Part shown: positions 1-64,000 of the stretch, one piece after another
Layout: each line of letters opens with the position of its first letter
Position numbering within the stretch: position 1 is the stretch's first letter
Assembly: GCF_900102375.1 (NCBI RefSeq)
Contig: NZ_FNBO01000003.1
Location: forward strand, 186,001 to 250,000
DNA from: Halorubrum xinjiangense
GTDB lineage: Archaea; Halobacteriota; Halobacteria; Halobacteriales; Haloferacaceae
DNA length: 64,000 nt
Direction of reading: 5' to 3'
The notes under the pieces: generated by a model
The model's input: the letters and a program-made list of their open reading frames with translations, nothing else
The model's database searches: none
Told to the model about the DNA's origin: nothing
Translations under genes and position numbers: made by a program

Positions 1-967
1 CGTCACCGCCGTGTCCCCCGCCGCCTCCGTCGCGTGTCGCGCCGCCTCCGTCGTGCGTCGCGCCGCCGCCTCCGCCTCGAGTCGGCCCCGGCACGTCGCC
101 GTCGTAGAACGTCATGAACGCCTCTTCGAGCGGCGCGTCGACGACGTCGAGGTCCAGCACGGTGTACCCGCCGAGCAGGTCGATCAGGGCGTCGTACCCG
201 CCGGTCCACGTGAACGAGACGGTCTCCCCGACGCGCAGGTTCATGGTCCCGCGGACCTCGAAGTCGGTCCGGTCGACGTCCTCCGCGACGCGGACGCGGA
301 CCCGCTTGCCGCCCCGCGAGCGGAGGTCCGAGACGGACTCGACCGCGACGAGGTGGCCCTCCCGGAGGACGCCCACGCGATCGCAGAGGGCGGCCACCTC
401 GCCGAGGACGTGCGAGGAGAGCAGGACGCTCGCTCCGTCGTCGAGGCGCTCGCGCACGAGACCGGCGAACTCCTCTTGAAGCAGCGGGTCGAGCCCGGAG
501 GTCGGCTCGTCGAGCAACAAGAGGTCCGGGTCGTGCATGAACGCGGCCACCAGCGCCACCTTCTGCCGGTTCCCGCGCGAGAGGTCGGCGATGCGGCGCG
601 ACTCGTCGAGTCCGAACCGCTCGACGAGTTCGTCGCGGCTCACCGCGCCGCGGAGCGCCGCCTGGTGATCGAGAAAGGCCTTCGCGGTGCGGTCGCGGTC
701 GAGCCCCGGGTCGCCGGGGAGGTACCCGATCCGCTCGCGGGCGCGGCGCGACTCGACCGGGTCGGTCGCGTCGTGACCGAGCAGCGTCGCGCCGCCGCTC
801 GTCGGCGAGAGGAACCCCAACAGCGTGCGGATAGCGGTCGTCTTCCCGGCGCCGTTCGGCCCGAGGAAGCCGAACACCTCACCGTCCTCGACGGTGAACG
901 AGACGTCTTCGACCCCGCGGACGTCGCCGTAGTATTTGGAGAGATCGCGGCACTCGATGGCGGGCAT
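1..967 (-). CDS. ABC transporter ATP-binding protein (3' end beyond window)
   Basis: ATPase subunit of an ABC-2-type exporter or gliding/drug-type system, expected to power a membrane permease encoded further left. The Walker A motif GPNGAGKT lies at residues 36-43, followed by a degenerate signature region (DLSRGNRQK) and Walker B with LLLLDEPTSGLDP. The ATG start at 967 is supported by a TATA-like box about 27 bp upstream. After the normal ATPase end (about residue 300) the reading frame continues into a Gly/Asp-rich tail built from repeats of the form HDGGGATRDGGG, still open at position 1. The true C-terminus and the partner permease are outside the window. The ATPase call is secure; the substrate is unknown. 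Confidence 0.9.
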   Translation of the reverse strand, partial: MPAIECRDLSKYYGDVRGVEDVSFTVEDGEVFGFLGPNGAGKTTAIRTLLGFLSPTSGGATLLGHDATDPVESRRARERIGYLPGDPGLDRDRTAKAFLDHQAALRGAVSRDELVERFGLDESRRIADLSRGNRQKVALVAAFMHDPDLLLLDEPTSGLDPLLQEEFAGLVRERLDDGASVLLSSHVLGEVAALCDRVGVLREGHLVAVESVSDLRSRGGKRVRVRVAEDVDRTDFEVRGTMNLRVGETVSFTWTGGYDALIDLLGGYTVLDLDVVDAPLEEAFMTFYDGDVPGPTRGGGGGATHDGGGATRDGGGGGHGGD

Positions 968-990
968 ACCGTCCGCAACTCCGCTGCGGC

Positions 991-999
991 TCTTAAATG
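991..999 (-). promoter_or_regulatory. TATA-like box for the ABC ATPase gene
   Basis: On the minus strand the sequence reads acatttaag, centred about 27-28 bp upstream of the ATG at 967. This spacing fits a leaderless transcript. Confidence 0.5.
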
Positions 1000-1040
1000 T
1001 GGGAGTGTGGCGGAAACGGAGACGGGAACGCGAGGACTGG

Positions 1041-1706
1041 TTAGTCGATGAAGGCGAGCGTCTCTTCGATCCGACCGAGTTCGGGCCCGGTCGTGTCCTC
1101 GCCGACGACGTACCCCTCGTCGGTGGCGACGAGGCCGGAACCGACGAGCGGCGCGCCGTAGTTGACGGTGCCGAGGTCGGCGCGGACGTCGAGTGCCTCC
1201 TCGACGGCCTGAAGCTCCGACTCGGTCGACTGGGGGTGACAGAGCACGCCCGTGTTGTTGGCGACCGCCGCGGTGCCGACGGTCCGGACGTCGCCGAGGT
1301 CGCCCCGGGTCACGGGGACGTCGAGCGCGTCTTTGACCGCCTGGATCGACTCCCGGGAGAGGTCCGGGTGGACGTAGGCGCCGTAGTCGTTCGCGAGGAC
1401 GACGTTGCCGGCGGCGTTGATCTCGCCCGGGAGCTCGCGCACCGTGGTATCGGCCGTGTCGGCGATGCGGTCCTTCTCGCGCTCGGTCGCGCGCGAGGAG
1501 ACGAGCACGCCGTTCTCGTTGCCCGTCGCGAGCGCGCCGACCGTGTTGGACCTTCCGACTGTCGTCAGCAGCGGCTGGGCGCCGAGTTCCGCTCCGAGGT
1601 CCTCGGCGAGGCTCTCGTCGACGTCCGGCCGGACCAGCAGGAGGTCGTCGACGGCGCGGGCGAACACGCCCACGTACGACGAGCCGGTGAAGGTCGCCCG
1701 TAACAC
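1041..1706 (-). CDS. eif6: Translation initiation factor 6 (aIF6)
   Basis: 221-residue aIF6, a ring-shaped factor that binds the large ribosomal subunit near L14e/L24e and prevents premature joining with the small subunit. The protein has the family's repeated alpha/beta units (for example [10 protein letters not shown] near the N-terminus and [10 protein letters not shown] in the middle) and the expected length. The start is a GTG at 1706, one base after the TAA stop of the L31e gene, so the two are almost certainly cotranslated. It is the last gene of an L39e-L31e-aIF6 operon, a conserved archaeal order. In many archaea prefoldin alpha and FtsY follow, but here the next gene is an ABC ATPase with its own promoter. 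Confidence 0.95.
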
Positions 1707-1707
1707 G

Positions 1708-1986
1708 TTACTCTGCGTGTTCGGCCTCGACGACCGGCTCGCCGTCCTCGACGAACCGAGCCGCGCGGACCCGAACCGTGCTGGGCGGGTTCTGTCGCCC
1801 GTTCTCCCAGACGGCCTCGTTGACGGAGCCGTCGATGATCACGTCGTCCTCGTCCACGGAGAAGTGCTTCGCGAGGTGCTGACGGGTGATCTTCATGGCG
1901 TAGTCGGCGCGCTGCTGGACGGGCTTGTCCTTCGCGTCGCGGAGCGGGACAGTGACGACGCGCTCCTCGAAGTCGTTCGTCGACAT
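1708..1986 (-). CDS. rpl31e: Large-subunit ribosomal protein L31e
   Basis: 92-residue ribosomal protein L31e, a component of the archaeal and eukaryotic large subunit located near the polypeptide exit tunnel. The characteristic stretch [12 protein letters not shown] is followed by a basic helix and a [14 protein letters not shown] segment. The C-terminus is acidic (VVEAEHAE), normal for a halophile. The ATG start at 1986 follows directly on the TAG stop of the L39e gene with no spacer, which indicates translational coupling within the operon. Confidence 0.96.
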
Positions 1987-2139
1987 CTACTCGTCCAGGT
2001 CGTTCCGGCGCCAGTTGCGCCGCTTGGGGTTTCGCGTCACGTTCATGTCCGTCTTCATCATGACCCACGCGGGGACGCGGGTGTTCTGGCGCTCGGCCTT
2101 CGCCAGACGCTTCTTTTGAGCCTTCGACTTGTCTCCCAT
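1987..2139 (-). CDS. rpl39e: Large-subunit ribosomal protein L39e
   Basis: 50-residue, highly basic L39e, which lines the polypeptide exit tunnel. The start [15 protein letters not shown] is canonical, so the ATG at 2139 is preferred over longer upstream options. The C-terminal [14 protein letters not shown] is typical of the family. It is the first gene of the L39e-L31e-aIF6 operon. A TATA-like box sits about 27 bp upstream, implying a leaderless mRNA. Confidence 0.96.
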
Positions 2140-2163
2140 AGTGGCGCACACTTCCCCCGGGTC

Positions 2164-2170
2164 GCATAAA
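2164..2170 (-). promoter_or_regulatory. TATA-like box of the L39e-L31e-aIF6 operon
   Basis: The minus-strand ttttatg element is centred 27-28 bp upstream of the L39e ATG at 2139. This predicts transcription starting at or next to the start codon. Confidence 0.55.
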
Positions 2171-2256
2171 ACCCCTTCCATACGGGGTCGCGCGCGGCGG
2201 CGCTCGGGCTCCGTTCGGCCGCCGCTCGGCGCGCGCCGAGACATCGGCGGAGCCCG

Positions 2257-3375
2257 TTACGGTTCCCGCTCGGCGATGCCCGTATAAATCCGGTAACAGC
2301 GGTCGAGGACGTCGAGGCTCGCGCTCTCGGTGTCGGTGTGCGCCTCGCCCGGCTCCGAGGCGCCGCAGACGAGACAGTCGGTGCCGGCCCCCGCGAGCCA
2401 CCCCGCGTCGGTCGCGTGCGGCTTCGTGACGTGTTCGGGCGCGTCGAGGCCGCGCTCGTCGTGGACCGCGCGGGCGACGTCGAGCGCCGCGTCCGCGAAC
2501 CCGGCGTCGCCGCAGGCCATCGGCGGGAGGTCTTGGTCGACGACGAGTTCGACGCCTGATACCGCGTCGGCGACGCCCGCGAGGTCCGCGCGGCCGCCGG
2601 GCACCGTGCGCTCGTCGACGGTCGCCTCGCAGCGCTCCGGGATCACGTTCCACGTCTCGCCGCCGTCGACGATCGTGACCGCGAGCGAGCCCGAGACGTC
2701 GTTGCCGAGGACCGTCGCCTCAGGCACGTCGAGGTCGCGCACCGCGTCGATCGCGTCGCAGGCGCGGTATATCGCGTTCTTGCCGGCCTCGGGCTCCGAG
2801 GCGTGCGCAGCCTCCCCGCGCGCGACGAGCCGCGATCCGCGCCGCCCGCGGTGAGCGACGACCACGTCCGTCACGCCCGGCTTCGAGTAGTTCGTCGACC
2901 CCTCCGCGACGACCGCGCGGTCCGGCGCGAACCCGGCGTCGATCGCGTGGCGCGCCCCATCGCCGCCGACCTCCTCGCCGACGAACGACGCGAAGACCAG
3001 TTCCCTTCCCTCGGGCGGCGACGCGTCTCGGAAGGCGCACATCGCGGCCGCGACCGAACCCTTCATGTCGGCGGTCCCGCGGCCGTAGATCCGACCGTCG
3101 CGCCGCTCGACGACGTACTCGCCGTCGAGGCCGTCGCCCGTCGTCTGTTCCGGCGCCGGCGGGACCACGTCGTGGTGGCCGACGAGCGCGAGCGAGTCGG
3201 CGTCCGGGTCGTCGGTCGCGCCCGCGAACGCGAGGACGTTGCCCGCCCCGTCGCGCTCGACGGTCGCGTCCGTCTCTGCGCGCAGCCACTCCTCGATGGC
3301 GTCACCCGCGGCCGCCTCGTCGTCGTGGGAGGGGATCGAGACGAGCCGCTCGGTCAGGTCCGCGAGTTCGTCCAT
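2257..3375 (-). CDS. M20-family metallopeptidase / deacylase (DapE/ArgE-like)
   Basis: 372-residue zinc-dependent hydrolase of the M20 family, which cleaves acylated amino acids or small peptides. Visible metal-site motifs are GHHDVVPP (His67, Asp69), YGRGTADMKG (bridging Asp103), GEEVGG (catalytic Glu134 and ligand Glu135), a further acidic residue at about Glu158, and a C-terminal EAHTDTES His. A central dimerisation domain (about residues 180-290) interrupts the catalytic domain as usual. Haloarchaeal homologues are often labelled succinyl-diaminopimelate desuccinylase, but substrate cannot be read from sequence and haloarchaea lack a peptidoglycan wall. The gene stands alone between unrelated genes. 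Confidence 0.88.
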   Translation of the reverse strand: MDELADLTERLVSIPSHDDEAAAGDAIEEWLRAETDATVERDGAGNVLAFAGATDDPDADSLALVGHHDVVPPAPEQTTGDGLDGEYVVERRDGRIYGRGTADMKGSVAAAMCAFRDASPPEGRELVFASFVGEEVGGDGARHAIDAGFAPDRAVVAEGSTNYSKPGVTDVVVAHRGRRGSRLVARGEAAHASEPEAGKNAIYRACDAIDAVRDLDVPEATVLGNDVSGSLAVTIVDGGETWNVIPERCEATVDERTVPGGRADLAGVADAVSGVELVVDQDLPPMACGDAGFADAALDVARAVHDERGLDAPEHVTKPHATDAGWLAGAGTDCLVCGASEPGEAHTDTESASLDVLDRCYRIYTGIAEREP

Positions 3376-3453
3376 GCCGCCTAGTGGCGGCCGTCACCGC
3401 TTAAGCGCGTCCCTCGCGGACACTCGGGGCGACCGGACGCTGGCGCCCGGGCC

Positions 3454-3738
3454 TCACGTGGTGAACAGTTCGGTGTCGTCGGGCACCGCGAACAGCCCGA
3501 GTCGGACGCCGGCGTCGAGCCAGCCGTAGCCGTACGAGTAGGACGCGAGCGCGTTCACGGGGTCGCCGTCAGCCCGGAAGTGACGGCCGTCCTCGAGGTA
3601 CGACTCGGCCATCTCCGTCACGTCCGCCGCGGCCGAGCCCAGCGGCGTGTCGGCCGGCGGACGCGGCTCCGCGACCGCCAGCGCGTCGGCGAGCATTCGC
3701 TCGTAGCGGTCCGTCTTCTCCTCCAAGTCGGCGGGCAT
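3454..3738 (-). CDS. Small helical protein, DUF357-like
   Basis: 94-residue, probably all-helical acidic protein. The pattern KTDRYERMLADAL near the N-terminus and the C-terminal DPVNALASYSYGYGWLDAGVRLGLF match what I recall of the archaeal DUF357 family, whose function is unknown. The ATG at 3738 is preferred because the upstream extension to 3861 is Pro/Gly-rich and overlaps the divergent gene's start. It is transcribed divergently from the pentapeptide-repeat gene at 3860. Confidence 0.7.
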   Translation of the reverse strand: MPADLEEKTDRYERMLADALAVAEPRPPADTPLGSAAADVTEMAESYLEDGRHFRADGDPVNALASYSYGYGWLDAGVRLGLFAVPDDTELFTT

Positions 3739-3859
3739 ACGCGAGTGTCCCGACGGGCGGACAAAAGCGCCCGGGTCGATAGGGGAGGCGGCCGGGGGCG
3801 GTCCGGTCGACGGAGGAGCCGACCCGAAGGTTTTCCACCCCTCCCCGTGAGCGCCCGAC

Positions 3860-5542
3860 ATGAGCGGAGGGGAGTCGTGCGATTACGCGCACGACGTTGG
3901 CGGAGAGCGGTTCGACGACGTCGACGGCGACGTGTGGCGGTGCCCGCTCGACCGCCACGGCGACACCGACTACTGCGTGTTTCACCAGCCGATCCGGTCG
4001 CACCCGGTGCGGGGCGTCTCGGCCGAGCGGATCGGAGAGGAGATAGTCGAGGTCGTCGAGTCCGAGGGAGCCGACGAGAACAGGCTGTTCGGCGCCGTCT
4101 GTCCGGGTATCGACCTCGAATACGCGGTGGTCGACGGCGAGACGACCCAGCCGGTCGACCTCCGGGAGTCGTGGCTGCTCGGCCCGGTCGAGTGCTACAA
4201 CTGCCGGTTCGCGAACGTCGTCCGGTTCGACGGCTCCGTCTTCGAGTCGCGCGCGGTGTTCGAGGACGGGACCTTCGCCGCGAGCGCGAGCTTCTCCGAC
4301 GCCGAGTTTCGCGGCCCGGTCGCGTTCAACCTGACGGCGTTCCGGCGCTGGGCCGACCTGAAGGACGCGACCTTCCACGACGAGGCCTGCTTCAGGGGCG
4401 CGTCCTTCGCGAAGGGGCTCTTCGGCGTCGGCGTCGCCTTCCGTGACGCGGCCGACTTCATGAACGCGGCGTTCGACTCCGTCGCGAACTTCTACGACGC
4501 GACGTTCGAGCGCGGCGGGCTGTTCTCCTCGGCGACGTTCCGCGCCGACGCGAAGTTCACGGCCTGCGAGTTCGGCGCGCCGGTGGCGGTCGGGACGAAC
4601 TTCGTCGACGACCCGTCGCTCGCGGACTCCGAACTGCCGTACCGGGATGGGAGGGTCCCGGAGACCTGCCTGGCGCTCTCGTCGGCGCGCTGCGTCGGCG
4701 ACCTTCAGCTGGCCGAGACGACAGCGGAGTCGCGGATCGTCGCCGCCGGCGTGGACCTCCGCGGCGACGTGGAGCTGCGCGGCATGGAGTCGGTGTCGGG
4801 CGACCCGATCACCGTCGACTTCCGGGACGTCGACTCCGTCTCGGGGGCGATCGAGATCACCGATCACCACGTGTTCGACTTCGGCGGGAGCGTGCTCGGC
4901 GACGTGCGGCTCGAGCGGGTGGCGTCGGCCGACCCCGACCTCGACAGCTTCCGGTTCGAGAACACCGTCTTTGAGGGGTTCGACTTCGGGGCGTACCGGT
5001 CGCTTTTCGACCGGTTGGAGTGGCGGCTCCACGGCGTCGACGCGACGCCGTCCGAGCGGGAGAACACGTACCTGCGGGCGAAAAACGGGGCGATCGCGGT
5101 CGGCGAGAACACCGCGGCCCGCGAGTTCCACTTCCGGGAGCTGCTCAACCGCGGTCGGTCCCACCGGCGTTCGGCGTTCGGCGCGACCGACGCGGACGAC
5201 GGGGGCCTCGGGGGACGGCTCCGGTTCGCGCGGAAGTGGCTGAGCAACCAGGTCCTCAGGTACACCTGCGGGTACGGCGAGCGACCGGGACGCGTCGTGT
5301 ACGCCTCGATCGGCGTGATCGCGTTGTACGCGCTCGTCTACGCGCGGCTGGGCGTCGAACTGACGTATCAGGGGCCGCTCGCGGCGCTCGCGTTCAGCTT
5401 CCAGTCGTTCAACGCGCTCGTGTTGGGGATCCCGGAGGTGTCGACGCCGGGCCTCGGCGTGATCGTCGCGAGCGAGGCGTTCATCGGTCCGTTCTTCGTG
5501 GCGCTTTTCGTCTTCGCCATCACGCAGTCGGTCGGCAGGTGA
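3860..5542 (+). CDS. Pentapeptide-repeat protein with C-terminal membrane helices
   Basis: 560-residue protein in three parts. Residues 1-45 contain Cys/His pairs (CDYAH, WRCPLDRH, YCVFHQP) that look like a small zinc site. Residues of about 110-260 are a right-handed beta-helix of pentapeptide repeats (units such as FDGSVF, FEDGTF, ATFHDEACF). The last 100 residues hold about three hydrophobic segments, including a short re-entrant-looking stretch FSFQSFNALVLGIPEV, that resemble the pore half of ion-channel-like proteins. The function is unknown; a membrane-anchored sensor or channel is an inference from architecture. The ATG at 3860 is the first in-frame start after the divergent intergenic region. 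Confidence 0.75.
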   Translation: MSGGESCDYAHDVGGERFDDVDGDVWRCPLDRHGDTDYCVFHQPIRSHPVRGVSAERIGEEIVEVVESEGADENRLFGAVCPGIDLEYAVVDGETTQPVDLRESWLLGPVECYNCRFANVVRFDGSVFESRAVFEDGTFAASASFSDAEFRGPVAFNLTAFRRWADLKDATFHDEACFRGASFAKGLFGVGVAFRDAADFMNAAFDSVANFYDATFERGGLFSSATFRADAKFTACEFGAPVAVGTNFVDDPSLADSELPYRDGRVPETCLALSSARCVGDLQLAETTAESRIVAAGVDLRGDVELRGMESVSGDPITVDFRDVDSVSGAIEITDHHVFDFGGSVLGDVRLERVASADPDLDSFRFENTVFEGFDFGAYRSLFDRLEWRLHGVDATPSERENTYLRAKNGAIAVGENTAAREFHFRELLNRGRSHRRSAFGATDADDGGLGGRLRFARKWLSNQVLRYTCGYGERPGRVVYASIGVIALYALVYARLGVELTYQGPLAALAFSFQSFNALVLGIPEVSTPGLGVIVASEAFIGPFFVALFVFAITQSVGR

Positions 5543-5661
5543 GCCGGCGACCGGGTGCGGCGGCGTGACGGCCCGACCGTCGGGGGCGACAGGGGGCCGC
5601 GGAGCGTCGGTGCGGCCCCGAAAGCGCAACGCCGATACGCTCGGCCGCGAAACGGAACCCC

Positions 5662-6414
5662 ATGTACGAGGCCGTTCACGCCCACCCCGACGGGGAGGCG
5701 ACCGTCGCGCGCCACGCCGCGACCGCCGCCAGGCACGGCTACGACGGGATCGTGGTGCGGACGCGCGACGCGCTGGCGGCGGCCGGCAACGGTGGCGGGT
5801 CGACCGCGGCGGACGGTGACGGGAGCCCCATCTGTGACCCCGAGGCCCTTCGGGAGGAGTACGGGATCGACGTCGTCGACGCGGTCGAGATCGACGCCGA
5901 CGACCCGACGAGCGCCTCCGGCGCGGTCGGGAACTACCGCTCCGACCGGACCGTGGTCTGCGTCGTCGGGGGCGACGACGCCCTGAACCGGTTCGCGGTC
6001 GAGCAGGCCCGCGTCGACGTGCTCGTCCGCCCGATGGCGAGCGGCGGCGACTTCAACCACGTCCTCGCGAAGGCGGCGCGCGACAACGGCGTCCGCGTCG
6101 AGTTCGATTTCGGCCCGGCGCTGCGCGCCACCGGCGGGAAGCGCGTCCGGGCGCTCGCCGACCTCCGGAAGCTCCGCGAGATCGTCGACCACTACGACGC
6201 GCCCTACGTCGTGAGCGCGAACGCGCGCTCGCACCTCGGGCTGCGAGCGCCCCGCGAACTGGTCGCGGTCGGCGAGGCGATCGGGTTCGACGCCGAGGCC
6301 GTCCGCGAGGGGCTCCGGGCGTGGGGCGACCTCGTCGAGCGCAACCGGGAGCGCCGCTCCGAGGGCTTCATAGAGCCGGGGGTCCGACGTGGCAGGTATG
6401 AAGAAGACGGTTGA
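5662..6414 (+). CDS. rnp3: RNase P protein component 3 (Rpp30/Rnp3)
   Basis: 250-residue TIM-barrel-like subunit of archaeal RNase P, which pairs with Pop5 (Rnp2) to activate the catalytic RNA that matures tRNA 5' ends. Family features include the N-terminal YEAVHAHPDGE and GYDGIVVRT, the central RPMASGGDFNHVLAKAARDN segment, and the C-terminal APYVVSANARSHLGLRAPRE. The gene overlaps the following methyltransferase and precedes rnp2 by about 600 bp, so the two protein partners are probably made from one transcript. Confidence 0.93.
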   Translation: MYEAVHAHPDGEATVARHAATAARHGYDGIVVRTRDALAAAGNGGGSTAADGDGSPICDPEALREEYGIDVVDAVEIDADDPTSASGAVGNYRSDRTVVCVVGGDDALNRFAVEQARVDVLVRPMASGGDFNHVLAKAARDNGVRVEFDFGPALRATGGKRVRALADLRKLREIVDHYDAPYVVSANARSHLGLRAPRELVAVGEAIGFDAEAVREGLRAWGDLVERNRERRSEGFIEPGVRRGRYEEDG

Positions 6415-7021
6415 GGAGCACGCCGAGCGGTTCTCCGAGAAGGCCGCGGCATACGACGACTCGAAGAGCGACGAGTACCACGCCTGCGCGAGCCTCGTGA
6501 TCGACCACGCCGCGCCCGAAGCCGACGACGTGGTCCTCGATTTAGGCGCCGGGACCGGCGCCATCGCGCTCGCGGTCGCCGAGGACGCCGAGCGCGTCCT
6601 CGCGCGCGATATCAGCGAGGGAATGATGGAGGAGGGTCGCCGGAAGGCGGACGATCGCGGCCTCGACAATGTCGAGTTCGCGTACGGCGAGTTCCGCGAC
6701 CCCGGCCTCGACTCGGACCGGCGAGTCGACGTCGTCACCTCGAACTTCGCGCTCCACCACCTCGCGGACGACGAGAAGCGAGAGGCGATCCGGGTCATGG
6801 CGGAGACCGGCGCCCGGCGGATCGTCCTCGGCGACGTGGCCTTCTTCGAGGAGCCGGACCCCGAGGCGCCCTTTTACAGCCCCGAGGTCGACGACCCGGC
6901 GACGGTGGGCACGCTCGTCGAGGCGTTCACCGAGGAGGGGTTCGCGGTGACCGCGGCCGAGCGCGTCCACGACCAGGTCGCGGTGATCGTCGCGGAGCGG
7001 GTCCGCGAGCTCCCGGTGTGA
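6398..7021 (+). CDS. Class I SAM-dependent methyltransferase
   Basis: Small soluble methyltransferase of about 207 residues lying between the two RNase P protein genes. The SAM-binding motif VVLDLGAGTGAIAL, the acidic motif ARDISEGMM and the motif DVVTSNFALHHL are clear. The ATG at 6398 (MKKTVEEHAERF) was preferred; an in-frame GTG at 6389 would add three residues. It overlaps rnp3 by 17 bp. The substrate is not deducible. The position between rnp3 and rnp2 suggests a role in RNA or translation, but this is guilt by association. Confidence 0.88.
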   Translation: MKKTVEEHAERFSEKAAAYDDSKSDEYHACASLVIDHAAPEADDVVLDLGAGTGAIALAVAEDAERVLARDISEGMMEEGRRKADDRGLDNVEFAYGEFRDPGLDSDRRVDVVTSNFALHHLADDEKREAIRVMAETGARRIVLGDVAFFEEPDPEAPFYSPEVDDPATVGTLVEAFTEEGFAVTAAERVHDQVAVIVAERVRELPV

Positions 7022-7028
7022 TATCGCC

Positions 7029-7508
7029 GTGAAACACCTCCCGAAACACCTCCGGCCGCGGTGGCGGTACCTCGCTGTCGGGATCGAGTCGTGGGCGGAC
7101 ACCGAGATCGGGCGGCGGGCGTTCCAGCGCGCGCTGTGGTACAGCGCCGGCAACCTCCTCGGGGACGCGGGCAGCGCCGACGCCGACCTCACGCTGTTGT
7201 CGTTCGCGCACGCGGACGGGACCGGCGAGGCCGTCGTCCGCGTCAGACACGGGCACGTGGACGACGCGCGCGCCGCGATCGCCTGCGTGAGCGAGGTCGA
7301 CGGCGAGCCGGTCGGAATCCTCGTCAGGGGGATTTCGGGGACGGTGCGTGCCTGTGAGGAAAGATATATGGGTCGCGCGACCGCCAGTTCGACACAGCGA
7401 GACGTCGCGTTCGAGGGCGCCGAGCGGCCCGCGGTCGTGCGCGGAGACGCGTGCGACCTGCGGGGCGAGTCGGGCCGCGTCGGCGCGACGATGTTCGACA
7501 CCGAGTGA
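7029..7508 (+). CDS. rnp2: RNase P protein component 2 (Pop5/Rnp2)
   Basis: 159-residue Pop5 homologue, the RNA-contacting subunit that forms a complex with Rpp30 and stimulates RNase P RNA cleavage. The N-terminal KHLPKHLRPRWRYLAVGIE and the later GDAGSADADLTLLSFAH segment are typical. The start is a GTG at 7029, only 7 bp after the methyltransferase stop. The C-terminal 40 residues are less conserved in appearance. The proteasome gene psmA follows 4 bp downstream, so rnp3-methyltransferase-rnp2-psmA form one close-packed run. Confidence 0.92.
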   Translation: MKHLPKHLRPRWRYLAVGIESWADTEIGRRAFQRALWYSAGNLLGDAGSADADLTLLSFAHADGTGEAVVRVRHGHVDDARAAIACVSEVDGEPVGILVRGISGTVRACEERYMGRATASSTQRDVAFEGAERPAVVRGDACDLRGESGRVGATMFDTE

Positions 7509-7512
7509 TATC

Positions 7513-8292
7513 ATGCAGGGCCAATCCCAACAACAGGCGTACGACCGCGGCATCACCATCTTCTCTCCGGACGGCCGACTCTACCAGGTCGAGTACGCTC
7601 GGGAGGCGGTGAAACGAGGGACGGCGAGCGTCGGGATCCGCGCCGAGGACGGCGTCGTCCTCGCGGCCGACAAGCGCGCCCGCTCCCCCCTCATGGAGCC
7701 GGAGAGCATCGAGAAGCTCCACAAGGCCGACGACCACGTCGGCGTCGCGAGCGCGGGCCACGTCGCGGACGCCCGCCAGCTTATCGACTTCGCGCGCCGG
7801 CAGGCGCAGGTGAACCGCCTCCGCTACGGCGAGCCGGTCGGCATCGAGACGCTGACGAAGAACATCACCGACCACATCCAGCAGTACACGCAGGTCGGCG
7901 GCGCGCGCCCGTTCGGCGTCGCGCTCATCGTCGGCGGGGTCGAGAACGGCGAGCCGCGCCTGTTCGAGACGGACCCCTCGGGCACCCCCTACGAGTGGCA
8001 GGCGCTCTCGATCGGCTCGGACCGCAGCGACCTCCGCGACTACCTCGAGTCGGAGTACGACGAGGGCATTTCGACGGACGAGGCGGTCGGGCTCGCGCTC
8101 GACACCCTCGCGCAGTCGAACGACGGCGAACTGTCGCCCGACGGCGTCGGCGTCGCAACGATCACCGTCGACGACCCCGAGTACGCGGAGCTACCGACCG
8201 ACGAGATCGAAGGGGTTCTCGACGAGCGCGACCTGCTCGCGACCGACGAGGACGAGGCGGACGGCGAGGACGCCGACGCCGACGAGGAGTAA
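7513..8292 (+). CDS. psmA: Proteasome alpha subunit
   Basis: 259-residue alpha subunit, which forms the outer rings and gate of the 20S proteasome. The gate region YDRGITIFSPDGRLYQVEYAREAV is diagnostic, with the alpha-type helix H0 and the GTASVGIR strand following. The C-terminus is a strongly acidic tail (DEDEADGEDADADEE), typical of haloarchaeal alpha subunits. The ATG at 7513 starts 4 bp after the rnp2 stop. The beta subunit gene is not in this window, so assembly partners are encoded elsewhere. Confidence 0.96.
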   Translation: MQGQSQQQAYDRGITIFSPDGRLYQVEYAREAVKRGTASVGIRAEDGVVLAADKRARSPLMEPESIEKLHKADDHVGVASAGHVADARQLIDFARRQAQVNRLRYGEPVGIETLTKNITDHIQQYTQVGGARPFGVALIVGGVENGEPRLFETDPSGTPYEWQALSIGSDRSDLRDYLESEYDEGISTDEAVGLALDTLAQSNDGELSPDGVGVATITVDDPEYAELPTDEIEGVLDERDLLATDEDEADGEDADADEE

Positions 8293-8346
8293 CGCGTCCG
8301 CTCGCTCCCGGTCGCCGGAGGCGTTTCGCCGCCGGTCGGGAGAGTT

Positions 8347-9213
8347 ATGCCGTCGGAGACTGACCGGAGAGGCGTGCAGAAGACGGCACTCATCACCGGC
8401 TGTTCCTCGGGCATCGGCCGCGCCGCGGCGCACGCGTTCCTCGACGAGGGATGGACCGTGTACGCTACCGCGCGGAACCCCGCGGACGTCGAAGCGCTCG
8501 GCGAGGCGGGCTGTGAGCTCGCCACGCTCGACGTCACCGACCAGGACGACGTCGACCGCGTCGTGGACCGCGTCTTAGACGAGGAGGGCGCGATCGACGC
8601 CCTGATCAACAACGCCGGCTACGGTCAGTTCGGCCCCGTCGAGGACGTCGCTACGGAGCGGGTCCACGACCAGTTCGACGTGAACGTGTACGGTCCGCAT
8701 CGCCTGATCCGCGCGGTCCTCCCGGCGATGCGCCGCGAACGCGACGGGACCATCGTCAACGTCTCCTCGGTCGCCGGTCGGGTGTCGATTCCCGGCGGCG
8801 GCGTCTACAGCGGCTCGAAGTTCGCCCTGGAGGCGATGTCCGACGCGCTCCGCAACGAGGTCGCGGACCTCGGTATCGACGTGGTCGTCGTCGAGCCCGG
8901 CCCGGTACAGACGAACTTCTCGAAGCGCGCGGAGCGGGAAGCGGACCCCGAGGAGCGCGAGGGGATCGCACGGACCGACGCGTACGAGGAGTTCTACGCG
9001 ATGTTCGAGGACGCGAAGCTGATCGGCGGCGACGGCCCCGGCGCGGTCGAGCCGGAGCTCGTCGCGAACGCCATCTACGACGCCGCGAGCGCGACCCAGC
9101 CGCCGGCACGGGTGCAGCCCGGCACCGTCGCGCGCGTCGGCGTCCTCGCGCGACTCCTCCCCGAAGCGCTGCTGGATAAGGCGTACGGGCTCGTTCGAAA
9201 CTTTACCTCGTAG
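8347..9213 (+). CDS. Short-chain dehydrogenase/reductase (SDR)
   Basis: 288-residue classical SDR, an NAD(P)-dependent oxidoreductase. The cofactor motif TGCSSGIG is at residues 17-24, NNAGYG follows in the middle, and the catalytic Ser is upstream of Tyr154-x3-Lys158 (YSGSK). The segment VEPGPVQTNF is also family-typical. An alternative GTG start nine codons in would give a tighter N-terminus, but ATG is kept. The substrate (sterol, retinol-like or sugar) is unknown. It lies 54 bp after psmA and is convergent with the next gene. Confidence 0.88.
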   Translation: MPSETDRRGVQKTALITGCSSGIGRAAAHAFLDEGWTVYATARNPADVEALGEAGCELATLDVTDQDDVDRVVDRVLDEEGAIDALINNAGYGQFGPVEDVATERVHDQFDVNVYGPHRLIRAVLPAMRRERDGTIVNVSSVAGRVSIPGGGVYSGSKFALEAMSDALRNEVADLGIDVVVVEPGPVQTNFSKRAEREADPEEREGIARTDAYEEFYAMFEDAKLIGGDGPGAVEPELVANAIYDAASATQPPARVQPGTVARVGVLARLLPEALLDKAYGLVRNFTS

Positions 9214-9223
9214 TGGTCGGGCG

Positions 9224-9757
9224 TCACGCCGGACCGCTGCCGTCGCCGTCCGCGTCGACCGCGAACGGGCTCTCCCTCTCTCGCCAGTCCCAGCCGGGGA
9301 GCCGCGTCTGGAAGCCGGCCGCGAGCGCGGCGTCGAGGTCGTCCGCGCCGGCGGTCCCGGCCCCGGTCCGGTCCGTCTCGGCCGTGGCGTCCCGGTCCAC
9401 GTAGAGGTCCGTGACGTGGAACGTCGCTTCGGCGAGCAGCGAGAGGGGGCGGCCGCCCGCTATCGTCGCGGCCAGCTCGCGGCCGAGGACCTCGTCGACG
9501 ACGAAGCCGGGGTAGTCGCCGGCCACGTCGAGGTCGCGCAGGAGCGCGACGCAGGCCGCGACGTTGACTGCGACCTCGCCGGCGGCGAAGACGGCGTCGA
9601 CCTCGCGGCGGTACGCGTCGGGCGCCACCGCGTCGACGTCGGTCTCGAAGAGCCGGCCGAGCCGGTCGCGGGTGTCGTTGAGAATCGGGACGACCACGTC
9701 GGCGCGGTCGCGGACCCAGGCGTGTTCGTCGCGGACCGTCTCTGGCGTGACGCGCAT
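9224..9757 (-). CDS. Uncharacterised haloarchaeal protein, mainly helical
   Basis: 177-residue acidic protein with no family I recognise. It is rich in helices and valine/alanine (AAGEVAVNVAACVALLRDLDV), followed by a low-complexity linker of Thr/Ala/Gly and a C-terminal aromatic element LPGWDWRERESPF. There is no signal peptide or membrane segment. Convergent with the SDR gene, it is preceded by a good TATA-like box about 45 bp upstream of its ATG. Coding status is supported by its acidic composition and the clean start. Confidence 0.65.
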   Translation of the reverse strand: MRVTPETVRDEHAWVRDRADVVVPILNDTRDRLGRLFETDVDAVAPDAYRREVDAVFAAGEVAVNVAACVALLRDLDVAGDYPGFVVDEVLGRELAATIAGGRPLSLLAEATFHVTDLYVDRDATAETDRTGAGTAGADDLDAALAAGFQTRLPGWDWRERESPFAVDADGDGSGPA

Positions 9758-9796
9758 GGACGGAGTCAGGTCGCCTGCGGCTTGCCCTTTGCGAAG

Positions 9797-9805
9797 GCTT
9801 TTATA
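9797..9805. promoter_or_regulatory. TATA-like element in the divergent intergenic region
   Basis: The sequence ttttataac reads as TATA-like on both strands. For the minus gene it predicts a start about 17 nt upstream of the ATG at 9757. For the plus gene (fttA, ATG 9979) it would imply a leader of about 150 nt. The remaining 9806-9978 stretch holds no clear gene. Confidence 0.4.
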
Positions 9806-9978
9806 ACGGCGGGGCAGTAGTCCGATCCAAGCGGGTTTTCGCTGGCTGTTCCCGCGTACGGAACCAGTACGGACAGTACTTCCACTATGCCTACCCCGTC
9901 ACGGTCGATCGATCGGCGGCGAGTCGCCGCGCGACGTGATTCGACGACGACGGCGGCCTCGACGACCCGAAGTGAGAT

Positions 9979-11904
9979 ATGAGTCAAGTCGACAAGCAAC
10001 TCGATACGTTGAAATCAGAGATCGAACAGGAGATCCCGAACGATATCACGGTCACCGACGTGAAATACGAGGGGCCGGAGCTGGTCGTGTACACGCGCGA
10101 CCCCAAGCGCTTCGCGGGCGACGGCGACCTTATCCGCCGGCTCGCCTCGAAGCTCCGCAAGCGGATCACGGTCCGACCGGACCCGAGCGCCCTCTCGCCG
10201 CCGGCGCGGGCCGAAGACCAGGTCCGGGAGGTGATCCCGGAGGAGGCCGGCGTGACCGACCTCGACTTCCACGAGGACACCGGCGAGGTCGTCATCGAGG
10301 CCGAAAAGCCCGGGATGGTGATCGGCCGCCGCGGCTCGACGCTCCGCGAGATCACCCAGGAGGTCGGCTGGACCCCCGAGGTCGTTCGGACGCCGCCGAT
10401 AGAGTCCTCCACCGTCTCGAACGTCCGCGGCTTCCTGAAGAACGAGCGCGAGGAGCGCCGCGACATCCTCGAACGCGTCGGCCGGCAGATCCACCGCGAG
10501 GAGATGTCCGACGACGAGTGGGTCCGGATCACGACGCTCGGCTGCTGCCGCGAGGTCGGCCGCGCGGCCTTCATCCTCTCGACGCCCGAGACCCGGATCC
10601 TCATCGACTGCGGCGACAAGCCCGGCGCGGAGGGAGAGGTGCCGTACCTCCAGGTGCCCGAGGCGCTCGGCGCCGGCGCGGCGACGCTCGACGCGGTCGT
10701 GTTGACCCACGCCCACCTCGACCACTCGGCGCTAGTCCCGCTGCTGTTTAAATACGGCTACGACGGTCCCATCTACACGACGGAGCCGACCCGCGACCTG
10801 ATGGGTCTGCTCACGCTCGACTACCTCGACGTCGCGGCGAAGGACGGGCGGACGCCGCCGTACGAGTCCGCGCAGGTCCGCGACGCGATCAAACACACCA
10901 TCCCGCTGGAGTACGGCGACGTGACCGACGTGGCTCCGGACGTGAAGCTCACGTTCCACAACGCGGGCCACATCCTCGGCAGCGCCGTTACCCACTTCCA
11001 CATCGGCGACGGCCTCTACAACGTCGCGTTCTCGGGCGACATCCACTACGAGGACACGCGCCTCTTCAACGGCGCGGTCAACGATTTCCCGCGCGTGGAG
11101 ACGCTCGTGTTGGAGTCCACCTACGGCGGCCGCAACGACTACCAGACCGACCAGGAGGACTCCGAAGAGGCGCTCAAGGAGGTCATCAACGAGACGTACG
11201 AGCAGGGCGGGAAAGTCGTCATCCCCGCCTTCGCCGTGGGGCGCTCCCAGGAGATCATGCTCGTCTTAGAGGAAGCGATGCGCGAGGGGGATATCCCCGA
11301 GATGCCCGTCCACCTCGACGGGATGATCTGGGAGGCGACCGCGATCCACACGACGTACCCCGAGTACCTCCGCGACGACCTCCGCGACCGCATCTTCCAC
11401 GAGGACGAGAACCCGTTCCTCGCCGACCAGTTCAACCACATCGACGCCGGCGAGGAGGAGCGACAGGAGGTCGCCGACGGCGATCAGTGTATCATCGTCT
11501 CCACGTCCGGGATGATCGAGGGCGGACCGATCATGTCGTGGCTCCGCCACATCGGTCCCGACCCGGACTCGAACCTCGTGTTCGTCGGCTACCAGGCGCA
11601 GGGTACGCTCGGCCGCCGGATCCAGAACGGCTGGGACGAGATCCCGGTCGACGGCTGGGGCGGCGGCAGCCGCGGCGACACGCTGACTCTGGAGATGGGC
11701 ACGGAGGTCGTCGACGGCTTCTCCGGTCACGCCGACCGGCAGGGGTTAGAGAACTTCGTGAAGACGATGAACCCGCGCCCGGAGAAGGTCCTCTGTGTCC
11801 ACGGCGACGAGAGCTCGGTTCAGGACCTCTCGTCGTCGCTGTATCACGACTACAACATGCGGACGTTCGCGCCGAAGAACCTGGAGACGTTCCGGTTCAA
11901 GTAA
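9979..11904 (+). CDS. fttA: aCPSF1/FttA ribonuclease, archaeal transcription termination factor
   Basis: 641-residue beta-CASP metallo-beta-lactamase ribonuclease, the archaeal homologue of CPSF73. It cleaves nascent RNA at U-rich 3' ends and terminates transcription. The N-terminus carries two KH-like domains (residues about 1-140, with GMVIGRRGSTLREI). The lactamase core starts at about 180 with GCCREVGRAA and has the zinc motif HAHLDH at residues 244-249. Later motifs are GHILGSA, LESTYGGR, the beta-CASP PAFAVGRSQE, VSTSGMIEGG and the C-terminal GFSGHADR and CVHGD. Full length matches the family. A pseudokinase gene begins 12 bp downstream on the same strand. Confidence 0.95.
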   Translation: MSQVDKQLDTLKSEIEQEIPNDITVTDVKYEGPELVVYTRDPKRFAGDGDLIRRLASKLRKRITVRPDPSALSPPARAEDQVREVIPEEAGVTDLDFHEDTGEVVIEAEKPGMVIGRRGSTLREITQEVGWTPEVVRTPPIESSTVSNVRGFLKNEREERRDILERVGRQIHREEMSDDEWVRITTLGCCREVGRAAFILSTPETRILIDCGDKPGAEGEVPYLQVPEALGAGAATLDAVVLTHAHLDHSALVPLLFKYGYDGPIYTTEPTRDLMGLLTLDYLDVAAKDGRTPPYESAQVRDAIKHTIPLEYGDVTDVAPDVKLTFHNAGHILGSAVTHFHIGDGLYNVAFSGDIHYEDTRLFNGAVNDFPRVETLVLESTYGGRNDYQTDQEDSEEALKEVINETYEQGGKVVIPAFAVGRSQEIMLVLEEAMREGDIPEMPVHLDGMIWEATAIHTTYPEYLRDDLRDRIFHEDENPFLADQFNHIDAGEEERQEVADGDQCIIVSTSGMIEGGPIMSWLRHIGPDPDSNLVFVGYQAQGTLGRRIQNGWDEIPVDGWGGGSRGDTLTLEMGTEVVDGFSGHADRQGLENFVKTMNPRPEKVLCVHGDESSVQDLSSSLYHDYNMRTFAPKNLETFRFK

Positions 11905-11916
11905 GCGCGCGACGAG

Positions 11917-13251
11917 ATGGACCGAACCGACGAGACGCCGGACCCGGACGACCTCCTCGAGACGGCGCTCACGGACCCGGAATCGCTGGATGCGGCGCGA
12001 ACCGCGAGGCTGGTGGCGCAGCTGGAACAAGACGACGCGGACGTCCGGCGGGCCGCGTCGTGGGCGATTCGCTTCGTCGCCGCGGAGCGGCCCTCGATCG
12101 TCGACACCTGCGCCGGTCGGTTCCGGCGGGCGCTCCGTGACCCCGAGGCCCGACCGGTCGTCCTCCGGACGCTCGCGGTCCTCGCTGAACACAACCGGGA
12201 GGCGGTCACCGAGATCGTCGACGGGGCGGTCGAGGCCGAAGCGATCGACGAGGTCGTCGGGCGACGCGTCGTCGGGGGGTACCGGCCCTCGGAACCAGAG
12301 TCCGGCGGGTCGGTTATCACCGACGAAGGAGAGGAAGCGACCCCGCCGACCGAGACCGCCGTCGACGTTGAGCGTCGCGAACCGAGCGACGCGGCACCCG
12401 ACGAGGGACCGCCGGAGCCGTCCGGTCATCCTCCGGCCGAGCCACCGGCCAAACCGCCGCGGCTCGACCGAACGCTTCCCGAATACGATCCGGTCCCGGC
12501 CGAGGAACGGCGCGGTGGTTCGGACGTCGACACCACCAGATTCGCCGAGGGCGGTCGAGAGTTCACGGCGGCTCGTCGAACGGCGGCGAGCGCGCGGAGC
12601 GTCGACGAGACGGCGTTCCGGGACGCGGTCGAGCGGTGGCGTCGGATCGACGGGCACGACGCCGTCGCGCGCGTCGTGGACCACGGAACGCGCCCCGCGC
12701 CGTGGCTCGTCTCCGAGCGGGGCGCTCCGGGATCGCTCGCCGATCGGGACGCGCCGGTCCCGCCGGCGGAGGCCCGATGGATCCTGTCTCGGATCGCGGC
12801 CGCGCTCGGCTACGCGCACGCGGCCGGCGTGTTACACGGGGGAGTCTGGCCGGGAGTCGTCACGCTCGTGAACGCGGTCGAAGACCCGGACGCCTGGGCG
12901 TATCCGCGGGTCGGCGGCTGGGGGCTCCGAGCGGCGGTCGGGCCGACCGCGGAGCTCTTCGAGCTACCCGACCGCTACGCCGCGCCGGAACACGTCGCGC
13001 CCGATCGGTTCGGGGGCGTCGACGCCGCGACCGACATCTACGGGCTCGGCGTGATCGGGCACGAGCTACTGACGGGTAGCGCACCGGTCCGGGAGGACGG
13101 GACCGTCCGCCCCACCCGGACGGTCGCCGAGGGCGTCCCCGAAGGGCTGTCGACGGTCCTCGCGAAGGCACTCAAACCGGCGAAGATGGCCAGGTACGCG
13201 TCCGCGGCGGCGTTCGAACGGGACCTGGCCGCGGAGGGCGACGGTGCGTGA
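11917..13251 (+). CDS. HEAT-like plus degenerate protein-kinase-fold protein
   Basis: 444-residue protein. Residues 1-90 look like HEAT/armadillo helices (ADVRRAASWAIRFVAAE, RPVVLRTLAVLAEHNREAV). Residues 95-190 form a Pro/Glu-rich linker. From about 195 to 440 a protein-kinase-like C-lobe is recognisable: RWILSRIAAALGYAHAAGVLHGG (HRD replaced by HGG at 307-309), GGWGL at 333-337 in place of DFG, an intact APE at 356-358 and DIYGLGVIGHELLTG. Loss of the catalytic and metal-binding Asp suggests a pseudokinase. It sits 12 bp after fttA and overlaps the next membrane-protein gene by 8 bp, so all three may be cotranscribed. Confidence 0.75.
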   Translation: MDRTDETPDPDDLLETALTDPESLDAARTARLVAQLEQDDADVRRAASWAIRFVAAERPSIVDTCAGRFRRALRDPEARPVVLRTLAVLAEHNREAVTEIVDGAVEAEAIDEVVGRRVVGGYRPSEPESGGSVITDEGEEATPPTETAVDVERREPSDAAPDEGPPEPSGHPPAEPPAKPPRLDRTLPEYDPVPAEERRGGSDVDTTRFAEGGREFTAARRTAASARSVDETAFRDAVERWRRIDGHDAVARVVDHGTRPAPWLVSERGAPGSLADRDAPVPPAEARWILSRIAAALGYAHAAGVLHGGVWPGVVTLVNAVEDPDAWAYPRVGGWGLRAAVGPTAELFELPDRYAAPEHVAPDRFGGVDAATDIYGLGVIGHELLTGSAPVREDGTVRPTRTVAEGVPEGLSTVLAKALKPAKMARYASAAAFERDLAAEGDGA

Positions 13252-14056
13252 GCTTGCGGCGGGATCGATTCGCCTCGCGGACCCCGGTCTCCCCGCGAGC
13301 GTCCCGGACGCTGCGGCCGTCGTCGGGCCCGCCACGGTGTCGTCAGGGACGGGCGTCACTCGGTTCGTCGCGGCGGTACTCGTGTTGACCGCGTGTCTCG
13401 GGACGGCGCGGTACGCGCTGGTGACCGCGAGACACGAGCCGCACGACACCCTCGTGTGGCGCTACGTCGCGCTGTCGACGACCGTCGGTGCCGTCTTCGC
13501 GGGGCTGCTACTGGTCGAGACGGTCACGCCGACCGTCGGAACGGTCGTCGTCGCGTTCCGGCTCCTCGCGCAGCTGTTCTTCGTTGCCTTCCTCGCGCTG
13601 TCGCTGCGGGAGCTGTACTACGCACAGCCCGCGACGTCGACGGAGAGCGACCGGATCTCGCTGTCGACCGCCCGGCGGATCGAGACCGGATTCATGCTGC
13701 TCGCATTAGTCCAGTTCCCGGTCGTCGTCTGGGTCGGGCCGACGGCGGTCGCACAGGTGATCCTCGCGCTCGCGGCCGGCGCGTTCACCGTCTACGGCGC
13801 CTCGTTCGGGCAGGCGATCCGCGCCCGGCGGTTGACCCGCGGAACCGTCCTCGACGCCACCGTCACCTACACCATCGCCGTCCTGCTCTGTGTCGGGGCG
13901 CTGAGCGTCGCGGAGGGAGCGGTCCTCGCGCCGATCCCTCAGGCCGCCGTCAGCGGCGCGGTCAACGTTCTCCTGGTGATGGTCGGAACGTTCCTGATCA
14001 GCCTCATCATCAGGCTGAAACGGAGCGCCGACGCGAGCGGCGGTGCCACCCCCTGA
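13244..14056 (+). CDS. Seven-helix membrane protein, uncharacterised
   Basis: 270-residue integral membrane protein with about seven hydrophobic segments (for example VAAVLVLTACLGTARYAL, VVAFRLLAQLFFVAFLALSL, VILALAAGAFTVYGASFG). A soluble loop between helices 3 and 4 carries YYAQPATSTESDRISLS. The number and spacing of helices recall the sensor modules found at the N-terminus of haloarchaeal signalling proteins, but no signalling domain follows. The start GTG at 13244 lies inside the pseudokinase gene (8-bp overlap), so translation is probably coupled. The function is unknown. Confidence 0.65.
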   Translation: MRELAAGSIRLADPGLPASVPDAAAVVGPATVSSGTGVTRFVAAVLVLTACLGTARYALVTARHEPHDTLVWRYVALSTTVGAVFAGLLLVETVTPTVGTVVVAFRLLAQLFFVAFLALSLRELYYAQPATSTESDRISLSTARRIETGFMLLALVQFPVVVWVGPTAVAQVILALAAGAFTVYGASFGQAIRARRLTRGTVLDATVTYTIAVLLCVGALSVAEGAVLAPIPQAAVSGAVNVLLVMVGTFLISLIIRLKRSADASGGATP

Positions 14057-14125
14057 CGCGGGCGGAGTCGTCGGTTCGGCGTCCGTAACCGGGTTCGGCG
14101 TCCGCGACTGGATTCGGCGTCCGTC

Positions 14126-15784
14126 TCAGTCGTCGACCTTCCCGTCCCGTCCTTCCCCGTCCGACTCGCGCTCCCGCGCGTCGACCTTCCCGTCCCGCCG
14201 GTCCCGCTCCCGCGCGTCCGGGTCGCGTTCGGCAGGGTCGCCGTGCCCGCCGCCGCCCGGCGTCCGGACGGAGACCGTCGTTCCGGCCGCGACGTCGACG
14301 GACGCCTTCGCCGGGACCGCCTCGCCGTCGATCAGGTTCTCCCCGAGCGCGCCCTCCGCGCCGCCGTCGAGCCCCCGCGGGGCGGTCCGCCGGCGCTCGG
14401 TTAGTAGCGAGACGGTCGCGTCGGTCTCGACGGTGACGGTCCGCTCGATGCCGAGGCCGCCGCGATGGCGGCCGTCGCCGCCGCTCGACGGGCGCAGCGC
14501 GTAGCGCTCGACGCGGAGCGGGTACGCCGTCTCCAGCGCCTCGATCGGCGTGTTGAGCGTGTTGGTCATCCCGACCTGAACGCCGTCCATCCCGTCTTTG
14601 GTCGGCCGGGCGCCGAACCCGCCGGCGATCGTCTCGTAGTAGGTGAACTCCCCCGCGCGGTCGCCGATTATCAGGTTGTTCATCGTCCCCTGCCCGCCGG
14701 CGGGAACGGCGTCGGGCACCGCCTCTGCGAGCGCTTCCAGCGTCACGTCGGTGACGCGCTGGCTCGTCTCGACGTTCCCGCCGACGACCGCGGCCGGCGG
14801 TCGGGGGTCGAGCAGCGATCCCTCGGGTGCCGAGACGGAAACCGGCTCGTAGCAGCCGTGGTTCGGCGGGATATCCGGGTCGGTGACCGCGCGGACGACG
14901 AAGTACACCGCGCTCTTCGCGACGGAGAACGGGGCGTTCAGGTTGCCGTCCACCTGGTCGGCGGTGCCGGCGAAGTCGACGTCGATCGCGGCGCCGTCGA
15001 CGGTGACCGCCACCTCGACCGGGATGTCCGCGTCCGTCACGCCGTCGCCCTCGAGGACGTCCCGCGCGCGGTAGGTGCCGTCCGGCAGCTCCCGGATCTC
15101 CGCTTCGACGCGCTCTCGGGAGTAGTCGATGACGGCGTCGAACGCGTCGAGTAGCGTCGACCCGTGCTCGTCGAGCAGTTCGCCGACCCGCTCCTCCGCT
15201 CGCGCGTTCGCGGCGCGCTGCGCGCGGAGGTCCGCCTCGCGCTCGTCCGGCGTGCGGACGTTGGCGAGGATGAGATCGCGGACGGCGTCGTTCGGCTCGC
15301 CGCCGTCGACGAGGCGGACCGCCGGGAGCCGGAGCCCCTCCTCGTATATTTCCCGCGCGCCGGGCGGCATGCTCCCCGGCGCGCTCCCGCCGACGTCGGC
15401 GTGGTGCGCGCGCGACACCGCGTACCCGACGACATCGCCGTCGGGCGCGACCGGCGAGACCAGCGTGACGTCGGGGAGGTGGGTTCCGCCGGCGAACGGG
15501 TCGTTGACGACGAACACGTCGCCTGGCTTCGGGTTCTTTTCGAGGACGACCTCGACCGCGTCGGGCATCGCGCCGAGGTGGACCGGGATGTGTTCGGCCT
15601 GCGCGACCAGCCGGCCGTCGGCGTCGAACAGCGCGGTCGAGCAGTCCTGCCGCTCCTTGATGTTCGGCGAGTACGCGCCGCGGATCAGCACGTGGCCCAT
15701 CTCGGCCGCGACGCTCTCCAGCTGGTTCCGGAGGATCTCCAGCGAGACCGGGTCGATGTCCGCGTCGGCGCCGGCGTCGCTCAC
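14126..15784 (-). CDS. hyuB: Hydantoinase B / oxoprolinase family subunit
   Basis: 552-residue HyuB-type subunit that acts with HyuA in ATP-dependent opening of cyclic amides such as 5-oxoproline or N-methylhydantoin. The N-terminus DPVSLEILRNQLESVAAEMG, the motif NDPFAGGTHLPDVTLVSPV and the C-terminal GGGGHGDP are diagnostic. The GTG start at 15784 overlaps the HyuA stop by 4 nt (GTGA), giving coupled translation. An in-frame start 18 codons upstream yields only Arg-rich sequence and is rejected. The last 35 residues are a charged repeat of Arg/Asp/Glu with two DGKVD elements. Confidence 0.92.
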   Translation of the reverse strand: MSDAGADADIDPVSLEILRNQLESVAAEMGHVLIRGAYSPNIKERQDCSTALFDADGRLVAQAEHIPVHLGAMPDAVEVVLEKNPKPGDVFVVNDPFAGGTHLPDVTLVSPVAPDGDVVGYAVSRAHHADVGGSAPGSMPPGAREIYEEGLRLPAVRLVDGGEPNDAVRDLILANVRTPDEREADLRAQRAANARAEERVGELLDEHGSTLLDAFDAVIDYSRERVEAEIRELPDGTYRARDVLEGDGVTDADIPVEVAVTVDGAAIDVDFAGTADQVDGNLNAPFSVAKSAVYFVVRAVTDPDIPPNHGCYEPVSVSAPEGSLLDPRPPAAVVGGNVETSQRVTDVTLEALAEAVPDAVPAGGQGTMNNLIIGDRAGEFTYYETIAGGFGARPTKDGMDGVQVGMTNTLNTPIEALETAYPLRVERYALRPSSGGDGRHRGGLGIERTVTVETDATVSLLTERRRTAPRGLDGGAEGALGENLIDGEAVPAKASVDVAAGTTVSVRTPGGGGHGDPAERDPDARERDRRDGKVDARERESDGEGRDGKVDD

Positions 15785-17865
15785 GCGTCGCTCACCTCCG
15801 CGACCAGCGCGCCGTCGTCGCGCAGTCGGACGCGCCACGCGGGCGGGACGACGACCGTGCTTTCCGCGCCTTCGATCACGACTGGCCCCTCGACCCCCTC
15901 ACCCGTCGGGAACCGATCGCGGTCGTAGACGGGCGTCTCGCGGGCCCCGTCGGGGAAGACCGCCTCGCGGGTGGTCCGCGGCTCGGCGCCCTCGCCCCCG
16001 ACGGCCCCGACCGCGGGCGCGCTCCGGGGGACCGTCGCCGTCGCGCGGCAGTTCACCAGGTCGACCGGCTCGTCGGCGCGGTAGCCGTACGCCGACTCGT
16101 GGGCCGCCGCGAACCGCTCCCCGACGGCCGCGGGGTCGAAGGGGCGCTCGACGTCGACGGTGAGCTCGAAGCTCTGCCCGGCGTACCGGCAGTCAGCGGC
16201 GTACTCGACGCGCGCCGCGTCCGGGTCGCTGACCTCGTCCAGCAGGTCGTCCGTCAGGTCCCCGTAGAGCGCGTCGACCGCCTCTGGGTCGACCGTGTCG
16301 AGCGGCCCCTGGCGCGTCCGTACCGCGTCGCGCGTCTCGTCTGCCGCGAGCAGGCCGTACGCTGACAGGACGCCCGACGCGTGGGGAACGACGACGCGCT
16401 CGACGTCGAGGCCGTCCGCGATCGAGACCGCGTGCATCGGGCCGGCGCCGCCGAACGCGACGAGGCCGAACTCGCGGGGGTCGTGACCGCGCTCGACGGT
16501 GACAGAGCGGATCGCGCGGGCCATGTCGGCGTTCGCGACGCGGTGGACGCCGAGCGCGGCCGCGACCGGGCCGTCCATCCCCGCCTCGTCGGCGAGGTCG
16601 GCGAGCGCGTCGCGGGCGGCCGCCGCGTCGAGCGACAGGTCGCCGCCGAGGTCCGTGTCCGCGCCGACGTACCCCAACACGAGGTTCGCGTCCGTGACGG
16701 TCGGCTCCGTCCCGCCCTTCCCGTAGCAGGCGGGGCCGGGGTCGGCGCCGGCCGAGCGCGGGCCGATCCGGAGCGCGCCCCCGGCGTCGACCCACGCGAT
16801 CGACCCGCCGCCGGCGCCCACGGTCTCGACGTCGACCATCGGCGTGCCGATGGGTCGGTCGGCGACCGCCGACTCCGTCGTCCGCGCCACCTCGCCGTCG
16901 CGGACGAGGCTCACGTCGCTGGAGGTGCCGCCCATGTCGAAGGTGATCAGCCCGTCGCGGTCGGCGTCGGCTCCCGCCGTCGCGCTCGCTCCCACGACGC
17001 CCGCCGCAGGGCCCGAGAGGACGGTCGTCACGGCGTTCCGCCTGACGGTGTCGGCGTCGGTGACGCCGCCGTTGGCCTGCATGATCCGCGGCTGCGGGAG
17101 GCCCAGGTCCCGCGCCCGCTCGGTGAGGCGACCGACGTAGCCGTCGATCGCCGGGCGCACGTACGCGTCGACGACTGTCGTCGAGGTGCGCTCGTACTCG
17201 CGGAACTCGGGGAGCACCTCGTGGGAGGCGGACACCGGGACGTCGAGTTCCGCGCGCAGCGCGTCCGCGACGCGCGCTTCGTTCTCGGGGTGCGCGTAGG
17301 CGTGCAGCAGGCAGACCGCGACGGACTCGACGCCCGCGTCGCGGAGATTGGCGACGAGCGACTCGATCTCGGGGTCGTCGACCGGGCGCTCGACCCCGTC
17401 CGGAGCCGCGCGCTCGGCGACCTCGAACCGGCGGCGCCTGGAGACCAGCGGCGCGGGCTTCTCGGCGTCGAGGTCGTACAGCGACGGCCGGGTCTGCCGG
17501 CCGATCTCCAGCACGTCGCGGAACCCCTCGGTTGTCACGAGCGCGGTCCGCGCGCCGTCGTTCTCTAAGAGCGCGTTGACGGAGACGGTCATCGCGTGGG
17601 AGAACTCGGTCACGCTCTCGGGGTCGATCCCGGCCGCCTCGCAGGCCCTCTCGATGCCCGCCGCGACGCCCTCGCTCTGGTCGTCGGTGCTCGGCACCTT
17701 TGCGGTGACGAGGTCGCCGTCTACGGAGAGCGCCACGTCGGTGAACGTCCCCCCGACGTCGACGCCGATCGCCGGGCCGGCCGTCGGTCGGTCGTGGGCG
17801 CCCTGTCGATCTTCGACGCCCTGTCGATCGGCCGCCGGTCGACCGTCCGCGGATCCCCCGCCCAT
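15781..17865 (-). CDS. hyuA: Hydantoinase A / oxoprolinase family subunit
   Basis: 694-residue HyuA subunit with the actin-like ATPase fold. The phosphate-1 motif IGVDVGGTFTDVAL follows a short charged N-terminus. Further family motifs are QANGGVTD, TFDMGGTSSDVSLV and FGGAGPMHA. It forms an operon with hyuB, whose start overlaps this stop. The ATG at 17865 is preceded directly by an in-frame TAG, so the protein cannot begin further upstream; a 22-codon leader ORF ends at that TAG. The substrate could be 5-oxoproline, hydantoins or acetone-like compounds. Confidence 0.92.
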   Translation of the reverse strand: MGGGSADGRPAADRQGVEDRQGAHDRPTAGPAIGVDVGGTFTDVALSVDGDLVTAKVPSTDDQSEGVAAGIERACEAAGIDPESVTEFSHAMTVSVNALLENDGARTALVTTEGFRDVLEIGRQTRPSLYDLDAEKPAPLVSRRRRFEVAERAAPDGVERPVDDPEIESLVANLRDAGVESVAVCLLHAYAHPENEARVADALRAELDVPVSASHEVLPEFREYERTSTTVVDAYVRPAIDGYVGRLTERARDLGLPQPRIMQANGGVTDADTVRRNAVTTVLSGPAAGVVGASATAGADADRDGLITFDMGGTSSDVSLVRDGEVARTTESAVADRPIGTPMVDVETVGAGGGSIAWVDAGGALRIGPRSAGADPGPACYGKGGTEPTVTDANLVLGYVGADTDLGGDLSLDAAAARDALADLADEAGMDGPVAAALGVHRVANADMARAIRSVTVERGHDPREFGLVAFGGAGPMHAVSIADGLDVERVVVPHASGVLSAYGLLAADETRDAVRTRQGPLDTVDPEAVDALYGDLTDDLLDEVSDPDAARVEYAADCRYAGQSFELTVDVERPFDPAAVGERFAAAHESAYGYRADEPVDLVNCRATATVPRSAPAVGAVGGEGAEPRTTREAVFPDGARETPVYDRDRFPTGEGVEGPVVIEGAESTVVVPPAWRVRLRDDGALVAEVSDA

Positions 17866-17934
17866 CTACGACACCCCCGCGGCGTCGCGGGGCCTCCGGA
17901 CGCCGGGCGGCGCGGTGTCTCGGTCGCATGGCAT
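17866..17934 (-). CDS. Possible 22-residue leader peptide upstream of hyuA
   Basis: A 22-codon ORF (MPCDRDTAPPGVRRPRDAAGVS) starts with ATG at 17934 and ends in a TAG that abuts the hyuA ATG with no spacer. The ATG lies about 27 bp downstream of a TATA-like cttaag, so the transcript is predicted to begin at this codon. It could be a true leaderless small ORF that feeds ribosomes to hyuA by reinitiation, or chance. Coding potential cannot be judged from so few codons. Confidence 0.3.
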   Translation of the reverse strand: MPCDRDTAPPGVRRPRDAAGVS

Positions 17935-17958
17935 AGGCCCCCATCGTTACCGGACGGA

Positions 17959-17964
17959 CTTAAG
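17959..17964 (-). promoter_or_regulatory. TATA-like box of the hyuAB operon
   Basis: The palindromic cttaag on the minus strand is centred about 27 bp upstream of the ATG at 17934 and about 97 bp upstream of the hyuA ATG. Being palindromic, it could also serve the divergent plus-strand gene. The remaining 17966-18104 holds no recognised feature. Confidence 0.4.
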
Positions 17965-18104
17965 ACCGCCCAGTTCCGCGGTGCGGCCTCCCACGGCGCC
18001 CGGCGATCGGCAGTCGCCAGTCCGGCGCTGGGATCCCGCGACGCGACGAGCGTACGAACATCTTCGGGGACAGTCGGAGGCCGGTGGCGAACCGCGATCC
18101 GACC

Positions 18105-19538
18105 ATGGGAGCAGTTCCGGGCGGTCTCGACACGGCGCAAGGGCCGCCGATGACGGTCCCGCTTCGCCACTTTCTCGTCGGGCTGGCGCTCCTCGGCGGC
18201 GCCCTGCTCGTCGGGATCGGGCTGATCGTCGACGCGGTGCCGGGGCTCGGCGGCCTCGTCCACGTCCACCTGTTCCTGGTCGGATGGGTGTGCGTGACGA
18301 TCATGGGCGCGATGACGCAGTTCGTCCCGGTGTGGTCGGGGACGACGCTTCACTCGCGGGGGCTCGCGAGCGCACAGCTCGCGCTGGTCGGCGGCGGATT
18401 GATCGGGTTCGCGGCCGCGCTCGCGCTGGGTCGACTCCCCTGGCTCGCTGGGTTCGGCGCCGTCATGCTCGTCGGCTTCTGGACGTTCGTCTACAACGTC
18501 GGACGGACGCTCGCCACGGTCGACGGGTTCGACGTGACCGAGCGCCACTTCGCCGTCGCGCTGGGCTTTTTCGTCCTCCTGACCGGACTCGGCGTCCTGC
18601 TCGCGGTCGACCTCGGGTCCGGGTTCCTCGCTGGGCTCGGCATCTCGCACGCCGGGGTCCGCGGCGCCCACGTCACCCTCGCCGTCTTCGGCGCGGTGCT
18701 GACGACGATATACGGCGCGTTGTACCAGCTCGGCACGATGTTCACGCAGACGGAGCTCCACGGGGTCGACCACCGGCTCCGCGCGGTCGAGGAGGTCGGT
18801 CACCCGGTCGGCGTCGTCGCGCTCGCGGCCGGGCGACTCGTCGGGGCGACCCCGCTCGCCCGCGTCGGCGCCGTCCTGGTCCTGCTCGCCGCGCTGGGGT
18901 TCGGGGTCGTCCTCGCCCGCCGACTCTCCGAGATGCGCGTCGAGCGCACGCCGATGCACACGCGGTACGCGGTCGTCGCGCTCGCGCTCGGCGCGTGGGT
19001 CGCGACCGCCGCGCCCGCATGGCTCCGATCGCCCGCGGCGCCCGAGCACGCGCTGGGCGGGGCCGGGAGCGCGCCGCTGCTGCTGCTCGGCGTGGTCGGG
19101 TTCGTAATCTTCGGGACGCTGTATCACATCGTTCCGTTCGTCGTCTGGGTCGAGCGGTACAGCGACCGCCTCGGCTTCGAGGCGGTCCCGATGATCGACG
19201 ACCTCTACGACGACCGCCTCGCGGCCGCCGACGGGGCGCTGCTGTTCGCCGGGACCGCGCTCCTCGTTACCGCCGACCTCCTCGCGGGCGCGTCGGGGAC
19301 GACGCTCGCCGGCGGAGCTCCCGGACCGGCGCTCGTCGGCGTGTCGCTGGTGACGCTCGGCGTCGCCGTCTTCGCGGCCAACGCGGTTTCGGTGATCCGC
19401 CGGCACAGCCCGGGCACGCTGGCCCGCGTCGCACTCGGGCGGTTCGCCCCGCGGCGAGCGGTTGGTGAGTACGCCGACCGTGCGGACGCGGACGACGGAG
19501 CGGACGCGGACGACAACTGCGGCGAAGCCAGTCCTTAA
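18105..19538 (+). CDS. Polytopic membrane protein, haem-copper oxidase subunit I-like
   Basis: Protein of about 477 residues with roughly 12 membrane helices. Histidines lie inside helices in patterns like those of the cbb3/NnrS-related oxidase subunit I fold: LVHVHLFLVGWVC, GAHVTLAVFGAVL and LYHIVPFVVWVERY. The overall helix number and these spaced His residues suggest haem or metal binding, but a full set of oxidase ligands is not evident, so catalysis is doubtful. Starts at GTG 18084, ATG 18105 and ATG 18150 are all possible; 18105 is a compromise. The C-terminus is acidic. No oxidase subunit II is adjacent. Confidence 0.7.
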   Translation: MGAVPGGLDTAQGPPMTVPLRHFLVGLALLGGALLVGIGLIVDAVPGLGGLVHVHLFLVGWVCVTIMGAMTQFVPVWSGTTLHSRGLASAQLALVGGGLIGFAAALALGRLPWLAGFGAVMLVGFWTFVYNVGRTLATVDGFDVTERHFAVALGFFVLLTGLGVLLAVDLGSGFLAGLGISHAGVRGAHVTLAVFGAVLTTIYGALYQLGTMFTQTELHGVDHRLRAVEEVGHPVGVVALAAGRLVGATPLARVGAVLVLLAALGFGVVLARRLSEMRVERTPMHTRYAVVALALGAWVATAAPAWLRSPAAPEHALGGAGSAPLLLLGVVGFVIFGTLYHIVPFVVWVERYSDRLGFEAVPMIDDLYDDRLAAADGALLFAGTALLVTADLLAGASGTTLAGGAPGPALVGVSLVTLGVAVFAANAVSVIRRHSPGTLARVALGRFAPRRAVGEYADRADADDGADADDNCGEASP

Positions 19539-19539
19539 G
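19533..19539 (+). promoter_or_regulatory. TATA-like box of mgsA
   Basis: ccttaag is centred 27 bp before the ATG at 19563, consistent with a leaderless transcript. It overlaps the 3' end of the preceding gene. Confidence 0.5.
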
Positions 19540-19562
19540 CGACGCCGCGATGAGCCGATAGT

Positions 19563-19943
19563 ATGCGCATCGCGCTCATCGCTCACGACGAGCTGAAAGA
19601 CGAGATGGTCGCGTTCGTCGAGACGCACACCGAGGTCCTCGACGAGTGCGATCTGGTGACCACCGGGACGACGGGCAAACGCATCGCGGAGGCTACGGGC
19701 CTTTCCGTGGACCGACAGTCGTCGGGGCCCTACGGCGGCGACCTCCAGATCGGCGCGATGATCGCGGACGACCTGGTCGACGGCGTCGTCTTCCTCCGCG
19801 ACCCGCTGACCGCGCAGGCGCACGAGCCGGACATCTCGGCGCTGCTGCGGGTCTGCGACGTGAAGGACGTGCCGCTGGCGACGAACGTGGCGTCCGCGGA
19901 GCTGCTCGTCGAGGGGCTGCTCGGCGCCGATTCTCTCGACTGA
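19563..19943 (+). CDS. mgsA: Methylglyoxal synthase
   Basis: 126-residue MgsA, which converts dihydroxyacetone phosphate to methylglyoxal and phosphate in a bypass of lower glycolysis. Family motifs are [14 protein letters not shown] at the N-terminus, the phosphate-binding [23 protein letters not shown] and the [23 protein letters not shown] segment with the catalytic acidic residues. The length is normal. It is transcribed alone from its own TATA box; the preceding gene is unrelated. Confidence 0.94.
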
Positions 19944-19960
19944 TACCGCCGACCGCGGTC

Positions 19961-19968
19961 ATTTAAAC
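19961..19968 (+). promoter_or_regulatory. TATA-like box for the secreted protein gene at 19990
   Basis: atttaaac is centred about 26 bp upstream of the ATG at 19990. A leaderless transcript is expected. Confidence 0.5.
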
Positions 19969-19989
19969 GGCCGAACGAAGAGACGCCTG

Positions 19990-20538
19990 ATGACGCGCCC
20001 GCAACGGACCCGCGCCCTCGCGCTCTCGCTGCTGCTCCTCGCCGCGAGCCTCGGCGCCGGCGCGCTCGCGGGCCAGGCCGCGGCGTGGGGCGGGACGGCC
20101 ACGCAGTCGGCGGCCGAAGGTCCCGTCGTCGGTCCCGCGACCACCGGGCCCGGCCTCGGTTCGAACGGGAGCGACGTCGCGCCGATAACCCGGTGTTTCA
20201 CCGGAAGCGGGTACCCCATCTCGATCGGGGACGGCGAGGGGGGCGCGACGATGGAGGCGGTGGTCCACCTCTCGGTGCTGACCGACCCGGACGCGGGCAA
20301 CGAGTTCGGCCTCGAGACCGCCGGTCGGCTCGACGGGGAGTCGATCGTGACGCTCGCCGCGGGCGTCAGGCTGACCGCCCGGCAGGCGGTCGCCGACGGG
20401 ATCGACCCGTTCGCGGCGTTCGACGTGTTGTACACCTACGAGCTACGGCTCCCGATGTTCGCCGGCTCGGTCAGCGACGCCGACTACGAGGACGACGGGT
20501 CGCCGATCGATTCGGGCGCCGGCGCGGTCGCCTGTTGA
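19990..20538 (+). CDS. Secreted protein of unknown function
   Basis: 182-residue protein with an N-terminal Sec-type signal peptide (basic MTRPQRTR, then the hydrophobic ALALSLLLLAASLGAGALA and an AxA-like site). The mature part has a conserved-looking element TRCFTGSGYPISIGDGEGG and a single late cysteine at the very C-terminus (GAVAC), leaving a possible disulphide with the CFTG cysteine. No catalytic motif is seen and I do not recognise the family. It is convergent with the next gene, whose stop is 10 bp away. Confidence 0.65.
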   Translation: MTRPQRTRALALSLLLLAASLGAGALAGQAAAWGGTATQSAAEGPVVGPATTGPGLGSNGSDVAPITRCFTGSGYPISIGDGEGGATMEAVVHLSVLTDPDAGNEFGLETAGRLDGESIVTLAAGVRLTARQAVADGIDPFAAFDVLYTYELRLPMFAGSVSDADYEDDGSPIDSGAGAVAC

Positions 20539-20547
20539 TCGGCTACT

Positions 20548-21087
20548 TCAAGCTCTCCGCACCCCGTCGTCGCCAGTGTCCGGCGGCCGAACGCCGCGCA
20601 CTAGCGACAACACCTCCTGCCGAGTCGCCTCGAAGCCGTCGACGGTCGGGTAGGCGCCGCCGGCGAGCAGGTACTCGCCGGCCGTCCACACCGCGAGCAG
20701 CGCCTCTACCGGAACCCGCTCGCCGTCGACCGCGCAGCGGCCGTGGAACACGGTGAGCGTCACGCGCGACGCGTCCGGGTCGTCGACGGCGAGAGGGCGG
20801 TCGTCGCGGCGCACGAGGTCGGAGATGTCGCGTTCGGCGAGGCGGTCGCGGAACCCCTCTCGGGCCCGCGACTCGACGAGCCGGGTCAGGGCGGGGTTCG
20901 GTCCGGTGTCCGGGGAGACGCGGAGTCGGCTCGCAAAGAAGAACGGCCGCGGCGGCGGCGTCTCGCGCTCGTAGCGGGCCGTTCCTGCCGTGACCGAGAC
21001 CGGGCCGGCATCGAACGGGCGCTCCGTCGTCTCGGCGACGAGCGTCCAGCCGTCGAGGCGGTCGCGGGGGACGGCGGGCGGCTCCAT
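20548..21087 (-). CDS. Uncharacterised haloarchaeal protein
   Basis: 179-residue soluble protein. The start ATG at 21087 (MEPPAVPRDRLDGWTLV) is preferred because the sequence upstream in this frame is Arg-rich and overlaps the tfs gene. Features are an alternating beta pattern in the first half (TLVAETTERPFDAGPVSVTAGTARYE as successive strands), a basic helical middle and a C-terminal helix. No family is recognised. It lies just downstream of tfs on the same strand, which may imply cotranscription. Confidence 0.6.
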   Translation of the reverse strand: MEPPAVPRDRLDGWTLVAETTERPFDAGPVSVTAGTARYERETPPPRPFFFASRLRVSPDTGPNPALTRLVESRAREGFRDRLAERDISDLVRRDDRPLAVDDPDASRVTLTVFHGRCAVDGERVPVEALLAVWTAGEYLLAGGAYPTVDGFEATRQEVLSLVRGVRPPDTGDDGVRRA

Positions 21088-21185
21088 GGGCCCGGATCTC
21101 TCCGGACGGGAATAAAACGGCGGGCCGCGGGGAGAGCGGAGTCGGACGAACGGCAGGAGCGGAGTCGGAGCCGATGAGACGGCGG

Positions 21186-21506
21186 TCAGTGGTCGTCTTC
21201 GCGCCACTTGTGTTCGCACTCGGTACAGACGAAAAAGCGGGTCTCGGACTCGTCGGCGGAGCGGATCTGTTGCATGTACCAGTACGCCCGGTCGTTGTCG
21301 CACTCGGGGCACTGCGCGGTCGTCGTCGGGAGCCCCTTGTCCTCGGCGTCGCTCACGTCGACGATTTCGGACTCGACCTGTGACTCGGTCGTCCACTCGT
21401 CGTCGCCGTCGTCACGGCCGATCTCGTAACCGCAAGAGTCGCACACCCAGTGGTCTTCGCCCTCGCCGGATTTCATCATGGATCCGCACTCGTCGCAGAA
21501 CTTCAT
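21186..21506 (-). CDS. tfs: Transcription factor S (TFS)
   Basis: 106-residue TFS, the archaeal TFIIS-like factor that stimulates RNA cleavage by backtracked RNA polymerase. It has two zinc ribbons: Cys4/7/22/25 at the N-terminus and Cys66/69/94/97 at the C-terminus. The catalytic acidic pair Asp85-Glu86 lies in RSADES, as required for the cleavage activity. The TATA-like box 27 bp upstream implies a leaderless mRNA. Confidence 0.95.
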   Translation of the reverse strand: MKFCDECGSMMKSGEGEDHWVCDSCGYEIGRDDGDDEWTTESQVESEIVDVSDAEDKGLPTTTAQCPECDNDRAYWYMQQIRSADESETRFFVCTECEHKWREDDH

Positions 21507-21528
21507 GCCCGAACCTACCGCGGATCGT

Positions 21529-21536
21529 ATTTAAAC
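21529..21536 (-). promoter_or_regulatory. TATA-like box of tfs
   Basis: The minus-strand gtttaaat is centred about 27 bp upstream of the ATG at 21506. Confidence 0.55.
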
Positions 21537-21588
21537 GGCGGGATCGCGGGCGAGGGCCGGGCGCGCGCTGGGGGCCCTGACGCCCCCG

Positions 21589-22407
21589 TCAGTCCGCGTC
21601 GACGTGGTCGGCGAGCGCGAACCGAACGCGCTCCTCCTCGGGTCCCTTCGTCTCCCGGCCGGTGACGACGACCTCGCCGACGTCCGCGGTGTTCGCGACG
21701 TGGGTCCCGGCGCAGGCGGTGCGGTCGTACGGCTCGCCCTCGGCGTCCGCGCGCGCGATCTCGACGATCCGGAGCTCCTCGATCGAGTCCGGGAGGAGGT
21801 CGATCCGCGTCCGGTCGGTGTCCAGCGTCGCCTCCGCGGTCTCGCGGTCCATCGTGTAGCTCGACACCGGTCGCCCGTCGGCGACGAGCGCGTTGAGCCG
21901 CGACTCGATCCGGTCGAGGTCGTCGTCGGAGAACCGGTCGTACTCGGCGTCGAGGCGCGCGCGGTCGCGATACAGCTGGTTGCCGGTCGTCCGCGCGTCG
22001 AACTCGTCGAGCAGCAGCGCCGACAGCAGGTGCTGTGCGGTGTGGTACCGCGAGTGCGCCGCGCGGCGGTCGGCGTCGACCTCGCAGGCGACCTCGGTCC
22101 CCGGCTCCGGGAGCGAAGGCGACCCGGCATCGTCGGCTGCCCCGTCGTCGACCGCCTCGTCCGCCCCGGCGATCGGTTCGACCTCGTGGTGGACCGTGTC
22201 CGCCATCTCGACGTCGACGACGCGCCAGCGGGCGGTTCCGTCGCCGTCGACGACCCGGATCGTTCCGGTGTCGTGCGGCTGCCCGCCGCCGGTCGGGTAG
22301 AAGTGGGTCCGGTCGAGGACGAGCCGGTCCGGGTCCGAGAGGACGCGCTCGACGGTCGCCTCGAACGTCGTCACCGTGTCGTCCGCGAGGTAGAGTCGCT
22401 CGGTCAC
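21589..22407 (-). CDS. alaX: Alanyl-tRNA editing protein AlaX
   Basis: 272-residue stand-alone editing domain that hydrolyses mischarged Ser-tRNA(Ala) or Gly-tRNA(Ala). The zinc-binding residues are visible as HTAQH (His122, His126) and CAGTH (Cys232, His236). The N-terminal barrel motif FYPTGGGQPHDTG is present, making it an AlaX of the longer type without the C-terminal oligomerisation domain. A halophile-specific acidic insertion lies at about residues 80-100. The start is GTG at 22407, with a TATA-like gatatat centred 27-28 bp upstream. Confidence 0.93.
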   Translation of the reverse strand: MTERLYLADDTVTTFEATVERVLSDPDRLVLDRTHFYPTGGGQPHDTGTIRVVDGDGTARWRVVDVEMADTVHHEVEPIAGADEAVDDGAADDAGSPSLPEPGTEVACEVDADRRAAHSRYHTAQHLLSALLLDEFDARTTGNQLYRDRARLDAEYDRFSDDDLDRIESRLNALVADGRPVSSYTMDRETAEATLDTDRTRIDLLPDSIEELRIVEIARADAEGEPYDRTACAGTHVANTADVGEVVVTGRETKGPEEERVRFALADHVDAD

Positions 22408-22431
22408 GGGCGGGAGGAAGGGCGCCGTCGA

Positions 22432-22438
22432 GATATAT
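22432..22438 (-). promoter_or_regulatory. TATA-like box of alaX
   Basis: gatatat-type element (near-palindromic) centred 27-28 bp upstream of the alaX GTG at 22407. Confidence 0.5.
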
Positions 22439-22528
22439 CCCCGGTCCTCGGAAGTTCCCGTCGAGCCGGTTCCGCGGGAGCGTACTCACTCTGTCGGCCG
22501 CTATCGCGACTGATACGCGGGTGTCCAC

Positions 22529-22536
22529 GTTTATCA
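22529..22536 (+). promoter_or_regulatory. TATA-like box of the large pilin-like gene
   Basis: gtttatca is centred about 27 bp upstream of the ATG at 22560, again predicting a leaderless transcript. Confidence 0.5.
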
Positions 22537-22559
22537 GCGCCCCCGTCCTACCGGCCCGT

Positions 22560-24392
22560 ATGAACGGGGGTGAGCGCGGAGCCGCGGCCGAGCGCGCGCA
22601 GAGCGAGGTGCTCGGCACGGTGCTCCTGTTGGGGCTGACGGTCGCGGTCGTCGGCACCACCGTCGCGCTCGGCGCGACCGCGCTCGACGACTCCCAGCGG
22701 ACCGCCGACCTCCAGCGCGTCGAGGGGGCGATGACGCAGGTCGACTCCAAGGCGAGCCTCGTCGCGCACGGCGGGTCCTCCGCCCAGCGGGTCCGGATGG
22801 ACGTCGGTCGGGGCGCGGACTTCCGCGTCGACGAGGACGCCGGCTGGCTGCGGATCGAGGTGAGCGGGGGCGACAACGGGACGGTCACGAACCAGACCTC
22901 GCTCGGCGCGATCGTCTACGAGCGCGGCGGCGAGACCGTCGCCTACCAGGGCGGCGGCGTCTGGCGATCGAGCGGCGGGCGCTCCCGGATGGTATCGCCG
23001 CCGGAGTTCCACTACCGCGGGACCGACGGGCCGGAGACGCTCACGCTCCCGCTGGTGTCGATCGAGAACGGGTCGGGCCCGTTGGGCGACACCGTTCGGA
23101 TCGGCGAGAGCCCGGGCGACGCCGAGTCGGTGTTCCCGAACGACGACTACGGCAACCCGCTCTCCGACAGCAACGTGACGGTCGAGATCACGGTTCAAAG
23201 CGAGTACGCGGACGCCTGGGGACGGTTCTTCGAGTCGCGAACGAGCGCGTCGGTGACCGAGCTCGACGACGACCGCGTGCGGATCCGGCTCCGGACCGCG
23301 ACCGAACACCCGACGCTCGGCGCCAGCGTCTCGGCGACGGGGCGCTCCGAGCTCCAGATGGGCGACGTCGACTGGCTGTACGCCGACAGCTACAACTCAA
23401 CGAACGGCACCTACGACTCGCAGACCCCCGGCGACCGCGCGAGCATCCAGACCCGCGGCGACTTCGCGCTCACCAAAGGCGGCGGCGGGAACACGGAGAC
23501 CGTCAGGATCCGCGGGAACCTGACGGCCGAATCGTACAACATCCCGCCGGGGCAGTCGGACAAGCTCAACGTCAGCGGCGAGACTCGGACGGAGAGCGCG
23601 TTCGACGAGCTCGCGCCCGTCGCGGGCGGTATCAGGCAACGGATCGACGGCGTCCGAGAGCAGAATCTCGCGGACGGGAATTCGCGGAGCGCCATCGACC
23701 TGGCGGGCGACGAGTCGGAGACGATAACGGAGGACACGTACGTCAGCGGCGACGTCACCGTCGCCGACCGCGCGACGCTCAGCGTCGAAGGCGGCGCGAC
23801 GCTCCACGTCGCCGGCTCGGTGACGGTCGAGGGGGACGAGAACGCGACGCTCGACCTCGACACGGGGAGCGGGAACGTCACGGTGCTCGTCGACCAAGGC
23901 GTCGACCTCAGCGGCAACGCGACGACCAGGGCCTCCGGCGGCGGTCGCGCGGAGCTGTACGTCGACGACTCGATCGGCCTCCAGGACACGGCCTCGGTGA
24001 CGACGGCCGAGGACACGCGCCTCGACGTGTACAACACCGACGAGATCGACCTGACCGGACGCGTGAACATCGCGGCGGACGGCGACGTCGCGGGCAACCT
24101 CTGGCTGTACTCGAGCGGTGACGAGGTCGAGATAGAGGGCGGCGAGAGCGACGACAGCGACCGGGTTCGGTTCACCGGCGTCTTCTACGCGCCCCAGAGC
24201 GAGGTCGAACTGGAAGACCAGATGACGATCAGGGGGTCGTTCACCTTCCGGCAGTTCTCGTTCGACGACGGCGACATCGAAATCCACTACGACGAGGCGC
24301 TGCGCACGCGCCAGCCGTTCGACGGCGAGACGGTCCCCGTCGTGAGCTACCTCCACGTCTCCACGCACGGCGTCGTCGTCGAGTCCGGCTGA
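22560..24392 (+). CDS. Large pilin-like, beta-rich surface protein
   Basis: 610-residue protein with a prepilin-like N-terminus: ERA followed by QSEVLGTVLLLGLTVAVVG, which matches a class III signal peptide cut after Ala (site inferred). The mature part is long and polar. Its C-terminal half is a run of short beta repeats (DVTVADRATLSVEGGATLHVAGS, GNVTVLVDQGVDLSGN), like right-handed beta-solenoid or bactofilin-type sheets. Several N-x-S/T sites could be glycosylated. It stands convergent to the pilin operon that ends at 24429 and may be a minor pilin or adhesin for the same PilB/PilC machine. Confidence 0.75.
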   Translation: MNGGERGAAAERAQSEVLGTVLLLGLTVAVVGTTVALGATALDDSQRTADLQRVEGAMTQVDSKASLVAHGGSSAQRVRMDVGRGADFRVDEDAGWLRIEVSGGDNGTVTNQTSLGAIVYERGGETVAYQGGGVWRSSGGRSRMVSPPEFHYRGTDGPETLTLPLVSIENGSGPLGDTVRIGESPGDAESVFPNDDYGNPLSDSNVTVEITVQSEYADAWGRFFESRTSASVTELDDDRVRIRLRTATEHPTLGASVSATGRSELQMGDVDWLYADSYNSTNGTYDSQTPGDRASIQTRGDFALTKGGGGNTETVRIRGNLTAESYNIPPGQSDKLNVSGETRTESAFDELAPVAGGIRQRIDGVREQNLADGNSRSAIDLAGDESETITEDTYVSGDVTVADRATLSVEGGATLHVAGSVTVEGDENATLDLDTGSGNVTVLVDQGVDLSGNATTRASGGGRAELYVDDSIGLQDTASVTTAEDTRLDVYNTDEIDLTGRVNIAADGDVAGNLWLYSSGDEVEIEGGESDDSDRVRFTGVFYAPQSEVELEDQMTIRGSFTFRQFSFDDGDIEIHYDEALRTRQPFDGETVPVVSYLHVSTHGVVVESG

Positions 24393-24428
24393 GTCCCGCG
24401 GTCGACCCCCTTCGGAACCTGTCGAGCC

Positions 24429-25202
24429 TCAGTCCGAGAACTCGACGCGCGCGGCGGTCCGGTGGACGACGAACCGGTCGTAGCGGTCGGCAACGAACGT
24501 CACCGTGAGGTCCGCGGAGCCGTCCGTCGTCACGGCGATCTGGTCGTGTTCCGCCGCGAGATCGCGGTAGTACCGCTCCCAGACGGTCGCCTGCGTGGAG
24601 TTGATATCGAGCGTGACGTTCTCGGCGGCGGTCCGGTCGTCGGCCGCGACCCCCCGGTCCGTGCGCTCGCCGACGACGAGGACCGTGCGCTCGCCGCTCA
24701 CCGACTCCGCGGGACCGCCGAGCCCGTACAGCGAGTAGACGACCGTGTCGCCGACCAGCAGGTCGGGCTCTCTGATCATCACGCCGTTGTCGCCGTTCAT
24801 CCGGAACACCGCGCCGTTCTCGTAGACGATCCGGGTGTCGCCGGCGCCGCGGTAGGTGAGCGATCCCCCCTCGGTGACCCGCGTCCCGAAGCCAGTCCCG
24901 TTGAGCCGGAACTCGGAGTCTCCTTCGAGCGCCAGCTCGCCGCCGCCGAGTCGGAGCTCGGTCGCTCGGCTCGGCACGCCGTCTCGGCTGAGGTCGTTGA
25001 GGTTGTCGTGGAGGACGTCGAACGCGCGCTCGACGTTGTTGTCGCGCTCGGCGAGCTGGGCGTCCTCTAACCCCCCGAGCCCGACGGTGAACGTGACGGC
25101 GATGGTCGTCGTGATCAGCGCGAACACCAGCACGAAGCCAACGGTCTCGCTGACGCCGCGGTCGGCCGTCCGGAAGGTCAACGCGCGGTCGGAGCCCGTC
25201 AT
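24429..25202 (-). CDS. Pilin-like protein (last gene of the pil operon)
   Basis: 257-residue protein. The N-terminus has DRG followed by VSETVGFVLVFALITTTIAVTF, a class III signal peptide with the processing Gly and a hydrophobic assembly helix. The remainder is a beta-rich globular head. The ATG at 25202 overlaps the previous stop by 4 bp (ATGA). The arrangement GVSETVGFVLVFALI resembles haloarchaeal DUF7289-type proteins, a label I recall but cannot verify here. Confidence 0.72.
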   Translation of the reverse strand: MTGSDRALTFRTADRGVSETVGFVLVFALITTTIAVTFTVGLGGLEDAQLAERDNNVERAFDVLHDNLNDLSRDGVPSRATELRLGGGELALEGDSEFRLNGTGFGTRVTEGGSLTYRGAGDTRIVYENGAVFRMNGDNGVMIREPDLLVGDTVVYSLYGLGGPAESVSGERTVLVVGERTDRGVAADDRTAAENVTLDINSTQATVWERYYRDLAAEHDQIAVTTDGSADLTVTFVADRYDRFVVHRTAARVEFSD

Positions 25203-25690
25203 CGCTCGCTCACCACCACTGCGCCGTTGCCGTCGTCACCGCCGTCCGAGTCCCATCGAATTTCGAGGCTCCCGCCGTCGACGGTCGCGTTCTCGACTGC
25301 GACGTCCTCGCTCGTGCGGAACGGGACCTCCACGGTCGCGTCGGTCCGGTCGCTTTCGAGCGCGATAGTCCCCGTCGCGTCGCCCGCTCGTACCCGTATC
25401 CGGTAGCCGGTCCCCGAGACCCGGTCCGGGAGTGTCAGCGACCGTTCGACGGTGAGGTCCTCCCGCGACGCCGTGTTCGCGGCGAGCCTATCGACGGTGC
25501 CGAGGTCGGCCGCTATCCGCTCGCCGACGACAGTAAGCTCCCCCTGCGCCGCGCGCTCGCGCTCCGACTCGACGAACGACCCGCCAGCTACGAACAGGCC
25601 GGAGAGCAGCAGGGTCGAGACGGCGAGCGTCATGACGTAGCCGACGGTGACCGACACGGCGCGGTCCGACCCGCCCGAGCGGTCACGCAT
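25199..25690 (-). CDS. Pilin-like protein
   Basis: Protein of about 163 residues with a class III-type start: SDRA then VSVTVGYVMTLAVSTLLLSGLFV. The ATG at 25690 is preferred over a GTG three codons upstream. Either start overlaps the preceding gene (8 bp for the ATG), and the next gene overlaps its stop by 4 bp. The head domain is short and beta-rich, ending EIRWDSDGGDDGNGAVVVSER. It probably belongs to the minor-pilin set assembled by the PilB/PilC system at 27814-33825. Confidence 0.7.
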   Translation of the reverse strand: MRDRSGGSDRAVSVTVGYVMTLAVSTLLLSGLFVAGGSFVESERERAAQGELTVVGERIAADLGTVDRLAANTASREDLTVERSLTLPDRVSGTGYRIRVRAGDATGTIALESDRTDATVEVPFRTSEDVAVENATVDGGSLEIRWDSDGGDDGNGAVVVSER

Positions 25691-26681
25691 CACGCTCACC
25701 CGGGGCGAGCCGTATCACGTCGCGGTAGGTCAGTTCCGGCGTCCGGTGACTGATCTCGACCTCGACGCCGTACACCGCCTCGGCGACGTACGGTCGCGAG
25801 GACCGGTCGGCGTCCGCGCCGCCGTCGCGGTCGTCGACGACGAGGTGGTATGTCCCCTCCGCCGCGTCGCCGTTCTCGTAGCGGATGTCGTACTCGTCGC
25901 TCCCGGTCTGAACTTTCTCGGCCCAGGAGAGCGCGTCGAACGGCTCGCCGTTGACCGTGCCGGCGGTGAAGTCGACGGTGTGGTTCCCGTCCGAGCGCGA
26001 CGCGAACGTCTCGGCGGTCGTCCCGGTCGCGTTATCCACCGTCACGGTGAGGTCGCCGTCCGTCTCGCGGGTCAGCGTCGCCGACCACGTCTCGTTGGTG
26101 CCCGCGGTCGTCCCGTCGGCCACGACGGTGAACGCGCCGCTCGCCGAGTCCGAAAGGTTGTCGGGGTCGACCGTCAGTCGGAAGTTCCGCGTCCGGGTCG
26201 CGTTGCCCGCGACGGTCCAGTCCGCGTCGGCCGAGTCGGGCGCCGTCATGTTGCGGAACCCGCTCTCGGTCTCGTTCTGCGCGATGAAGTAGCCGTCCTC
26301 GACGGTCGATCCGATCACGCGAACGTCGGCGATCACCCCGTCGCGCGCCCGGAGGTCCGCGACCGTCTCGGCGTACGTCTCCGCGCTCTCGTTGAAGTCG
26401 CTCGCCACCCCGGCCGCGCTGCTCCGATTCCGGTGTTCGCGGTGGAGGATTCCGGCGAGGTCCTCGGTGACGCCGTCGCGGAACTCGATCGCCTCCGCGC
26501 CGCCCGCGTCGGCGCCGCGGGTCGCGAGGTTCTCCGTGTAGATGACGGTGTTCAACAGGAGCACGACCGCGACGAAGAGGACCGCGAGCGTCAGCCCCGT
26601 GATCAGGATTATCTGCGCGCGGTCCTCGTCGGGGTCGGCGGTCTCACGGCCACGGAGACGAGGGGGACTCACATCTGCCAT
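25683..26681 (-). CDS. Pilin-like protein, Asp/Asn/Thr-rich
   Basis: 332-residue protein. After an acidic leader (ADPDEDRA) comes QIILITGLTLAVLFVAVVLLLN, a hydrophobic helix that fits prepilin-peptidase processing after Ala. The extracytoplasmic part has many N-x-S/T sequons (for example NRSS, NESA, NETE, NATR, NETW), suggesting N-glycosylation. The gene overlaps both neighbours (13 bp and 8 bp), so its product is made in step with the other small pilin-like proteins. Confidence 0.7.
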   Translation of the reverse strand: MADVSPPRLRGRETADPDEDRAQIILITGLTLAVLFVAVVLLLNTVIYTENLATRGADAGGAEAIEFRDGVTEDLAGILHREHRNRSSAAGVASDFNESAETYAETVADLRARDGVIADVRVIGSTVEDGYFIAQNETESGFRNMTAPDSADADWTVAGNATRTRNFRLTVDPDNLSDSASGAFTVVADGTTAGTNETWSATLTRETDGDLTVTVDNATGTTAETFASRSDGNHTVDFTAGTVNGEPFDALSWAEKVQTGSDEYDIRYENGDAAEGTYHLVVDDRDGGADADRSSRPYVAEAVYGVEVEISHRTPELTYRDVIRLAPGERDA

Positions 26682-27280
26682 GCGGTGATGCGCACCTCCA
26701 CGACCGTGTACAGGACCTCCCCGTCCCCGTCGACCGGGTCGGCGAAGTACCCTCTGCCGGGGCCGTCCTCCGCGAGGGCGTGCTGGTCGTCGGCGCCGAA
26801 CCGGTCGTCGCCGTACAGCGTCACGCGCGTGCTCGCCGTCGCCGCGTTGTCGCTCGGCGACCCCATGTCGACCATCGCGACGTCGCCCGTGCCGTCACTG
26901 CTGTCGTCCGGGTAGTAGACGTCGATATCGAACGCGATCTGCCGGTCGCCGAACGCCTCCGTCAGCGGGTCATGGAGCGGGTGCGACGCTGGCGGGATCC
27001 CCGCGTATCCGCCCCCGTCGGTCGCGCCGACGAAGCTCCCGTTGTCGTAGTGTAGCAGCGCCGCCGAGAGGTTTCCGCTCGCCTCGGTCGTCGCCAACAG
27101 GTCCCCCGCGGCTATCTCCGCCTGGTTCTCGACGTGTTGGTTCGACGTGCTCGCCGAGAGCGGCGTGACGGCCGTCGCCTGCGTCGCGAAGATGAGGCCG
27201 GTGACTAAGAGCAGCGCCGCCGTGAACGCCTCCAGCGTGTGCGCCTGTCCCCGGTCGTCGGGGAGGTGTTCGACGAACAT
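26669..27280 (-). CDS. Pilin-like protein
   Basis: 203-residue protein. The N-terminus DRG followed by QAHTLEAFTAALLLVTGLIFA shows the class III processing context with Gln at +1 and Glu at +6. The head has an Asp-rich middle (YYPDDSSDGTGDVAMVDMG). The ATG at 27280 comes one base after the stop of the upstream gene. It is part of the tightly packed pil operon. Confidence 0.72.
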   Translation of the reverse strand: MFVEHLPDDRGQAHTLEAFTAALLLVTGLIFATQATAVTPLSASTSNQHVENQAEIAAGDLLATTEASGNLSAALLHYDNGSFVGATDGGGYAGIPPASHPLHDPLTEAFGDRQIAFDIDVYYPDDSSDGTGDVAMVDMGSPSDNAATASTRVTLYGDDRFGADDQHALAEDGPGRGYFADPVDGDGEVLYTVVEVRITAWQM

Positions 27281-27281
27281 C

Positions 27282-27824
27282 TCACCACACCCGCAGCGTG
27301 AGCCGGTAGGTCTCCGGCGACTCCCGGTCACCGGGGTCATTGATCGTGACGATGCGGCTCGCGGCCGAGACGCTCTCGCTCCGCGGCGGTTCAGGGCCGG
27401 CGCGCATCGCGACGACGGTCCCGTCCGCGTCGAGCGACGCGACGCTCCCGCGCTGCGTGACGGTGAGGTTGAGCCCGCGCCGGTCGGCGACGCCGAGTTC
27501 CGCGTGGAGGTCGTCCGCGTTCGCCGTCCACGCGCAGTCCGACTCGTCGCTCGCCGCCTCAGCGTCCGTGCCGTCGAAGAACGCGAGGGTACAGGCGTGC
27601 GACAGCGTCGCGGTGGAGCCGGCGCCGGCGAGCGAGGGCTCGGCGAGCGACGACTCCGCCAGCCGGGCCGCGCCGCGCTCGGCGACGATGACGGTCGCGC
27701 CCTCGCCGACGGCGTACGGCTCCAACAGCGACGGAACGAACGCGAAGGTGAAGCCGACCGCGACGAGGAACACCGACATCCCGACGACGAAGTCGAGGAC
27801 CGTCTGCGCGCGGTCACCCGACAT
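27282..27824 (-). CDS. Pilin-like protein
   Basis: 180-residue protein with the very short leader MSGDRA before QTVLDFVVGMSVFLVAVGFTFAF, a clear prepilin-type helix. The mature region contains one Cys pair (SHACTL and SDCAW) that may form a disulphide outside the cell. The gene overlaps the pilC stop by 11 bp, so it is the first of five small pilin-like genes following the motor and platform genes. Confidence 0.72.
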   Translation of the reverse strand: MSGDRAQTVLDFVVGMSVFLVAVGFTFAFVPSLLEPYAVGEGATVIVAERGAARLAESSLAEPSLAGAGSTATLSHACTLAFFDGTDAEAASDESDCAWTANADDLHAELGVADRRGLNLTVTQRGSVASLDADGTVVAMRAGPEPPRSESVSAASRIVTINDPGDRESPETYRLTLRVW

Positions 27825-29850
27825 AGATCCACACCCCCAGCGCCAGCGTCATCAGGATCACGGCGAACTTGACGCCGGAGATAAGCTCCGCGTCACGGAT
27901 GTAGCCGCTGATGAACCCCGAGAGGATCGCCTGGATCGTCACGGCGTGGAAGAAGAGCATCGAGAGCACGTCAGGATCGATGCCGCCGCCCCCGCCGAAC
28001 CCCGCTCCGCCGCCGCTCCCGCCGCCGTCGCTCTGGGAGACCAGGTCGCCCATCACGTCGATGAACTGCGTCTGGAGGATGGCCATCACGCCGAGCAGCG
28101 TAATGTACGTCATCACGATGATCGCGACCTGCATCCGGGTCCGGGACTTCCGCTCGCGCTCGATGTCGTCCTGGTTCTCAGAGGCCTGCGCGGCCGTCGT
28201 CAGCACGTCCGTGATCTGCGAGGAGGCCTCCTGCGCCTCGGTGATCAGCTTCACCGTCCGCGCGAGCCGGGGCACCGCGTACGAGTTGTTGAACTCCACT
28301 AATGCGTCCCGCAGGCTCATCCCGTAGTTCACCTTCGCGTGGATCACCTCGAACTCCTCGGCGAGCTTCCCGGTCGACGTCTCCGAAACGGTGCGCACGG
28401 ACTCGAGCAGCGTCTGCCCGGTGTCGTTCGCGGAGGAGAGCTTCCGGAGCGTCTCCGAGAGCTTCCCGGTCACCGCGCGCCGCGAGCGCTGGTGCCACTC
28501 GTAGAAGATCCCGAGCGGGATCAACACGACGTAGAGGGGCACGTACAGCCAGACGAACGCCGACCACACCGGGCGGGCGATCCACCCGTCGTACGTCGTC
28601 GGCGCCGAGCCGGCGGCGACCGCGACGGCGACGAGCGCGAGCGCCGACGGCACGGTCAACGCGAGCGTGTACAGCGGGTTCTCCCGGAGGAAGAGGTGCG
28701 GCGCGGCGAGGATCTCCTTCGTTTTGTGAGTCCCCTCTCGGTCGCGGATGCGGTCGAAGACGCCGAACGGCCCGACGAACGCCTCCACGAGCCCGAAGTG
28801 GAAGAGGCCCTCCTGACTCGTCTGTCGGAGGCGCTCGCTGCCGCCGTCGGGCTGGAGGTAGCCGTCGCCGGGGTCGTCCTGTTTCACCGTCGAGACCAAC
28901 ACGAGGAAGCCGACGCCGACGAGCGGGATGAGCAGGTACACCGTGACGTACAGCAGGCGGTCGTCGGCCTCGCCCATCATCCCCATGATGACGAGGATGA
29001 TGATGAGAAGCAGGGGGAACAAAGAGAGCGTCATATACATCTCGCCGAACAGCTCTAACGTCTCCAACGTCATCTCGCGCTCCTGTTTCGACGTACGGAG
29101 GTGTTTCTCCTTTTTGTCCTTCAGGAAGCTCTCCATGTCGCCGCCGGAGTTGACGATCGAGAGCATGTCGGCGAGGAACTGCGAGAGCTCGTCGGAGGGG
29201 GTCTCCATCGACTGCTGGCGGATCGCGTTCCGGTAGTCGGTGCCGAAGTACTCCGTCTCGTTGACGATGCTCTGGAACTCGCGGGACACCTCGCCGTACG
29301 TGTCCTCGGCGGTCGCCATCGCGCGGAGGATCTCCAACTGGTTGAGCCCGCCGACGGAGAGCGCGTACATGAAAGACACCGAGTCCGCGAGCAGGAGGTT
29401 GATCTCGCGTTTCCGCGAGGAGGCCCGCGAGTACGGGACTGCGACGAGGCCGCCGAACCCGAACGCGAACCCGATCGAGCCGAAGACGAGCCCGCTGAGA
29501 AGCACCGCCGTCGGCACGACGAGCGACCGGAGCAGCGCCTGAACCTCCGGAGTCGGCGCCGGGACGCCGAGCGAGAGCGCCGACGGGTCGATCAGCCCGA
29601 GCGAGAACACCCCGTAGCCGACCAGCGTGCCGAGCGCCCAGAGCACCCCGCCGACCAGCAGGCCGACCGCCAGCGCCAGCGAGACGTACATCTCGACCTG
29701 ATCCGGCATCCGCGCCTCCGCCAGCTTGCGCTCGACGTCCGCGACGAAGTCGCCGTCGGGGTCGAACAGCAGCTCGAACACGGGGTAACACAGCTCCGCG
29801 AGGACGTTCGCGTCGAGGCCGCCCTCGCCCGCGTCGACGTCGAGGCTCAC
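27814..29850 (-). CDS. pilC: PilC-type pilus platform protein (T2SSF duplication)
   Basis: 678-residue inner-membrane platform protein of an archaeal type IV pilus system. Two T2SSF-like halves are present, each with the loop context of the family: GGLNQLEILRAMA in the first half and NDTGQTLLESVRTVSE in the second. About eight to nine membrane helices are grouped at the N-terminus, in the middle and at the C-terminus. A Gly-rich loop (GGGSGGGAGFGGGGGID) precedes the last helices. It starts 27 bp after pilB and is followed by five overlapping pilin-like genes. Haloferax PilC3 is the natural comparison. Confidence 0.85.
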   Translation of the reverse strand: MSLDVDAGEGGLDANVLAELCYPVFELLFDPDGDFVADVERKLAEARMPDQVEMYVSLALAVGLLVGGVLWALGTLVGYGVFSLGLIDPSALSLGVPAPTPEVQALLRSLVVPTAVLLSGLVFGSIGFAFGFGGLVAVPYSRASSRKREINLLLADSVSFMYALSVGGLNQLEILRAMATAEDTYGEVSREFQSIVNETEYFGTDYRNAIRQQSMETPSDELSQFLADMLSIVNSGGDMESFLKDKKEKHLRTSKQEREMTLETLELFGEMYMTLSLFPLLLIIILVIMGMMGEADDRLLYVTVYLLIPLVGVGFLVLVSTVKQDDPGDGYLQPDGGSERLRQTSQEGLFHFGLVEAFVGPFGVFDRIRDREGTHKTKEILAAPHLFLRENPLYTLALTVPSALALVAVAVAAGSAPTTYDGWIARPVWSAFVWLYVPLYVVLIPLGIFYEWHQRSRRAVTGKLSETLRKLSSANDTGQTLLESVRTVSETSTGKLAEEFEVIHAKVNYGMSLRDALVEFNNSYAVPRLARTVKLITEAQEASSQITDVLTTAAQASENQDDIERERKSRTRMQVAIIVMTYITLLGVMAILQTQFIDVMGDLVSQSDGGGSGGGAGFGGGGGIDPDVLSMLFFHAVTIQAILSGFISGYIRDAELISGVKFAVILMTLALGVWIYVG

Positions 29851-29877
29851 GGCGCGGCCCTCGCGACGGACACGGCG

Positions 29878-32800
29878 CTACCCCTCCTCCGCGGGCTCGA
29901 CGGCGTCGAACCCCCACTCGTCGATCTCGTCGGTCGGCTCGTCGTCGACGTCGTCGCTCCCCTCCTCACCGTCGCGGCCCTCGTCGGCCCCCTCTTCACC
30001 GTCGCGGCCCTCGTCACCTTCATCGGTGTCGTCGCTCGTCGCCGGTTTCTCGGTGTCGTCGGTCGCGGCCGACTCCTCGTCGTGAATCTCGCCGGAGGGC
30101 TCGCTATCGACGGGCTCTGCGGCGCTGAACCCCTCGCTCACGTCGGGGTCCGCGCTCGAGTCGGGCGACGCGCCGCCCTCGGACGGGGGCGCGGGCGACG
30201 AGAGCACGTCGACCCCCTCGTCGAACGGCTCCCCGAAGTCGATCTGATCCGGGTCGCCGGATCCGTCGCTCGCGGGCGTCGCCTCCGCCTCGGAGACACC
30301 CTCGAAATCGCCGTGCGAGGGGTCCGGCGACGGCGCAGCCGACGGGTCGGACTCGGTCGGGGGCGCGTCGGTCGCGTCGGCGTCCGCGGCGTCGGGCTCG
30401 GTTCCCGTCGTCGCCGGATCCGGGCCGGCCGGCTCGTCGTCGGCCGCCTCGGCTTCCCGGGCCGTTTCGGCGAGCGCCTCGCGGTCGCTCGGGGCGACTT
30501 CGACGTCGCCCGCGTGGTTCATCTCCAGGAGGGCGTCGGCGACCGAGTCGGGGACTTCGCCGCGGTACGTCTCGAACAGGTCCTCAGCAGCGTCGAGTAT
30601 CTCCGCGGCCTCCGCCTCACCGTCGGCGTCGGGCGTCGGCCGGGGGACCAGCTCTTCCTTGTCGCGGTCGACGTTGATCAGCACCGACTCCATCTCCCGG
30701 AGGTCCTCCAGCGACCGCTCCAGCTCGTCGTTGGCCATCAGCGCGAGCACCGTCTCCGGGTCGTTGATGAACGCCTGGAACGTCGCCGCCACCTGCGCGT
30801 AGCTGTTGAGCCCGTGATCGATGAGGTACGCTAACACGATCCGGCGCTTGCGCAGCTCCTCGTCGAGCGTCGCGCGGCTCCAGCCGCGGTCGAACATGAT
30901 GTCCTCGAGGGTATTCGAGTCGCCCATCTGGAGGAACTCGTCCGTCTCCGCCTGCCACTGGAACACGTCTTGGACGTTGATCTCGTCGTTCTCGGCGTCG
31001 TAGTGGTTGATCTCGGTGATCGACTTGTTCCGGCGCACCTTCTTCCCTTGGACGCGGGTGGAGGTCTGGATGGAGACCAGATCGAGCGCGGTGAACATCG
31101 TCTTCGAGACGTTGATCGGGTCGGTGGTGAACCGCTTGAGCACCTCGCCGACGGAGTCGGCGTGGAACGTGGTGTAGGTGGTGTGGCCGGTCGACATCAC
31201 CTGGAACGCGGTCCGGCCCTCCTCGCCGCGGATCTCACCCATCACGATGTAGTCGGGGCGCTGGCGGAGCGCGGCCTCCAGCAGGTCGAACTCGTCGATG
31301 TCGCCCTTGTCGTCGTCGGAGAAGGAGGGGCGCGTGACGGAGGCGATCCAGTTACGCTGGGGGAGCTCGACCTCGCGGGTGTCCTCGATGGAGACGATCT
31401 TCGCGTTGGAGGGGATAAAGAGGGAGACAGCGTTCAGGCTCGTCGTCTTCCCGGAGGCGGTCCCGCCGGCGAAGATCAGGCTCTTGTGGTTCTCGATGGA
31501 GAGCCACAAAAAGGCCATCTCGTCGAGCGAGAACGTCTTCCAGTTGATCAGGTCGATCGGGGTGAACGGCACGTCGTTGAACTGCCGGATCGTGTAGTTG
31601 GTCCCGTGATCGGACACCTCGCGGCCGAGGGTGAGCTGGGCGCGCGAGCCGTCCGGGAGGGTGGCGTCCACCTGCGGCCGGCGCTTCGAGATCCCCTTCC
31701 CGGAGCGCTGGGCGAGCTTCACAACGAAGTCGTCGAGCTCGTCGGTGCCGTGGTGGATGTTCGTGATGATCTGCTCGTACTCCGAGTGGTAGACGAAGAC
31801 GGGGGAGTTGTACCCGTCACAGGAGATGTCCTCGACGTTGATGTCGTACTTGATCGGGTCGATCCGCTCGTAGCCGACGAAGTCCCGCTTCAGGTAGTAC
31901 AGCAGCTTCTCGACCTGGTGGTCAGAGAGGGTCCGTGAGTCCTCGGCGAGCACCGCGGGCTCGGGCCGAGCGCTGATCGTCGGCGGGTCAGGCGGCGATT
32001 CGGTCGGGGGCTCGTACCCGAGCGACTCCGCGATCCGTCCGGCGATCCCTTCCGTCGGGTCGATGCCGAACCGGTCGACCAGCGTGTCCGCGATCCCGGC
32101 CTCGTCGCCATCGTCCTCGTAGAGTCCATAGCGGTCGAGCAGCGAGCGCGCCTCCTCAACTATCACCTCCTCGCGGAACGCCTCGTCGCCGCCCGCGATC
32201 GACTCGGCGGCGTACTTGATCGAGGTCCGGAGCTTCCCGGTGAGAAACTCCGTGAGGTCCGCCTCGATCTCCGTCCGGTACGGCTGGACGGCGTAGTACT
32301 TCGCCTCGTTCTCCTTCCGCGACCGGAAGACGATGACGAACGAGTACGGCTTGTTCACCCAGTAGCGCTCTTCCTCTTGGAAGTGCGTCTTCTTCGGCAT
32401 CGGAACCGCCTTCTCTAAGTCGTACCGGTTCGTCAGCGTAGTGTGGCCTTCGTCGGTGGAGAAGAACGCGTCCTCGTCGATGTCGGGGTTGACGTCCACC
32501 GTCCGCTCGTCGACGAGGTCGGCGAGGTCGGCCGCGGCGCTCCCACCCGCGCCGAGCAGCTCCTCGGTCCGGTCCGGATCGAAGCCGAGCGCCTCCGTCT
32601 TGTCCTCGTGGGTGAATTCCAGCGGCACCGCCTCTCCCTCCTCGTTCTCCTCGGTCGGCGGGTTCCCGTCCGCGTCGAGGAAGAACTCCTCGCGGTAGTC
32701 GTCCCACGTGTAGTAGCCTTTCAAGACGGGAACAGAGTAGGGGTCGTAGCGTGCGGCGCACAGGTCCCAGAGGACATCGCCGACCGCGGCCGCCGCACGG

Positions 32801-33825
32801 AAGCGGTAGTCGGTCTCGCTCGGGTCGAACCCGAGGAGCGTCGCGGGATCGAACGCCACTCGGTCCCACTCCTCGGGCGTCGGCGCGCGCGATGGCACCA
32901 ACTCGACGCTGTCGCCGGGAGCGACGACGACGCCTGAGGTGCCGCCGCGACCGACCGGGGCGTCGAAGACCGTCTCGGGGTCGGTGGCGGCGGGGACGGT
33001 CTCGTCGAGATCGCCTTCACCGTCTACAGCCGAGCCGGTCTCTTCGCCCTCGTTCGGGCCGTCACCCGCTACGGCGCTCGCTTCGTCCGCGTCCGGGCCG
33101 TCCGCACCTCCCTCTTCGTCCGTTTCCGTCTCTTCCGCGTCCGTCTCTTCCGCATTCGTCTCGTCTGCGTCCGTCTCTTCCGCGTCCGTCTCGTCTGCGT
33201 CATCCGCCACCTCGCCCGCCGCATCGTCTTCGGCGCTGTCGTCGTCTTCGCCCTGCTCGTTTGCGGCGGATTCGGGCGTCGACGGCGCCGCCACCCGCTC
33301 ACCGGTCGGCACGACGGCGGCGCCGTCGAGGACGACGGCGTCGGGGCCGACGACGAGCGTGCCTCGCTCCGGGGTGCCGTGGCCGGGTACCGCGGTCTCT
33401 CCGTCCGCTTCGAAGGGCTCGTCGACGCCCGCAGCGCGGACGACCTCGCTCGCGCCCTCCGGCAGGTGGAGCGCGACCGCGTCCGCCGGGACGACCGGCG
33501 CGTCCGGCACGTCGGCGTACACGCGCTCCGCGGCGTCCTCGCGTCCCCGTTCCGCGAGCAGCGACCGCCAGGTGTACCGGTCGGTGACGACCGGAGCGCC
33601 GTCGCTCGTTCCGTCTCGGTCGTCGGATTCCGTCGGGGCGGACGCTCCGTCGTCCGATTCGTCCACTTCAGTCGCGTCCGCTTCAATCGAGTCCACTTGA
33701 GTCGCGTCCGTCGACGCCTCCCTATGGTCCGCTTCAGTCGCGTCCGCGTCCTCCGCCTTGGACGCCGATCGGTCGCCCTCGGGACCGGACCGCTGGGCGG
33801 ACCGCTCGGCGTCCTCGTCGCTCAT
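29878..33825 (-). CDS. pilB: PilB-type pilus assembly ATPase with long acidic extensions
   Basis: 1315-residue secretion ATPase of the T2SSE/PilB class that powers pilus assembly. The core has Walker A AGGTASGKTTSLN at about residues 785-795, an Asp box (SIEDTREVELPQRNW), Walker B (DYIVMGEIRGEE) and a His box (GHTTYTTFHADS). The core is flanked by very long low-complexity tails: about 280 N-terminal residues rich in Glu/Asp/Thr with repeats of the ETDAEE type, and about 250 C-terminal residues rich in Ser/Asp/Pro. The ATG at 33825 is chosen for its TATA-like box. This is the first gene of the pil operon. Confidence 0.87.
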   Translation of the reverse strand: MSDEDAERSAQRSGPEGDRSASKAEDADATEADHREASTDATQVDSIEADATEVDESDDGASAPTESDDRDGTSDGAPVVTDRYTWRSLLAERGREDAAERVYADVPDAPVVPADAVALHLPEGASEVVRAAGVDEPFEADGETAVPGHGTPERGTLVVGPDAVVLDGAAVVPTGERVAAPSTPESAANEQGEDDDSAEDDAAGEVADDADETDAEETDADETNAEETDAEETETDEEGGADGPDADEASAVAGDGPNEGEETGSAVDGEGDLDETVPAATDPETVFDAPVGRGGTSGVVVAPGDSVELVPSRAPTPEEWDRVAFDPATLLGFDPSETDYRFRAAAAVGDVLWDLCAARYDPYSVPVLKGYYTWDDYREEFFLDADGNPPTEENEEGEAVPLEFTHEDKTEALGFDPDRTEELLGAGGSAAADLADLVDERTVDVNPDIDEDAFFSTDEGHTTLTNRYDLEKAVPMPKKTHFQEEERYWVNKPYSFVIVFRSRKENEAKYYAVQPYRTEIEADLTEFLTGKLRTSIKYAAESIAGGDEAFREEVIVEEARSLLDRYGLYEDDGDEAGIADTLVDRFGIDPTEGIAGRIAESLGYEPPTESPPDPPTISARPEPAVLAEDSRTLSDHQVEKLLYYLKRDFVGYERIDPIKYDINVEDISCDGYNSPVFVYHSEYEQIITNIHHGTDELDDFVVKLAQRSGKGISKRRPQVDATLPDGSRAQLTLGREVSDHGTNYTIRQFNDVPFTPIDLINWKTFSLDEMAFLWLSIENHKSLIFAGGTASGKTTSLNAVSLFIPSNAKIVSIEDTREVELPQRNWIASVTRPSFSDDDKGDIDEFDLLEAALRQRPDYIVMGEIRGEEGRTAFQVMSTGHTTYTTFHADSVGEVLKRFTTDPINVSKTMFTALDLVSIQTSTRVQGKKVRRNKSITEINHYDAENDEINVQDVFQWQAETDEFLQMGDSNTLEDIMFDRGWSRATLDEELRKRRIVLAYLIDHGLNSYAQVAATFQAFINDPETVLALMANDELERSLEDLREMESVLINVDRDKEELVPRPTPDADGEAEAAEILDAAEDLFETYRGEVPDSVADALLEMNHAGDVEVAPSDREALAETAREAEAADDEPAGPDPATTGTEPDAADADATDAPPTESDPSAAPSPDPSHGDFEGVSEAEATPASDGSGDPDQIDFGEPFDEGVDVLSSPAPPSEGGASPDSSADPDVSEGFSAAEPVDSEPSGEIHDEESAATDDTEKPATSDDTDEGDEGRDGEEGADEGRDGEEGSDDVDDEPTDEIDEWGFDAVEPAEEG

Positions 33826-33848
33826 AGTTCGGAGAACAGCTCGTCCGT

Positions 33849-33856
33849 TGAAAAAG
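33849..33856 (-). promoter_or_regulatory. TATA-like box of the pilB operon
   Basis: The minus-strand ctttttca is centred about 27 bp upstream of the pilB ATG. It lies beside two inverted repeats in the shared divergent region (33856-33886). Confidence 0.4.
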
Positions 33857-33886
33857 GTGTCTCGCAAAACACCGCGATTGATAATC
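33856..33886. promoter_or_regulatory. Two inverted repeats, candidate operators
   Basis: GGTGT-N8-ACACC (33856-33873) is followed directly by cgatt-gat-aatcg (33874-33886), a perfect 5-bp dyad. They sit between the pilB TATA-like box and that of the divergent DUF1405 gene, where a dimeric regulator could act on both. No regulator is known. Confidence 0.35.
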
Positions 33887-33902
33887 GACCGGGACGGGCG
33901 GG

Positions 33903-33908
33903 TTTTAG
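33903..33908 (+). promoter_or_regulatory. TATA-like box of the DUF1405 gene
   Basis: ttttag is centred 27 bp before the GTG at 33933, supporting that start and a leaderless mRNA. Confidence 0.4.
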
Positions 33909-33932
33909 GCCCCCGCGCACCGATCGCCGTCC

Positions 33933-34631
33933 GTGTCACGCTCCGAGCGGTTCCGGCGACTGCGACGGCTCCGGCAGCCCGCCGTCAGGCGGCGCGTCCG
34001 CGCGGCGATCGCCGAGGAGCTGCTCGGAACGCCGCGAAGTCTCGCCGTCGTCTGCGCGTTCACCGCGTTCATGCTCGCGGTCGGGAGCGGGTACTACGCG
34101 CCGACCGCGGGCGAGGTGCCGGTCGCGCTCTGGCCGCTGTACGCCGACTCGGCGGTCGCCGTCGCGCTCGGCGGCGGCGTCCTCGCGACCCTCGTGGCGA
34201 CCGTCCGGCGCGGCGGCGACGTCACCGCGGACGCGCCGGTCTCCCGCGGACTGGCGTACCTCCACACGCTCGCGTTCGTCTGGTTGGTTCAGTTCGGCGT
34301 CTGGCCGCTGGTCTCGCTCAACCTCGCGTTCGGCGAGTACGTCGCCGCTCCCGACGCGTGGATCTACTACTGGGGGGTGATCGGTACGCACCTGCTGTTC
34401 GTGGGGCTCGCGCTGTTGTTTCCGGCGTTCGGACGCACGACGCGCGGCGCGCTCGCGACGGCGCTCGGGCTCGGCGCGGTCAACGTCATCGTCGACTACG
34501 GATTCGGCTACCACCCGCCCCTGCTGTACGAGCCCGGGGCCGGGCTGGCGGCCGCGACGCTCGCCATCGCGGTCGGTTCCGTCGCGCTCGCGTCGCGCTC
34601 GTTCCGGCGGCTGGAAGAGGGGTCGGACTGA
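33933..34631 (+). CDS. DUF1405-type membrane protein
   Basis: 232-residue integral membrane protein with about six helices. Motifs FMLAVGSGYYA, FVWLVQFGVWPLVSLNLAFGEY and VNVIVDYGFGYHPPLL match what I recall of DUF1405, a family shared by archaea and Bacillus-type bacteria whose function is unknown. The GTG start at 33933 is preferred because a TATA-like ttttag lies 27 bp upstream. It is divergent from pilB across a 107-bp region with possible operators. Confidence 0.75.
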   Translation: MSRSERFRRLRRLRQPAVRRRVRAAIAEELLGTPRSLAVVCAFTAFMLAVGSGYYAPTAGEVPVALWPLYADSAVAVALGGGVLATLVATVRRGGDVTADAPVSRGLAYLHTLAFVWLVQFGVWPLVSLNLAFGEYVAAPDAWIYYWGVIGTHLLFVGLALLFPAFGRTTRGALATALGLGAVNVIVDYGFGYHPPLLYEPGAGLAAATLAIAVGSVALASRSFRRLEEGSD

Positions 34632-34715
34632 GCCGCGGTCGGAAAAACAGGCTCGGTCGAGCGCTGTTTAAATGACTTCAACAGCAGCGACAGATATTAT
34701 TTAAGTTGTATAAAA

Positions 34716-35006
34716 GGGCGCGGCGGGATCCACGCGAGCGAACGCAGTGAGCGAGCGTGGAGCCAGTCGCGCCCGTGACTGAGCGAAGCGAAGGAACGGG
34801 CACGGCGGGATTTGAACCTCAGTCACTTCGCTCGCTCCGCTCGCTCCGTTCCCTGCTTCGAATCCCGCTTGTGCCGCTACTGCTCACTTCGTTCGCAGAT
34901 AGCGGGCGCGGCGGGATCCACGCGAGCGAACGAAGTGAGCGAGCGTGGAGCCAGTCGTGCCCGTGACCGAACGTAGTGAGGGAACGGGCGCGACGGGATT
35001 CGAACC
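34716..35006. repeat. Direct repeat with 188-bp period including tRNA 3'-end sequence
   Basis: Two copies of an approximately 103-bp unit lie at 34716-34818 and 34904-35006 with an exact offset of 188 bp and only scattered substitutions. Copy B ends inside the tRNA-Arg gene and includes its acceptor/T-arm half. Copy A ends in the matching pseudo-half (ggcacggcgggatttgaac). Each also holds a palindrome-rich stretch (cgagcgaacg-agtgagcgag). The tRNA end has therefore been duplicated with its flank. Confidence 0.75.
34796..34885. repeat. Inverted repeat of tRNA T-arm-like sequence
   Basis: ggcacggcgggatttgaac at 34799 onward faces its near-complement gcttcgaatcccgcttgtgcc ending about 34885. 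The loop contains alternating cgctcgctc units. This is a second, inverted, tRNA-3'-end-like fragment and could form a long stem. Confidence 0.6.
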
Positions 35007-35057
35007 CGCGATCGAGAGGTTAGGAACCTCTCGCCCTGTCCGCTAGGCCACGCGCCC
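34985..35057 (-). tRNA. tRNA-Arg (anticodon CCU)
   Basis: The minus strand folds as a cloverleaf: acceptor GGGCGCG paired with CGCGCCC, a D arm starting GGCC, an anticodon stem AGAGG/CCUCU around loop UUCCUAA (anticodon CCU, reading AGG), and a T arm with GGGUUCGAAUCCC. The discriminator is G and CCA is not encoded. No intron is seen. The 3' half is duplicated 188 bp downstream (to the left). Confidence 0.93.
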
Positions 35058-35110
35058 AAAACGGGTGGAAAAAACGGGACGGCAGGGATCGGTCGGCACC
35101 GGGGGCCGGC

Positions 35111-35386
35111 TTACGCGCTGGTTTCCTTGTCGGTCTCGGTCTCGAGCTCGTCAAGGTCCTCGTCCTCGTCTTCGAGCGTCGAGTCCGCCTTCTCGCCGTC
35201 TTGCATGTCTTTCAGCTCTTCTTCGACCTGTTCGCGGCCCTTCTTGAACTCGCCCATCGCCTGGCCGGTCGACCGAGCGAGCTTCGGGATCTTGTTCGCC
35301 CCGAACAGCAGGACCAACACGAGCAGGATGATGAGGAGCTCCGGCCCCGCCGGAATGCCGCCGATCAGTGGTGTCGCACTTACCAT
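35111..35386 (-). CDS. tatA: Sec-independent translocase protein TatA
   Basis: 91-residue TatA/E-type protein, the pore-forming subunit of the twin-arginine translocase, which is the main export route in haloarchaea. The N-terminal helix GPELLIILLVLVLLFGANKIPKLA includes the hallmark FG-x-x-KIP hinge, followed by an amphipathic helix (GQAMGEFKKGREQVEEEL) and an acidic tail. A TATA-like element is centred near 35416, and ggagg precedes the ATG closely. tatC is not in the window. Confidence 0.93.
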   Translation of the reverse strand: MVSATPLIGGIPAGPELLIILLVLVLLFGANKIPKLARSTGQAMGEFKKGREQVEEELKDMQDGEKADSTLEDEDEDLDELETETDKETSA

Positions 35387-35410
35387 CTCTGCCTCCGAGT
35401 AACCCTGTGG

Positions 35411-35420
35411 CGATTATAGT
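35411..35420 (-). promoter_or_regulatory. TATA-like box of tatA
   Basis: The minus-strand actataatcg lies about 30 bp upstream of the ATG at 35386. Confidence 0.45.
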
Positions 35421-35484
35421 CTTTTTGCCTCGATCGGACCGCCGCCGCCGAAACGGTGATACGCGCGGCCGACGAGGTGCCGAT

Positions 35485-35955
35485 ATGCCAGACGTCGGCG
35501 ACGACGCCCCCGACTTCACCGGATCGCTCGTAGACGGCGACATCGCGCCGTTCGAACTCTCCGACCACCTCGGCGAGGAGCCGGTCGTGCTCGCCTTCTT
35601 CCCCGCCGCCTTCTCGAACACCTGTACCGACGAGATGGAGGCGCTTCGCGACGGGTTCGACCGCGACGACTGCGCCCTCTTTGGCGTGAGTACCGACCTG
35701 CCGCACGCGCTCGGCGCGTACCGGACGCAGTACGACCTCCCGTTCGCCTTGGTTGGCGACCCGGACCACCGCGCGATCGAGGCGTACGACGTGATCGAGG
35801 AGTTCGAACACTACGGCGTCGAGACGGTCGCGCAGCGCGCCGTCTTCGTGATCGACGCGGACGGGACCGTGACGTACCGCTGGCTCGCGGACAACGCAGG
35901 GCAGGAACCGGACTACGACGCGCTCGCCGAGGCGGTGGCGGACGCGGCGGCCTGA
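35485..35955 (+). CDS. Peroxiredoxin (AhpC/TSA, BCP-like)
   Basis: 156-residue thiol peroxidase that reduces hydroperoxides. The peroxidatic Cys47 sits in the P-x3-S/T-x2-C context (PAAFSNTC). A possible resolving Cys63 lies 16 residues further on. The remaining fold elements (FGVSTDLPHALGAYRTQYDLPFALVGDP and RAVFVIDADGTVTYRW) are typical. The ATG at 35485 (MPDVGDDAPDFTG) is the natural start; the upstream in-frame extension overlaps the divergent tatA promoter. Confidence 0.9.
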   Translation: MPDVGDDAPDFTGSLVDGDIAPFELSDHLGEEPVVLAFFPAAFSNTCTDEMEALRDGFDRDDCALFGVSTDLPHALGAYRTQYDLPFALVGDPDHRAIEAYDVIEEFEHYGVETVAQRAVFVIDADGTVTYRWLADNAGQEPDYDALAEAVADAAA

Positions 35956-36000
35956 CGGGCGCGGCGGCCTGACGGGCGACCGGTCGGACGGTGGCCGCGC

Positions 36001-38046
36001 TCAGGCCGGGTCCCGGAGCGATTCGAGCGCCTCCGGGTTCTCCATCGACGAGAGGTCGCCCGGGTCCTCGCCGTTGTACACCGACTCGATCGCGCGGCGG
36101 ATGATCTTCCCCGACTGCGTCTTCGGGAAGGCGTCGACGAACAGCAGTTCGCGCGGCCGGAACGGCTTGCCGTGTTCGTCGCCGACCAGCGCCCGAAGCT
36201 CCTCGCGGAGATCGTCGCCCGGGTCCACGTCGGGTTCGAGGACGACGTACGCGACGACCGCGGTGCCGGTGGTGTCGTCCGGGACGCCGACCGCCGCCGC
36301 CTGGTTGACGGCGTCGTGGTCGATGAGGACACCCTCTATCTCGGCCGGGCCGACCTTCCGGCCGGCAACGTTGAGGGCGTCGTCGGCGCGGCCGTGGAGG
36401 AACCAGAAGCCGTCTTCGTCCTTCTGCGCGAAGTCGCCGTGGTCCCAGAGGTCGTCCCACGTCGACCAGTACTCTTCCAGGTAGCGCTCGTCGCCCGACC
36501 ACAGCGACTTCGTCATCGAGGGACAGGAGTCGCGCGCGACGAGGTAGCCGCGCCGCCCCGACTCCGTCACCGACTCGCCGGCCTCGTCGACGATGTCGAT
36601 GTCCATCCCGAGCCCCGGCCCGCCGAGCGTACAGGGCTTCAGGGGCTGGTTCGGCATCGGCATCAGGAAGCAGCCGCAGATCTCCGTCCCGCCCGAGATG
36701 TTGACGATGGGGCACTCGCCGCCGCCGACCGCGTCGTAGAACCAGCGCCACGACTCGGGGTCCCACGGCTCGCCGGTCGAGCCCAAGATCCGGAGCGAGG
36801 AGAGGTCGTGGTCCTCGACCCACTCGTCCCCGTGTTTGCGGAGCGCGCGGATCGCGGTCGGCGAGATGCCGAACTGCGTGACCCCGTGTCGCTCGATCAT
36901 CTCCCAGAAGCGGTCCGGCTCGGGGTGGTCGGGCGCGCCCTCGTACATCACGACCGTCCCGCCGAACGCGTGGTTCCCGATCAGCGTCCACGGGCCCATC
37001 ATCCAGCCGATGTCGGAGACCCAGAAGAACCGGTCCGCGGGCTTCTGGTCGAAGCCGAAGTGGATCTCCTTCGCGCACTGTGTGAGGACGCCCGCGTGGG
37101 TGTGGACGATCCCTTTCGGCGTCCCGGTCGTCCCCGAGGAGTACAACAGCATGGACTCCTGGCCGCTCGGGAGGTGTTTCGTCTCGTACGTCGCGGGCTG
37201 GGAGCCGACCGCGTCGTCCCATGTCCGGTCGCGGTCGCCGTCCCACGGGACGGGATCGACGCCGTCGGCTCCGGAGCTACCGCTATCGCTGCTGCCGTCG
37301 CTCGCGGGCGTCGCTCCCAGTCGGTCGTACACGACCACCTCCTCGACGTGGCCGGCGTCCGCGACCGCGTCGTCCGCGGTCGCCTTCAGCCGGACCTCGT
37401 CGCCCCGCCGGTAGAACCCGTCGCCGGTGAAAAGCACCGCGGGCTCCGCGTCGTCGATCCGCGTCGCGGTCGCCTCGCGGCCGAACCCGGAGAAGATCGG
37501 CACGGCGATCGCGCCGACCTTCAGGCAGCCGTAGAGGATCGCGACGACCTCTGGCACCATCGGCATGTACAGCCCGACGGTGTCGCCGGTCTCGATCCCC
37601 GCCTCCGTCAGGTAGTTCGCGACGCGGTCGCTCTGTCGGCGGAGCTCGTGGAAGGTGATCTCGCGGACGTCGCCCGGCTCGCCCTCCCAGATCAGCGCGA
37701 CGCGGTTCCGGTTCGGGGAGTCGACCGCGGCGTGGCGGTCGACGACGTTGTGCGCGACGTTGACCTCGCCGCCGGGGTACCAGTCGGAGAACTGCGGCCC
37801 CTCAGTATCGTCCCGGACCGCGTCGTACTCGGTGTAAAACTCGATGTCGAGGTAGTCGACGATCTCGTCCCAGAACCAGTCGACGCCGGAATCGGGCTCG
37901 CCCGCGACCGCCGAGGTGGTGCGTTCGATGAGCGCCTCGTAGTCGTCGATCCCGTGCTCGCGCATGAACGCGGCGACGTTCGTCGACTCCGCGAACGCCT
38001 CGCTCGGCTCGTGTACGACCTCGTCTATCCCCTCGTACTCGTCCAT
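36001..38046 (-). CDS. AMP-forming acyl-CoA synthetase (acetyl/propionyl-CoA synthetase-like)
   Basis: 681-residue adenylate-forming enzyme that activates a short carboxylic acid to its CoA thioester. The AMP-binding motif YSSGTTGTPKG and the ISGGTEICGCF region are present, and the C-terminal acyl-adenylate Lys is in KTQSGKIIRRAIE. The N-terminal domain (about 100 residues, WFWDEIVDYLDIEF and WYPGGEVNVAHN) is of the acetyl-CoA synthetase type, so the substrate is probably a small acid such as acetate, propionate or acetoacetate. The exact substrate cannot be fixed. No partner genes lie nearby. Confidence 0.87.
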   Translation of the reverse strand: MDEYEGIDEVVHEPSEAFAESTNVAAFMREHGIDDYEALIERTTSAVAGEPDSGVDWFWDEIVDYLDIEFYTEYDAVRDDTEGPQFSDWYPGGEVNVAHNVVDRHAAVDSPNRNRVALIWEGEPGDVREITFHELRRQSDRVANYLTEAGIETGDTVGLYMPMVPEVVAILYGCLKVGAIAVPIFSGFGREATATRIDDAEPAVLFTGDGFYRRGDEVRLKATADDAVADAGHVEEVVVYDRLGATPASDGSSDSGSSGADGVDPVPWDGDRDRTWDDAVGSQPATYETKHLPSGQESMLLYSSGTTGTPKGIVHTHAGVLTQCAKEIHFGFDQKPADRFFWVSDIGWMMGPWTLIGNHAFGGTVVMYEGAPDHPEPDRFWEMIERHGVTQFGISPTAIRALRKHGDEWVEDHDLSSLRILGSTGEPWDPESWRWFYDAVGGGECPIVNISGGTEICGCFLMPMPNQPLKPCTLGGPGLGMDIDIVDEAGESVTESGRRGYLVARDSCPSMTKSLWSGDERYLEEYWSTWDDLWDHGDFAQKDEDGFWFLHGRADDALNVAGRKVGPAEIEGVLIDHDAVNQAAAVGVPDDTTGTAVVAYVVLEPDVDPGDDLREELRALVGDEHGKPFRPRELLFVDAFPKTQSGKIIRRAIESVYNGEDPGDLSSMENPEALESLRDPA

Positions 38047-38094
38047 CTCGTCCAGTGATTTTCGCGGCGACAGTAAGTAACTTTCCTGAAGGAC

Positions 38095-38478
38095 CTACCG
38101 CGGCTCGCCGCACTCGCCCGCGACCTCGACGGCCGCGTCGTCGACCGCGACCAGTCCATCGTACACGCGACAGGTCCCCGCGTCCCACGCGAGCCGCCCT
38201 TCCCAGTCGGCGCCGGTGACCGCGGCCTCGTGGCGCCCGTTCACGCCGACAGTCACCTCGAAGGCGCGGGCAACGCCGGCGTCGACGCGGTCGGACTCCG
38301 CTTCGTACGTCGTCCCGTCGTCGCCCTCGACGAGCACGTCCACGTCGACGGGGTCATCGCCGTCGTTTCGCACCGTCAGGTCGAGTCGGCCGGGGTCGGC
38401 CCCTCCGAGGCCGAGGCAGCCGGCGGTCACGGCCGCGAGCGCGCCGGCGCCCGCCGCGAGGAGTCCGCGTCGTTCCAT
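38095..38478 (-). CDS. Small lipoprotein of unknown function
   Basis: 127-residue probable lipoprotein. It starts MERRGLLAAGAGALAAVTAGC, a twin-Arg-like N-terminus with the lipobox TAGC and lipidated Cys21. The mature part is a single immunoglobulin-like beta domain (LDLTVRNDGDDPVDVDVLVEGDDGTTYEA) with a Cys pair near the end. The ATG at 38478 is chosen because it places the signal at the very N-terminus. The function is unknown. Confidence 0.7.
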   Translation of the reverse strand: MERRGLLAAGAGALAAVTAGCLGLGGADPGRLDLTVRNDGDDPVDVDVLVEGDDGTTYEAESDRVDAGVARAFEVTVGVNGRHEAAVTGADWEGRLAWDAGTCRVYDGLVAVDDAAVEVAGECGEPR

Positions 38479-38562
38479 GGCGGTCGCTCGTCGCGAAGGT
38501 ACTTCAAGCCCGGACACGCGGCGCGGTCGTCGACGCCGTCGAAACGGGACCGCCGGAGACGG

Positions 38563-42995
<4,433 letters not shown>

Positions 42996-43019
42996 TTACC
43001 ATCGCTAGTCGCTGTCGGC

Positions 43020-43026
43020 TTATAAA
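43020..43026 (-). promoter_or_regulatory. TATA-like box of gyrBA
   Basis: The minus-strand tttataa is centred about 34 bp upstream of the gyrB ATG at 42989, so a short leader of about 6-7 nt is expected. Confidence 0.55.
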
Positions 43027-43057
43027 GCCGGCGCACGCGCGCGGGCGTGAACGGCGA

Positions 43058-43126
43058 AGCCCGCTCTCCCACCACCGGACAGCCCGCTCTTCCGCCACCA
43101 GACAGCCCGCTCTTCCGCCACCCGAA
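43058..43126. repeat. Three tandem copies of a 23-bp unit
   Basis: Units of about agcccgctcttccgccacca+gac begin at 43058, 43081 and 43104. The first differs in the middle. They lie directly upstream of the gyrBA promoter and before the divergent iron-alcohol-dehydrogenase gene, with no ORF through them. They could bind a regulator or be non-functional. Confidence 0.6.
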
Positions 43127-43218
43127 TCAACGCGCTGTCGGGCCCCGACCGGCGAGGTAACCGACGTATGCGGAGCCTTCCCACAGCTACAAGCCGCGGC
43201 CCCGCGTACCAGTCACCG

Positions 43219-44430
43219 ATGCTACCGATCGCGGATGCCTTCGAACACGTTCACCGCGGCTGCGAGATCCGGTACGGACGGGGGCGAATCGACGGCCTCG
43301 GCGGCTGGCTCGGCGAGCGCGGCCTCGACGACGCGCTCGTTGTCTGCGGCTCGAACACGGGCGCGAACGACGCGCTGATGGACCCGATCCGGGCGGGGCT
43401 CGGCGACCGGCTCGCCGGCGTCTTCGACGGGACGACTCCAGACAAGCGGGTCGAGACCGCCTACGACCTGCTCGACGCGCGGGCCGAGGTCGGCGCGGAC
43501 GTCCTCGTCGCGGTCGGCGGCGGCGCCAGCCTCGACATCGCGCGGCAGGCGACGCTGCTCGCGGCCGACGGTCGCGACCTCGACGAACTCCGCGCCGACG
43601 CGGAGGAAGGGCCGACGGCGCTTGGCGACCTCGCGCCCGAGCGCGGCCCCGACTTCCCGTTCGTCGTCGTGCCGACGACGTTCGCGGGCGCGGACGTCTC
43701 GACCGGCGGGTCGCTGGAGGTGTTCTCGGCCGACGAGTCGCCGACCGGCCAGCCGGTGAACGTCAGCGGGAGCGGCGCGTGGCCGATCGCCGACGTCGCC
43801 GACCCCGCCCTGTTCGAGACGACGCCAACCTCGGTACTGGCCGGGTCGGCGATGAACGGCTTCGACAAGGGGATCGAGACGCCGTACGCCCGCGACGCCT
43901 CCCCCGTGAGCGACGCGGCCGCGGTCCACGGGCTCCGGCTCCTCTCGGACGCGCTTCCCCGCGTGGCGGGCGACCGACCGGGCGGCGAGGAGGCGACGGA
44001 CCGCGCGGTCGTGGGATCGCTGCTCGTCCAGCTCGACCGCAAGATATCGGTGATCCACGCGTTCGGCCACGGGTTCGCCCGCCGCTACGACGTCCAGCAG
44101 GGCGCGATCCACGCCGTCGTCGCGCCGCATGCGCTAGCGTACCTCTTCGACGAGGTCGACGCGAGCCGACGGGCGCTCGCGGCCGGGCTTGGGATCCGGA
44201 CCGACGGCCGTGACGACGACGCGATAGCGGAGGACGTCGTCGAGGCGGTCGCCGAGGTCCGCGACGCGCTCGACGTCCCCAGCCGCCTTCGAGACTTACC
44301 CGAGACCGAGGAGGACGATCTGCCGGCGATCGCCGAGTTCGTCGCCGAGGACCCGCCGATGGCGCGCGCGCCGGCCGACCTCGACGCGACCGCCGAGGGG
44401 ATCTTGGGCGTGTTGCGCGCCGCCTGGTAG
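43219..44430 (+). CDS. Iron-containing alcohol dehydrogenase
   Basis: 403-residue group III metal-dependent dehydrogenase. The NAD-binding GGGASLDIARQA is in the N-terminal domain. The iron-binding His residues are in HAFGHGFARRYDVQQGAIHAVVAPHALA, which agrees with the D-x3-H-x-n-H pattern of the family. The ATG at 43219 (MLPIADAFEHVHRG) is chosen; the upstream extension from 43168 is Arg/Ser-rich and unconvincing. The substrate is unknown (primary alcohol, glycerol or lactaldehyde). Confidence 0.88.
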   Translation: MLPIADAFEHVHRGCEIRYGRGRIDGLGGWLGERGLDDALVVCGSNTGANDALMDPIRAGLGDRLAGVFDGTTPDKRVETAYDLLDARAEVGADVLVAVGGGASLDIARQATLLAADGRDLDELRADAEEGPTALGDLAPERGPDFPFVVVPTTFAGADVSTGGSLEVFSADESPTGQPVNVSGSGAWPIADVADPALFETTPTSVLAGSAMNGFDKGIETPYARDASPVSDAAAVHGLRLLSDALPRVAGDRPGGEEATDRAVVGSLLVQLDRKISVIHAFGHGFARRYDVQQGAIHAVVAPHALAYLFDEVDASRRALAAGLGIRTDGRDDDAIAEDVVEAVAEVRDALDVPSRLRDLPETEEDDLPAIAEFVAEDPPMARAPADLDATAEGILGVLRAAW

Positions 44431-44469
44431 GCGCCGGTTCCGCGGGCGGCGCCGTCCGCCAGCGCGGCG

Positions 44470-44862
44470 TTACGACTCGGCCGCGTACGTCTCCAGCGCG
44501 GCCAGCGTCCCGTTTTCCGTGTCGACATCGAAGACGTCGACGAACGCGAACAGCGCCTCGCCGTCGGCGTCGAGCAGGCGGCCGCGGACCGCCACGCCAG
44601 GGCCCGCGGGGTAGGCGCGCTCGACGACGTGCGTCGTGTCGGTGTTCGGCCGCTCGTCGCGCATGAACGCGACGAAGCGGTCGCGCCCCTCGAAGGTCCG
44701 GTCGGGGCGCCGCTGGACGAAGTCGGGGTCGAGCAGCGCCGCGAGCAGGTCGTACTCGCCGGCGTCGAGCGCGTCGTAGTACGCCCGAGCGAGGGCGGCG
44801 GGGTCTGAATCCTCAGGCGCCCCCGCCTCTCCCTCCCCGTCCGCCTCACGCGGCGAGGGCAT
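44470..44862 (-). CDS. NTF2/SnoaL-like protein
   Basis: 130-residue small cone-shaped fold protein. After a disordered acidic N-terminus (about 22 residues) comes the typical LARAYYDALDAGEYDLLAALLDPDFVQRRPDRTFEGRDRFVAFM pattern, with a short C-terminal sheet. Members bind small molecules or act as isomerases. No catalytic residues can be assigned. It overlaps the stop of the neighbouring TrkA/PhoU gene by 17 bp on the same strand, so the two may be cotranscribed. Confidence 0.8.
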   Translation of the reverse strand: MPSPREADGEGEAGAPEDSDPAALARAYYDALDAGEYDLLAALLDPDFVQRRPDRTFEGRDRFVAFMRDERPNTDTTHVVERAYPAGPGVAVRGRLLDADGEALFAFVDVFDVDTENGTLAALETYAAES

Positions 44863-46039
44863 CGAACTCCTCGGCGGAGGTGCGGGTCCCCTTCGAGATG
44901 ATCACGTCGCCGCCCCGGAGCGTGGTGTCGATGTCGGGGCCGACCAGCCACTCGTCGTCCGCGCGGCGGATCGCGAGGACGCTCGTCGAGATGTCGGTCG
45001 CCGGCACGCCGTCGACGACCGCCGTCCCGTCGAGGTCGCTCCCCTCGCCGACGGTGGTGCGGGTGATTATCTCGTCGGACTCCTGGACCGCCATCTCCAC
45101 GACCGGGTGGACGTCGAGGTCGCGGCGGACCCCTTCGGTGATCGCGAGCGCGGCGTCGGAGATCTCCTCGGTCGCGACGCCGAGGTGGATGAGCCCGCGC
45201 AGCGACACCGGGTCGGCGGCCTCGGCCGCGGCCCGGAGCGTCCACGCCTCGAACCGCGACTGGAGCGCGTCCACCTCGATCTCTAAGTTGCTCACCTCCT
45301 CCGCCAGCTCCTCGTTGTCGAAGAGGACCGAGCCGTACGCGAGGTCGACGGCGAGCTCCGAGAGGTTCTTCATCAACACGATCGAGTCGACCGCGCGCTC
45401 GAGGTCGTCGATCGCGGGCTCCGCGGGCGGGTCGGGCTCGAACGGCTCGCCGCTCAGTTCGGGGTAGACGTCGGCGACGCCCGTCTCGGGGCCGCGAAGC
45501 AGCGTCACGTCGCCCGCCTCCAGCCGGGTGGTCGGCCCGGGGTTGAGGATCCAGTCCTCGTCGCGCCGGACCGCGATGACCCGGACGCCGGTCACGGATT
45601 CGAGGTCGATGTCGTCGAGCGTCCGGCCGGCGTACGCCGAGTCTCCGGTCACGGTCCCGCGGACCAGCGTCTCGACGCCCGCCGAGAGCGCGCCCCGCAT
45701 CGCGTCGGGGAGACCGATCTCCTCGGTGACGATCTTCGCGATGTCGCCCGCGGCGTCGGCGACCTTGTCGGCCGCGGCGATCACGCCGAGGACGGGCGCG
45801 AGCGTCTCGGCCTCGTTCGGATTCCGCGCCGCGAGCATCAGGCTCATCCGGGCGCGAAGCTGGAGCACGTCCATCCGGTGTTCGAGCTCGACGACCTCGT
45901 GGGCGACCGTCGGGCTCCCGTGGAGGACCGCGGAGTACGAGAGATCGATCAGAAGCTCCGCCGTGTCCTTCATCTCGACGAGCAGGTCCTTGACGCTCGT
46001 CGGCTCGTAGCGGACCGTGCGCCCGTCGAAGCGTCCCAT
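44846..46039 (-). CDS. PhoU/TrkA-C tandem-domain protein (ion transport regulator)
   Basis: 397-residue soluble protein made of two similar halves, each a PhoU-like helical bundle followed by a TrkA-C (RCK_C) beta domain. The first half has LLIDLSYSAVLHGSPTVAHEV and VIAVRRDEDWILNPGPTTRLEAGD. The second has ELAVDLAYGSVLFDNEELAEEV and VLAIRRADDEWLVGPDIDTTLRGGD. Such proteins regulate potassium channels or transporters. The ATG at 46039 has a TATA-like box 27 bp upstream. No channel gene is adjacent. Length and duplication are as seen in haloarchaeal relatives. Confidence 0.85.
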   Translation of the reverse strand: MGRFDGRTVRYEPTSVKDLLVEMKDTAELLIDLSYSAVLHGSPTVAHEVVELEHRMDVLQLRARMSLMLAARNPNEAETLAPVLGVIAAADKVADAAGDIAKIVTEEIGLPDAMRGALSAGVETLVRGTVTGDSAYAGRTLDDIDLESVTGVRVIAVRRDEDWILNPGPTTRLEAGDVTLLRGPETGVADVYPELSGEPFEPDPPAEPAIDDLERAVDSIVLMKNLSELAVDLAYGSVLFDNEELAEEVSNLEIEVDALQSRFEAWTLRAAAEAADPVSLRGLIHLGVATEEISDAALAITEGVRRDLDVHPVVEMAVQESDEIITRTTVGEGSDLDGTAVVDGVPATDISTSVLAIRRADDEWLVGPDIDTTLRGGDVIISKGTRTSAEEFDALAA

Positions 46040-46060
46040 GCGACTCACTCTCCGGCGGCG

Positions 46061-46069
46061 AGTAAAAGG
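46061..46069 (-). promoter_or_regulatory. TATA-like box of the PhoU/TrkA-C gene
   Basis: The minus-strand ccttttact is centred about 27 bp upstream of the ATG at 46039. Confidence 0.5.
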
Positions 46070-46116
46070 CTTGTTGCGGGCGCGGCCGAACGCTCGAGGC
46101 GGGTTCGAGGGTCGAG

Positions 46117-46644
46117 TCAGAGCGCGTCGCCGGCGACGTAGCCGAGATCGACGGCGGCCGGGTCCGGGTCGCCGTCGACCGGTGCCGCGAGGTCGACAAG
46201 CGCGAGCCAGCCGAGCAGCCGGGCCGCGCGGTCGCGCCACGCGGCCTCCCAGTCGGGATTTCGGGCGCGGTCGTGGCGCGGGACCCGCTCGCGGGTGGCC
46301 GCGAAGAGGTCGGCGGGCGTCAGCGGGTCGTCGGGCGAGGCCTCCCGCAGCGCCGCGAGCGCCTCGGGGACGAGGAGGACGCCGTCGCGGAGGCCCTCGC
46401 GGACGCGCTCGGGAGTCGGCTCGGCGTCGGCGCGGACGAACCCGCGGGAGGTCTCCTCGGCGAGGCCGAGCGCGCGGAGGAACGCGAGCCAGTCGTTCGC
46501 GGTCTGGCGGTCCGGGAGGTCGCGGCGCCGGCGCAGCCGGGCGCAGCAGTCGTCGGTGTCGCCGGGGACGAGCGGGACGGCGCGCTGGTGCTCGCGGAGT
46601 TCGTCGAGGTCGGCCGGGGGTTCGGGGACGGGTTTGAGTCGCAC
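46117..46644 (-). CDS. Uncharacterised helical protein
   Basis: 175-residue protein rich in Arg, Ala, Asp and Leu with a Cys pair (DDCCARLRRRRDLPDRQTANDWLAF). The helical pattern with WLAFLRALGLAEETSRGFVR resembles a winged-helix fold but no clear match to a named family is possible by eye. It lies between mch and the PhoU/TrkA-C gene on the same strand, 30 bp after the mch stop, so it may be cotranscribed with mch. Confidence 0.6.
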   Translation of the reverse strand: MRLKPVPEPPADLDELREHQRAVPLVPGDTDDCCARLRRRRDLPDRQTANDWLAFLRALGLAEETSRGFVRADAEPTPERVREGLRDGVLLVPEALAALREASPDDPLTPADLFAATRERVPRHDRARNPDWEAAWRDRAARLLGWLALVDLAAPVDGDPDPAAVDLGYVAGDAL

Positions 46645-46674
46645 GGGAGCGTGAGGTCGGCGGTTGTCCGGCGG

Positions 46675-47613
46675 TCAGCGGTAGCCGAACGACTCGGCGA
46701 GCAGTTCCTCGTTCGTCTCGCCGACGGTGTAGACGGGGCCGTCGACGACGTCGACCGTGACCTGCGCCGGCGCGAACACGCTCTCGGGGACGTCATAGAA
46801 GTCCCAGTCGGCGTCCTCGAACACGTCGACGAAGGGCGTGCCGTACTCCTCGCTCGCGGTCGAGACGATCTCGCCGAAGCGGTCGTCGTCGCGCGCGACC
46901 TGGAGGTGGACCTCGCCGCCGTACGCCAAGGCGTCGTTGGTCCGGCCCATCGCCTCCGTCTCGTCGCGGGTCGGGGGAGCGAGCGGCGCCGAGCCGGAGG
47001 CGTGGAGCACGTCCGTGGGCTCGTAGCCGACCTCAAGCAGGCGGAAGACGGCGAGCTCGGCGGCGCGGGCCGCGGTGGTGACGGAGCCGGCGGTCGAACC
47101 GGTGGCGAACGTCGGGAGGAACACGCCCTCGGCGTCGACCTCGGCCAGCTCGGCGACCTGCTCCGCGACCTCCTCGTCGGGGAGGATCGTCGACTCGATC
47201 GCCAGCGTGGCGAACTCTGCGGAGTCGTAGTAGCCGACGCGCTCGAACTCGGTCTCGCGGCCGACGAGCGCGCGGGCGGGTCCGGAGCCGAGCCCCTCGA
47301 AGCCGCTCTCGGTGGTCACCTCCCAGCCGGCCTTCTGCGAGCAGAGCAGGGCGACGGCCGGGTGGTCGGTCGACAGCTCGACGTACTGGCGCGGCGCGCC
47401 CGCGAGCGTCCCCATCCGGGTTCGCAGGTTCGCGAGCCCCGCGGTCTGGATCTCCGCGAGCAGCAGTCCCGCCTCGACCCCGCCGGCCGCGTCGATTCCG
47501 AAGTCGACGACGGTGGCGCCGTTGTCCAGCTCGTAGCCGACGACATCCAGTTCGCCGGCGAAATCGAGCGCCTCGTCGACCAGCTCGATCGCGGTCCGGT
47601 TGATGCTCTCCAT
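46675..47613 (-). CDS. mch: Methenyltetrahydromethanopterin cyclohydrolase
   Basis: 312-residue Mch. In methanogens it acts on methenyl-tetrahydromethanopterin. In haloarchaea homologues are thought to serve C1 transfer on a folate-type carrier. Family patterns seen are ANLRTRMGTLAGAPRQYVELSTDHPAVALLCSQ split over two segments, and GSGPARAL, followed by NDALAYGGEVHLQV. The length is normal. The ATG at 47613 has a TATA-like sequence about 25 bp upstream. Substrate carrier identity in this organism is not visible. Confidence 0.9.
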   Translation of the reverse strand: MESINRTAIELVDEALDFAGELDVVGYELDNGATVVDFGIDAAGGVEAGLLLAEIQTAGLANLRTRMGTLAGAPRQYVELSTDHPAVALLCSQKAGWEVTTESGFEGLGSGPARALVGRETEFERVGYYDSAEFATLAIESTILPDEEVAEQVAELAEVDAEGVFLPTFATGSTAGSVTTAARAAELAVFRLLEVGYEPTDVLHASGSAPLAPPTRDETEAMGRTNDALAYGGEVHLQVARDDDRFGEIVSTASEEYGTPFVDVFEDADWDFYDVPESVFAPAQVTVDVVDGPVYTVGETNEELLAESFGYR

Positions 47614-47634
47614 GTGTCGGCCTACTCACTCACC

Positions 47635-47642
47635 GTTTAAGG
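47635..47642 (-). promoter_or_regulatory. TATA-like box of mch
   Basis: The minus-strand ccttaaac is about 25 bp upstream of the mch ATG at 47613, predicting a leaderless mRNA. Confidence 0.4.
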
Positions 47643-47690
47643 GGTTTGGCTGTTCGACTCGGGAGCTCTCGGAAGCCCACGGCGACGACA

Positions 47691-47698
47691 TTTATAAA
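47691..47698 (+). promoter_or_regulatory. Strong TATA-like box with no annotated gene behind it
   Basis: tttataaa is an excellent archaeal TATA match. On the plus strand it would start transcription near 47718-47724, in a stretch with several hairpins but no convincing ORF. Confidence 0.45.
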
Positions 47699-47712
47699 CA
47701 AACGATGCGGTG

Positions 47713-47952
47713 GCGCGTGCCTCCGAGTGGCCGCCGAAGGCGGCCGCGAGGAGCACGCGCGAGGGAGTCGGTGGTCCGGAGCAACGCGGAGGACCACCGA
47801 CGAGGCTGGGGAGGTGTGAGGCGCGGTGTCGTGCGGTGCGGGGCGGGACTCAAAGGGGCAGCCGCGAGGCGGGCGCAGGCGACGCAAGGACCGCAGGAAC
47901 GAACGGAGTGAGTGACGAGGAGCGCAGCGAGCGTGCGCCCGCCTCGCGGCTG
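47713..47952 (+). other. Hairpin-rich intergenic segment, candidate non-coding RNA
   Basis: Three stable stem-loops follow one another. Stem 1: gcgcgtgcctcc/ggagcacgcgc (47713-47760) with an inner perfect hairpin ggccgcc-gaa-ggcggcc (47729-47745). Stem 2: an 11-bp perfect stem gtcggtggtcc/ggaccaccgac (47767-47777, 47791-47801). Stem 3: a perfect 19-bp stem cagccgcgaggcgggcgca (47859-47877) facing its complement at 47934-47952. It lies downstream of the TATA box at 47691. The gene-free gap 47614-48197 otherwise holds only the 57-bp repeats. Confidence 0.4.
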
Positions 47953-48175
47953 GGGCTTTGGAGGTGTTCGCCGCCGATCCAGAATCAGCCATTTATAAGC
48001 GAGCGGCTGGGGCTTTGGAGGTGTTCGCCGTCGATCCAGAATCAGCCATTTATAAGCGAGCGGCTGGGGCTTTGGAGGTGTTCGCCGTCGATCCAGAATC
48101 AGCCATTTATAAGCGAGCGGCTGGGGCTTTGGAGGTGTTCGCCGCCGATCCGTCGCCAATCACTTATAAATAGTT
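47948..48175. repeat. Four tandem copies of a 57-bp unit with internal TATA-like boxes
   Basis: The motif ggctggggctttggaggtg recurs at 47948, 48005, 48062 and 48119, an exact 57-bp period. The first three copies are near-identical. The fourth diverges in its second half. Each full copy includes ccatttataag, which resembles an archaeal TATA box on both strands, and a ggaggtg that could serve as a ribosome-binding site. Because 57 is a multiple of three, several frames stay open through it. No gene product is convincing. Confidence 0.8.
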
Positions 48176-48197
48176 CAAGAGGACGTTCGACGAGTAG

Positions 48198-48686
48198 TCA
48201 CCAGAAGCCGCCGTCGGAGTCGCTCGGGCTACCGGCCTCGCCGGGACCGGGCGGGCCACGGGGACCGCTCGGCCGCGGATCGGGGTTGATATCGACGGGC
48301 TCTGCCTCCGCTGCCGGATCAATTTCCCGCCCCTCGTCGAAGCGGACGAACGAGAGGTAGAACGCCTCGCCGCAGCCGACGCCGTCGGCGTCCGGCTCCC
48401 GGTAGGGCTCGTCGCCGCCGACGTCCGTCCCCCGAACCCCATCGTGCGGGTCCCAGTCGACGCCGTCGCTCTCGCCGCAGACGAACCTGACGCCGTCGGC
48501 GTCGACCGCTTCGCCATCTCTCTCGCCGTCCTCCCCTTCATCCGCGTCGAACGGGTCCGTGGGCGCGACGTACGTCCACCCCTCCAGCGGGTACGGCGTC
48601 ACCGACTTGTCCGCGAGGTACCCCTCGCGGTCGAGCGCGACGAGCGTCCCGCAGTGCGGACAGTAGTACGTGACCGGGTAGCTCAT
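48198..48686 (-). CDS. Zinc-ribbon protein of unknown function
   Basis: 162-residue acidic protein. Near the N-terminus it has CPHCG (residues 9-13) and later cysteines in FVCGESDG and GVGCGEAFY, which could complete one zinc site. A long disordered Pro/Gly/Ser/Asp-rich tail follows (RPSGPRGPPGPGEAGSPSDSD). The ATG at 48686 is supported by a TATA-like tttataaa 27 bp upstream. No enzymatic signature is visible. The tandem 57-bp repeat array begins 22 bp beyond its stop. Confidence 0.65.
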   Translation of the reverse strand: MSYPVTYYCPHCGTLVALDREGYLADKSVTPYPLEGWTYVAPTDPFDADEGEDGERDGEAVDADGVRFVCGESDGVDWDPHDGVRGTDVGGDEPYREPDADGVGCGEAFYLSFVRFDEGREIDPAAEAEPVDINPDPRPSGPRGPPGPGEAGSPSDSDGGFW

Positions 48687-49670
48687 ACCGGGAGTACGGG
48701 CGCCGTTTATAAACAGCCGTCGCCGGCGCGTCAGGTATTTGATCGTTCGGAGCGACGGTCCGGTATCCCATCTGATTCCCCTGCCGACGACTCGACCGCA
48801 TCGGGCGACTCCTCCGGACTCGTCACGCGACGGCGACTCCTCTACGGCGTCGCGGGCGGAGTCGGCCTCCTCGGGGGCGGCGGCCTCTACGTCGCGAACG
48901 CGCTCGGCGGCGACGCCGGCGGGTACGAGGCGCCCGAGACGCAGCCGATGGTGTCGACGCGCGGGCGCCTCGACGCCGACGATCCGACGGAGCGGTCTGG
49001 CTCGTGGGCGTTCGACGGGGCCGACGCGGTGGTCCTGCTCGTCCACGGCCTCGGCGCGGACACGAAATCAGCCCGGGATCTGGCGTACACCGCCCGGCTG
49101 GGACTGGAGGCGATGGCTGCGGCAATCAACGGAAATGGCGTCCCGGCCGTAATCGGCTACTCGTGGGCGTCGAACGTCGACTGGGGGGCGGCCAAGGAGG
49201 CCGCCGACGCGAACGCCGCGCCGCTCGCCGACTGGCTGAGAGAGTGGGCGGACGACGACGGCCGGCCGGTCCACCTGTTCGCCCACTCGCTCGGCGCCCG
49301 CGTGACGGGGGCGACCCTCCGGGAGCTCGCGGCCCAAGGACGAACCGACGCGCTCGCGTCGGTCTCGCTGTTCGGCGGGGCGATCCCAGACGAGAGCGCC
49401 GCCGTCGACGGGCGATACGGCGCCGCGATCGCGGCGCTCGACGCGCCCCTCTTCAACTTCCACAGCCGGAACGACCGCGTCCTCGGCTGGGTGTACCGCG
49501 CGTCCGACCGGACCCGCGCGGTCGGTCACGGCGGGCTTCCGGACGGGGCGACCGCGCCCGACGGCTACGCGGACGTCGAGGTCACGGACCTCGTCGCGGA
49601 CCACTACTCGTACGTCGAGCCGGAGGAGGGCTGTCTGCCGCGCGCGGTGGACCGGATCGGACTCGGGTAG
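48654..49670 (+). CDS. Alpha/beta hydrolase with Tat-like signal; start uncertain
   Basis: Alpha/beta hydrolase with a substrate-facing nucleophile motif AHSLGAR (Ser in A-H-S-L-G) after the oxyanion LLVHGLGADTK. The N-terminus contains a Tat-like TRRRLLYGVAGGVGLLGGGGLYVAN, which would be followed by export. The only canonical in-frame start upstream of this signal is GTG 48654, which overlaps the divergent zinc-ribbon gene by 33 bp. The next canonical start, ATG 48948, would remove the signal. Neither is ideal. The core is a lipase/esterase-like enzyme of unknown substrate. Confidence 0.65.
   Translation: MRTVVRDRVAHTGSTGAVYKQPSPARQVFDRSERRSGIPSDSPADDSTASGDSSGLVTRRRLLYGVAGGVGLLGGGGLYVANALGGDAGGYEAPETQPMVSTRGRLDADDPTERSGSWAFDGADAVVLLVHGLGADTKSARDLAYTARLGLEAMAAAINGNGVPAVIGYSWASNVDWGAAKEAADANAAPLADWLREWADDDGRPVHLFAHSLGARVTGATLRELAAQGRTDALASVSLFGGAIPDESAAVDGRYGAAIAALDAPLFNFHSRNDRVLGWVYRASDRTRAVGHGGLPDGATAPDGYADVEVTDLVADHYSYVEPEEGCLPRAVDRIGLG
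48706..48713. promoter_or_regulatory. Near-palindromic TATA box shared by divergent genes
   Basis: tttataaa within ctgtttataaacgg-type symmetry is centred about 24-27 bp upstream of the minus-strand ATG at 48686. On the plus strand it predicts a start near 48737, just before an out-of-frame TTG at 48739. Confidence 0.45.
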
Positions 49671-49806
49671 TCCGCCGGCGCGGTCCGCGGCTCCTCCCCG
49701 CCGGCGCAGTCCGCGGCTCCTCCCCGCCGGCGCGGTCCGCGGCTCCACTCCGCCGGCGCGGTCCGCGGCTCCACTCCGCCGGCGCGGTCCGCGGCTCCTC
49801 CCCGCC
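49671..49806. repeat. Five tandem copies of a 26-bp unit
   Basis: The core ccgcggctcc recurs at 49685, 49711, 49737, 49763 and 49789, an exact 26-bp period. The unit is about ccgccggcgcggtccgcggc+tcctcc with cctcc/cactc alternation. It fills the gap between the hydrolase stop and the eIF2B-like gene. It is not a multiple of three and codes for nothing plausible. Confidence 0.75.
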
Positions 49807-49853
49807 GCCCCGCCCCCGGAACCCCTTTTACGGGCGCGGTCGACCCTTCGGGC

Positions 49854-50696
49854 ATGATCGACGAGACCGTCGCCGAGATCCGGGCGATGCGGACCCACAG
49901 CACGTCGGCGGTGGCCGTGAAGGCGACGCAGTCGCTCGCGGACCTGTTAGACCGGGAGTACGTGACCGTCGACGAGTTCGAGCGCGACCTCGAACACAAC
50001 GCGGGGGTGTTGCGGCGGTCGAACCCCTCCCACGCCGCGCTCCACAACGCGATGCGCGAGGTCGAGCGCTCCATCGTCGGCGAGGCGACGAGCGTCGAGG
50101 GCGCGAAGCAGCTCTTGGAGGACGTGATCGCCCGCGTCGTCGACGATATCGAGACGGCGAAAGGCGAGGCGGCCGCCAACGCGGCCGAACACATCGAGGA
50201 CGGCGACACCCTGCTCGTCCACGACTACTCGACGACGGTGCTGGAGGCGGTCGAGAACGCCGCGCGCGACGGCGCACACCTCACCGTCTACGTCACCGAG
50301 GCCCGCCCGCGCACCCTCGGCCGCAAGACCGCGCGGGTGCTTGCCGGCGTCTCGCGCGTCGACGTTCGCATGGTCGTCGACAGCGCGATGGGGTACGCGC
50401 TCCGCGACTGCGACCGCGTCCTGCTCGGGATCACCTGCATCACCGGCGGCACCTACTACAACCGGATCGGCACGTTCCCCTTGGTCGTCACCGCCCGCGA
50501 GCTGGGCGTCCCCGTCACCGCGGTCGGCTCGGGTGCGAAGACCATCGAGGAGTTCCGGTTCGAAAACGAGTTCCGCGACGCCGTCGAGGTGATGCGCGAG
50601 CCGGTCGAGGACGTCGAGATCGAGAACCCCAGCTACGACGCCACGCCGATCGGCATGATCGACACCGTGATCACCGACGACGGCGTCCGGAACTAA
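49854..50696 (+). CDS. eIF2B alpha/beta/delta-like protein (possible ribose-1,5-bisphosphate isomerase)
   Basis: 280-residue member of the IF2B family. The first half is helical and the second half has a Rossmann-like core (DGDTLLVHDYSTTVLEAVENAA, TVYVTEARPRTLGRKTARVL, DRVLLGITCITGGTYYNRIGT, VTAVGSGAKTIEEF). Archaeal members include ribose-1,5-bisphosphate isomerase of the AMP degradation pathway, and proteins with unclear roles in translation; the sequence alone does not distinguish them. The segment GITCITGGTYYNRIGTFPLVV matches the isomerase-type core. No rbcL or AMP phosphorylase gene is near. Confidence 0.8.
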   Translation: MIDETVAEIRAMRTHSTSAVAVKATQSLADLLDREYVTVDEFERDLEHNAGVLRRSNPSHAALHNAMREVERSIVGEATSVEGAKQLLEDVIARVVDDIETAKGEAAANAAEHIEDGDTLLVHDYSTTVLEAVENAARDGAHLTVYVTEARPRTLGRKTARVLAGVSRVDVRMVVDSAMGYALRDCDRVLLGITCITGGTYYNRIGTFPLVVTARELGVPVTAVGSGAKTIEEFRFENEFRDAVEVMREPVEDVEIENPSYDATPIGMIDTVITDDGVRN

Positions 50697-50785
50697 AGCG
50701 AGACCGCGCCGAGCGCGGGCATAACCCGGCGAGCGCCGCCGAACGGCCCAAAACGCTTTGTGCGTGTACCGTGTTACCGACTACA

Positions 50786-51772
50786 ATGAGCGTCCATCAG
50801 GGTTCAACCGGGGTGTTTCAGATCCCCGATCAGGGGGTGACGGGAGCGGGGTGTTCGGACGTCTGGTGCGAGCTGGGCGCGGCCGCGACCGAGCCGGGAG
50901 TCGTCACGGCGCTCGCGCTCGTCGGGCTCCTCGCGCTGTTGACGTTCGCGTACGTCCGCGACGCCGAGTCCGCGTGCCGCCGCGAGCGACGCCGCGTCCT
51001 CGACGAGCGGGACGCGTTCGAGTCGTTCGCCGATCGGGTGGCGCAGATCGACACGGTCTCCGTCGCGACGGACACGACGCCGACCGGCGTGCCGGCCGGC
51101 GCGCTCCGCGGAATCGGCTCCCCCGGCGGCGGACAGGGTCCCGGAGGGGGGCCCGGCGGCAACAACGTCACTCTCAGACGGGTGATGGCCGCCTACCACG
51201 ACACCGTGCTGTCCCTGCCGCACTACCGAGCGGAGTACGAGGAGACGGCCGCAGAGAGCCTCGCGGCGGAGCTCGGACCGGACACCGCGACCGCGCTGGC
51301 GTCCGACGGCGGGCTGTCGGAGGGCGCCAAGTCGGCGCTCGTCGACCGGAGCCGGCGCGCGGCCACCGCGCGAGACCGCCTCGCCGACGCCATCGACGAG
51401 GAGATCGGCGATCTAAGCGACCGCGAGGCGACGCTGTCGTCGATCGACCGCCGCCGTCGCCGGCTGCTCGGGCACCTGGACGGGATCCGGCCCGGTCGCG
51501 AGACCGACGCGGCGATCGACGTCTGGAACCGGCTGACAGAGCTCGAACGGGAGTGCGACGAACTCGCCGCTGAGCGGCAGCGGTCGCTCGACGACCCGCC
51601 GCTGACCCACGAAATGGGCCCCGACGGCGACCGCGAGCGGCCGTTTTACGGCTACCTCTACGGCCCCACCGACGGTCCGCGCTACCCCCTCCTCGCGCAG
51701 ATCGCGGAGGTCGCCGACGAGATCCGCGCGGACAGGGAGCGCGTCGGCAGCCGTATCGCCGCCGACCGCTGA
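50786..51772 (+). CDS. Membrane-anchored coiled-coil protein
   Basis: 328-residue protein. It has one hydrophobic segment (TALALVGLLALLTFAYV at about residues 40-56) and a large charged, helical cytoplasmic or exterior part. A Gly-rich linker (GSPGGGQGPGGGPGGNN) lies near residue 120. After it come helices consistent with a coiled coil (EATLSSIDRRRRRLLGHLDG, LTELERECDELAAERQRSL). It resembles the haloarchaeal DUF7260 group as I recall it, without functional knowledge. Five copies of an 18-bp repeat follow close downstream. Confidence 0.65.
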   Translation: MSVHQGSTGVFQIPDQGVTGAGCSDVWCELGAAATEPGVVTALALVGLLALLTFAYVRDAESACRRERRRVLDERDAFESFADRVAQIDTVSVATDTTPTGVPAGALRGIGSPGGGQGPGGGPGGNNVTLRRVMAAYHDTVLSLPHYRAEYEETAAESLAAELGPDTATALASDGGLSEGAKSALVDRSRRAATARDRLADAIDEEIGDLSDREATLSSIDRRRRRLLGHLDGIRPGRETDAAIDVWNRLTELERECDELAAERQRSLDDPPLTHEMGPDGDRERPFYGYLYGPTDGPRYPLLAQIAEVADEIRADRERVGSRIAADR

Positions 51773-51779
51773 CCGCCGC

Positions 51780-51965
51780 GTGGCCGCGGACCGTCCCGTT
51801 ACGTCGGATTGCCCCGTGACTGCGGACCGTCCCGTTACGTCGGATCACCCCATGACCGCGGATCGCCCCGTGACCGCGGATCGCCTCGTAGTCGCGAATC
51901 GCCCGCCAGCCACGGGAGACGCCGCCGTACGACGCGGAAACTCAAAACTACCGGATTGTTTATGA
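51780..51965 (+). CDS. Possible 61-residue repeat ORF
   Basis: An ORF that begins GTG 8 bp after the preceding stop and encodes about six hexapeptide repeats of the form ADRPVT/SDCPVT. The repeat keeps its reading frame (18 bp), which is suggestive but no proof of coding. The sequence also has the TATA-like box and start region of the next gene at its 3' end. It may be only a tandem repeat with incidental ORF. Confidence 0.25.
   Translation: MAADRPVTSDCPVTADRPVTSDHPMTADRPVTADRLVVANRPPATGDAAVRRGNSKLPDCL
51786..51911. repeat. Tandem 18-bp repeat (about six to seven copies)
   Basis: Units of the type gcggaccgtcccgttacg recur with an 18-bp period; pairs alternate as a 36-bp super-unit at the left end and decay to the right. 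It lies in the gap 51773-51988 between two genes. Confidence 0.75.
51959..51965 (+). promoter_or_regulatory. TATA-like box of the acyl-CoA synthetase gene
   Basis: tttatga is centred 27 bp upstream of the ATG at 51989, consistent with a leaderless mRNA. Confidence 0.5.
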
Positions 51966-51988
51966 AGGTAGGGTGGGACTGAGCGTGT

Positions 51989-54046
51989 ATGAGTTGGCAA
52001 GCGGCGGAGCGAGCGTTCACGGACGACGCTATCGCCCGAGAGACGCTCCCCGAGACGTTCGAGCGCACCGCGAAGCGACACGCGAACCGGACCGCACAGC
52101 GGTATAAGGGGGGGACGTACGACCGATCCCTCGTCGCCGAGGAGGTCGTTCCGCGGGCCCCGGCGGGCGAGTACACCGAGCTGACGTACGCGGAGATGCG
52201 CGAGATCGTCCGGAACCTCGCGACGGGGCTCCGTGAGCTGGGCGTCGACGGCGACACGCGCGTGGCGATGTACGCGCAGACGCGCATGGAGTGGGCCCAG
52301 ACCGACTTCGCGGCGCTGGCCGCGGGCGCGGTCGTGACGACCGTGTACGCGTCGTCGTCGCCGAGCCAGCTGCGGTACCTCCTCGAGGACCCGGAGGCGA
52401 CCGTCGTCGTCGTCGAGAACCGCGAGATGCTCGACGACGTGCTCGCGGTGCGCGGCGACCTCGAGCACGACCTCGACGCGATCGTGGCCATCGACGACGT
52501 GGAAATAGAAGAGATCTCGGCCGACGACGTGTACACCCTCGGCGAGGTCCACGAGCGCGGCGCCGAGGCGTTCGACGAGGCGACCTACGAGGAGTGGATC
52601 GACGCAGTCGACGTCGCCGACCTCGCCAGCCTCATCTACACCTCCGGGACCACCGGGAAGCCGAAGGGCGTCCGCCTCACGCACGCGAACTTCCGCGACA
52701 ACGTCTCGCAGTGTTACCGCCGGTTCGCCGACCGGGCCGACCGCGACCCGGACGTGCCGGGCATCTCCGAGGAGACGACCACGCTCTCCTTCCTGCCGCT
52801 CGCGCACGTCTTCGAGCGGATGTCCGGCCACTACATGATGTTCGCCGCGGGCGCGACCGTCGCGTACGCGGAGAGTCCCGACACGCTCCGGGAGGACTTC
52901 GGGCTCGTCCGGCCGACGACGACCACGAGCGTCCCGCGCGTCTACGAGAAGCTGTACGACGCGATCCGCGAGCAGGCGGGCGAGTCGCCGGTGAAAGAGC
53001 GCATCTTCGAGTGGGCGGTCGAGGTCGGCCGGGACCACCACGAGGCCGACGACCCCGGCGTCCTGCTCGACACTAAGCGCGCGGTCGCCGACCGGCTCGT
53101 CTTCTCGTCGGTCCGCGAGGCGATCGGCGGGAACGTCGACTTCTTCATCTCGGGCGGCGGGTCGCTGTCGGCCGAGCTGTGCGCGCTGTATCACGCCATG
53201 GACCTGCCGATCTTAGAGGGGTACGGGCTGACTGAGACCTCGCCCGTCATCAGCGTCAACCCGCCGGAGGCGCCGAAGGTCGGCACGATCGGCCCGCCGG
53301 TGGTGAACACCGAGATCGCGATCGACGGCGCCGTCGTCGGCGAGGAGGTCGCCGACTTGGCCGGCGACGTCGGCGAACTGCTCGTCCGCGGCCCGCAGGT
53401 GACCGACGGCTATTGGAACCGGCCGGACGCGACGGCGGAGGCGTTCGTCGACGCGGACGACCTCCCCGACGACGCCGTCACCGCCGGCACCCCGCCCGAC
53501 GAGCGCGTCGACGTTGACGGGGACAAGGCAGACGACGCCGAGGCCGCCGCCGCGGCGCCGTGGTTCCGCACCGGCGACATCGTCCAGCTCCGCCCGGACG
53601 GGTACGTCGCCTTCCGCGAGCGCGCCAAGCAGCTGCTCGTGCTCTCGACCGGCAAGAACGTCGCCCCCGGGCCGATCGAAGACCGGTTCGCGGCCAACGA
53701 GTTCGTCGAGCAGTGCGTCGTCCTCGGCGACGGCCGGAAGTTCGTCTCCGCGCTCATCGTGCCGAACTTCGAGAAGGTGACGGCGTGGGCCGACGAGAAC
53801 GGGATCGACCTGCCCGAGGAGCGCGCGGCGGTCTGCCGCGACGACCGGGTCCGCGATCGGATCCAGGAGGAGGTCGACCGCGTGAACGGGGAGTTCGAGT
53901 CGTACGAGAAGATCAAGCAGTTCCGGCTCGTCGAAGAGGAGTTCACCGAGGATAACGACCTGCTCACGCCCACGATGAAAAAGAAGCGGCGCAACATCTT
54001 AGACCGGTTCGCCGACGAGGTGGAGCTGATCTACGAGGAGAGCTAA
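51989..54046 (+). CDS. Long-chain fatty-acid-CoA ligase (AMP-forming, FadD-like)
   Basis: 685-residue adenylate-forming enzyme of the long-chain group. The AMP-binding motif YTSGTTGKPKG, LPLAHVFER, GYGLTETSPVIS and the C-terminal WFRTGDIVQLRPDGYVAFRERAKQLLVLSTGKNVAP are family hallmarks. An acidic halophile insertion of about 20 residues lies before the RTGD motif. It probably charges fatty or branched-chain acids with CoA. The gene is preceded by a TATA-like box and starts at ATG 51989 without a leader. Confidence 0.9.
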   Translation: MSWQAAERAFTDDAIARETLPETFERTAKRHANRTAQRYKGGTYDRSLVAEEVVPRAPAGEYTELTYAEMREIVRNLATGLRELGVDGDTRVAMYAQTRMEWAQTDFAALAAGAVVTTVYASSSPSQLRYLLEDPEATVVVVENREMLDDVLAVRGDLEHDLDAIVAIDDVEIEEISADDVYTLGEVHERGAEAFDEATYEEWIDAVDVADLASLIYTSGTTGKPKGVRLTHANFRDNVSQCYRRFADRADRDPDVPGISEETTTLSFLPLAHVFERMSGHYMMFAAGATVAYAESPDTLREDFGLVRPTTTTSVPRVYEKLYDAIREQAGESPVKERIFEWAVEVGRDHHEADDPGVLLDTKRAVADRLVFSSVREAIGGNVDFFISGGGSLSAELCALYHAMDLPILEGYGLTETSPVISVNPPEAPKVGTIGPPVVNTEIAIDGAVVGEEVADLAGDVGELLVRGPQVTDGYWNRPDATAEAFVDADDLPDDAVTAGTPPDERVDVDGDKADDAEAAAAAPWFRTGDIVQLRPDGYVAFRERAKQLLVLSTGKNVAPGPIEDRFAANEFVEQCVVLGDGRKFVSALIVPNFEKVTAWADENGIDLPEERAAVCRDDRVRDRIQEEVDRVNGEFESYEKIKQFRLVEEEFTEDNDLLTPTMKKKRRNILDRFADEVELIYEES

Positions 54047-54109
54047 TCCCGTCCGTCGCGGTCGATCCGCCGAGAAAGCCCTAAACGTCGGGGAGGAGTA
54101 CGATACTCG

Positions 54110-55282
54110 ATGGCGTCCCTCGTGACCCCCCGCGTCGGATTTGCCGCGCTCGGCGGCCTGTGTGCCGGCCTCGGTGCCGGACACCTGGCGCTTCAGGGGG
54201 GAGGCGTCGGGGCGCTGCTCGAGTCGTCGCTGATAGTCGGGCTCTCCGGCTTCGTCTTCTACACCGTGTACGACCTACCGGGCTGGGGGATATCCCCGTC
54301 CGGGCGGTGGCGCGCGGTTCGGATCGCCGCCCTGACCGCCCTCTCGTTCGCCGCGCTCGCAGGTGTCGTCTGGCTCATCTGGCTGCTCGAACACCACGCG
54401 TTCAAGCTCTCGTTTCTGATCTCGTTCGCCGCGAGCCTCGGCGCCGCGGTCGGGTCGCGGGCCGGGCCGTACGCGGTGAAGGCCGACGAGAAGCTCGCCG
54501 AGGCGCAGGAGCTAGCGACGCTCCTCTCGATCAACGACCGCGTGCTGCGCCACAACATCCGCAACGAGCTGTCGATCGCGCTCGGCTACCTCGACCGGAT
54601 CGAGGACGTGGAGGACGACGCGGAGGTTGCGGACCGGGCGGCGATCGTCCGGACTCACCTCGAAGAGCTCGTCGAGACGAGCGAGCGGACCCGCCGGATC
54701 GCGTCGATCTGGCGGACCGAGTCGCTCCAGTCGTTCGACCTCGTCGCCGTCGTCGAGGAGCGGGTGGCCGAGGTGAGCGCAGAGTTCCCCGGCGTCACCG
54801 TGCGGACGGAGCTGCCGGACAGTCAAGTGGTTCGGGCGCACCCGTCGCTCCCGCTCGCGTTGGAGGAGGCGCTGCGGAACGCAATCGAACACAACGACGA
54901 CGACGTGACCGTCGCGGTGCGGGTGGGACGGGACGGCGGCGCGACGACGCTCTCGATCGCGGACACCGGGCGGGGGATCCCGCAGATCGAACGGCAGACG
55001 CTCCGAAACGACGAGGAAACGCCGCTGGAACACACGGAGGGGCTCGGGCTCTGGCTGATATACTGGACCGTGACTCGGGCGGGCGGAACGGTCGATTTCG
55101 CGGACAACGAGCCGCGGGGCACCGTCGTCGGGATCCGGCTCCCGGATCGGCCCGAGACGAGCGCCTCGACGGGCGGAGTACCGGAAGACTTCGCCCCCGA
55201 GGAGTGGGCAGACTCGACCCGGAGCGGGGCCGAGTCAGGGGACGCCGGCTCGGCGGAGTCGTGGCCGGACGAGGCCGCTTGA
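54110..55282 (+). CDS. Membrane sensor histidine kinase
   Basis: 390-residue kinase. Four hydrophobic segments make up residues 1-125. The phospho-acceptor His148 lies in VLRHNIRNELSIALGYL. A GHKL ATPase domain follows: ALRNAIEHNDDDVTV (N box), IADTGRGIPQIE (G1) and GLGLWLIYWTVTRAGGTV (G2). The C-terminus is acidic and disordered. No response regulator gene is adjacent, as is usual in haloarchaea. The sensed signal is unknown; the membrane part resembles other haloarchaeal 4-helix sensor modules. Confidence 0.87.
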   Translation: MASLVTPRVGFAALGGLCAGLGAGHLALQGGGVGALLESSLIVGLSGFVFYTVYDLPGWGISPSGRWRAVRIAALTALSFAALAGVVWLIWLLEHHAFKLSFLISFAASLGAAVGSRAGPYAVKADEKLAEAQELATLLSINDRVLRHNIRNELSIALGYLDRIEDVEDDAEVADRAAIVRTHLEELVETSERTRRIASIWRTESLQSFDLVAVVEERVAEVSAEFPGVTVRTELPDSQVVRAHPSLPLALEEALRNAIEHNDDDVTVAVRVGRDGGATTLSIADTGRGIPQIERQTLRNDEETPLEHTEGLGLWLIYWTVTRAGGTVDFADNEPRGTVVGIRLPDRPETSASTGGVPEDFAPEEWADSTRSGAESGDAGSAESWPDEAA

Positions 55283-55328
55283 GCCGACGCGACGGCACCT
55301 CTGCCGCGGACGGTAACTCACCGAGTCG

Positions 55329-56696
55329 TCACGCCGAGGAGGCCGTCGACTCCGGCCGGTCGTCGCGCTCGACCGAATCGCCGTCGACAGGGTCGCGCTC
55401 GACCGAGTCGCCGTCGACGGGGCCATGCTCCGGCGCCGCGTCGGCCGCCACCGGGTCGCCGAACGCGTACACCGTGTTGTGGCCGGTCACTTCGACGGTG
55501 AGGAAGTCGCCGACCTCGACCCCGCGCTCGGTCGCGTTCTGGACGATGATCTGTCGGTAGGCGCCGTCGCGGCACTTCACGGAGTCGCCGGTCCCCTCCT
55601 CGACGACGAGGACCTCGAACCGGTCGCCGACCATCGACTCGTACGCCTCGCCGACGACCGCCATCTTCAGCTCCGACATCGCCTTCGAGCGCTCCTTCTT
55701 GACGGTCCCGCCGAGCCCCTTCATATCCGCGGCGTCGGTCCCGGGGCGCTTCGAGAAGCGGGTGACGTTGATCTTCTCCGGGCGGACCTCGGCGAGTAGG
55801 TCCATCGAGCGCTCGTGGTCGGCCTCGCTCTCGGTGGGGAAGCCGACGATGAAGTCCGTCGAGAGCGTCCAGTGGTCGAGCCGGTCGTCGAACGTCTCCA
55901 CGACCTCGCGGAACTTCTCCACGCGGTGCTGGCGGCGCATCTCCTCCAGCACCTCGTCGGAGCCGGACTGGACCGGCGCGTGGATAAAGTCGTACAGCTC
56001 CTCGTTGGCGGCGAACACCTCGGCCAGCTCCTCGTGGATCCCGTGGATGCCGCCGGGGTTCGCCATCCCCAGCCGGACCCGGAACTCGCCGTCGATGTCG
56101 CAGATCCGGTCGAGCAGTTCGGGGAGCTTCCGGTCGCCGTTATCCCAGCCGTAGACGCCCGTGTCCTGACCGGTGACGCGGATCTCCTTCGCGCCGGCGT
56201 GGACCAGGGCCCGCGCCTTCTCGACGTTCTCCTCGATCGAGGGGGAGTCGACGCGGCCGGTGGCGAACTTCGTGATACAGTACGAGCAGTTGCTCATACA
56301 GCCGCGGGCGATGGGAAGGATGCCGACGACGCCGTCTAAGACCGGCTCGGCGTCGGGCGTGACCGTCGGGCACTCGCCGTTGAGCACGTAGGTGGGGACC
56401 TCGTCCCAGTGGAGGATCTCGGCGTCGACGTCCGCCTCGGCGAACATGTCGCCCTGCGCGAGCGCCATACAGCCGGTGACGACGAGTTCGGTGGTCGTCT
56501 CCGACAGCTCTTCCGCGCGGCGGAGCATGTTTCGCTCCGTCTTCTCGACGACGGTACAGGTGTTGAGGATGGCGACATCCGCGTCTTCCGGGCCGTCGGC
56601 CGGGCGGTGCCCCCCGTCGCGGAGGGCGCGCTCGATCTCCCGGCTCTCTCCCCGGTTCGAGCTACAGCCGTAGGTTTCGATGTGGTACGTCGCCAT
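55329..56696 (-). CDS. MtaB-type tRNA methylthiotransferase (radical SAM)
   Basis: 455-residue enzyme that adds a methylthio group to t6A37 in ANN-decoding tRNAs, producing ms2t6A. The UPF0004 domain has Cys11, Cys47 and Cys76; the radical SAM cluster CMSNCSYC is Cys133/Cys137/Cys140; a TRAM domain follows (RFEVLVVEEGTGDSVKCRDGAYRQIIV). The archaeal MtaB/CDKAL1 group is indicated by GMANPGGIHGIHEEL. The C-terminal tail holds two copies of a 10-residue unit, PVDGDSVERD (30-bp repeat at 55365-55424). Confidence 0.92.
   Translation of the reverse strand: MATYHIETYGCSSNRGESREIERALRDGGHRPADGPEDADVAILNTCTVVEKTERNMLRRAEELSETTTELVVTGCMALAQGDMFAEADVDAEILHWDEVPTYVLNGECPTVTPDAEPVLDGVVGILPIARGCMSNCSYCITKFATGRVDSPSIEENVEKARALVHAGAKEIRVTGQDTGVYGWDNGDRKLPELLDRICDIDGEFRVRLGMANPGGIHGIHEELAEVFAANEELYDFIHAPVQSGSDEVLEEMRRQHRVEKFREVVETFDDRLDHWTLSTDFIVGFPTESEADHERSMDLLAEVRPEKINVTRFSKRPGTDAADMKGLGGTVKKERSKAMSELKMAVVGEAYESMVGDRFEVLVVEEGTGDSVKCRDGAYRQIIVQNATERGVEVGDFLTVEVTGHNTVYAFGDPVAADAAPEHGPVDGDSVERDPVDGDSVERDDRPESTASSA
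55365..55424. repeat. 30-bp tandem duplication inside the mtaB-type gene
   Basis: gcgctcgaccgaatcgccgt and the following ten bases are repeated with a few changes at 55395-55424. Being a multiple of three it adds ten residues to the disordered C-terminal tail without disturbing the frame. Confidence 0.8.
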
Positions 56697-56788
56697 CGGA
56701 GTGAGTTCATTATCGGTCCCGTGGGCAAAAACGCGACGGATCGGGGCGTGGGCGAGTCAGAGCAGGCCGGGTCGAGCCGGCGTCCGCC

Positions 56789-57097
56789 TCAGTCCTCGGC
56801 GACCGCGGCGGTCGGCGCGTCGGCCTCCGCGGTCGCCTCTGGTTCGTCAACGGTGTCGCGCTCGGCGGGCGGGACGGCCTGGTAGACGGAGCGGCGGGCG
56901 TCCCGGGGGCACAGCCCCTCCTCGACGAGGCCGACCTCGGTGAGCTTCTCGACCGCGAACCGGACGGTACGGGTCGAGAGGCGGGTCTCCTCGGCGAGGC
57001 CGGTCTGGTCGAACCGACCCTCCGCGTCGAGCACGTAGTAGACCAGCTTGGCGCTCGGCGGGAGCGGTTCGAGTAGCTCTCGGGTTCCTTCGTCCAT
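56789..57097 (-). CDS. Winged-helix DNA-binding regulator
   Basis: 102-residue protein with a MarR/HTH-like core: LPPSAKLVYYVLDAEGRFDQTGLAEETRLSTRTVRFAVEKLTEVGLVEEG, where the helix-turn-helix recognition helix is STRTVRFAVEKL. After residue 75 the tail is acidic and disordered. It is probably a transcription regulator; its target is unknown. It lies 80 bp downstream of the histidine kinase gene on the same strand. A TATA-like ttatgc element is centred about 27 bp upstream of the ATG at 57097. Confidence 0.8.
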   Translation of the reverse strand: MDEGTRELLEPLPPSAKLVYYVLDAEGRFDQTGLAEETRLSTRTVRFAVEKLTEVGLVEEGLCPRDARRSVYQAVPPAERDTVDEPEATAEADAPTAAVAED

Positions 57098-57177
57098 ACG
57101 TCACGTACAGGGGCGATTCGCGCATAACCGTGGCCCGCCTGTGCGCTCCCGCCGCACGTCAACCGGGTTTTTATATA

Positions 57178-59781
57178 CTAGTTTTGTGAGTGGAACTCGA
57201 ACCGAACGCCGTCGTCGCCGTGTATCGACAGCTCCCAGCCGTGGGCGGTCGCGATCTCGCGCACGATCGCGAGGCCGAACCCGGTGCCGTCGGAGGTGCT
57301 CGAACGCCCGTACTCCGTCGCCGCCTCCGGGTCGATCTCGAAGCCGGTCCCGTCGTCCGCGACGTAGAACCCGTCCGGGAGCGACCCGACGGAGACGGTG
57401 AGGTCGTCTGCCGCCTCGGTGGCATCGTCTACCCCGGTGGCATCTTCTGCCCCGGTGGCATCGTCTGGGTCCGAGCCGTGTTCGACGCTGTCCTCGGGCT
57501 CTGCCCGACTGTTCGTGAGACCGTGTTCGACGCTGTTTGTGAACAGGTTCTCGAAGAGCGTGCGGAGCCGCTCCGGGTCCGCCTCGACCGTGGAGGTCGC
57601 CTCAGTGACGTCGAGCGTCGCGCCCGCGGTGTCGACGGTGCGCCACGCGCGTTCGGCGGCCGCGTCGAGCGTGACCGACTCGACCTCGTCGACCGTCTGG
57701 CCCTGTCGCGCGAGCGCGAGGAGGTCGTCTATCAGCTGGCTCATCCGGTCGTGGGCCCCCTCGACCCGGTCGAGCTCCGCGAGGACAGCCGGGTCGTCGG
57801 TCAGCGAGCGGGCGAGGTCGGTCCGGCCGGCGGCGACGCTGAGCGGGTTCCTGAGGTCGTGGGAGACGAGCCCCGCAAACTTCTCCAGCCGGTCGATCTC
57901 CCGCTGGAGCGCTGCGTCGCGGTCGCGCAGCTGCTCGGTCCGCTCGGCGTGATCGAGCGCGACCGCGACGTTCGCGGCGAGGACGCGGGCCAGCTGGAGG
58001 TCCGTCTCGTCGAAGAAGTCCGGGTCGCACGAGCCGAGCGGCATCGCGCCGTGGTCGCCGAGCGGGACGACGAGGAGGCTCCGGAGGTCGCCGTACCCGA
58101 CCGCGGTGTCGACCGCGGCGAGGTCGTCAACGACGATTGGCTGGCCGGACTCGAACGCCTCCCAGACGCGACCGTCGCCCGGGCCGAACGCCGGCCTGTC
58201 GCCGAAGGCCGCCGTCGCCTCCGCGCTTATCGCTGTCGGTCGGAGGACGTTCGCCTCGGGGTCGTACAGCCGGACGCCGCTGTTCGGGAACTCGAGGATG
58301 TCGATCGCCGCGCGGGTCGCCACCGCCGCCACCTCCTCGCGGTCCCCGCCGCCGAACATCTCGCGGGTCGTCGCGTGGAGCTTCCTGAGCGTCTGCTCGA
58401 CCCGCTTCTGCTCGTCGATGTCGGCGTAGACTGAGTAGACAACCGGCTCCTCGGGCTGGACGACGGGGATCGCGTGGAGGATGAAGTTCCGCAGCCCGTC
58501 GGTCGCCCGACGGCGGACCTCCAGTCCGGTCGGCTCGTCCGCGGCGATCAGCGCCTCGTGGTCGAACCGCTCCGCCTCGGCCGGCATGATCGCGTCGACC
58601 ACCTCGCCGTAAGCCGACCCCTCGGCGTCGTACCCGAACGCGTCGACGAACGCGTCGTTCGTCTGCGCGAGCGTTCGCTCGCCGTCCTCGCCGACGATGG
58701 TCCGCGCCATCGGGAGCGGGAGGTTCTCGAAGAGGGCGGCGAGGCGGTCGCGCTCCCGGCGGAGGGCGGCCTCGGTCTCGATCCGTTCGATCGCGTTCGC
58801 TGCGTGTGAAGCGATCAGCTCCGCAAACTCGACGTCGCGCTCGTCAAACGCGGCGTAGCCGTTGGAGACGGCCTGTAACACGCCGTGAGAGCCGATCGGG
58901 ACGCTGATCGCCGACCGGATGTCGTCGGCGACCGGGTCCGCCACTGCCGACCCCTCCCGTCGATCAGCCCGGTTCGACGTCCGACCCGGGGACGAGGGGT
59001 CTTCCAGTTCGTCCGGGTCCGCGGGGTCGACGCTGAGATTGTCGACCACCATCGTCTCCTCCTCGGCGACCGTGGTCCCGACGACCCCCTCGCCGACGTC
59101 GAACGTCCGGACCTCGTCTCTGGTGACGCTCTCGGAGAGGACGGCGGGTACGACCCGGTCGCCGCGTCGGCGGGCGGTGACACAGCGGTCGAACTCGAGT
59201 ATCTCCTCGGCCGCGTCGACCGTGCGGTCGAACACCGTCGCGACATCGGTCACCGACGCCAGTTCCGTCGCGAACCGGTGGATCGCAGTGATCTGGTCGT
59301 TCACCTCGCGGAGGTCGCGCTCCGCCCGGCGCCGCCCGAGCGCGTTCGCGACGCTGTTCGCGAGCATCTCGTAGCGGTCCCGCCCCGCACCCTTCTGAAG
59401 GTAGTCGGTGACGCCGGCGGATATCGCGTCGCTCGCGATCTCCTCGCTCCCCTTGCCGGTGAACAGCACGAAGGGGACGTCGGGGTCGATCTCGCGGACC
59501 GACTCGAGCAGTTCGAGCCCGTCGCTCCGCGGCATGTCGAAGTCGCTGACGACGCAGTCGACGCAGTCGTCCCGGACCACGTCGAGGGCCTCGTCCGGCG
59601 ACAGTCGCGTCACCGTCTCGATCCCGTCTAGGAGCCGCTCGACGTGGGTCGCTGCGAGGTCGGCCGCCCCCGGCTCGTCGTCGACGAACAGGACGCGCCT
59701 GGACGGGTCGACGCTCGATCCCGGCGCGTCGGACGAGTCCGCTCCGGGCCCCGCCGAGGGGCCACCGGGATCCGAATTCAT
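57178..59781 (-). CDS. Hybrid sensor histidine kinase (REC-GAF-PAS-GAF-HisKA)
   Basis: 867-residue soluble kinase. A receiver domain at about 28-140 carries the phospho-acceptor Asp80 (VSDFDMP) and the conserved TGKGSEE. A GAF domain follows at about 160-330, a PAS domain at 340-470 and a second GAF at about 480-620. The H-box is FAGLVSHDLRNPLS with His641, and the GHKL domain carries ENLFTNSVEHG and GTGFGLAIVREIATAHGW. A long acidic insertion lies inside the ATPase domain. A TATA-like box is 27 bp upstream of the ATG. It probably integrates a phosphorelay input with small-molecule sensing; the signal is unknown. Confidence 0.9.
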   Translation of the reverse strand: MNSDPGGPSAGPGADSSDAPGSSVDPSRRVLFVDDEPGAADLAATHVERLLDGIETVTRLSPDEALDVVRDDCVDCVVSDFDMPRSDGLELLESVREIDPDVPFVLFTGKGSEEIASDAISAGVTDYLQKGAGRDRYEMLANSVANALGRRRAERDLREVNDQITAIHRFATELASVTDVATVFDRTVDAAEEILEFDRCVTARRRGDRVVPAVLSESVTRDEVRTFDVGEGVVGTTVAEEETMVVDNLSVDPADPDELEDPSSPGRTSNRADRREGSAVADPVADDIRSAISVPIGSHGVLQAVSNGYAAFDERDVEFAELIASHAANAIERIETEAALRRERDRLAALFENLPLPMARTIVGEDGERTLAQTNDAFVDAFGYDAEGSAYGEVVDAIMPAEAERFDHEALIAADEPTGLEVRRRATDGLRNFILHAIPVVQPEEPVVYSVYADIDEQKRVEQTLRKLHATTREMFGGGDREEVAAVATRAAIDILEFPNSGVRLYDPEANVLRPTAISAEATAAFGDRPAFGPGDGRVWEAFESGQPIVVDDLAAVDTAVGYGDLRSLLVVPLGDHGAMPLGSCDPDFFDETDLQLARVLAANVAVALDHAERTEQLRDRDAALQREIDRLEKFAGLVSHDLRNPLSVAAGRTDLARSLTDDPAVLAELDRVEGAHDRMSQLIDDLLALARQGQTVDEVESVTLDAAAERAWRTVDTAGATLDVTEATSTVEADPERLRTLFENLFTNSVEHGLTNSRAEPEDSVEHGSDPDDATGAEDATGVDDATEAADDLTVSVGSLPDGFYVADDGTGFEIDPEAATEYGRSSTSDGTGFGLAIVREIATAHGWELSIHGDDGVRFEFHSQN

Positions 59782-59803
59782 GAGCGTGTGTTTCCCTACC
59801 GAT

Positions 59804-59812
59804 AGTTTTAGC
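59804..59812 (-). promoter_or_regulatory. TATA-like box of the hybrid kinase gene
   Basis: The minus-strand gctaaaact is centred about 27 bp upstream of the ATG at 59781. Confidence 0.4.
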
Positions 59813-59893
59813 TTTCGCTCCGGCTACCGAAGTTGAAAAACGGAACCCGAACCGAAACGGACGGTCGAACGGGTCGACGCCGTGCGACGGACG

Positions 59894-60763
59894 CTAGAGG
59901 AAGTCCTCGACGTGGTCGGCGACCTCCTCGGGAGTGTCGCCGACGGGGACGCCCGCGTCGTTGAGCGCGTCGATCTTCGACTGCGCGGTGCCGGTGCCGG
60001 AGCCGGAGACGATGGCACCCGCGTGGCCCATCCGCTTGCCCGGCGGCGCCGTGCGCCCGGCGATGAAGCCGGCGACCGGCGTGTCCATGTGTTCGCCGAT
60101 GAACTTCGCCGCCTGCTCCTCGTCCTCCCCGCCGATCTCGCCGCACATCACGACGGCGTCGGTCTCGGTGTCGGCCTCGAACGCCTCGAGGGCGTCAACG
60201 AAGGAGGTGCCGATGATCGGGTCGCCGCCGATGCCGATGGCGGTCGACTGGCCGAGCCCGCGCTCGGTGAGGTTATCGACGACTTGGTAGGTCAGGGTGC
60301 CGGAGCGAGAGACGAGCCCGACGTTGCCCTCCGAGAAGATGTTGCCGGGGAGGATGCCGAGCTTCGCCTCGCCGGGCGTGATGATGCCCGGACAGTTCGG
60401 CCCGATGAGGCGCGTGTCGGTCTCGCTCAGGCGCTTGTTCACCTTCGCCATGTCCTGGGTGGGGATCCCCTCGGTGATCGCCACCGCGAGGTCGAGGTCG
60501 GTGTCGAGCGCCTCGAACACCGCGTCGGCCGCGAACGCCGGCGGTACGAAGATCACGGAGGCGTCCGCGTCCTCAGCCTCGACGGCCTCGTCGACGGTGT
60601 CGTAGACCGGGACGCCGTCGACCTCCTGGCCGCCCTTGCCGGGCACCGCGCCGGCGACGACGTTTGTGCCGTACTCGATCATCTGGCCGGCGTGGAACTT
60701 GCCCTCCCCGCCGGTGATCCCCTGGACCACCACTCTGGTGTCGTCATCGACGAAAATACTCAT
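59894..60763 (-). CDS. sucD: Succinyl-CoA synthetase alpha subunit
   Basis: 289-residue alpha subunit. The CoA/NAD-like domain has [18 protein letters not shown] and the phosphorylated His247 sits in [13 protein letters not shown]. It converts succinyl-CoA to succinate with nucleotide triphosphate formation in the TCA cycle. The start ATG at 60763 overlaps the sucC stop by 4 nt (ATGA), so the two subunits are made in step. Confidence 0.95.
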
Positions 60764-61905
60764 TGGGTCACCTCGTCAGCGTTCGCGACAGCGCGCTGGA
60801 CCGCGTCCTCCAGCGTCTCCTCGACCTCGACGAGGTCGGTGTTCAGAATCTCCATCCCCTCCTCGGCGTTCGTGCCGGCGAGCCGGACGACCACCTTCTT
60901 CGGGATCTCGTCGAACTGCTCTAAGGCCTCGTTGATCCCCTTGGCGACCTCGTCGCCGCGGGTGATCCCGCCGAAGATGTTGAAGACGACCGCGTCGACG
61001 TTCTCGTCGGAGAACACCATATCGAGCGCCTGCGTGACGCGCTCGGCCTTCGCGCCGCCGCCGATGTCGAGGAAGTTCGCGGGCGCGCCGCCGTAGTAGT
61101 CGACTAAGTCGAGCGTGGTCATCACGAGCCCGGCGCCGTTGCCGATGATGCCGACGTTACCCGACAGGCGGACGTAGTCGAAGCCGTACTCGCCGGCCTT
61201 CCGTTCGAGGTCGTCCTCGTAGGACTCCTCGGCCATCTCGGCGAGGTCGGGCTGGCGGAACAGCGCGTCCTCGTCGATGTTCATCACGGCGTCCGCGGCG
61301 ACCACGTCGCGGTCGCTCGTGATCATGACCGGGTTGACCTCGATCTCGGAGGCGTCGTTCTCCTCGTAGAGGTCGTACAGCGTCGAGAGGATCGAGGCGA
61401 CGTCGAGCGCGACGTCGGCGTCGACGCCGGCCTCGTAGACGACCTTGCGGGCCTGATACGGGTGGAGCCCGAACGCGGGGTCGACGTGCTCGCGCGCGAT
61501 CGCGTCGGGGTTCTCCTCGGCGACCTCCTCGATGTCCACGCCGCCCTCGGTCGACACCATCAGGACGGGCTTCCCCTCGCCACGGTCCATCGTGACGCCG
61601 ACGTACAGCTCGTCGACGAAGTCGACGCCGGACTCGACGAGGACCTGGTCGACGGTGTACCCCTTCAGGTCCATCCCGAGGATCTCCTCGGCGTACTGCT
61701 CCGCCTCCTCGCGGTCAGTCGCGATCTTGATCCCGCCGGCCTTGCCGCGGCCCCCCACGTGGACCTGCGCTTTGATCGCGGCCGGGTAGCCGATCTCGTC
61801 GACCGCGTCGAGCGCCTCGTCGACGCTCGTCGCGAGCCGGGAGTCCGGAACCGGGATCCCGGCGTCCGCGAAGAGAGACTTCGCTTGATACTCGTGAAGT
61901 TTCAT
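60760..61905 (-). CDS. sucC: Succinyl-CoA synthetase beta subunit (ADP-forming type)
   Basis: 381-residue beta subunit with an ATP-grasp fold: [20 protein letters not shown] at the N-terminus, [19 protein letters not shown], and the C-terminal [14 protein letters not shown] and [16 protein letters not shown] segments. It binds the nucleotide and pairs with SucD encoded directly downstream. A TATA-like box lies about 30 bp upstream of the ATG. Together with fumC, two TCA cycle steps are encoded side by side. Confidence 0.95.
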
Positions 61906-61930
61906 CCGTGTGGGATCGGTACCGACATCG

Positions 61931-61939
61931 GCTTAAATG
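61931..61939 (-). promoter_or_regulatory. TATA-like box of sucCD
   Basis: The minus-strand catttaagc is centred about 30 bp upstream of the sucC ATG at 61905. Confidence 0.45.
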
Positions 61940-62002
61940 GTTCCGATTCGGCGCGGACGGGCGCCCCGAAGCCGGCGGATGATCCACCGGAGAACGGTCC
62001 CT

Positions 62003-63412
62003 TCAGGCCTCGTCGCCGAGGATGACGCGGTGCGTCATTGCCTCGGGGTCCAGCACCTCGTCGGCCTCCTCCTCGGTGAGGTACCCCTCGCTGACGGCGA
62101 CCTCGCGGACGCTCTTGTCCTCGGCGAGCGCCTTTTTGGCGACCTTCGAGGCCTTGTCGTAGCCGATCGCGGGGTTCAACGCGGTCGCGAGCGCCATCGA
62201 CTGCTCGACGCGCGTCTCGCAGTGCTCCTCGTTGGCCGCTAGCTTCCCGACGAAGCGCTCGCCGAACGTCGCGGCGACGTTCGAGAGCAGCTCCGCGGAC
62301 TCGAGGAAGTTGTGCGCGATGACCGGTTTATAAAGGTTCAGGTCGATCTCGCCGCGGGCCGCACCCGCGGAGACGGCGGCGTCGTTGCCGACGACCTGCT
62401 TGTGGACCTGGTTGACAGACTCCGCGACGACCGGGTTGATCTTCCCGGGCATGATCGAGGAGCCCGGCTGGTTCTCCGGCTGTTCGACCTCCCCGAGCCC
62501 GTTCCGGGGGCCGGAGGCGAGGAGCCGCAGGTCGTTGGCCATCTTGTTGAGGCTGCCCGCGATCGTGCGGAGCGCGCCGTGGCCCTCGGCCATCGCGTCG
62601 TGGGCGGCCTGCGCCTCGAAGTGGTTCTCCGCCTCGCGGAACTCCGTCCCGGTCTCGTCGGAGATGTACTCCGCCGCGAGCTCCGGGAAATCGGGGTGGG
62701 TGTTGAGCCCGGTCCCGACCGCGGTGCCGCCGAGGGCGAGTTCGCGGAGGTTCGACTGGACGCTCTCGGCGCGTTCGATCCCCTTCTTGACCTGCGTCCG
62801 GTAGCCGCCGAACTCCTGTCCGAGCCGGATCGGGGTCGCGTCCTGGAGGTGCGTCCGGCCGGTCTTGACGACGCCGTCGAACTCGGTCTCCTTGGCTTCG
62901 AGCTCGGCGTGGAGCGTCTCCAACGCCGGCACGAGGTCCTTCTCGACCGCCTCGAGCGCGGCGACGTGCATCGCCGTCGGGATCACGTCGTTCGACGACT
63001 GGCCGTAGTTGACGTGGTCGTTGGGATGGACGACGCGGTCGCCGATCTCCGCGCCCGCGATCTCGGCGGCACGGTTCGCGATCACCTCGTTGGCGTTCAT
63101 GTTCGAGGAGGTCCCCGAGCCGGTCTGGAACACGTCGACCGGGAACTGGTCGTCGTGGTCGCCCGCGATCACCTCGTCCGCGGCGGCGACGATCGCCTCC
63201 GCGGTGTCCTCGTCGATGAGGTCGAGGTCGCGGTTCGCCTGCGCCGCCGCCTTCTTCACGACGCCGAGCGCGCGGATGAACCGCCGGCTCATCGGGATCC
63301 CCGAGACGGGGAAGTTCTCGACGGCGCGCTGGGTCTGTGCCCCCCAGTAGGCGTCCGCCGGCACCTGCATCTCGCCGAGGCTGTCCTCCTCCGTGCGGTA
63401 GTCGTCACCCAT
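62003..63412 (-). CDS. fumC: Fumarate hydratase class II
   Basis: 469-residue class II fumarase, interconverting fumarate and malate. Signature motifs are SGTSSNMNANEV, TAMHVAALEAVEKDL, GRTHLQDATPI and GSSIMPGKINPV, the last containing the flexible catalytic loop. The ATG at 63412 (MGDDYRTEEDSLGEM) is chosen; an upstream extension is unlikely because a TATA-like box sits 27 bp upstream of this ATG. It is separate from sucCD by 97 bp with a promoter of its own. Confidence 0.95.
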   Translation of the reverse strand: MGDDYRTEEDSLGEMQVPADAYWGAQTQRAVENFPVSGIPMSRRFIRALGVVKKAAAQANRDLDLIDEDTAEAIVAAADEVIAGDHDDQFPVDVFQTGSGTSSNMNANEVIANRAAEIAGAEIGDRVVHPNDHVNYGQSSNDVIPTAMHVAALEAVEKDLVPALETLHAELEAKETEFDGVVKTGRTHLQDATPIRLGQEFGGYRTQVKKGIERAESVQSNLRELALGGTAVGTGLNTHPDFPELAAEYISDETGTEFREAENHFEAQAAHDAMAEGHGALRTIAGSLNKMANDLRLLASGPRNGLGEVEQPENQPGSSIMPGKINPVVAESVNQVHKQVVGNDAAVSAGAARGEIDLNLYKPVIAHNFLESAELLSNVAATFGERFVGKLAANEEHCETRVEQSMALATALNPAIGYDKASKVAKKALAEDKSVREVAVSEGYLTEEEADEVLDPEAMTHRVILGDEA

Positions 63413-63435
63413 GCGCCGACCTTCCCGCGAGACGC

Positions 63436-63443
63436 TGTAAAAG
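63436..63443 (-). promoter_or_regulatory. TATA-like box of fumC
   Basis: The minus-strand cttttaca is centred about 27 bp upstream of the ATG at 63412. Confidence 0.5.
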
Positions 63444-63570
63444 GTACTGGAAGCCGCCAACGCCGTAGAATCGTGTGGTTAAGTACCAATATATTCGGTA
63501 ACAGGGACCAAGTACGGGCGGTCGAGAAAATCGAGGAAAACGGCCGAAAATCGGCGCAAACGCTTGGCCC

Positions 63571-63578
63571 TTATATAT
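63571..63578 (+). promoter_or_regulatory. TATA-like box of the membrane protein gene at 63606
   Basis: ttatatat is centred about 31 bp upstream of the ATG at 63606, implying a very short leader. The rest of 63445-63570 shows no gene. Confidence 0.5.
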
Positions 63579-63605
63579 CGGTCCGCCGCCAACGACCGGG
63601 CGCAC

Positions 63606-64000
63606 ATGAACTCGAACGACTCAGCGATCGGAACGGCGCTCGACCGCGACACGGTCCGGTCGACGAGTAAACTCCTGATCGGCGCGCTGGCGGTCGTCGG
63701 CGTCCTCGCCGTCATCACCCTGCTGCCGGGCGCCGACCGGCTCGTTCCCTTTGCCCCGGTGACGTTCGCCGCGGTCGCGACGGCCGTCGTCACGCTCGCG
63801 GTGGCGGGCATCCTCCTGTACGCGGCGCCCAAGTTCGCGCTACTGACGCGGCTGGCGCTCGGCGGGCGCGGCGCCGATGGCGAGGGCGACGCGCCGCCGA
63901 GCCGGATCGCCGAGAACGCAGGCGGCGTGGTCCACTGGCTCGTCGTCTTCGGCGCCGTCCTCGTCGCATACCGCGGGCTCGCGGGCGCCGCGGTCCCGCT
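63606..64000 (+). CDS. Membrane protein, partial (runs off right edge)
   Basis: The first 131 codons are present. There are about three hydrophobic segments: LLIGALAVVGVLAVITLL, FAAVATAVVTLAVAGILLYAA, and one beginning VVHWLVVFGAVLVAY. A charged loop with GADGEGDAPPSRIAENAGG lies between helices two and three. The family is not recognised from this fragment. The ATG at 63606 is supported by the TATA-like box. Confidence 0.65.
   Translation, partial: MNSNDSAIGTALDRDTVRSTSKLLIGALAVVGVLAVITLLPGADRLVPFAPVTFAAVATAVVTLAVAGILLYAAPKFALLTRLALGGRGADGEGDAPPSRIAENAGGVVHWLVVFGAVLVAYRGLAGAAVP

Follow-up and report, generated by a model that had tools for sequence, protein, structure and literature searches.

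A conserved haloarchaeal gene pair encoding a HEAT and predicted pseudokinase protein and a seven-helix membrane protein, found behind fttA in Halorubrum xinjiangense

The window analysed here, a stretch of 64,000 nucleotides from Halorubrum xinjiangense, contains two overlapping genes directly behind fttA, the gene of the termination factor aCPSF1, whose essentiality is established knowledge. The first of the two (pk) encodes a protein with a HEAT-like arm and a kinase-like domain, and the second (tm) encodes a seven-helix membrane protein. The genes and features of the locus are given below in window coordinates.

9799-9806, plus strand: TATA-like element TTTTATAA, some 180 nt before the fttA start codon (pattern match only)
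9979-11904, plus strand: fttA (aCPSF1), TIGR03675, E 6.4e-292; context, outside the conserved module
11905-11916, plus strand: 12 bp gap between fttA and pk, the left junction of the inserted pair, without a T-run
11917-13251, plus strand: pk, HEAT and putative pseudokinase protein of 444 aa; PF00069, E 3.8e-8; AlphaFold2 mean pLDDT 81
11944-12273, plus strand: helical HEAT-like arm of pk, residues 10-119 (AlphaFold2 model; HEAT_EZ in 19/29 family members)
12460-13248, plus strand: kinase-fold domain of pk, residues 182-444 (VIA Z 25.3 to S. aureus Stk1)
12835-12843, plus strand: HGG of pk replacing HRD, residues 307-309 (HGG or HGA in 29/29 members)
12916-12924, plus strand: GWG of pk replacing D-W-G, residues 334-336 (Asp in 23/29 members, absent from the window copy)
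13244-14056, plus strand: tm, seven-helix membrane protein of 270 aa, GTG start, overlapping pk by 8 bp
14073-14129, plus strand: 19-nt tandem repeat in three copies (GGTTCGGCGTCCG...), at the right junction of the pair
14126-15838, minus strand: hydantoinase B homologue, PF02538, E 4.6e-206; convergent right neighbour, context

A preliminary description of this DNA had given the gap between fttA and pk and the overlap between pk and tm, and both figures were exact. Neither mobile-element ends nor a target-site duplication were recognised at the junctions of the window pair. The 19-nt tandem copies are absent from the 200 nt behind fttA in four other loci (L040, L042, L082 and L084), and at the right junction of the window pair the hydantoinase gene has a 48-nt-spaced duplication in its tail.

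The treatment of pk and tm as a pair, also due to the preliminary description, was borne out by their distribution: the two genes are a real conserved two-gene module of haloarchaea. A sample of 146 genomes of the order contained tm in 37, a pk-like kinase in 49 (unrelated kinases included) and fttA in 142; this sample and the phylum sample mentioned below were drawn from larger groups. In 34 of the 37 tm carriers, pk lies at most 1.5 kb upstream of tm on the same strand, or in 35 if the profile-only pk of G137 is counted; the carriers lacking an adjacent pk are G017, with pk and tm about 92 kb apart, and G031, with a tm fragment. These distances were based on 43 of 92 pk rows (those left out being mostly secondary kinases and kinases of tm-less genomes), every one of the 37 tm rows, and 39 fttA rows from the same carriers; G137 has a second FttA-like match, which these rows do not include. 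In a set of 29 named loci, from Halorubrum, Natronocalculus, Halohasta, Natronomonas, Halorussus, Haladaptatus, Halomicrococcus, Halobacterium and two uncultured relatives without a genus assignment, 26 have pk on the strand of tm and at most 0.7 kb upstream of it; the other three are an interrupted locus (L090), a locus with pk and tm 3.7 kb apart on opposite strands (L104) and a locus without pk (L115). Overlaps of 4 or 8 bp between the two genes occur in many loci. Distances between pk sequences correlate with those between tm sequences (r 0.95 over 26 loci), and among seven congeneric copies this correlation was 0.92, against 0.64-0.66 for pk or tm versus the fttA block. No constant third gene was seen beside the pair among the loci searched. 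Some of the neighbour maps used in this analysis, including those of loci behind fttA and of the distant tm subfamily described below, were drawn by a rough length-and-composition rule that misses or misplaces genes in GC-rich DNA. In the phylum sample, 16 of 294 genomes had a tm match, all of them within the same order. A distant tm subfamily has no pk neighbour in any of the five loci where it was located; together with G017 and L104, it indicates that tm can exist without pk. The gene beside a member of this subfamily is trypsin-like protease in type in L138 and multicopper-oxidase-like in L141.

The preliminary description had further tied the pair to the termination factor and had proposed a survey of the order fttA-pk-tm in haloarchaea; when this survey was run, the order was found only in the window genome among those examined, and the tie did not hold. 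Lack of conservation past close relatives had been named in that description as grounds for refuting the tie, and the survey gave this outcome. fttA is adjacent in one of the 37 order-sample carriers (the window genome), lies on another contig in 19 and is at least 250 kb away in 17. Within the genus, fttA is present in 52/52 Halorubrum genomes and the pair in only eight of them; fttA is adjacent in one of these eight, and in the other seven it is on a different contig (six genomes) or about 250 kb away (G052). At 21 fttA loci from other genomes, among them the seven congeneric carriers, neither pk nor tm was found, and no fttA was found in the 29 named loci, which extend as far as 6 kb to either side, some being cut by contig ends. 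In near relatives of the window genome the pair is absent or located elsewhere, and close relatives with FttA identities of 97-99% have the locus without it. An empty site, in which fttA is followed by convergent hydantoinase genes with 40-94 nt to the aligned end, was seen in L040, L042, L082 and L084. The slot behind fttA is occupied by an amino-acid permease gene in L077 (PF13520, 6e-45; 95% identical in L081 and 89% in L080) and by a MarR-type regulator gene and an unknown ORF in L085, and 0.5-0.8 kb without a clear gene follow fttA in L039, L041, L078 and L079. Being empty or holding different cargo in relatives, this slot is variable. The link to fttA looks like an accident of the landing site; as a conserved arrangement it was rejected by synteny, which removes a surprising connection to a termination factor and avoids a false lead. 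Because the pair occurs in numerous haloarchaea and, among the genomes examined, adjoins fttA only in the window genome, the pair itself is the point of interest.

The pair belongs to the core genome of some genera and is accessory elsewhere. tm was found in 9/9 sampled genomes of one genus (g31) and 13/14 of another (g24), which points to vertical descent there. When the 5 kb flanks of eight congeneric copies were compared, with matches over 250 nt counted, G150 and G161 were alike downstream (92% over 5 kb) and not upstream; a methionine sulfoxide reductase stretch of 650-680 nt lies downstream of the pair in G161 and G150 and upstream in G185, and two short matches were found between G171 and G185 (341 nt at 69%) and between G153 and G185 (262 nt at 68%). 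G188 clusters with G052 (100) in the pair tree and with G171 (100) in the fttA-block tree. Both trees make G161 and G150 sisters, and support in the pair tree is low (40-60) at several nodes, so that ancestral presence with losses and moves is also possible. tm was present on nine plasmid records of 303-558 kb, all predicted to be non-mobilizable, and in G153 the pk gene is split by a transposase gene (PF01609, 4e-13). A viral origin was considered and rejected on one search of viral contigs, in which the tm alignment gave 379 pattern matches, none of them confirmed.

Cotranscription of the pair with fttA, as suggested in the preliminary description, is plausible in the window genome and fails as a conserved tie. 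Five congeneric copies (G171, G161, G150, G185 and G153) have the element GATTTAT 64-69 nt upstream of pk; G161 and G150 also have a common downstream flank. The element is absent upstream of pk in G188, G052, the more distant G144 and the window copy, where the DNA upstream of pk is the 3' end of fttA. Counting both strands, GATTTAT occurs eight times in the loci of the five copies that have it (186,008 positions), five of the eight being the sites upstream of pk, and about 0.005 occurrences are expected per 110 nt; these counts are post hoc, as the element was noticed in the output of a hexamer scan and counted afterwards. A first list of TATA-like hexamers gave nothing in the 250 nt before the window pk, and the same list was also blank for G171, G161, G150, G185, G188 and G144, only G153 and G052 giving a match. 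A scan for sigma-70 promoters and terminators yielded nothing useful, archaeal promoters being outside the coverage of that scan. Given the missing GATTTAT, the 12 bp gap and the lack of a T-run, the pair in the window genome likely rides on transcription from the fttA promoter, and the TTTTATAA element is likely the promoter of the fttA-pk-tm run there. The locus would then be a likely example of a transferred gene pair that loses its own promoter and joins a housekeeping transcript.

The kinase-like domain of pk, described earlier as keeping APE and DIYGLGVIGHELL and having HGG in place of HRD, was confirmed. The window protein matches Pkinase PF00069 weakly and above the curated cut-off (33.5 bits, cut-off 31.7) and PknB-type kinases in PDB at E 1.4e-9, and a Pkinase match at E<=0.1 was obtained for 29/29 family members. 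Its AlphaFold2 model has a helical N-terminal arm and a bilobal kinase fold, with residues 123-167 at pLDDT under 50; the superposition on S. aureus Stk1 gave an rmsd of 2.7 over 241 residues. The HEAT part, likewise claimed earlier, is weak in the window copy (PF13513, E 0.016, below the cut-off) and is backed by the model, in which residues 10-119 are all-helical, and by the family, in which the HEAT_EZ matches were counted at E<=0.1 (best 3.3e-11).

An alignment of 29 pk sequences, which excludes L005, L018, L029, the L116-L124 members and the interrupted copy of G153, was used to assess conservation. The position of the HRD Arg is Gly in all 29; the HRD Asp is replaced by Gly (19) or Ala (10) and is retained in none, and the catalytic-loop Asn, also retained in none, is replaced by Val, Ala, Ser or Thr. 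In the column of the beta-3 Lys, placed by alignment only, Lys is found in 2/29 and Arg in 23/29, the window copy included. APE Pro, APE Glu and the Asp of DxYxLG are invariant. Ten further members inspected by pattern have HGG, HGA, HAG, HRS or HRT in nine, the motif being cut off in L120, and HRD was found in none of the nine with a complete motif. HGG sits on HRD in PDB-kinase alignments of the window pk, and GWG sits on DFG in the 9eed_A alignment and on SDWG of L029, a haloarchaeal Hanks-type kinase; the PknB alignment puts DFG elsewhere. Of the GWG reported earlier as a departure from DFG, the change of Asp to Gly in the window copy is a loss, but the Trp is not a sign of degeneracy, since L029, which keeps HLDLKPEN, has SDWG and Trp is found in 29/29 pk. 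The DFG Asp is present in 23/29, so nucleotide binding by the pk family is possible. With the HRD Arg, the HRD Asp and the catalytic-loop Asn gone in 29/29, pk is, as predicted from these residues, a family-wide pseudokinase and not a case of recent decay, and no member of the family has been found with an intact catalytic loop. With three comparisons per gene, dN/dS between copies was 0.19-0.41 in pk and 0.13-0.40 in tm, which shows purifying selection on both genes. A recent pseudogene was rejected by dN/dS below 0.5 and by the family-wide conservation of APE Pro and Glu, DxYxLG Asp and R426.

The seven helices attributed to tm in the preliminary description were reproduced, being predicted between residues 34 and 266 (34-64, 66-94, 100-127, 140-164, 168-195, 202-228 and 233-266) in a model with a mean pLDDT of 85. 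No Pfam or NCBIfam match at E<=1 was found for the window tm, and 27 tm sequences gave no convincing match to Pfam (best E 0.016, to scattered families). These 27 form the tm alignment; three of the 30 available (L016, L017 and L020) were left out for their unclear starts. Summed over the 27, K+R amount to 324 in 79 presumed inner positions versus 81 in 66 outer positions, and D+E to 255 and 102, respectively; this distribution places the N-terminus outside, giving a predicted N-out/C-in topology. Conservation increases toward the inner end (Spearman -0.30, p 1e-5, for positions that are not independent and are unweighted for relatedness), and the alternating topology had the strongest conservation gradient among 128 helix flips. 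Invariant residues number 22, of which 18 belong to inner loops or to the inner half, the other four being F41, A104, L111 and F181. R122, E123, Y125, R144, E147, G200, T201 and D204, in the numbering of the window tm, are among the invariant ones. This cytoplasmic conservation could also result from packing or from another partner.

Resemblances of tm to known seven-helix proteins were limited. Microbial rhodopsins carry their retinal Lys inside helix 7; in the 27 tm sequences, no Lys occurs from residue 233 to residue 255 of that helix. At its cytoplasmic end, 9 sequences have Lys and 18 have Gln at position 259. A sequence comparison of tm with PDB chains gave no match at E<=10, to a rhodopsin or to any other solved seven-helix protein. 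Among the 50 Foldseek and VIA matches listed for tm, microbial rhodopsins were absent, which excludes nothing, and GPCRs and designed GPCR-like proteins made up most of those listed. GPCRs reached a VIA Z of 17.0, with an rmsd of 4.7 over 221 residues, against a best Z of about 14 for unrelated helical models, and no Foldseek match was obtained at E<=0.001 (best 6e-3). These values limit the likeness to arrangement, in that tm and the GPCR bundle have seven helices and, by prediction, the N-out/C-in orientation in common.

Several known proteins share features with the pair. Eukaryotic SCYL and ULK4 carry a pseudokinase and HEAT/ARM repeats in one chain, and pk can be set beside them by this architecture; unlike theirs, its HEAT part is N-terminal, and we know of no dedicated membrane partner gene for SCYL or ULK4. 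L029 aligns with the window pk over the kinase domain at 32% identity and has Trp for Phe in common with it, but, unlike pk, it keeps HLD, Asn and the beta-3 AVK and is not adjacent to tm. One paper describes ULK4 as a putative scaffold that binds ATP and pseudokinases as acting in scaffold and switch roles (PMC8141879). MviN of M. tuberculosis and EssB/YukC have, as portrayed in another paper, a dead kinase fold that is coupled to the membrane, as in pk-tm, and that works by recruitment instead of phosphotransfer (PMC12599244). In these proteins the pseudokinase and the membrane segments form one chain, whereas pk-tm consists of two overlapping genes, with seven helices in the membrane part and a HEAT arm. 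The main text of that paper never mentions HEAT and mentions archaea once (PMC12599244). The titles and abstract starts listed in searches of open-access literature contained no description of the pk-tm pair. The pair is a widespread uncharacterised one in haloarchaea, in which a predicted pseudokinase family has a dedicated seven-helix partner.

We favour the reading, at a probability of roughly 0.55, that pk-tm is a transferable two-gene signalling module, in which the seven-helix protein docks a HEAT-pseudokinase acting as a non-catalytic switch or scaffold, and which landed behind fttA by chance. The pair would have moved between haloarchaeal genomes and, in the H. xinjiangense strain, come to lie behind fttA. 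With its N-terminus outside and its C-terminus inside, tm would anchor pk by the conserved cytoplasmic face and pass on a signal from the membrane or from outside; a change in tm would alter pk, which may switch shape without phosphotransfer, and the HEAT arm of pk would then recruit, hold or release a further protein. The docking half of this proposal draws on the conserved pairing, the overlapping reading frames, the correlated divergence (r 0.95) and the conservation of the inner face, and the switch or scaffold half on analogy with studied pseudokinases such as MviN and EssB/YukC and with the scaffold and switch roles mentioned above. A bolder version, which we consider improbable, is that tm and pk represent a class of haloarchaeal receptors that differs from two-component and chemotaxis systems, an N-out/C-in, GPCR-like-shaped seven-helix protein signalling by protein-protein switching via a dedicated HEAT-pseudokinase without phosphotransfer, carried by a transferable two-gene cassette able to capture a housekeeping promoter at its landing site.

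An envelope regulator, in which the pseudokinase gates a membrane protein of surface or glycan assembly like mycobacterial MviN, seems unlikely. A glycosyltransferase-like RGP gene follows tm in 7/7 Halobacterium-type loci (L052, L053, L058, L109 and L112-L114), with a PF03214 match of 5.9e-14 for the L052 protein, but no RGP match was found in the Halorubrum, Halorussus, Haladaptatus and Halohasta loci searched, and the 27 tm sequences, as noted, match no Pfam family convincingly. We give somewhat less credence still to an anti-virus module with tm as a membrane effector held by a pseudokinase sensor. The kinase domain of pk does resemble the PADLOC models MkoA (3.7e-17) and PD-T4-6 (6.7e-17) and NCBIfam MAD6 (2.2e-13, far below its cut-off), and the pair is patchy in Halorubrum and occurs at different sites, with plasmid copies and one transposase-cut copy; yet the PADLOC and MAD6 matches are confined to the kinase domain, tm having none, tm is nearly universal in the two genera g31 and g24, and no tm relative was confirmed in viral contigs. 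That pk is an active kinase with unusual chemistry would fit the intact kinase fold and the DFG Asp of 23/29 members, but is very unlikely given the loss of the HRD Asp and the catalytic-loop Asn in 29/29 and the lack of HRD in the nine further members. A conserved functional operon in which the pair acts as a sensor that regulates FttA, or is itself under FttA control, has next to no probability: same strand, 12 bp gap and a likely shared transcript in the window genome speak for it, but fttA adjoins the pair in 1/8 genus carriers, 1/37 order carriers and 0/29 named loci, and the relatives' slot is empty or holds the permease or the MarR-type regulator.

Some neighbours of the pair are lineage-specific, namely the RGP gene in loci of the Halobacterium type and an extracellular solute-binding protein gene in some Halorussus. 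A MarR-like gene lies beside the pair in Halorussus, Haladaptatus and Halomicrococcus. The pair is also present in Halobacterium salinarum DSM 3754 (L109), a species with laboratory genetics.

In one congeneric genome (G153), the HEAT plus pseudokinase gene (pk) is present as two pieces separated by a transposase gene, and the pair that it forms with the gene for the seven-helix (7TM) membrane protein (tm) can therefore be lost.

L075:7018-7839, transposase gene (PF01609) between the two pk pieces of G153

In L054 and other Halorussus-type loci (L013, L019, L020, L021, L022, L026, L028, L055, and L057), the gap between pk and tm encodes, on the opposite strand, a small CPxCG protein of about 79 aa, for which a Pfam search with the L054 protein gave no match. 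Some Halorussus carry an extracellular solute-binding protein gene (PF01547) after tm, and no ABC permease was recognised nearby in the part of the neighbouring ORFs searched.

L054:9299-9538, opposite strand to pk and tm, CPxCG protein gene
L057:10496-11779 and L054:6966-8276, solute-binding protein genes after tm

In the search of the order sample for pk-like kinases, a stretch of about 80 kb contained ten kinase-like matches in each of two genomes of one genus (G059 and G103).

G059:C2:33787-113898 and G103:C1:31159-106035, clusters of kinase-like matches

Several haloarchaea possess a divergent second FttA-like gene, 69-72% identical to the window FttA over nearly the full length (order sample: G020, G083, G091, G125, G131, G142, G097, G087, G088, and G094; genus sample: G185). 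G142 has three FttA-like matches, and in four genomes (G059, G103, G115, and G138) both FttA copies among the matches listed are of the divergent type.

In the relatives' loci L039, L041, L078, and L079, the 0.5-0.8 kb stretch immediately 3' of fttA contains, by eye, repeated TTATAAAT-type elements about 60 nt apart, surrounded by GC-rich DNA.

A distant 7TM subfamily occurs without pk, its neighbours including a trypsin/PDZ protein gene (L138) and a multicopper-oxidase-like gene (L141).

L138:5275-6078, L139:5247-6014, L140:5170-6045, L141:5393-6184, and L142:4930-5730, distant 7TM genes
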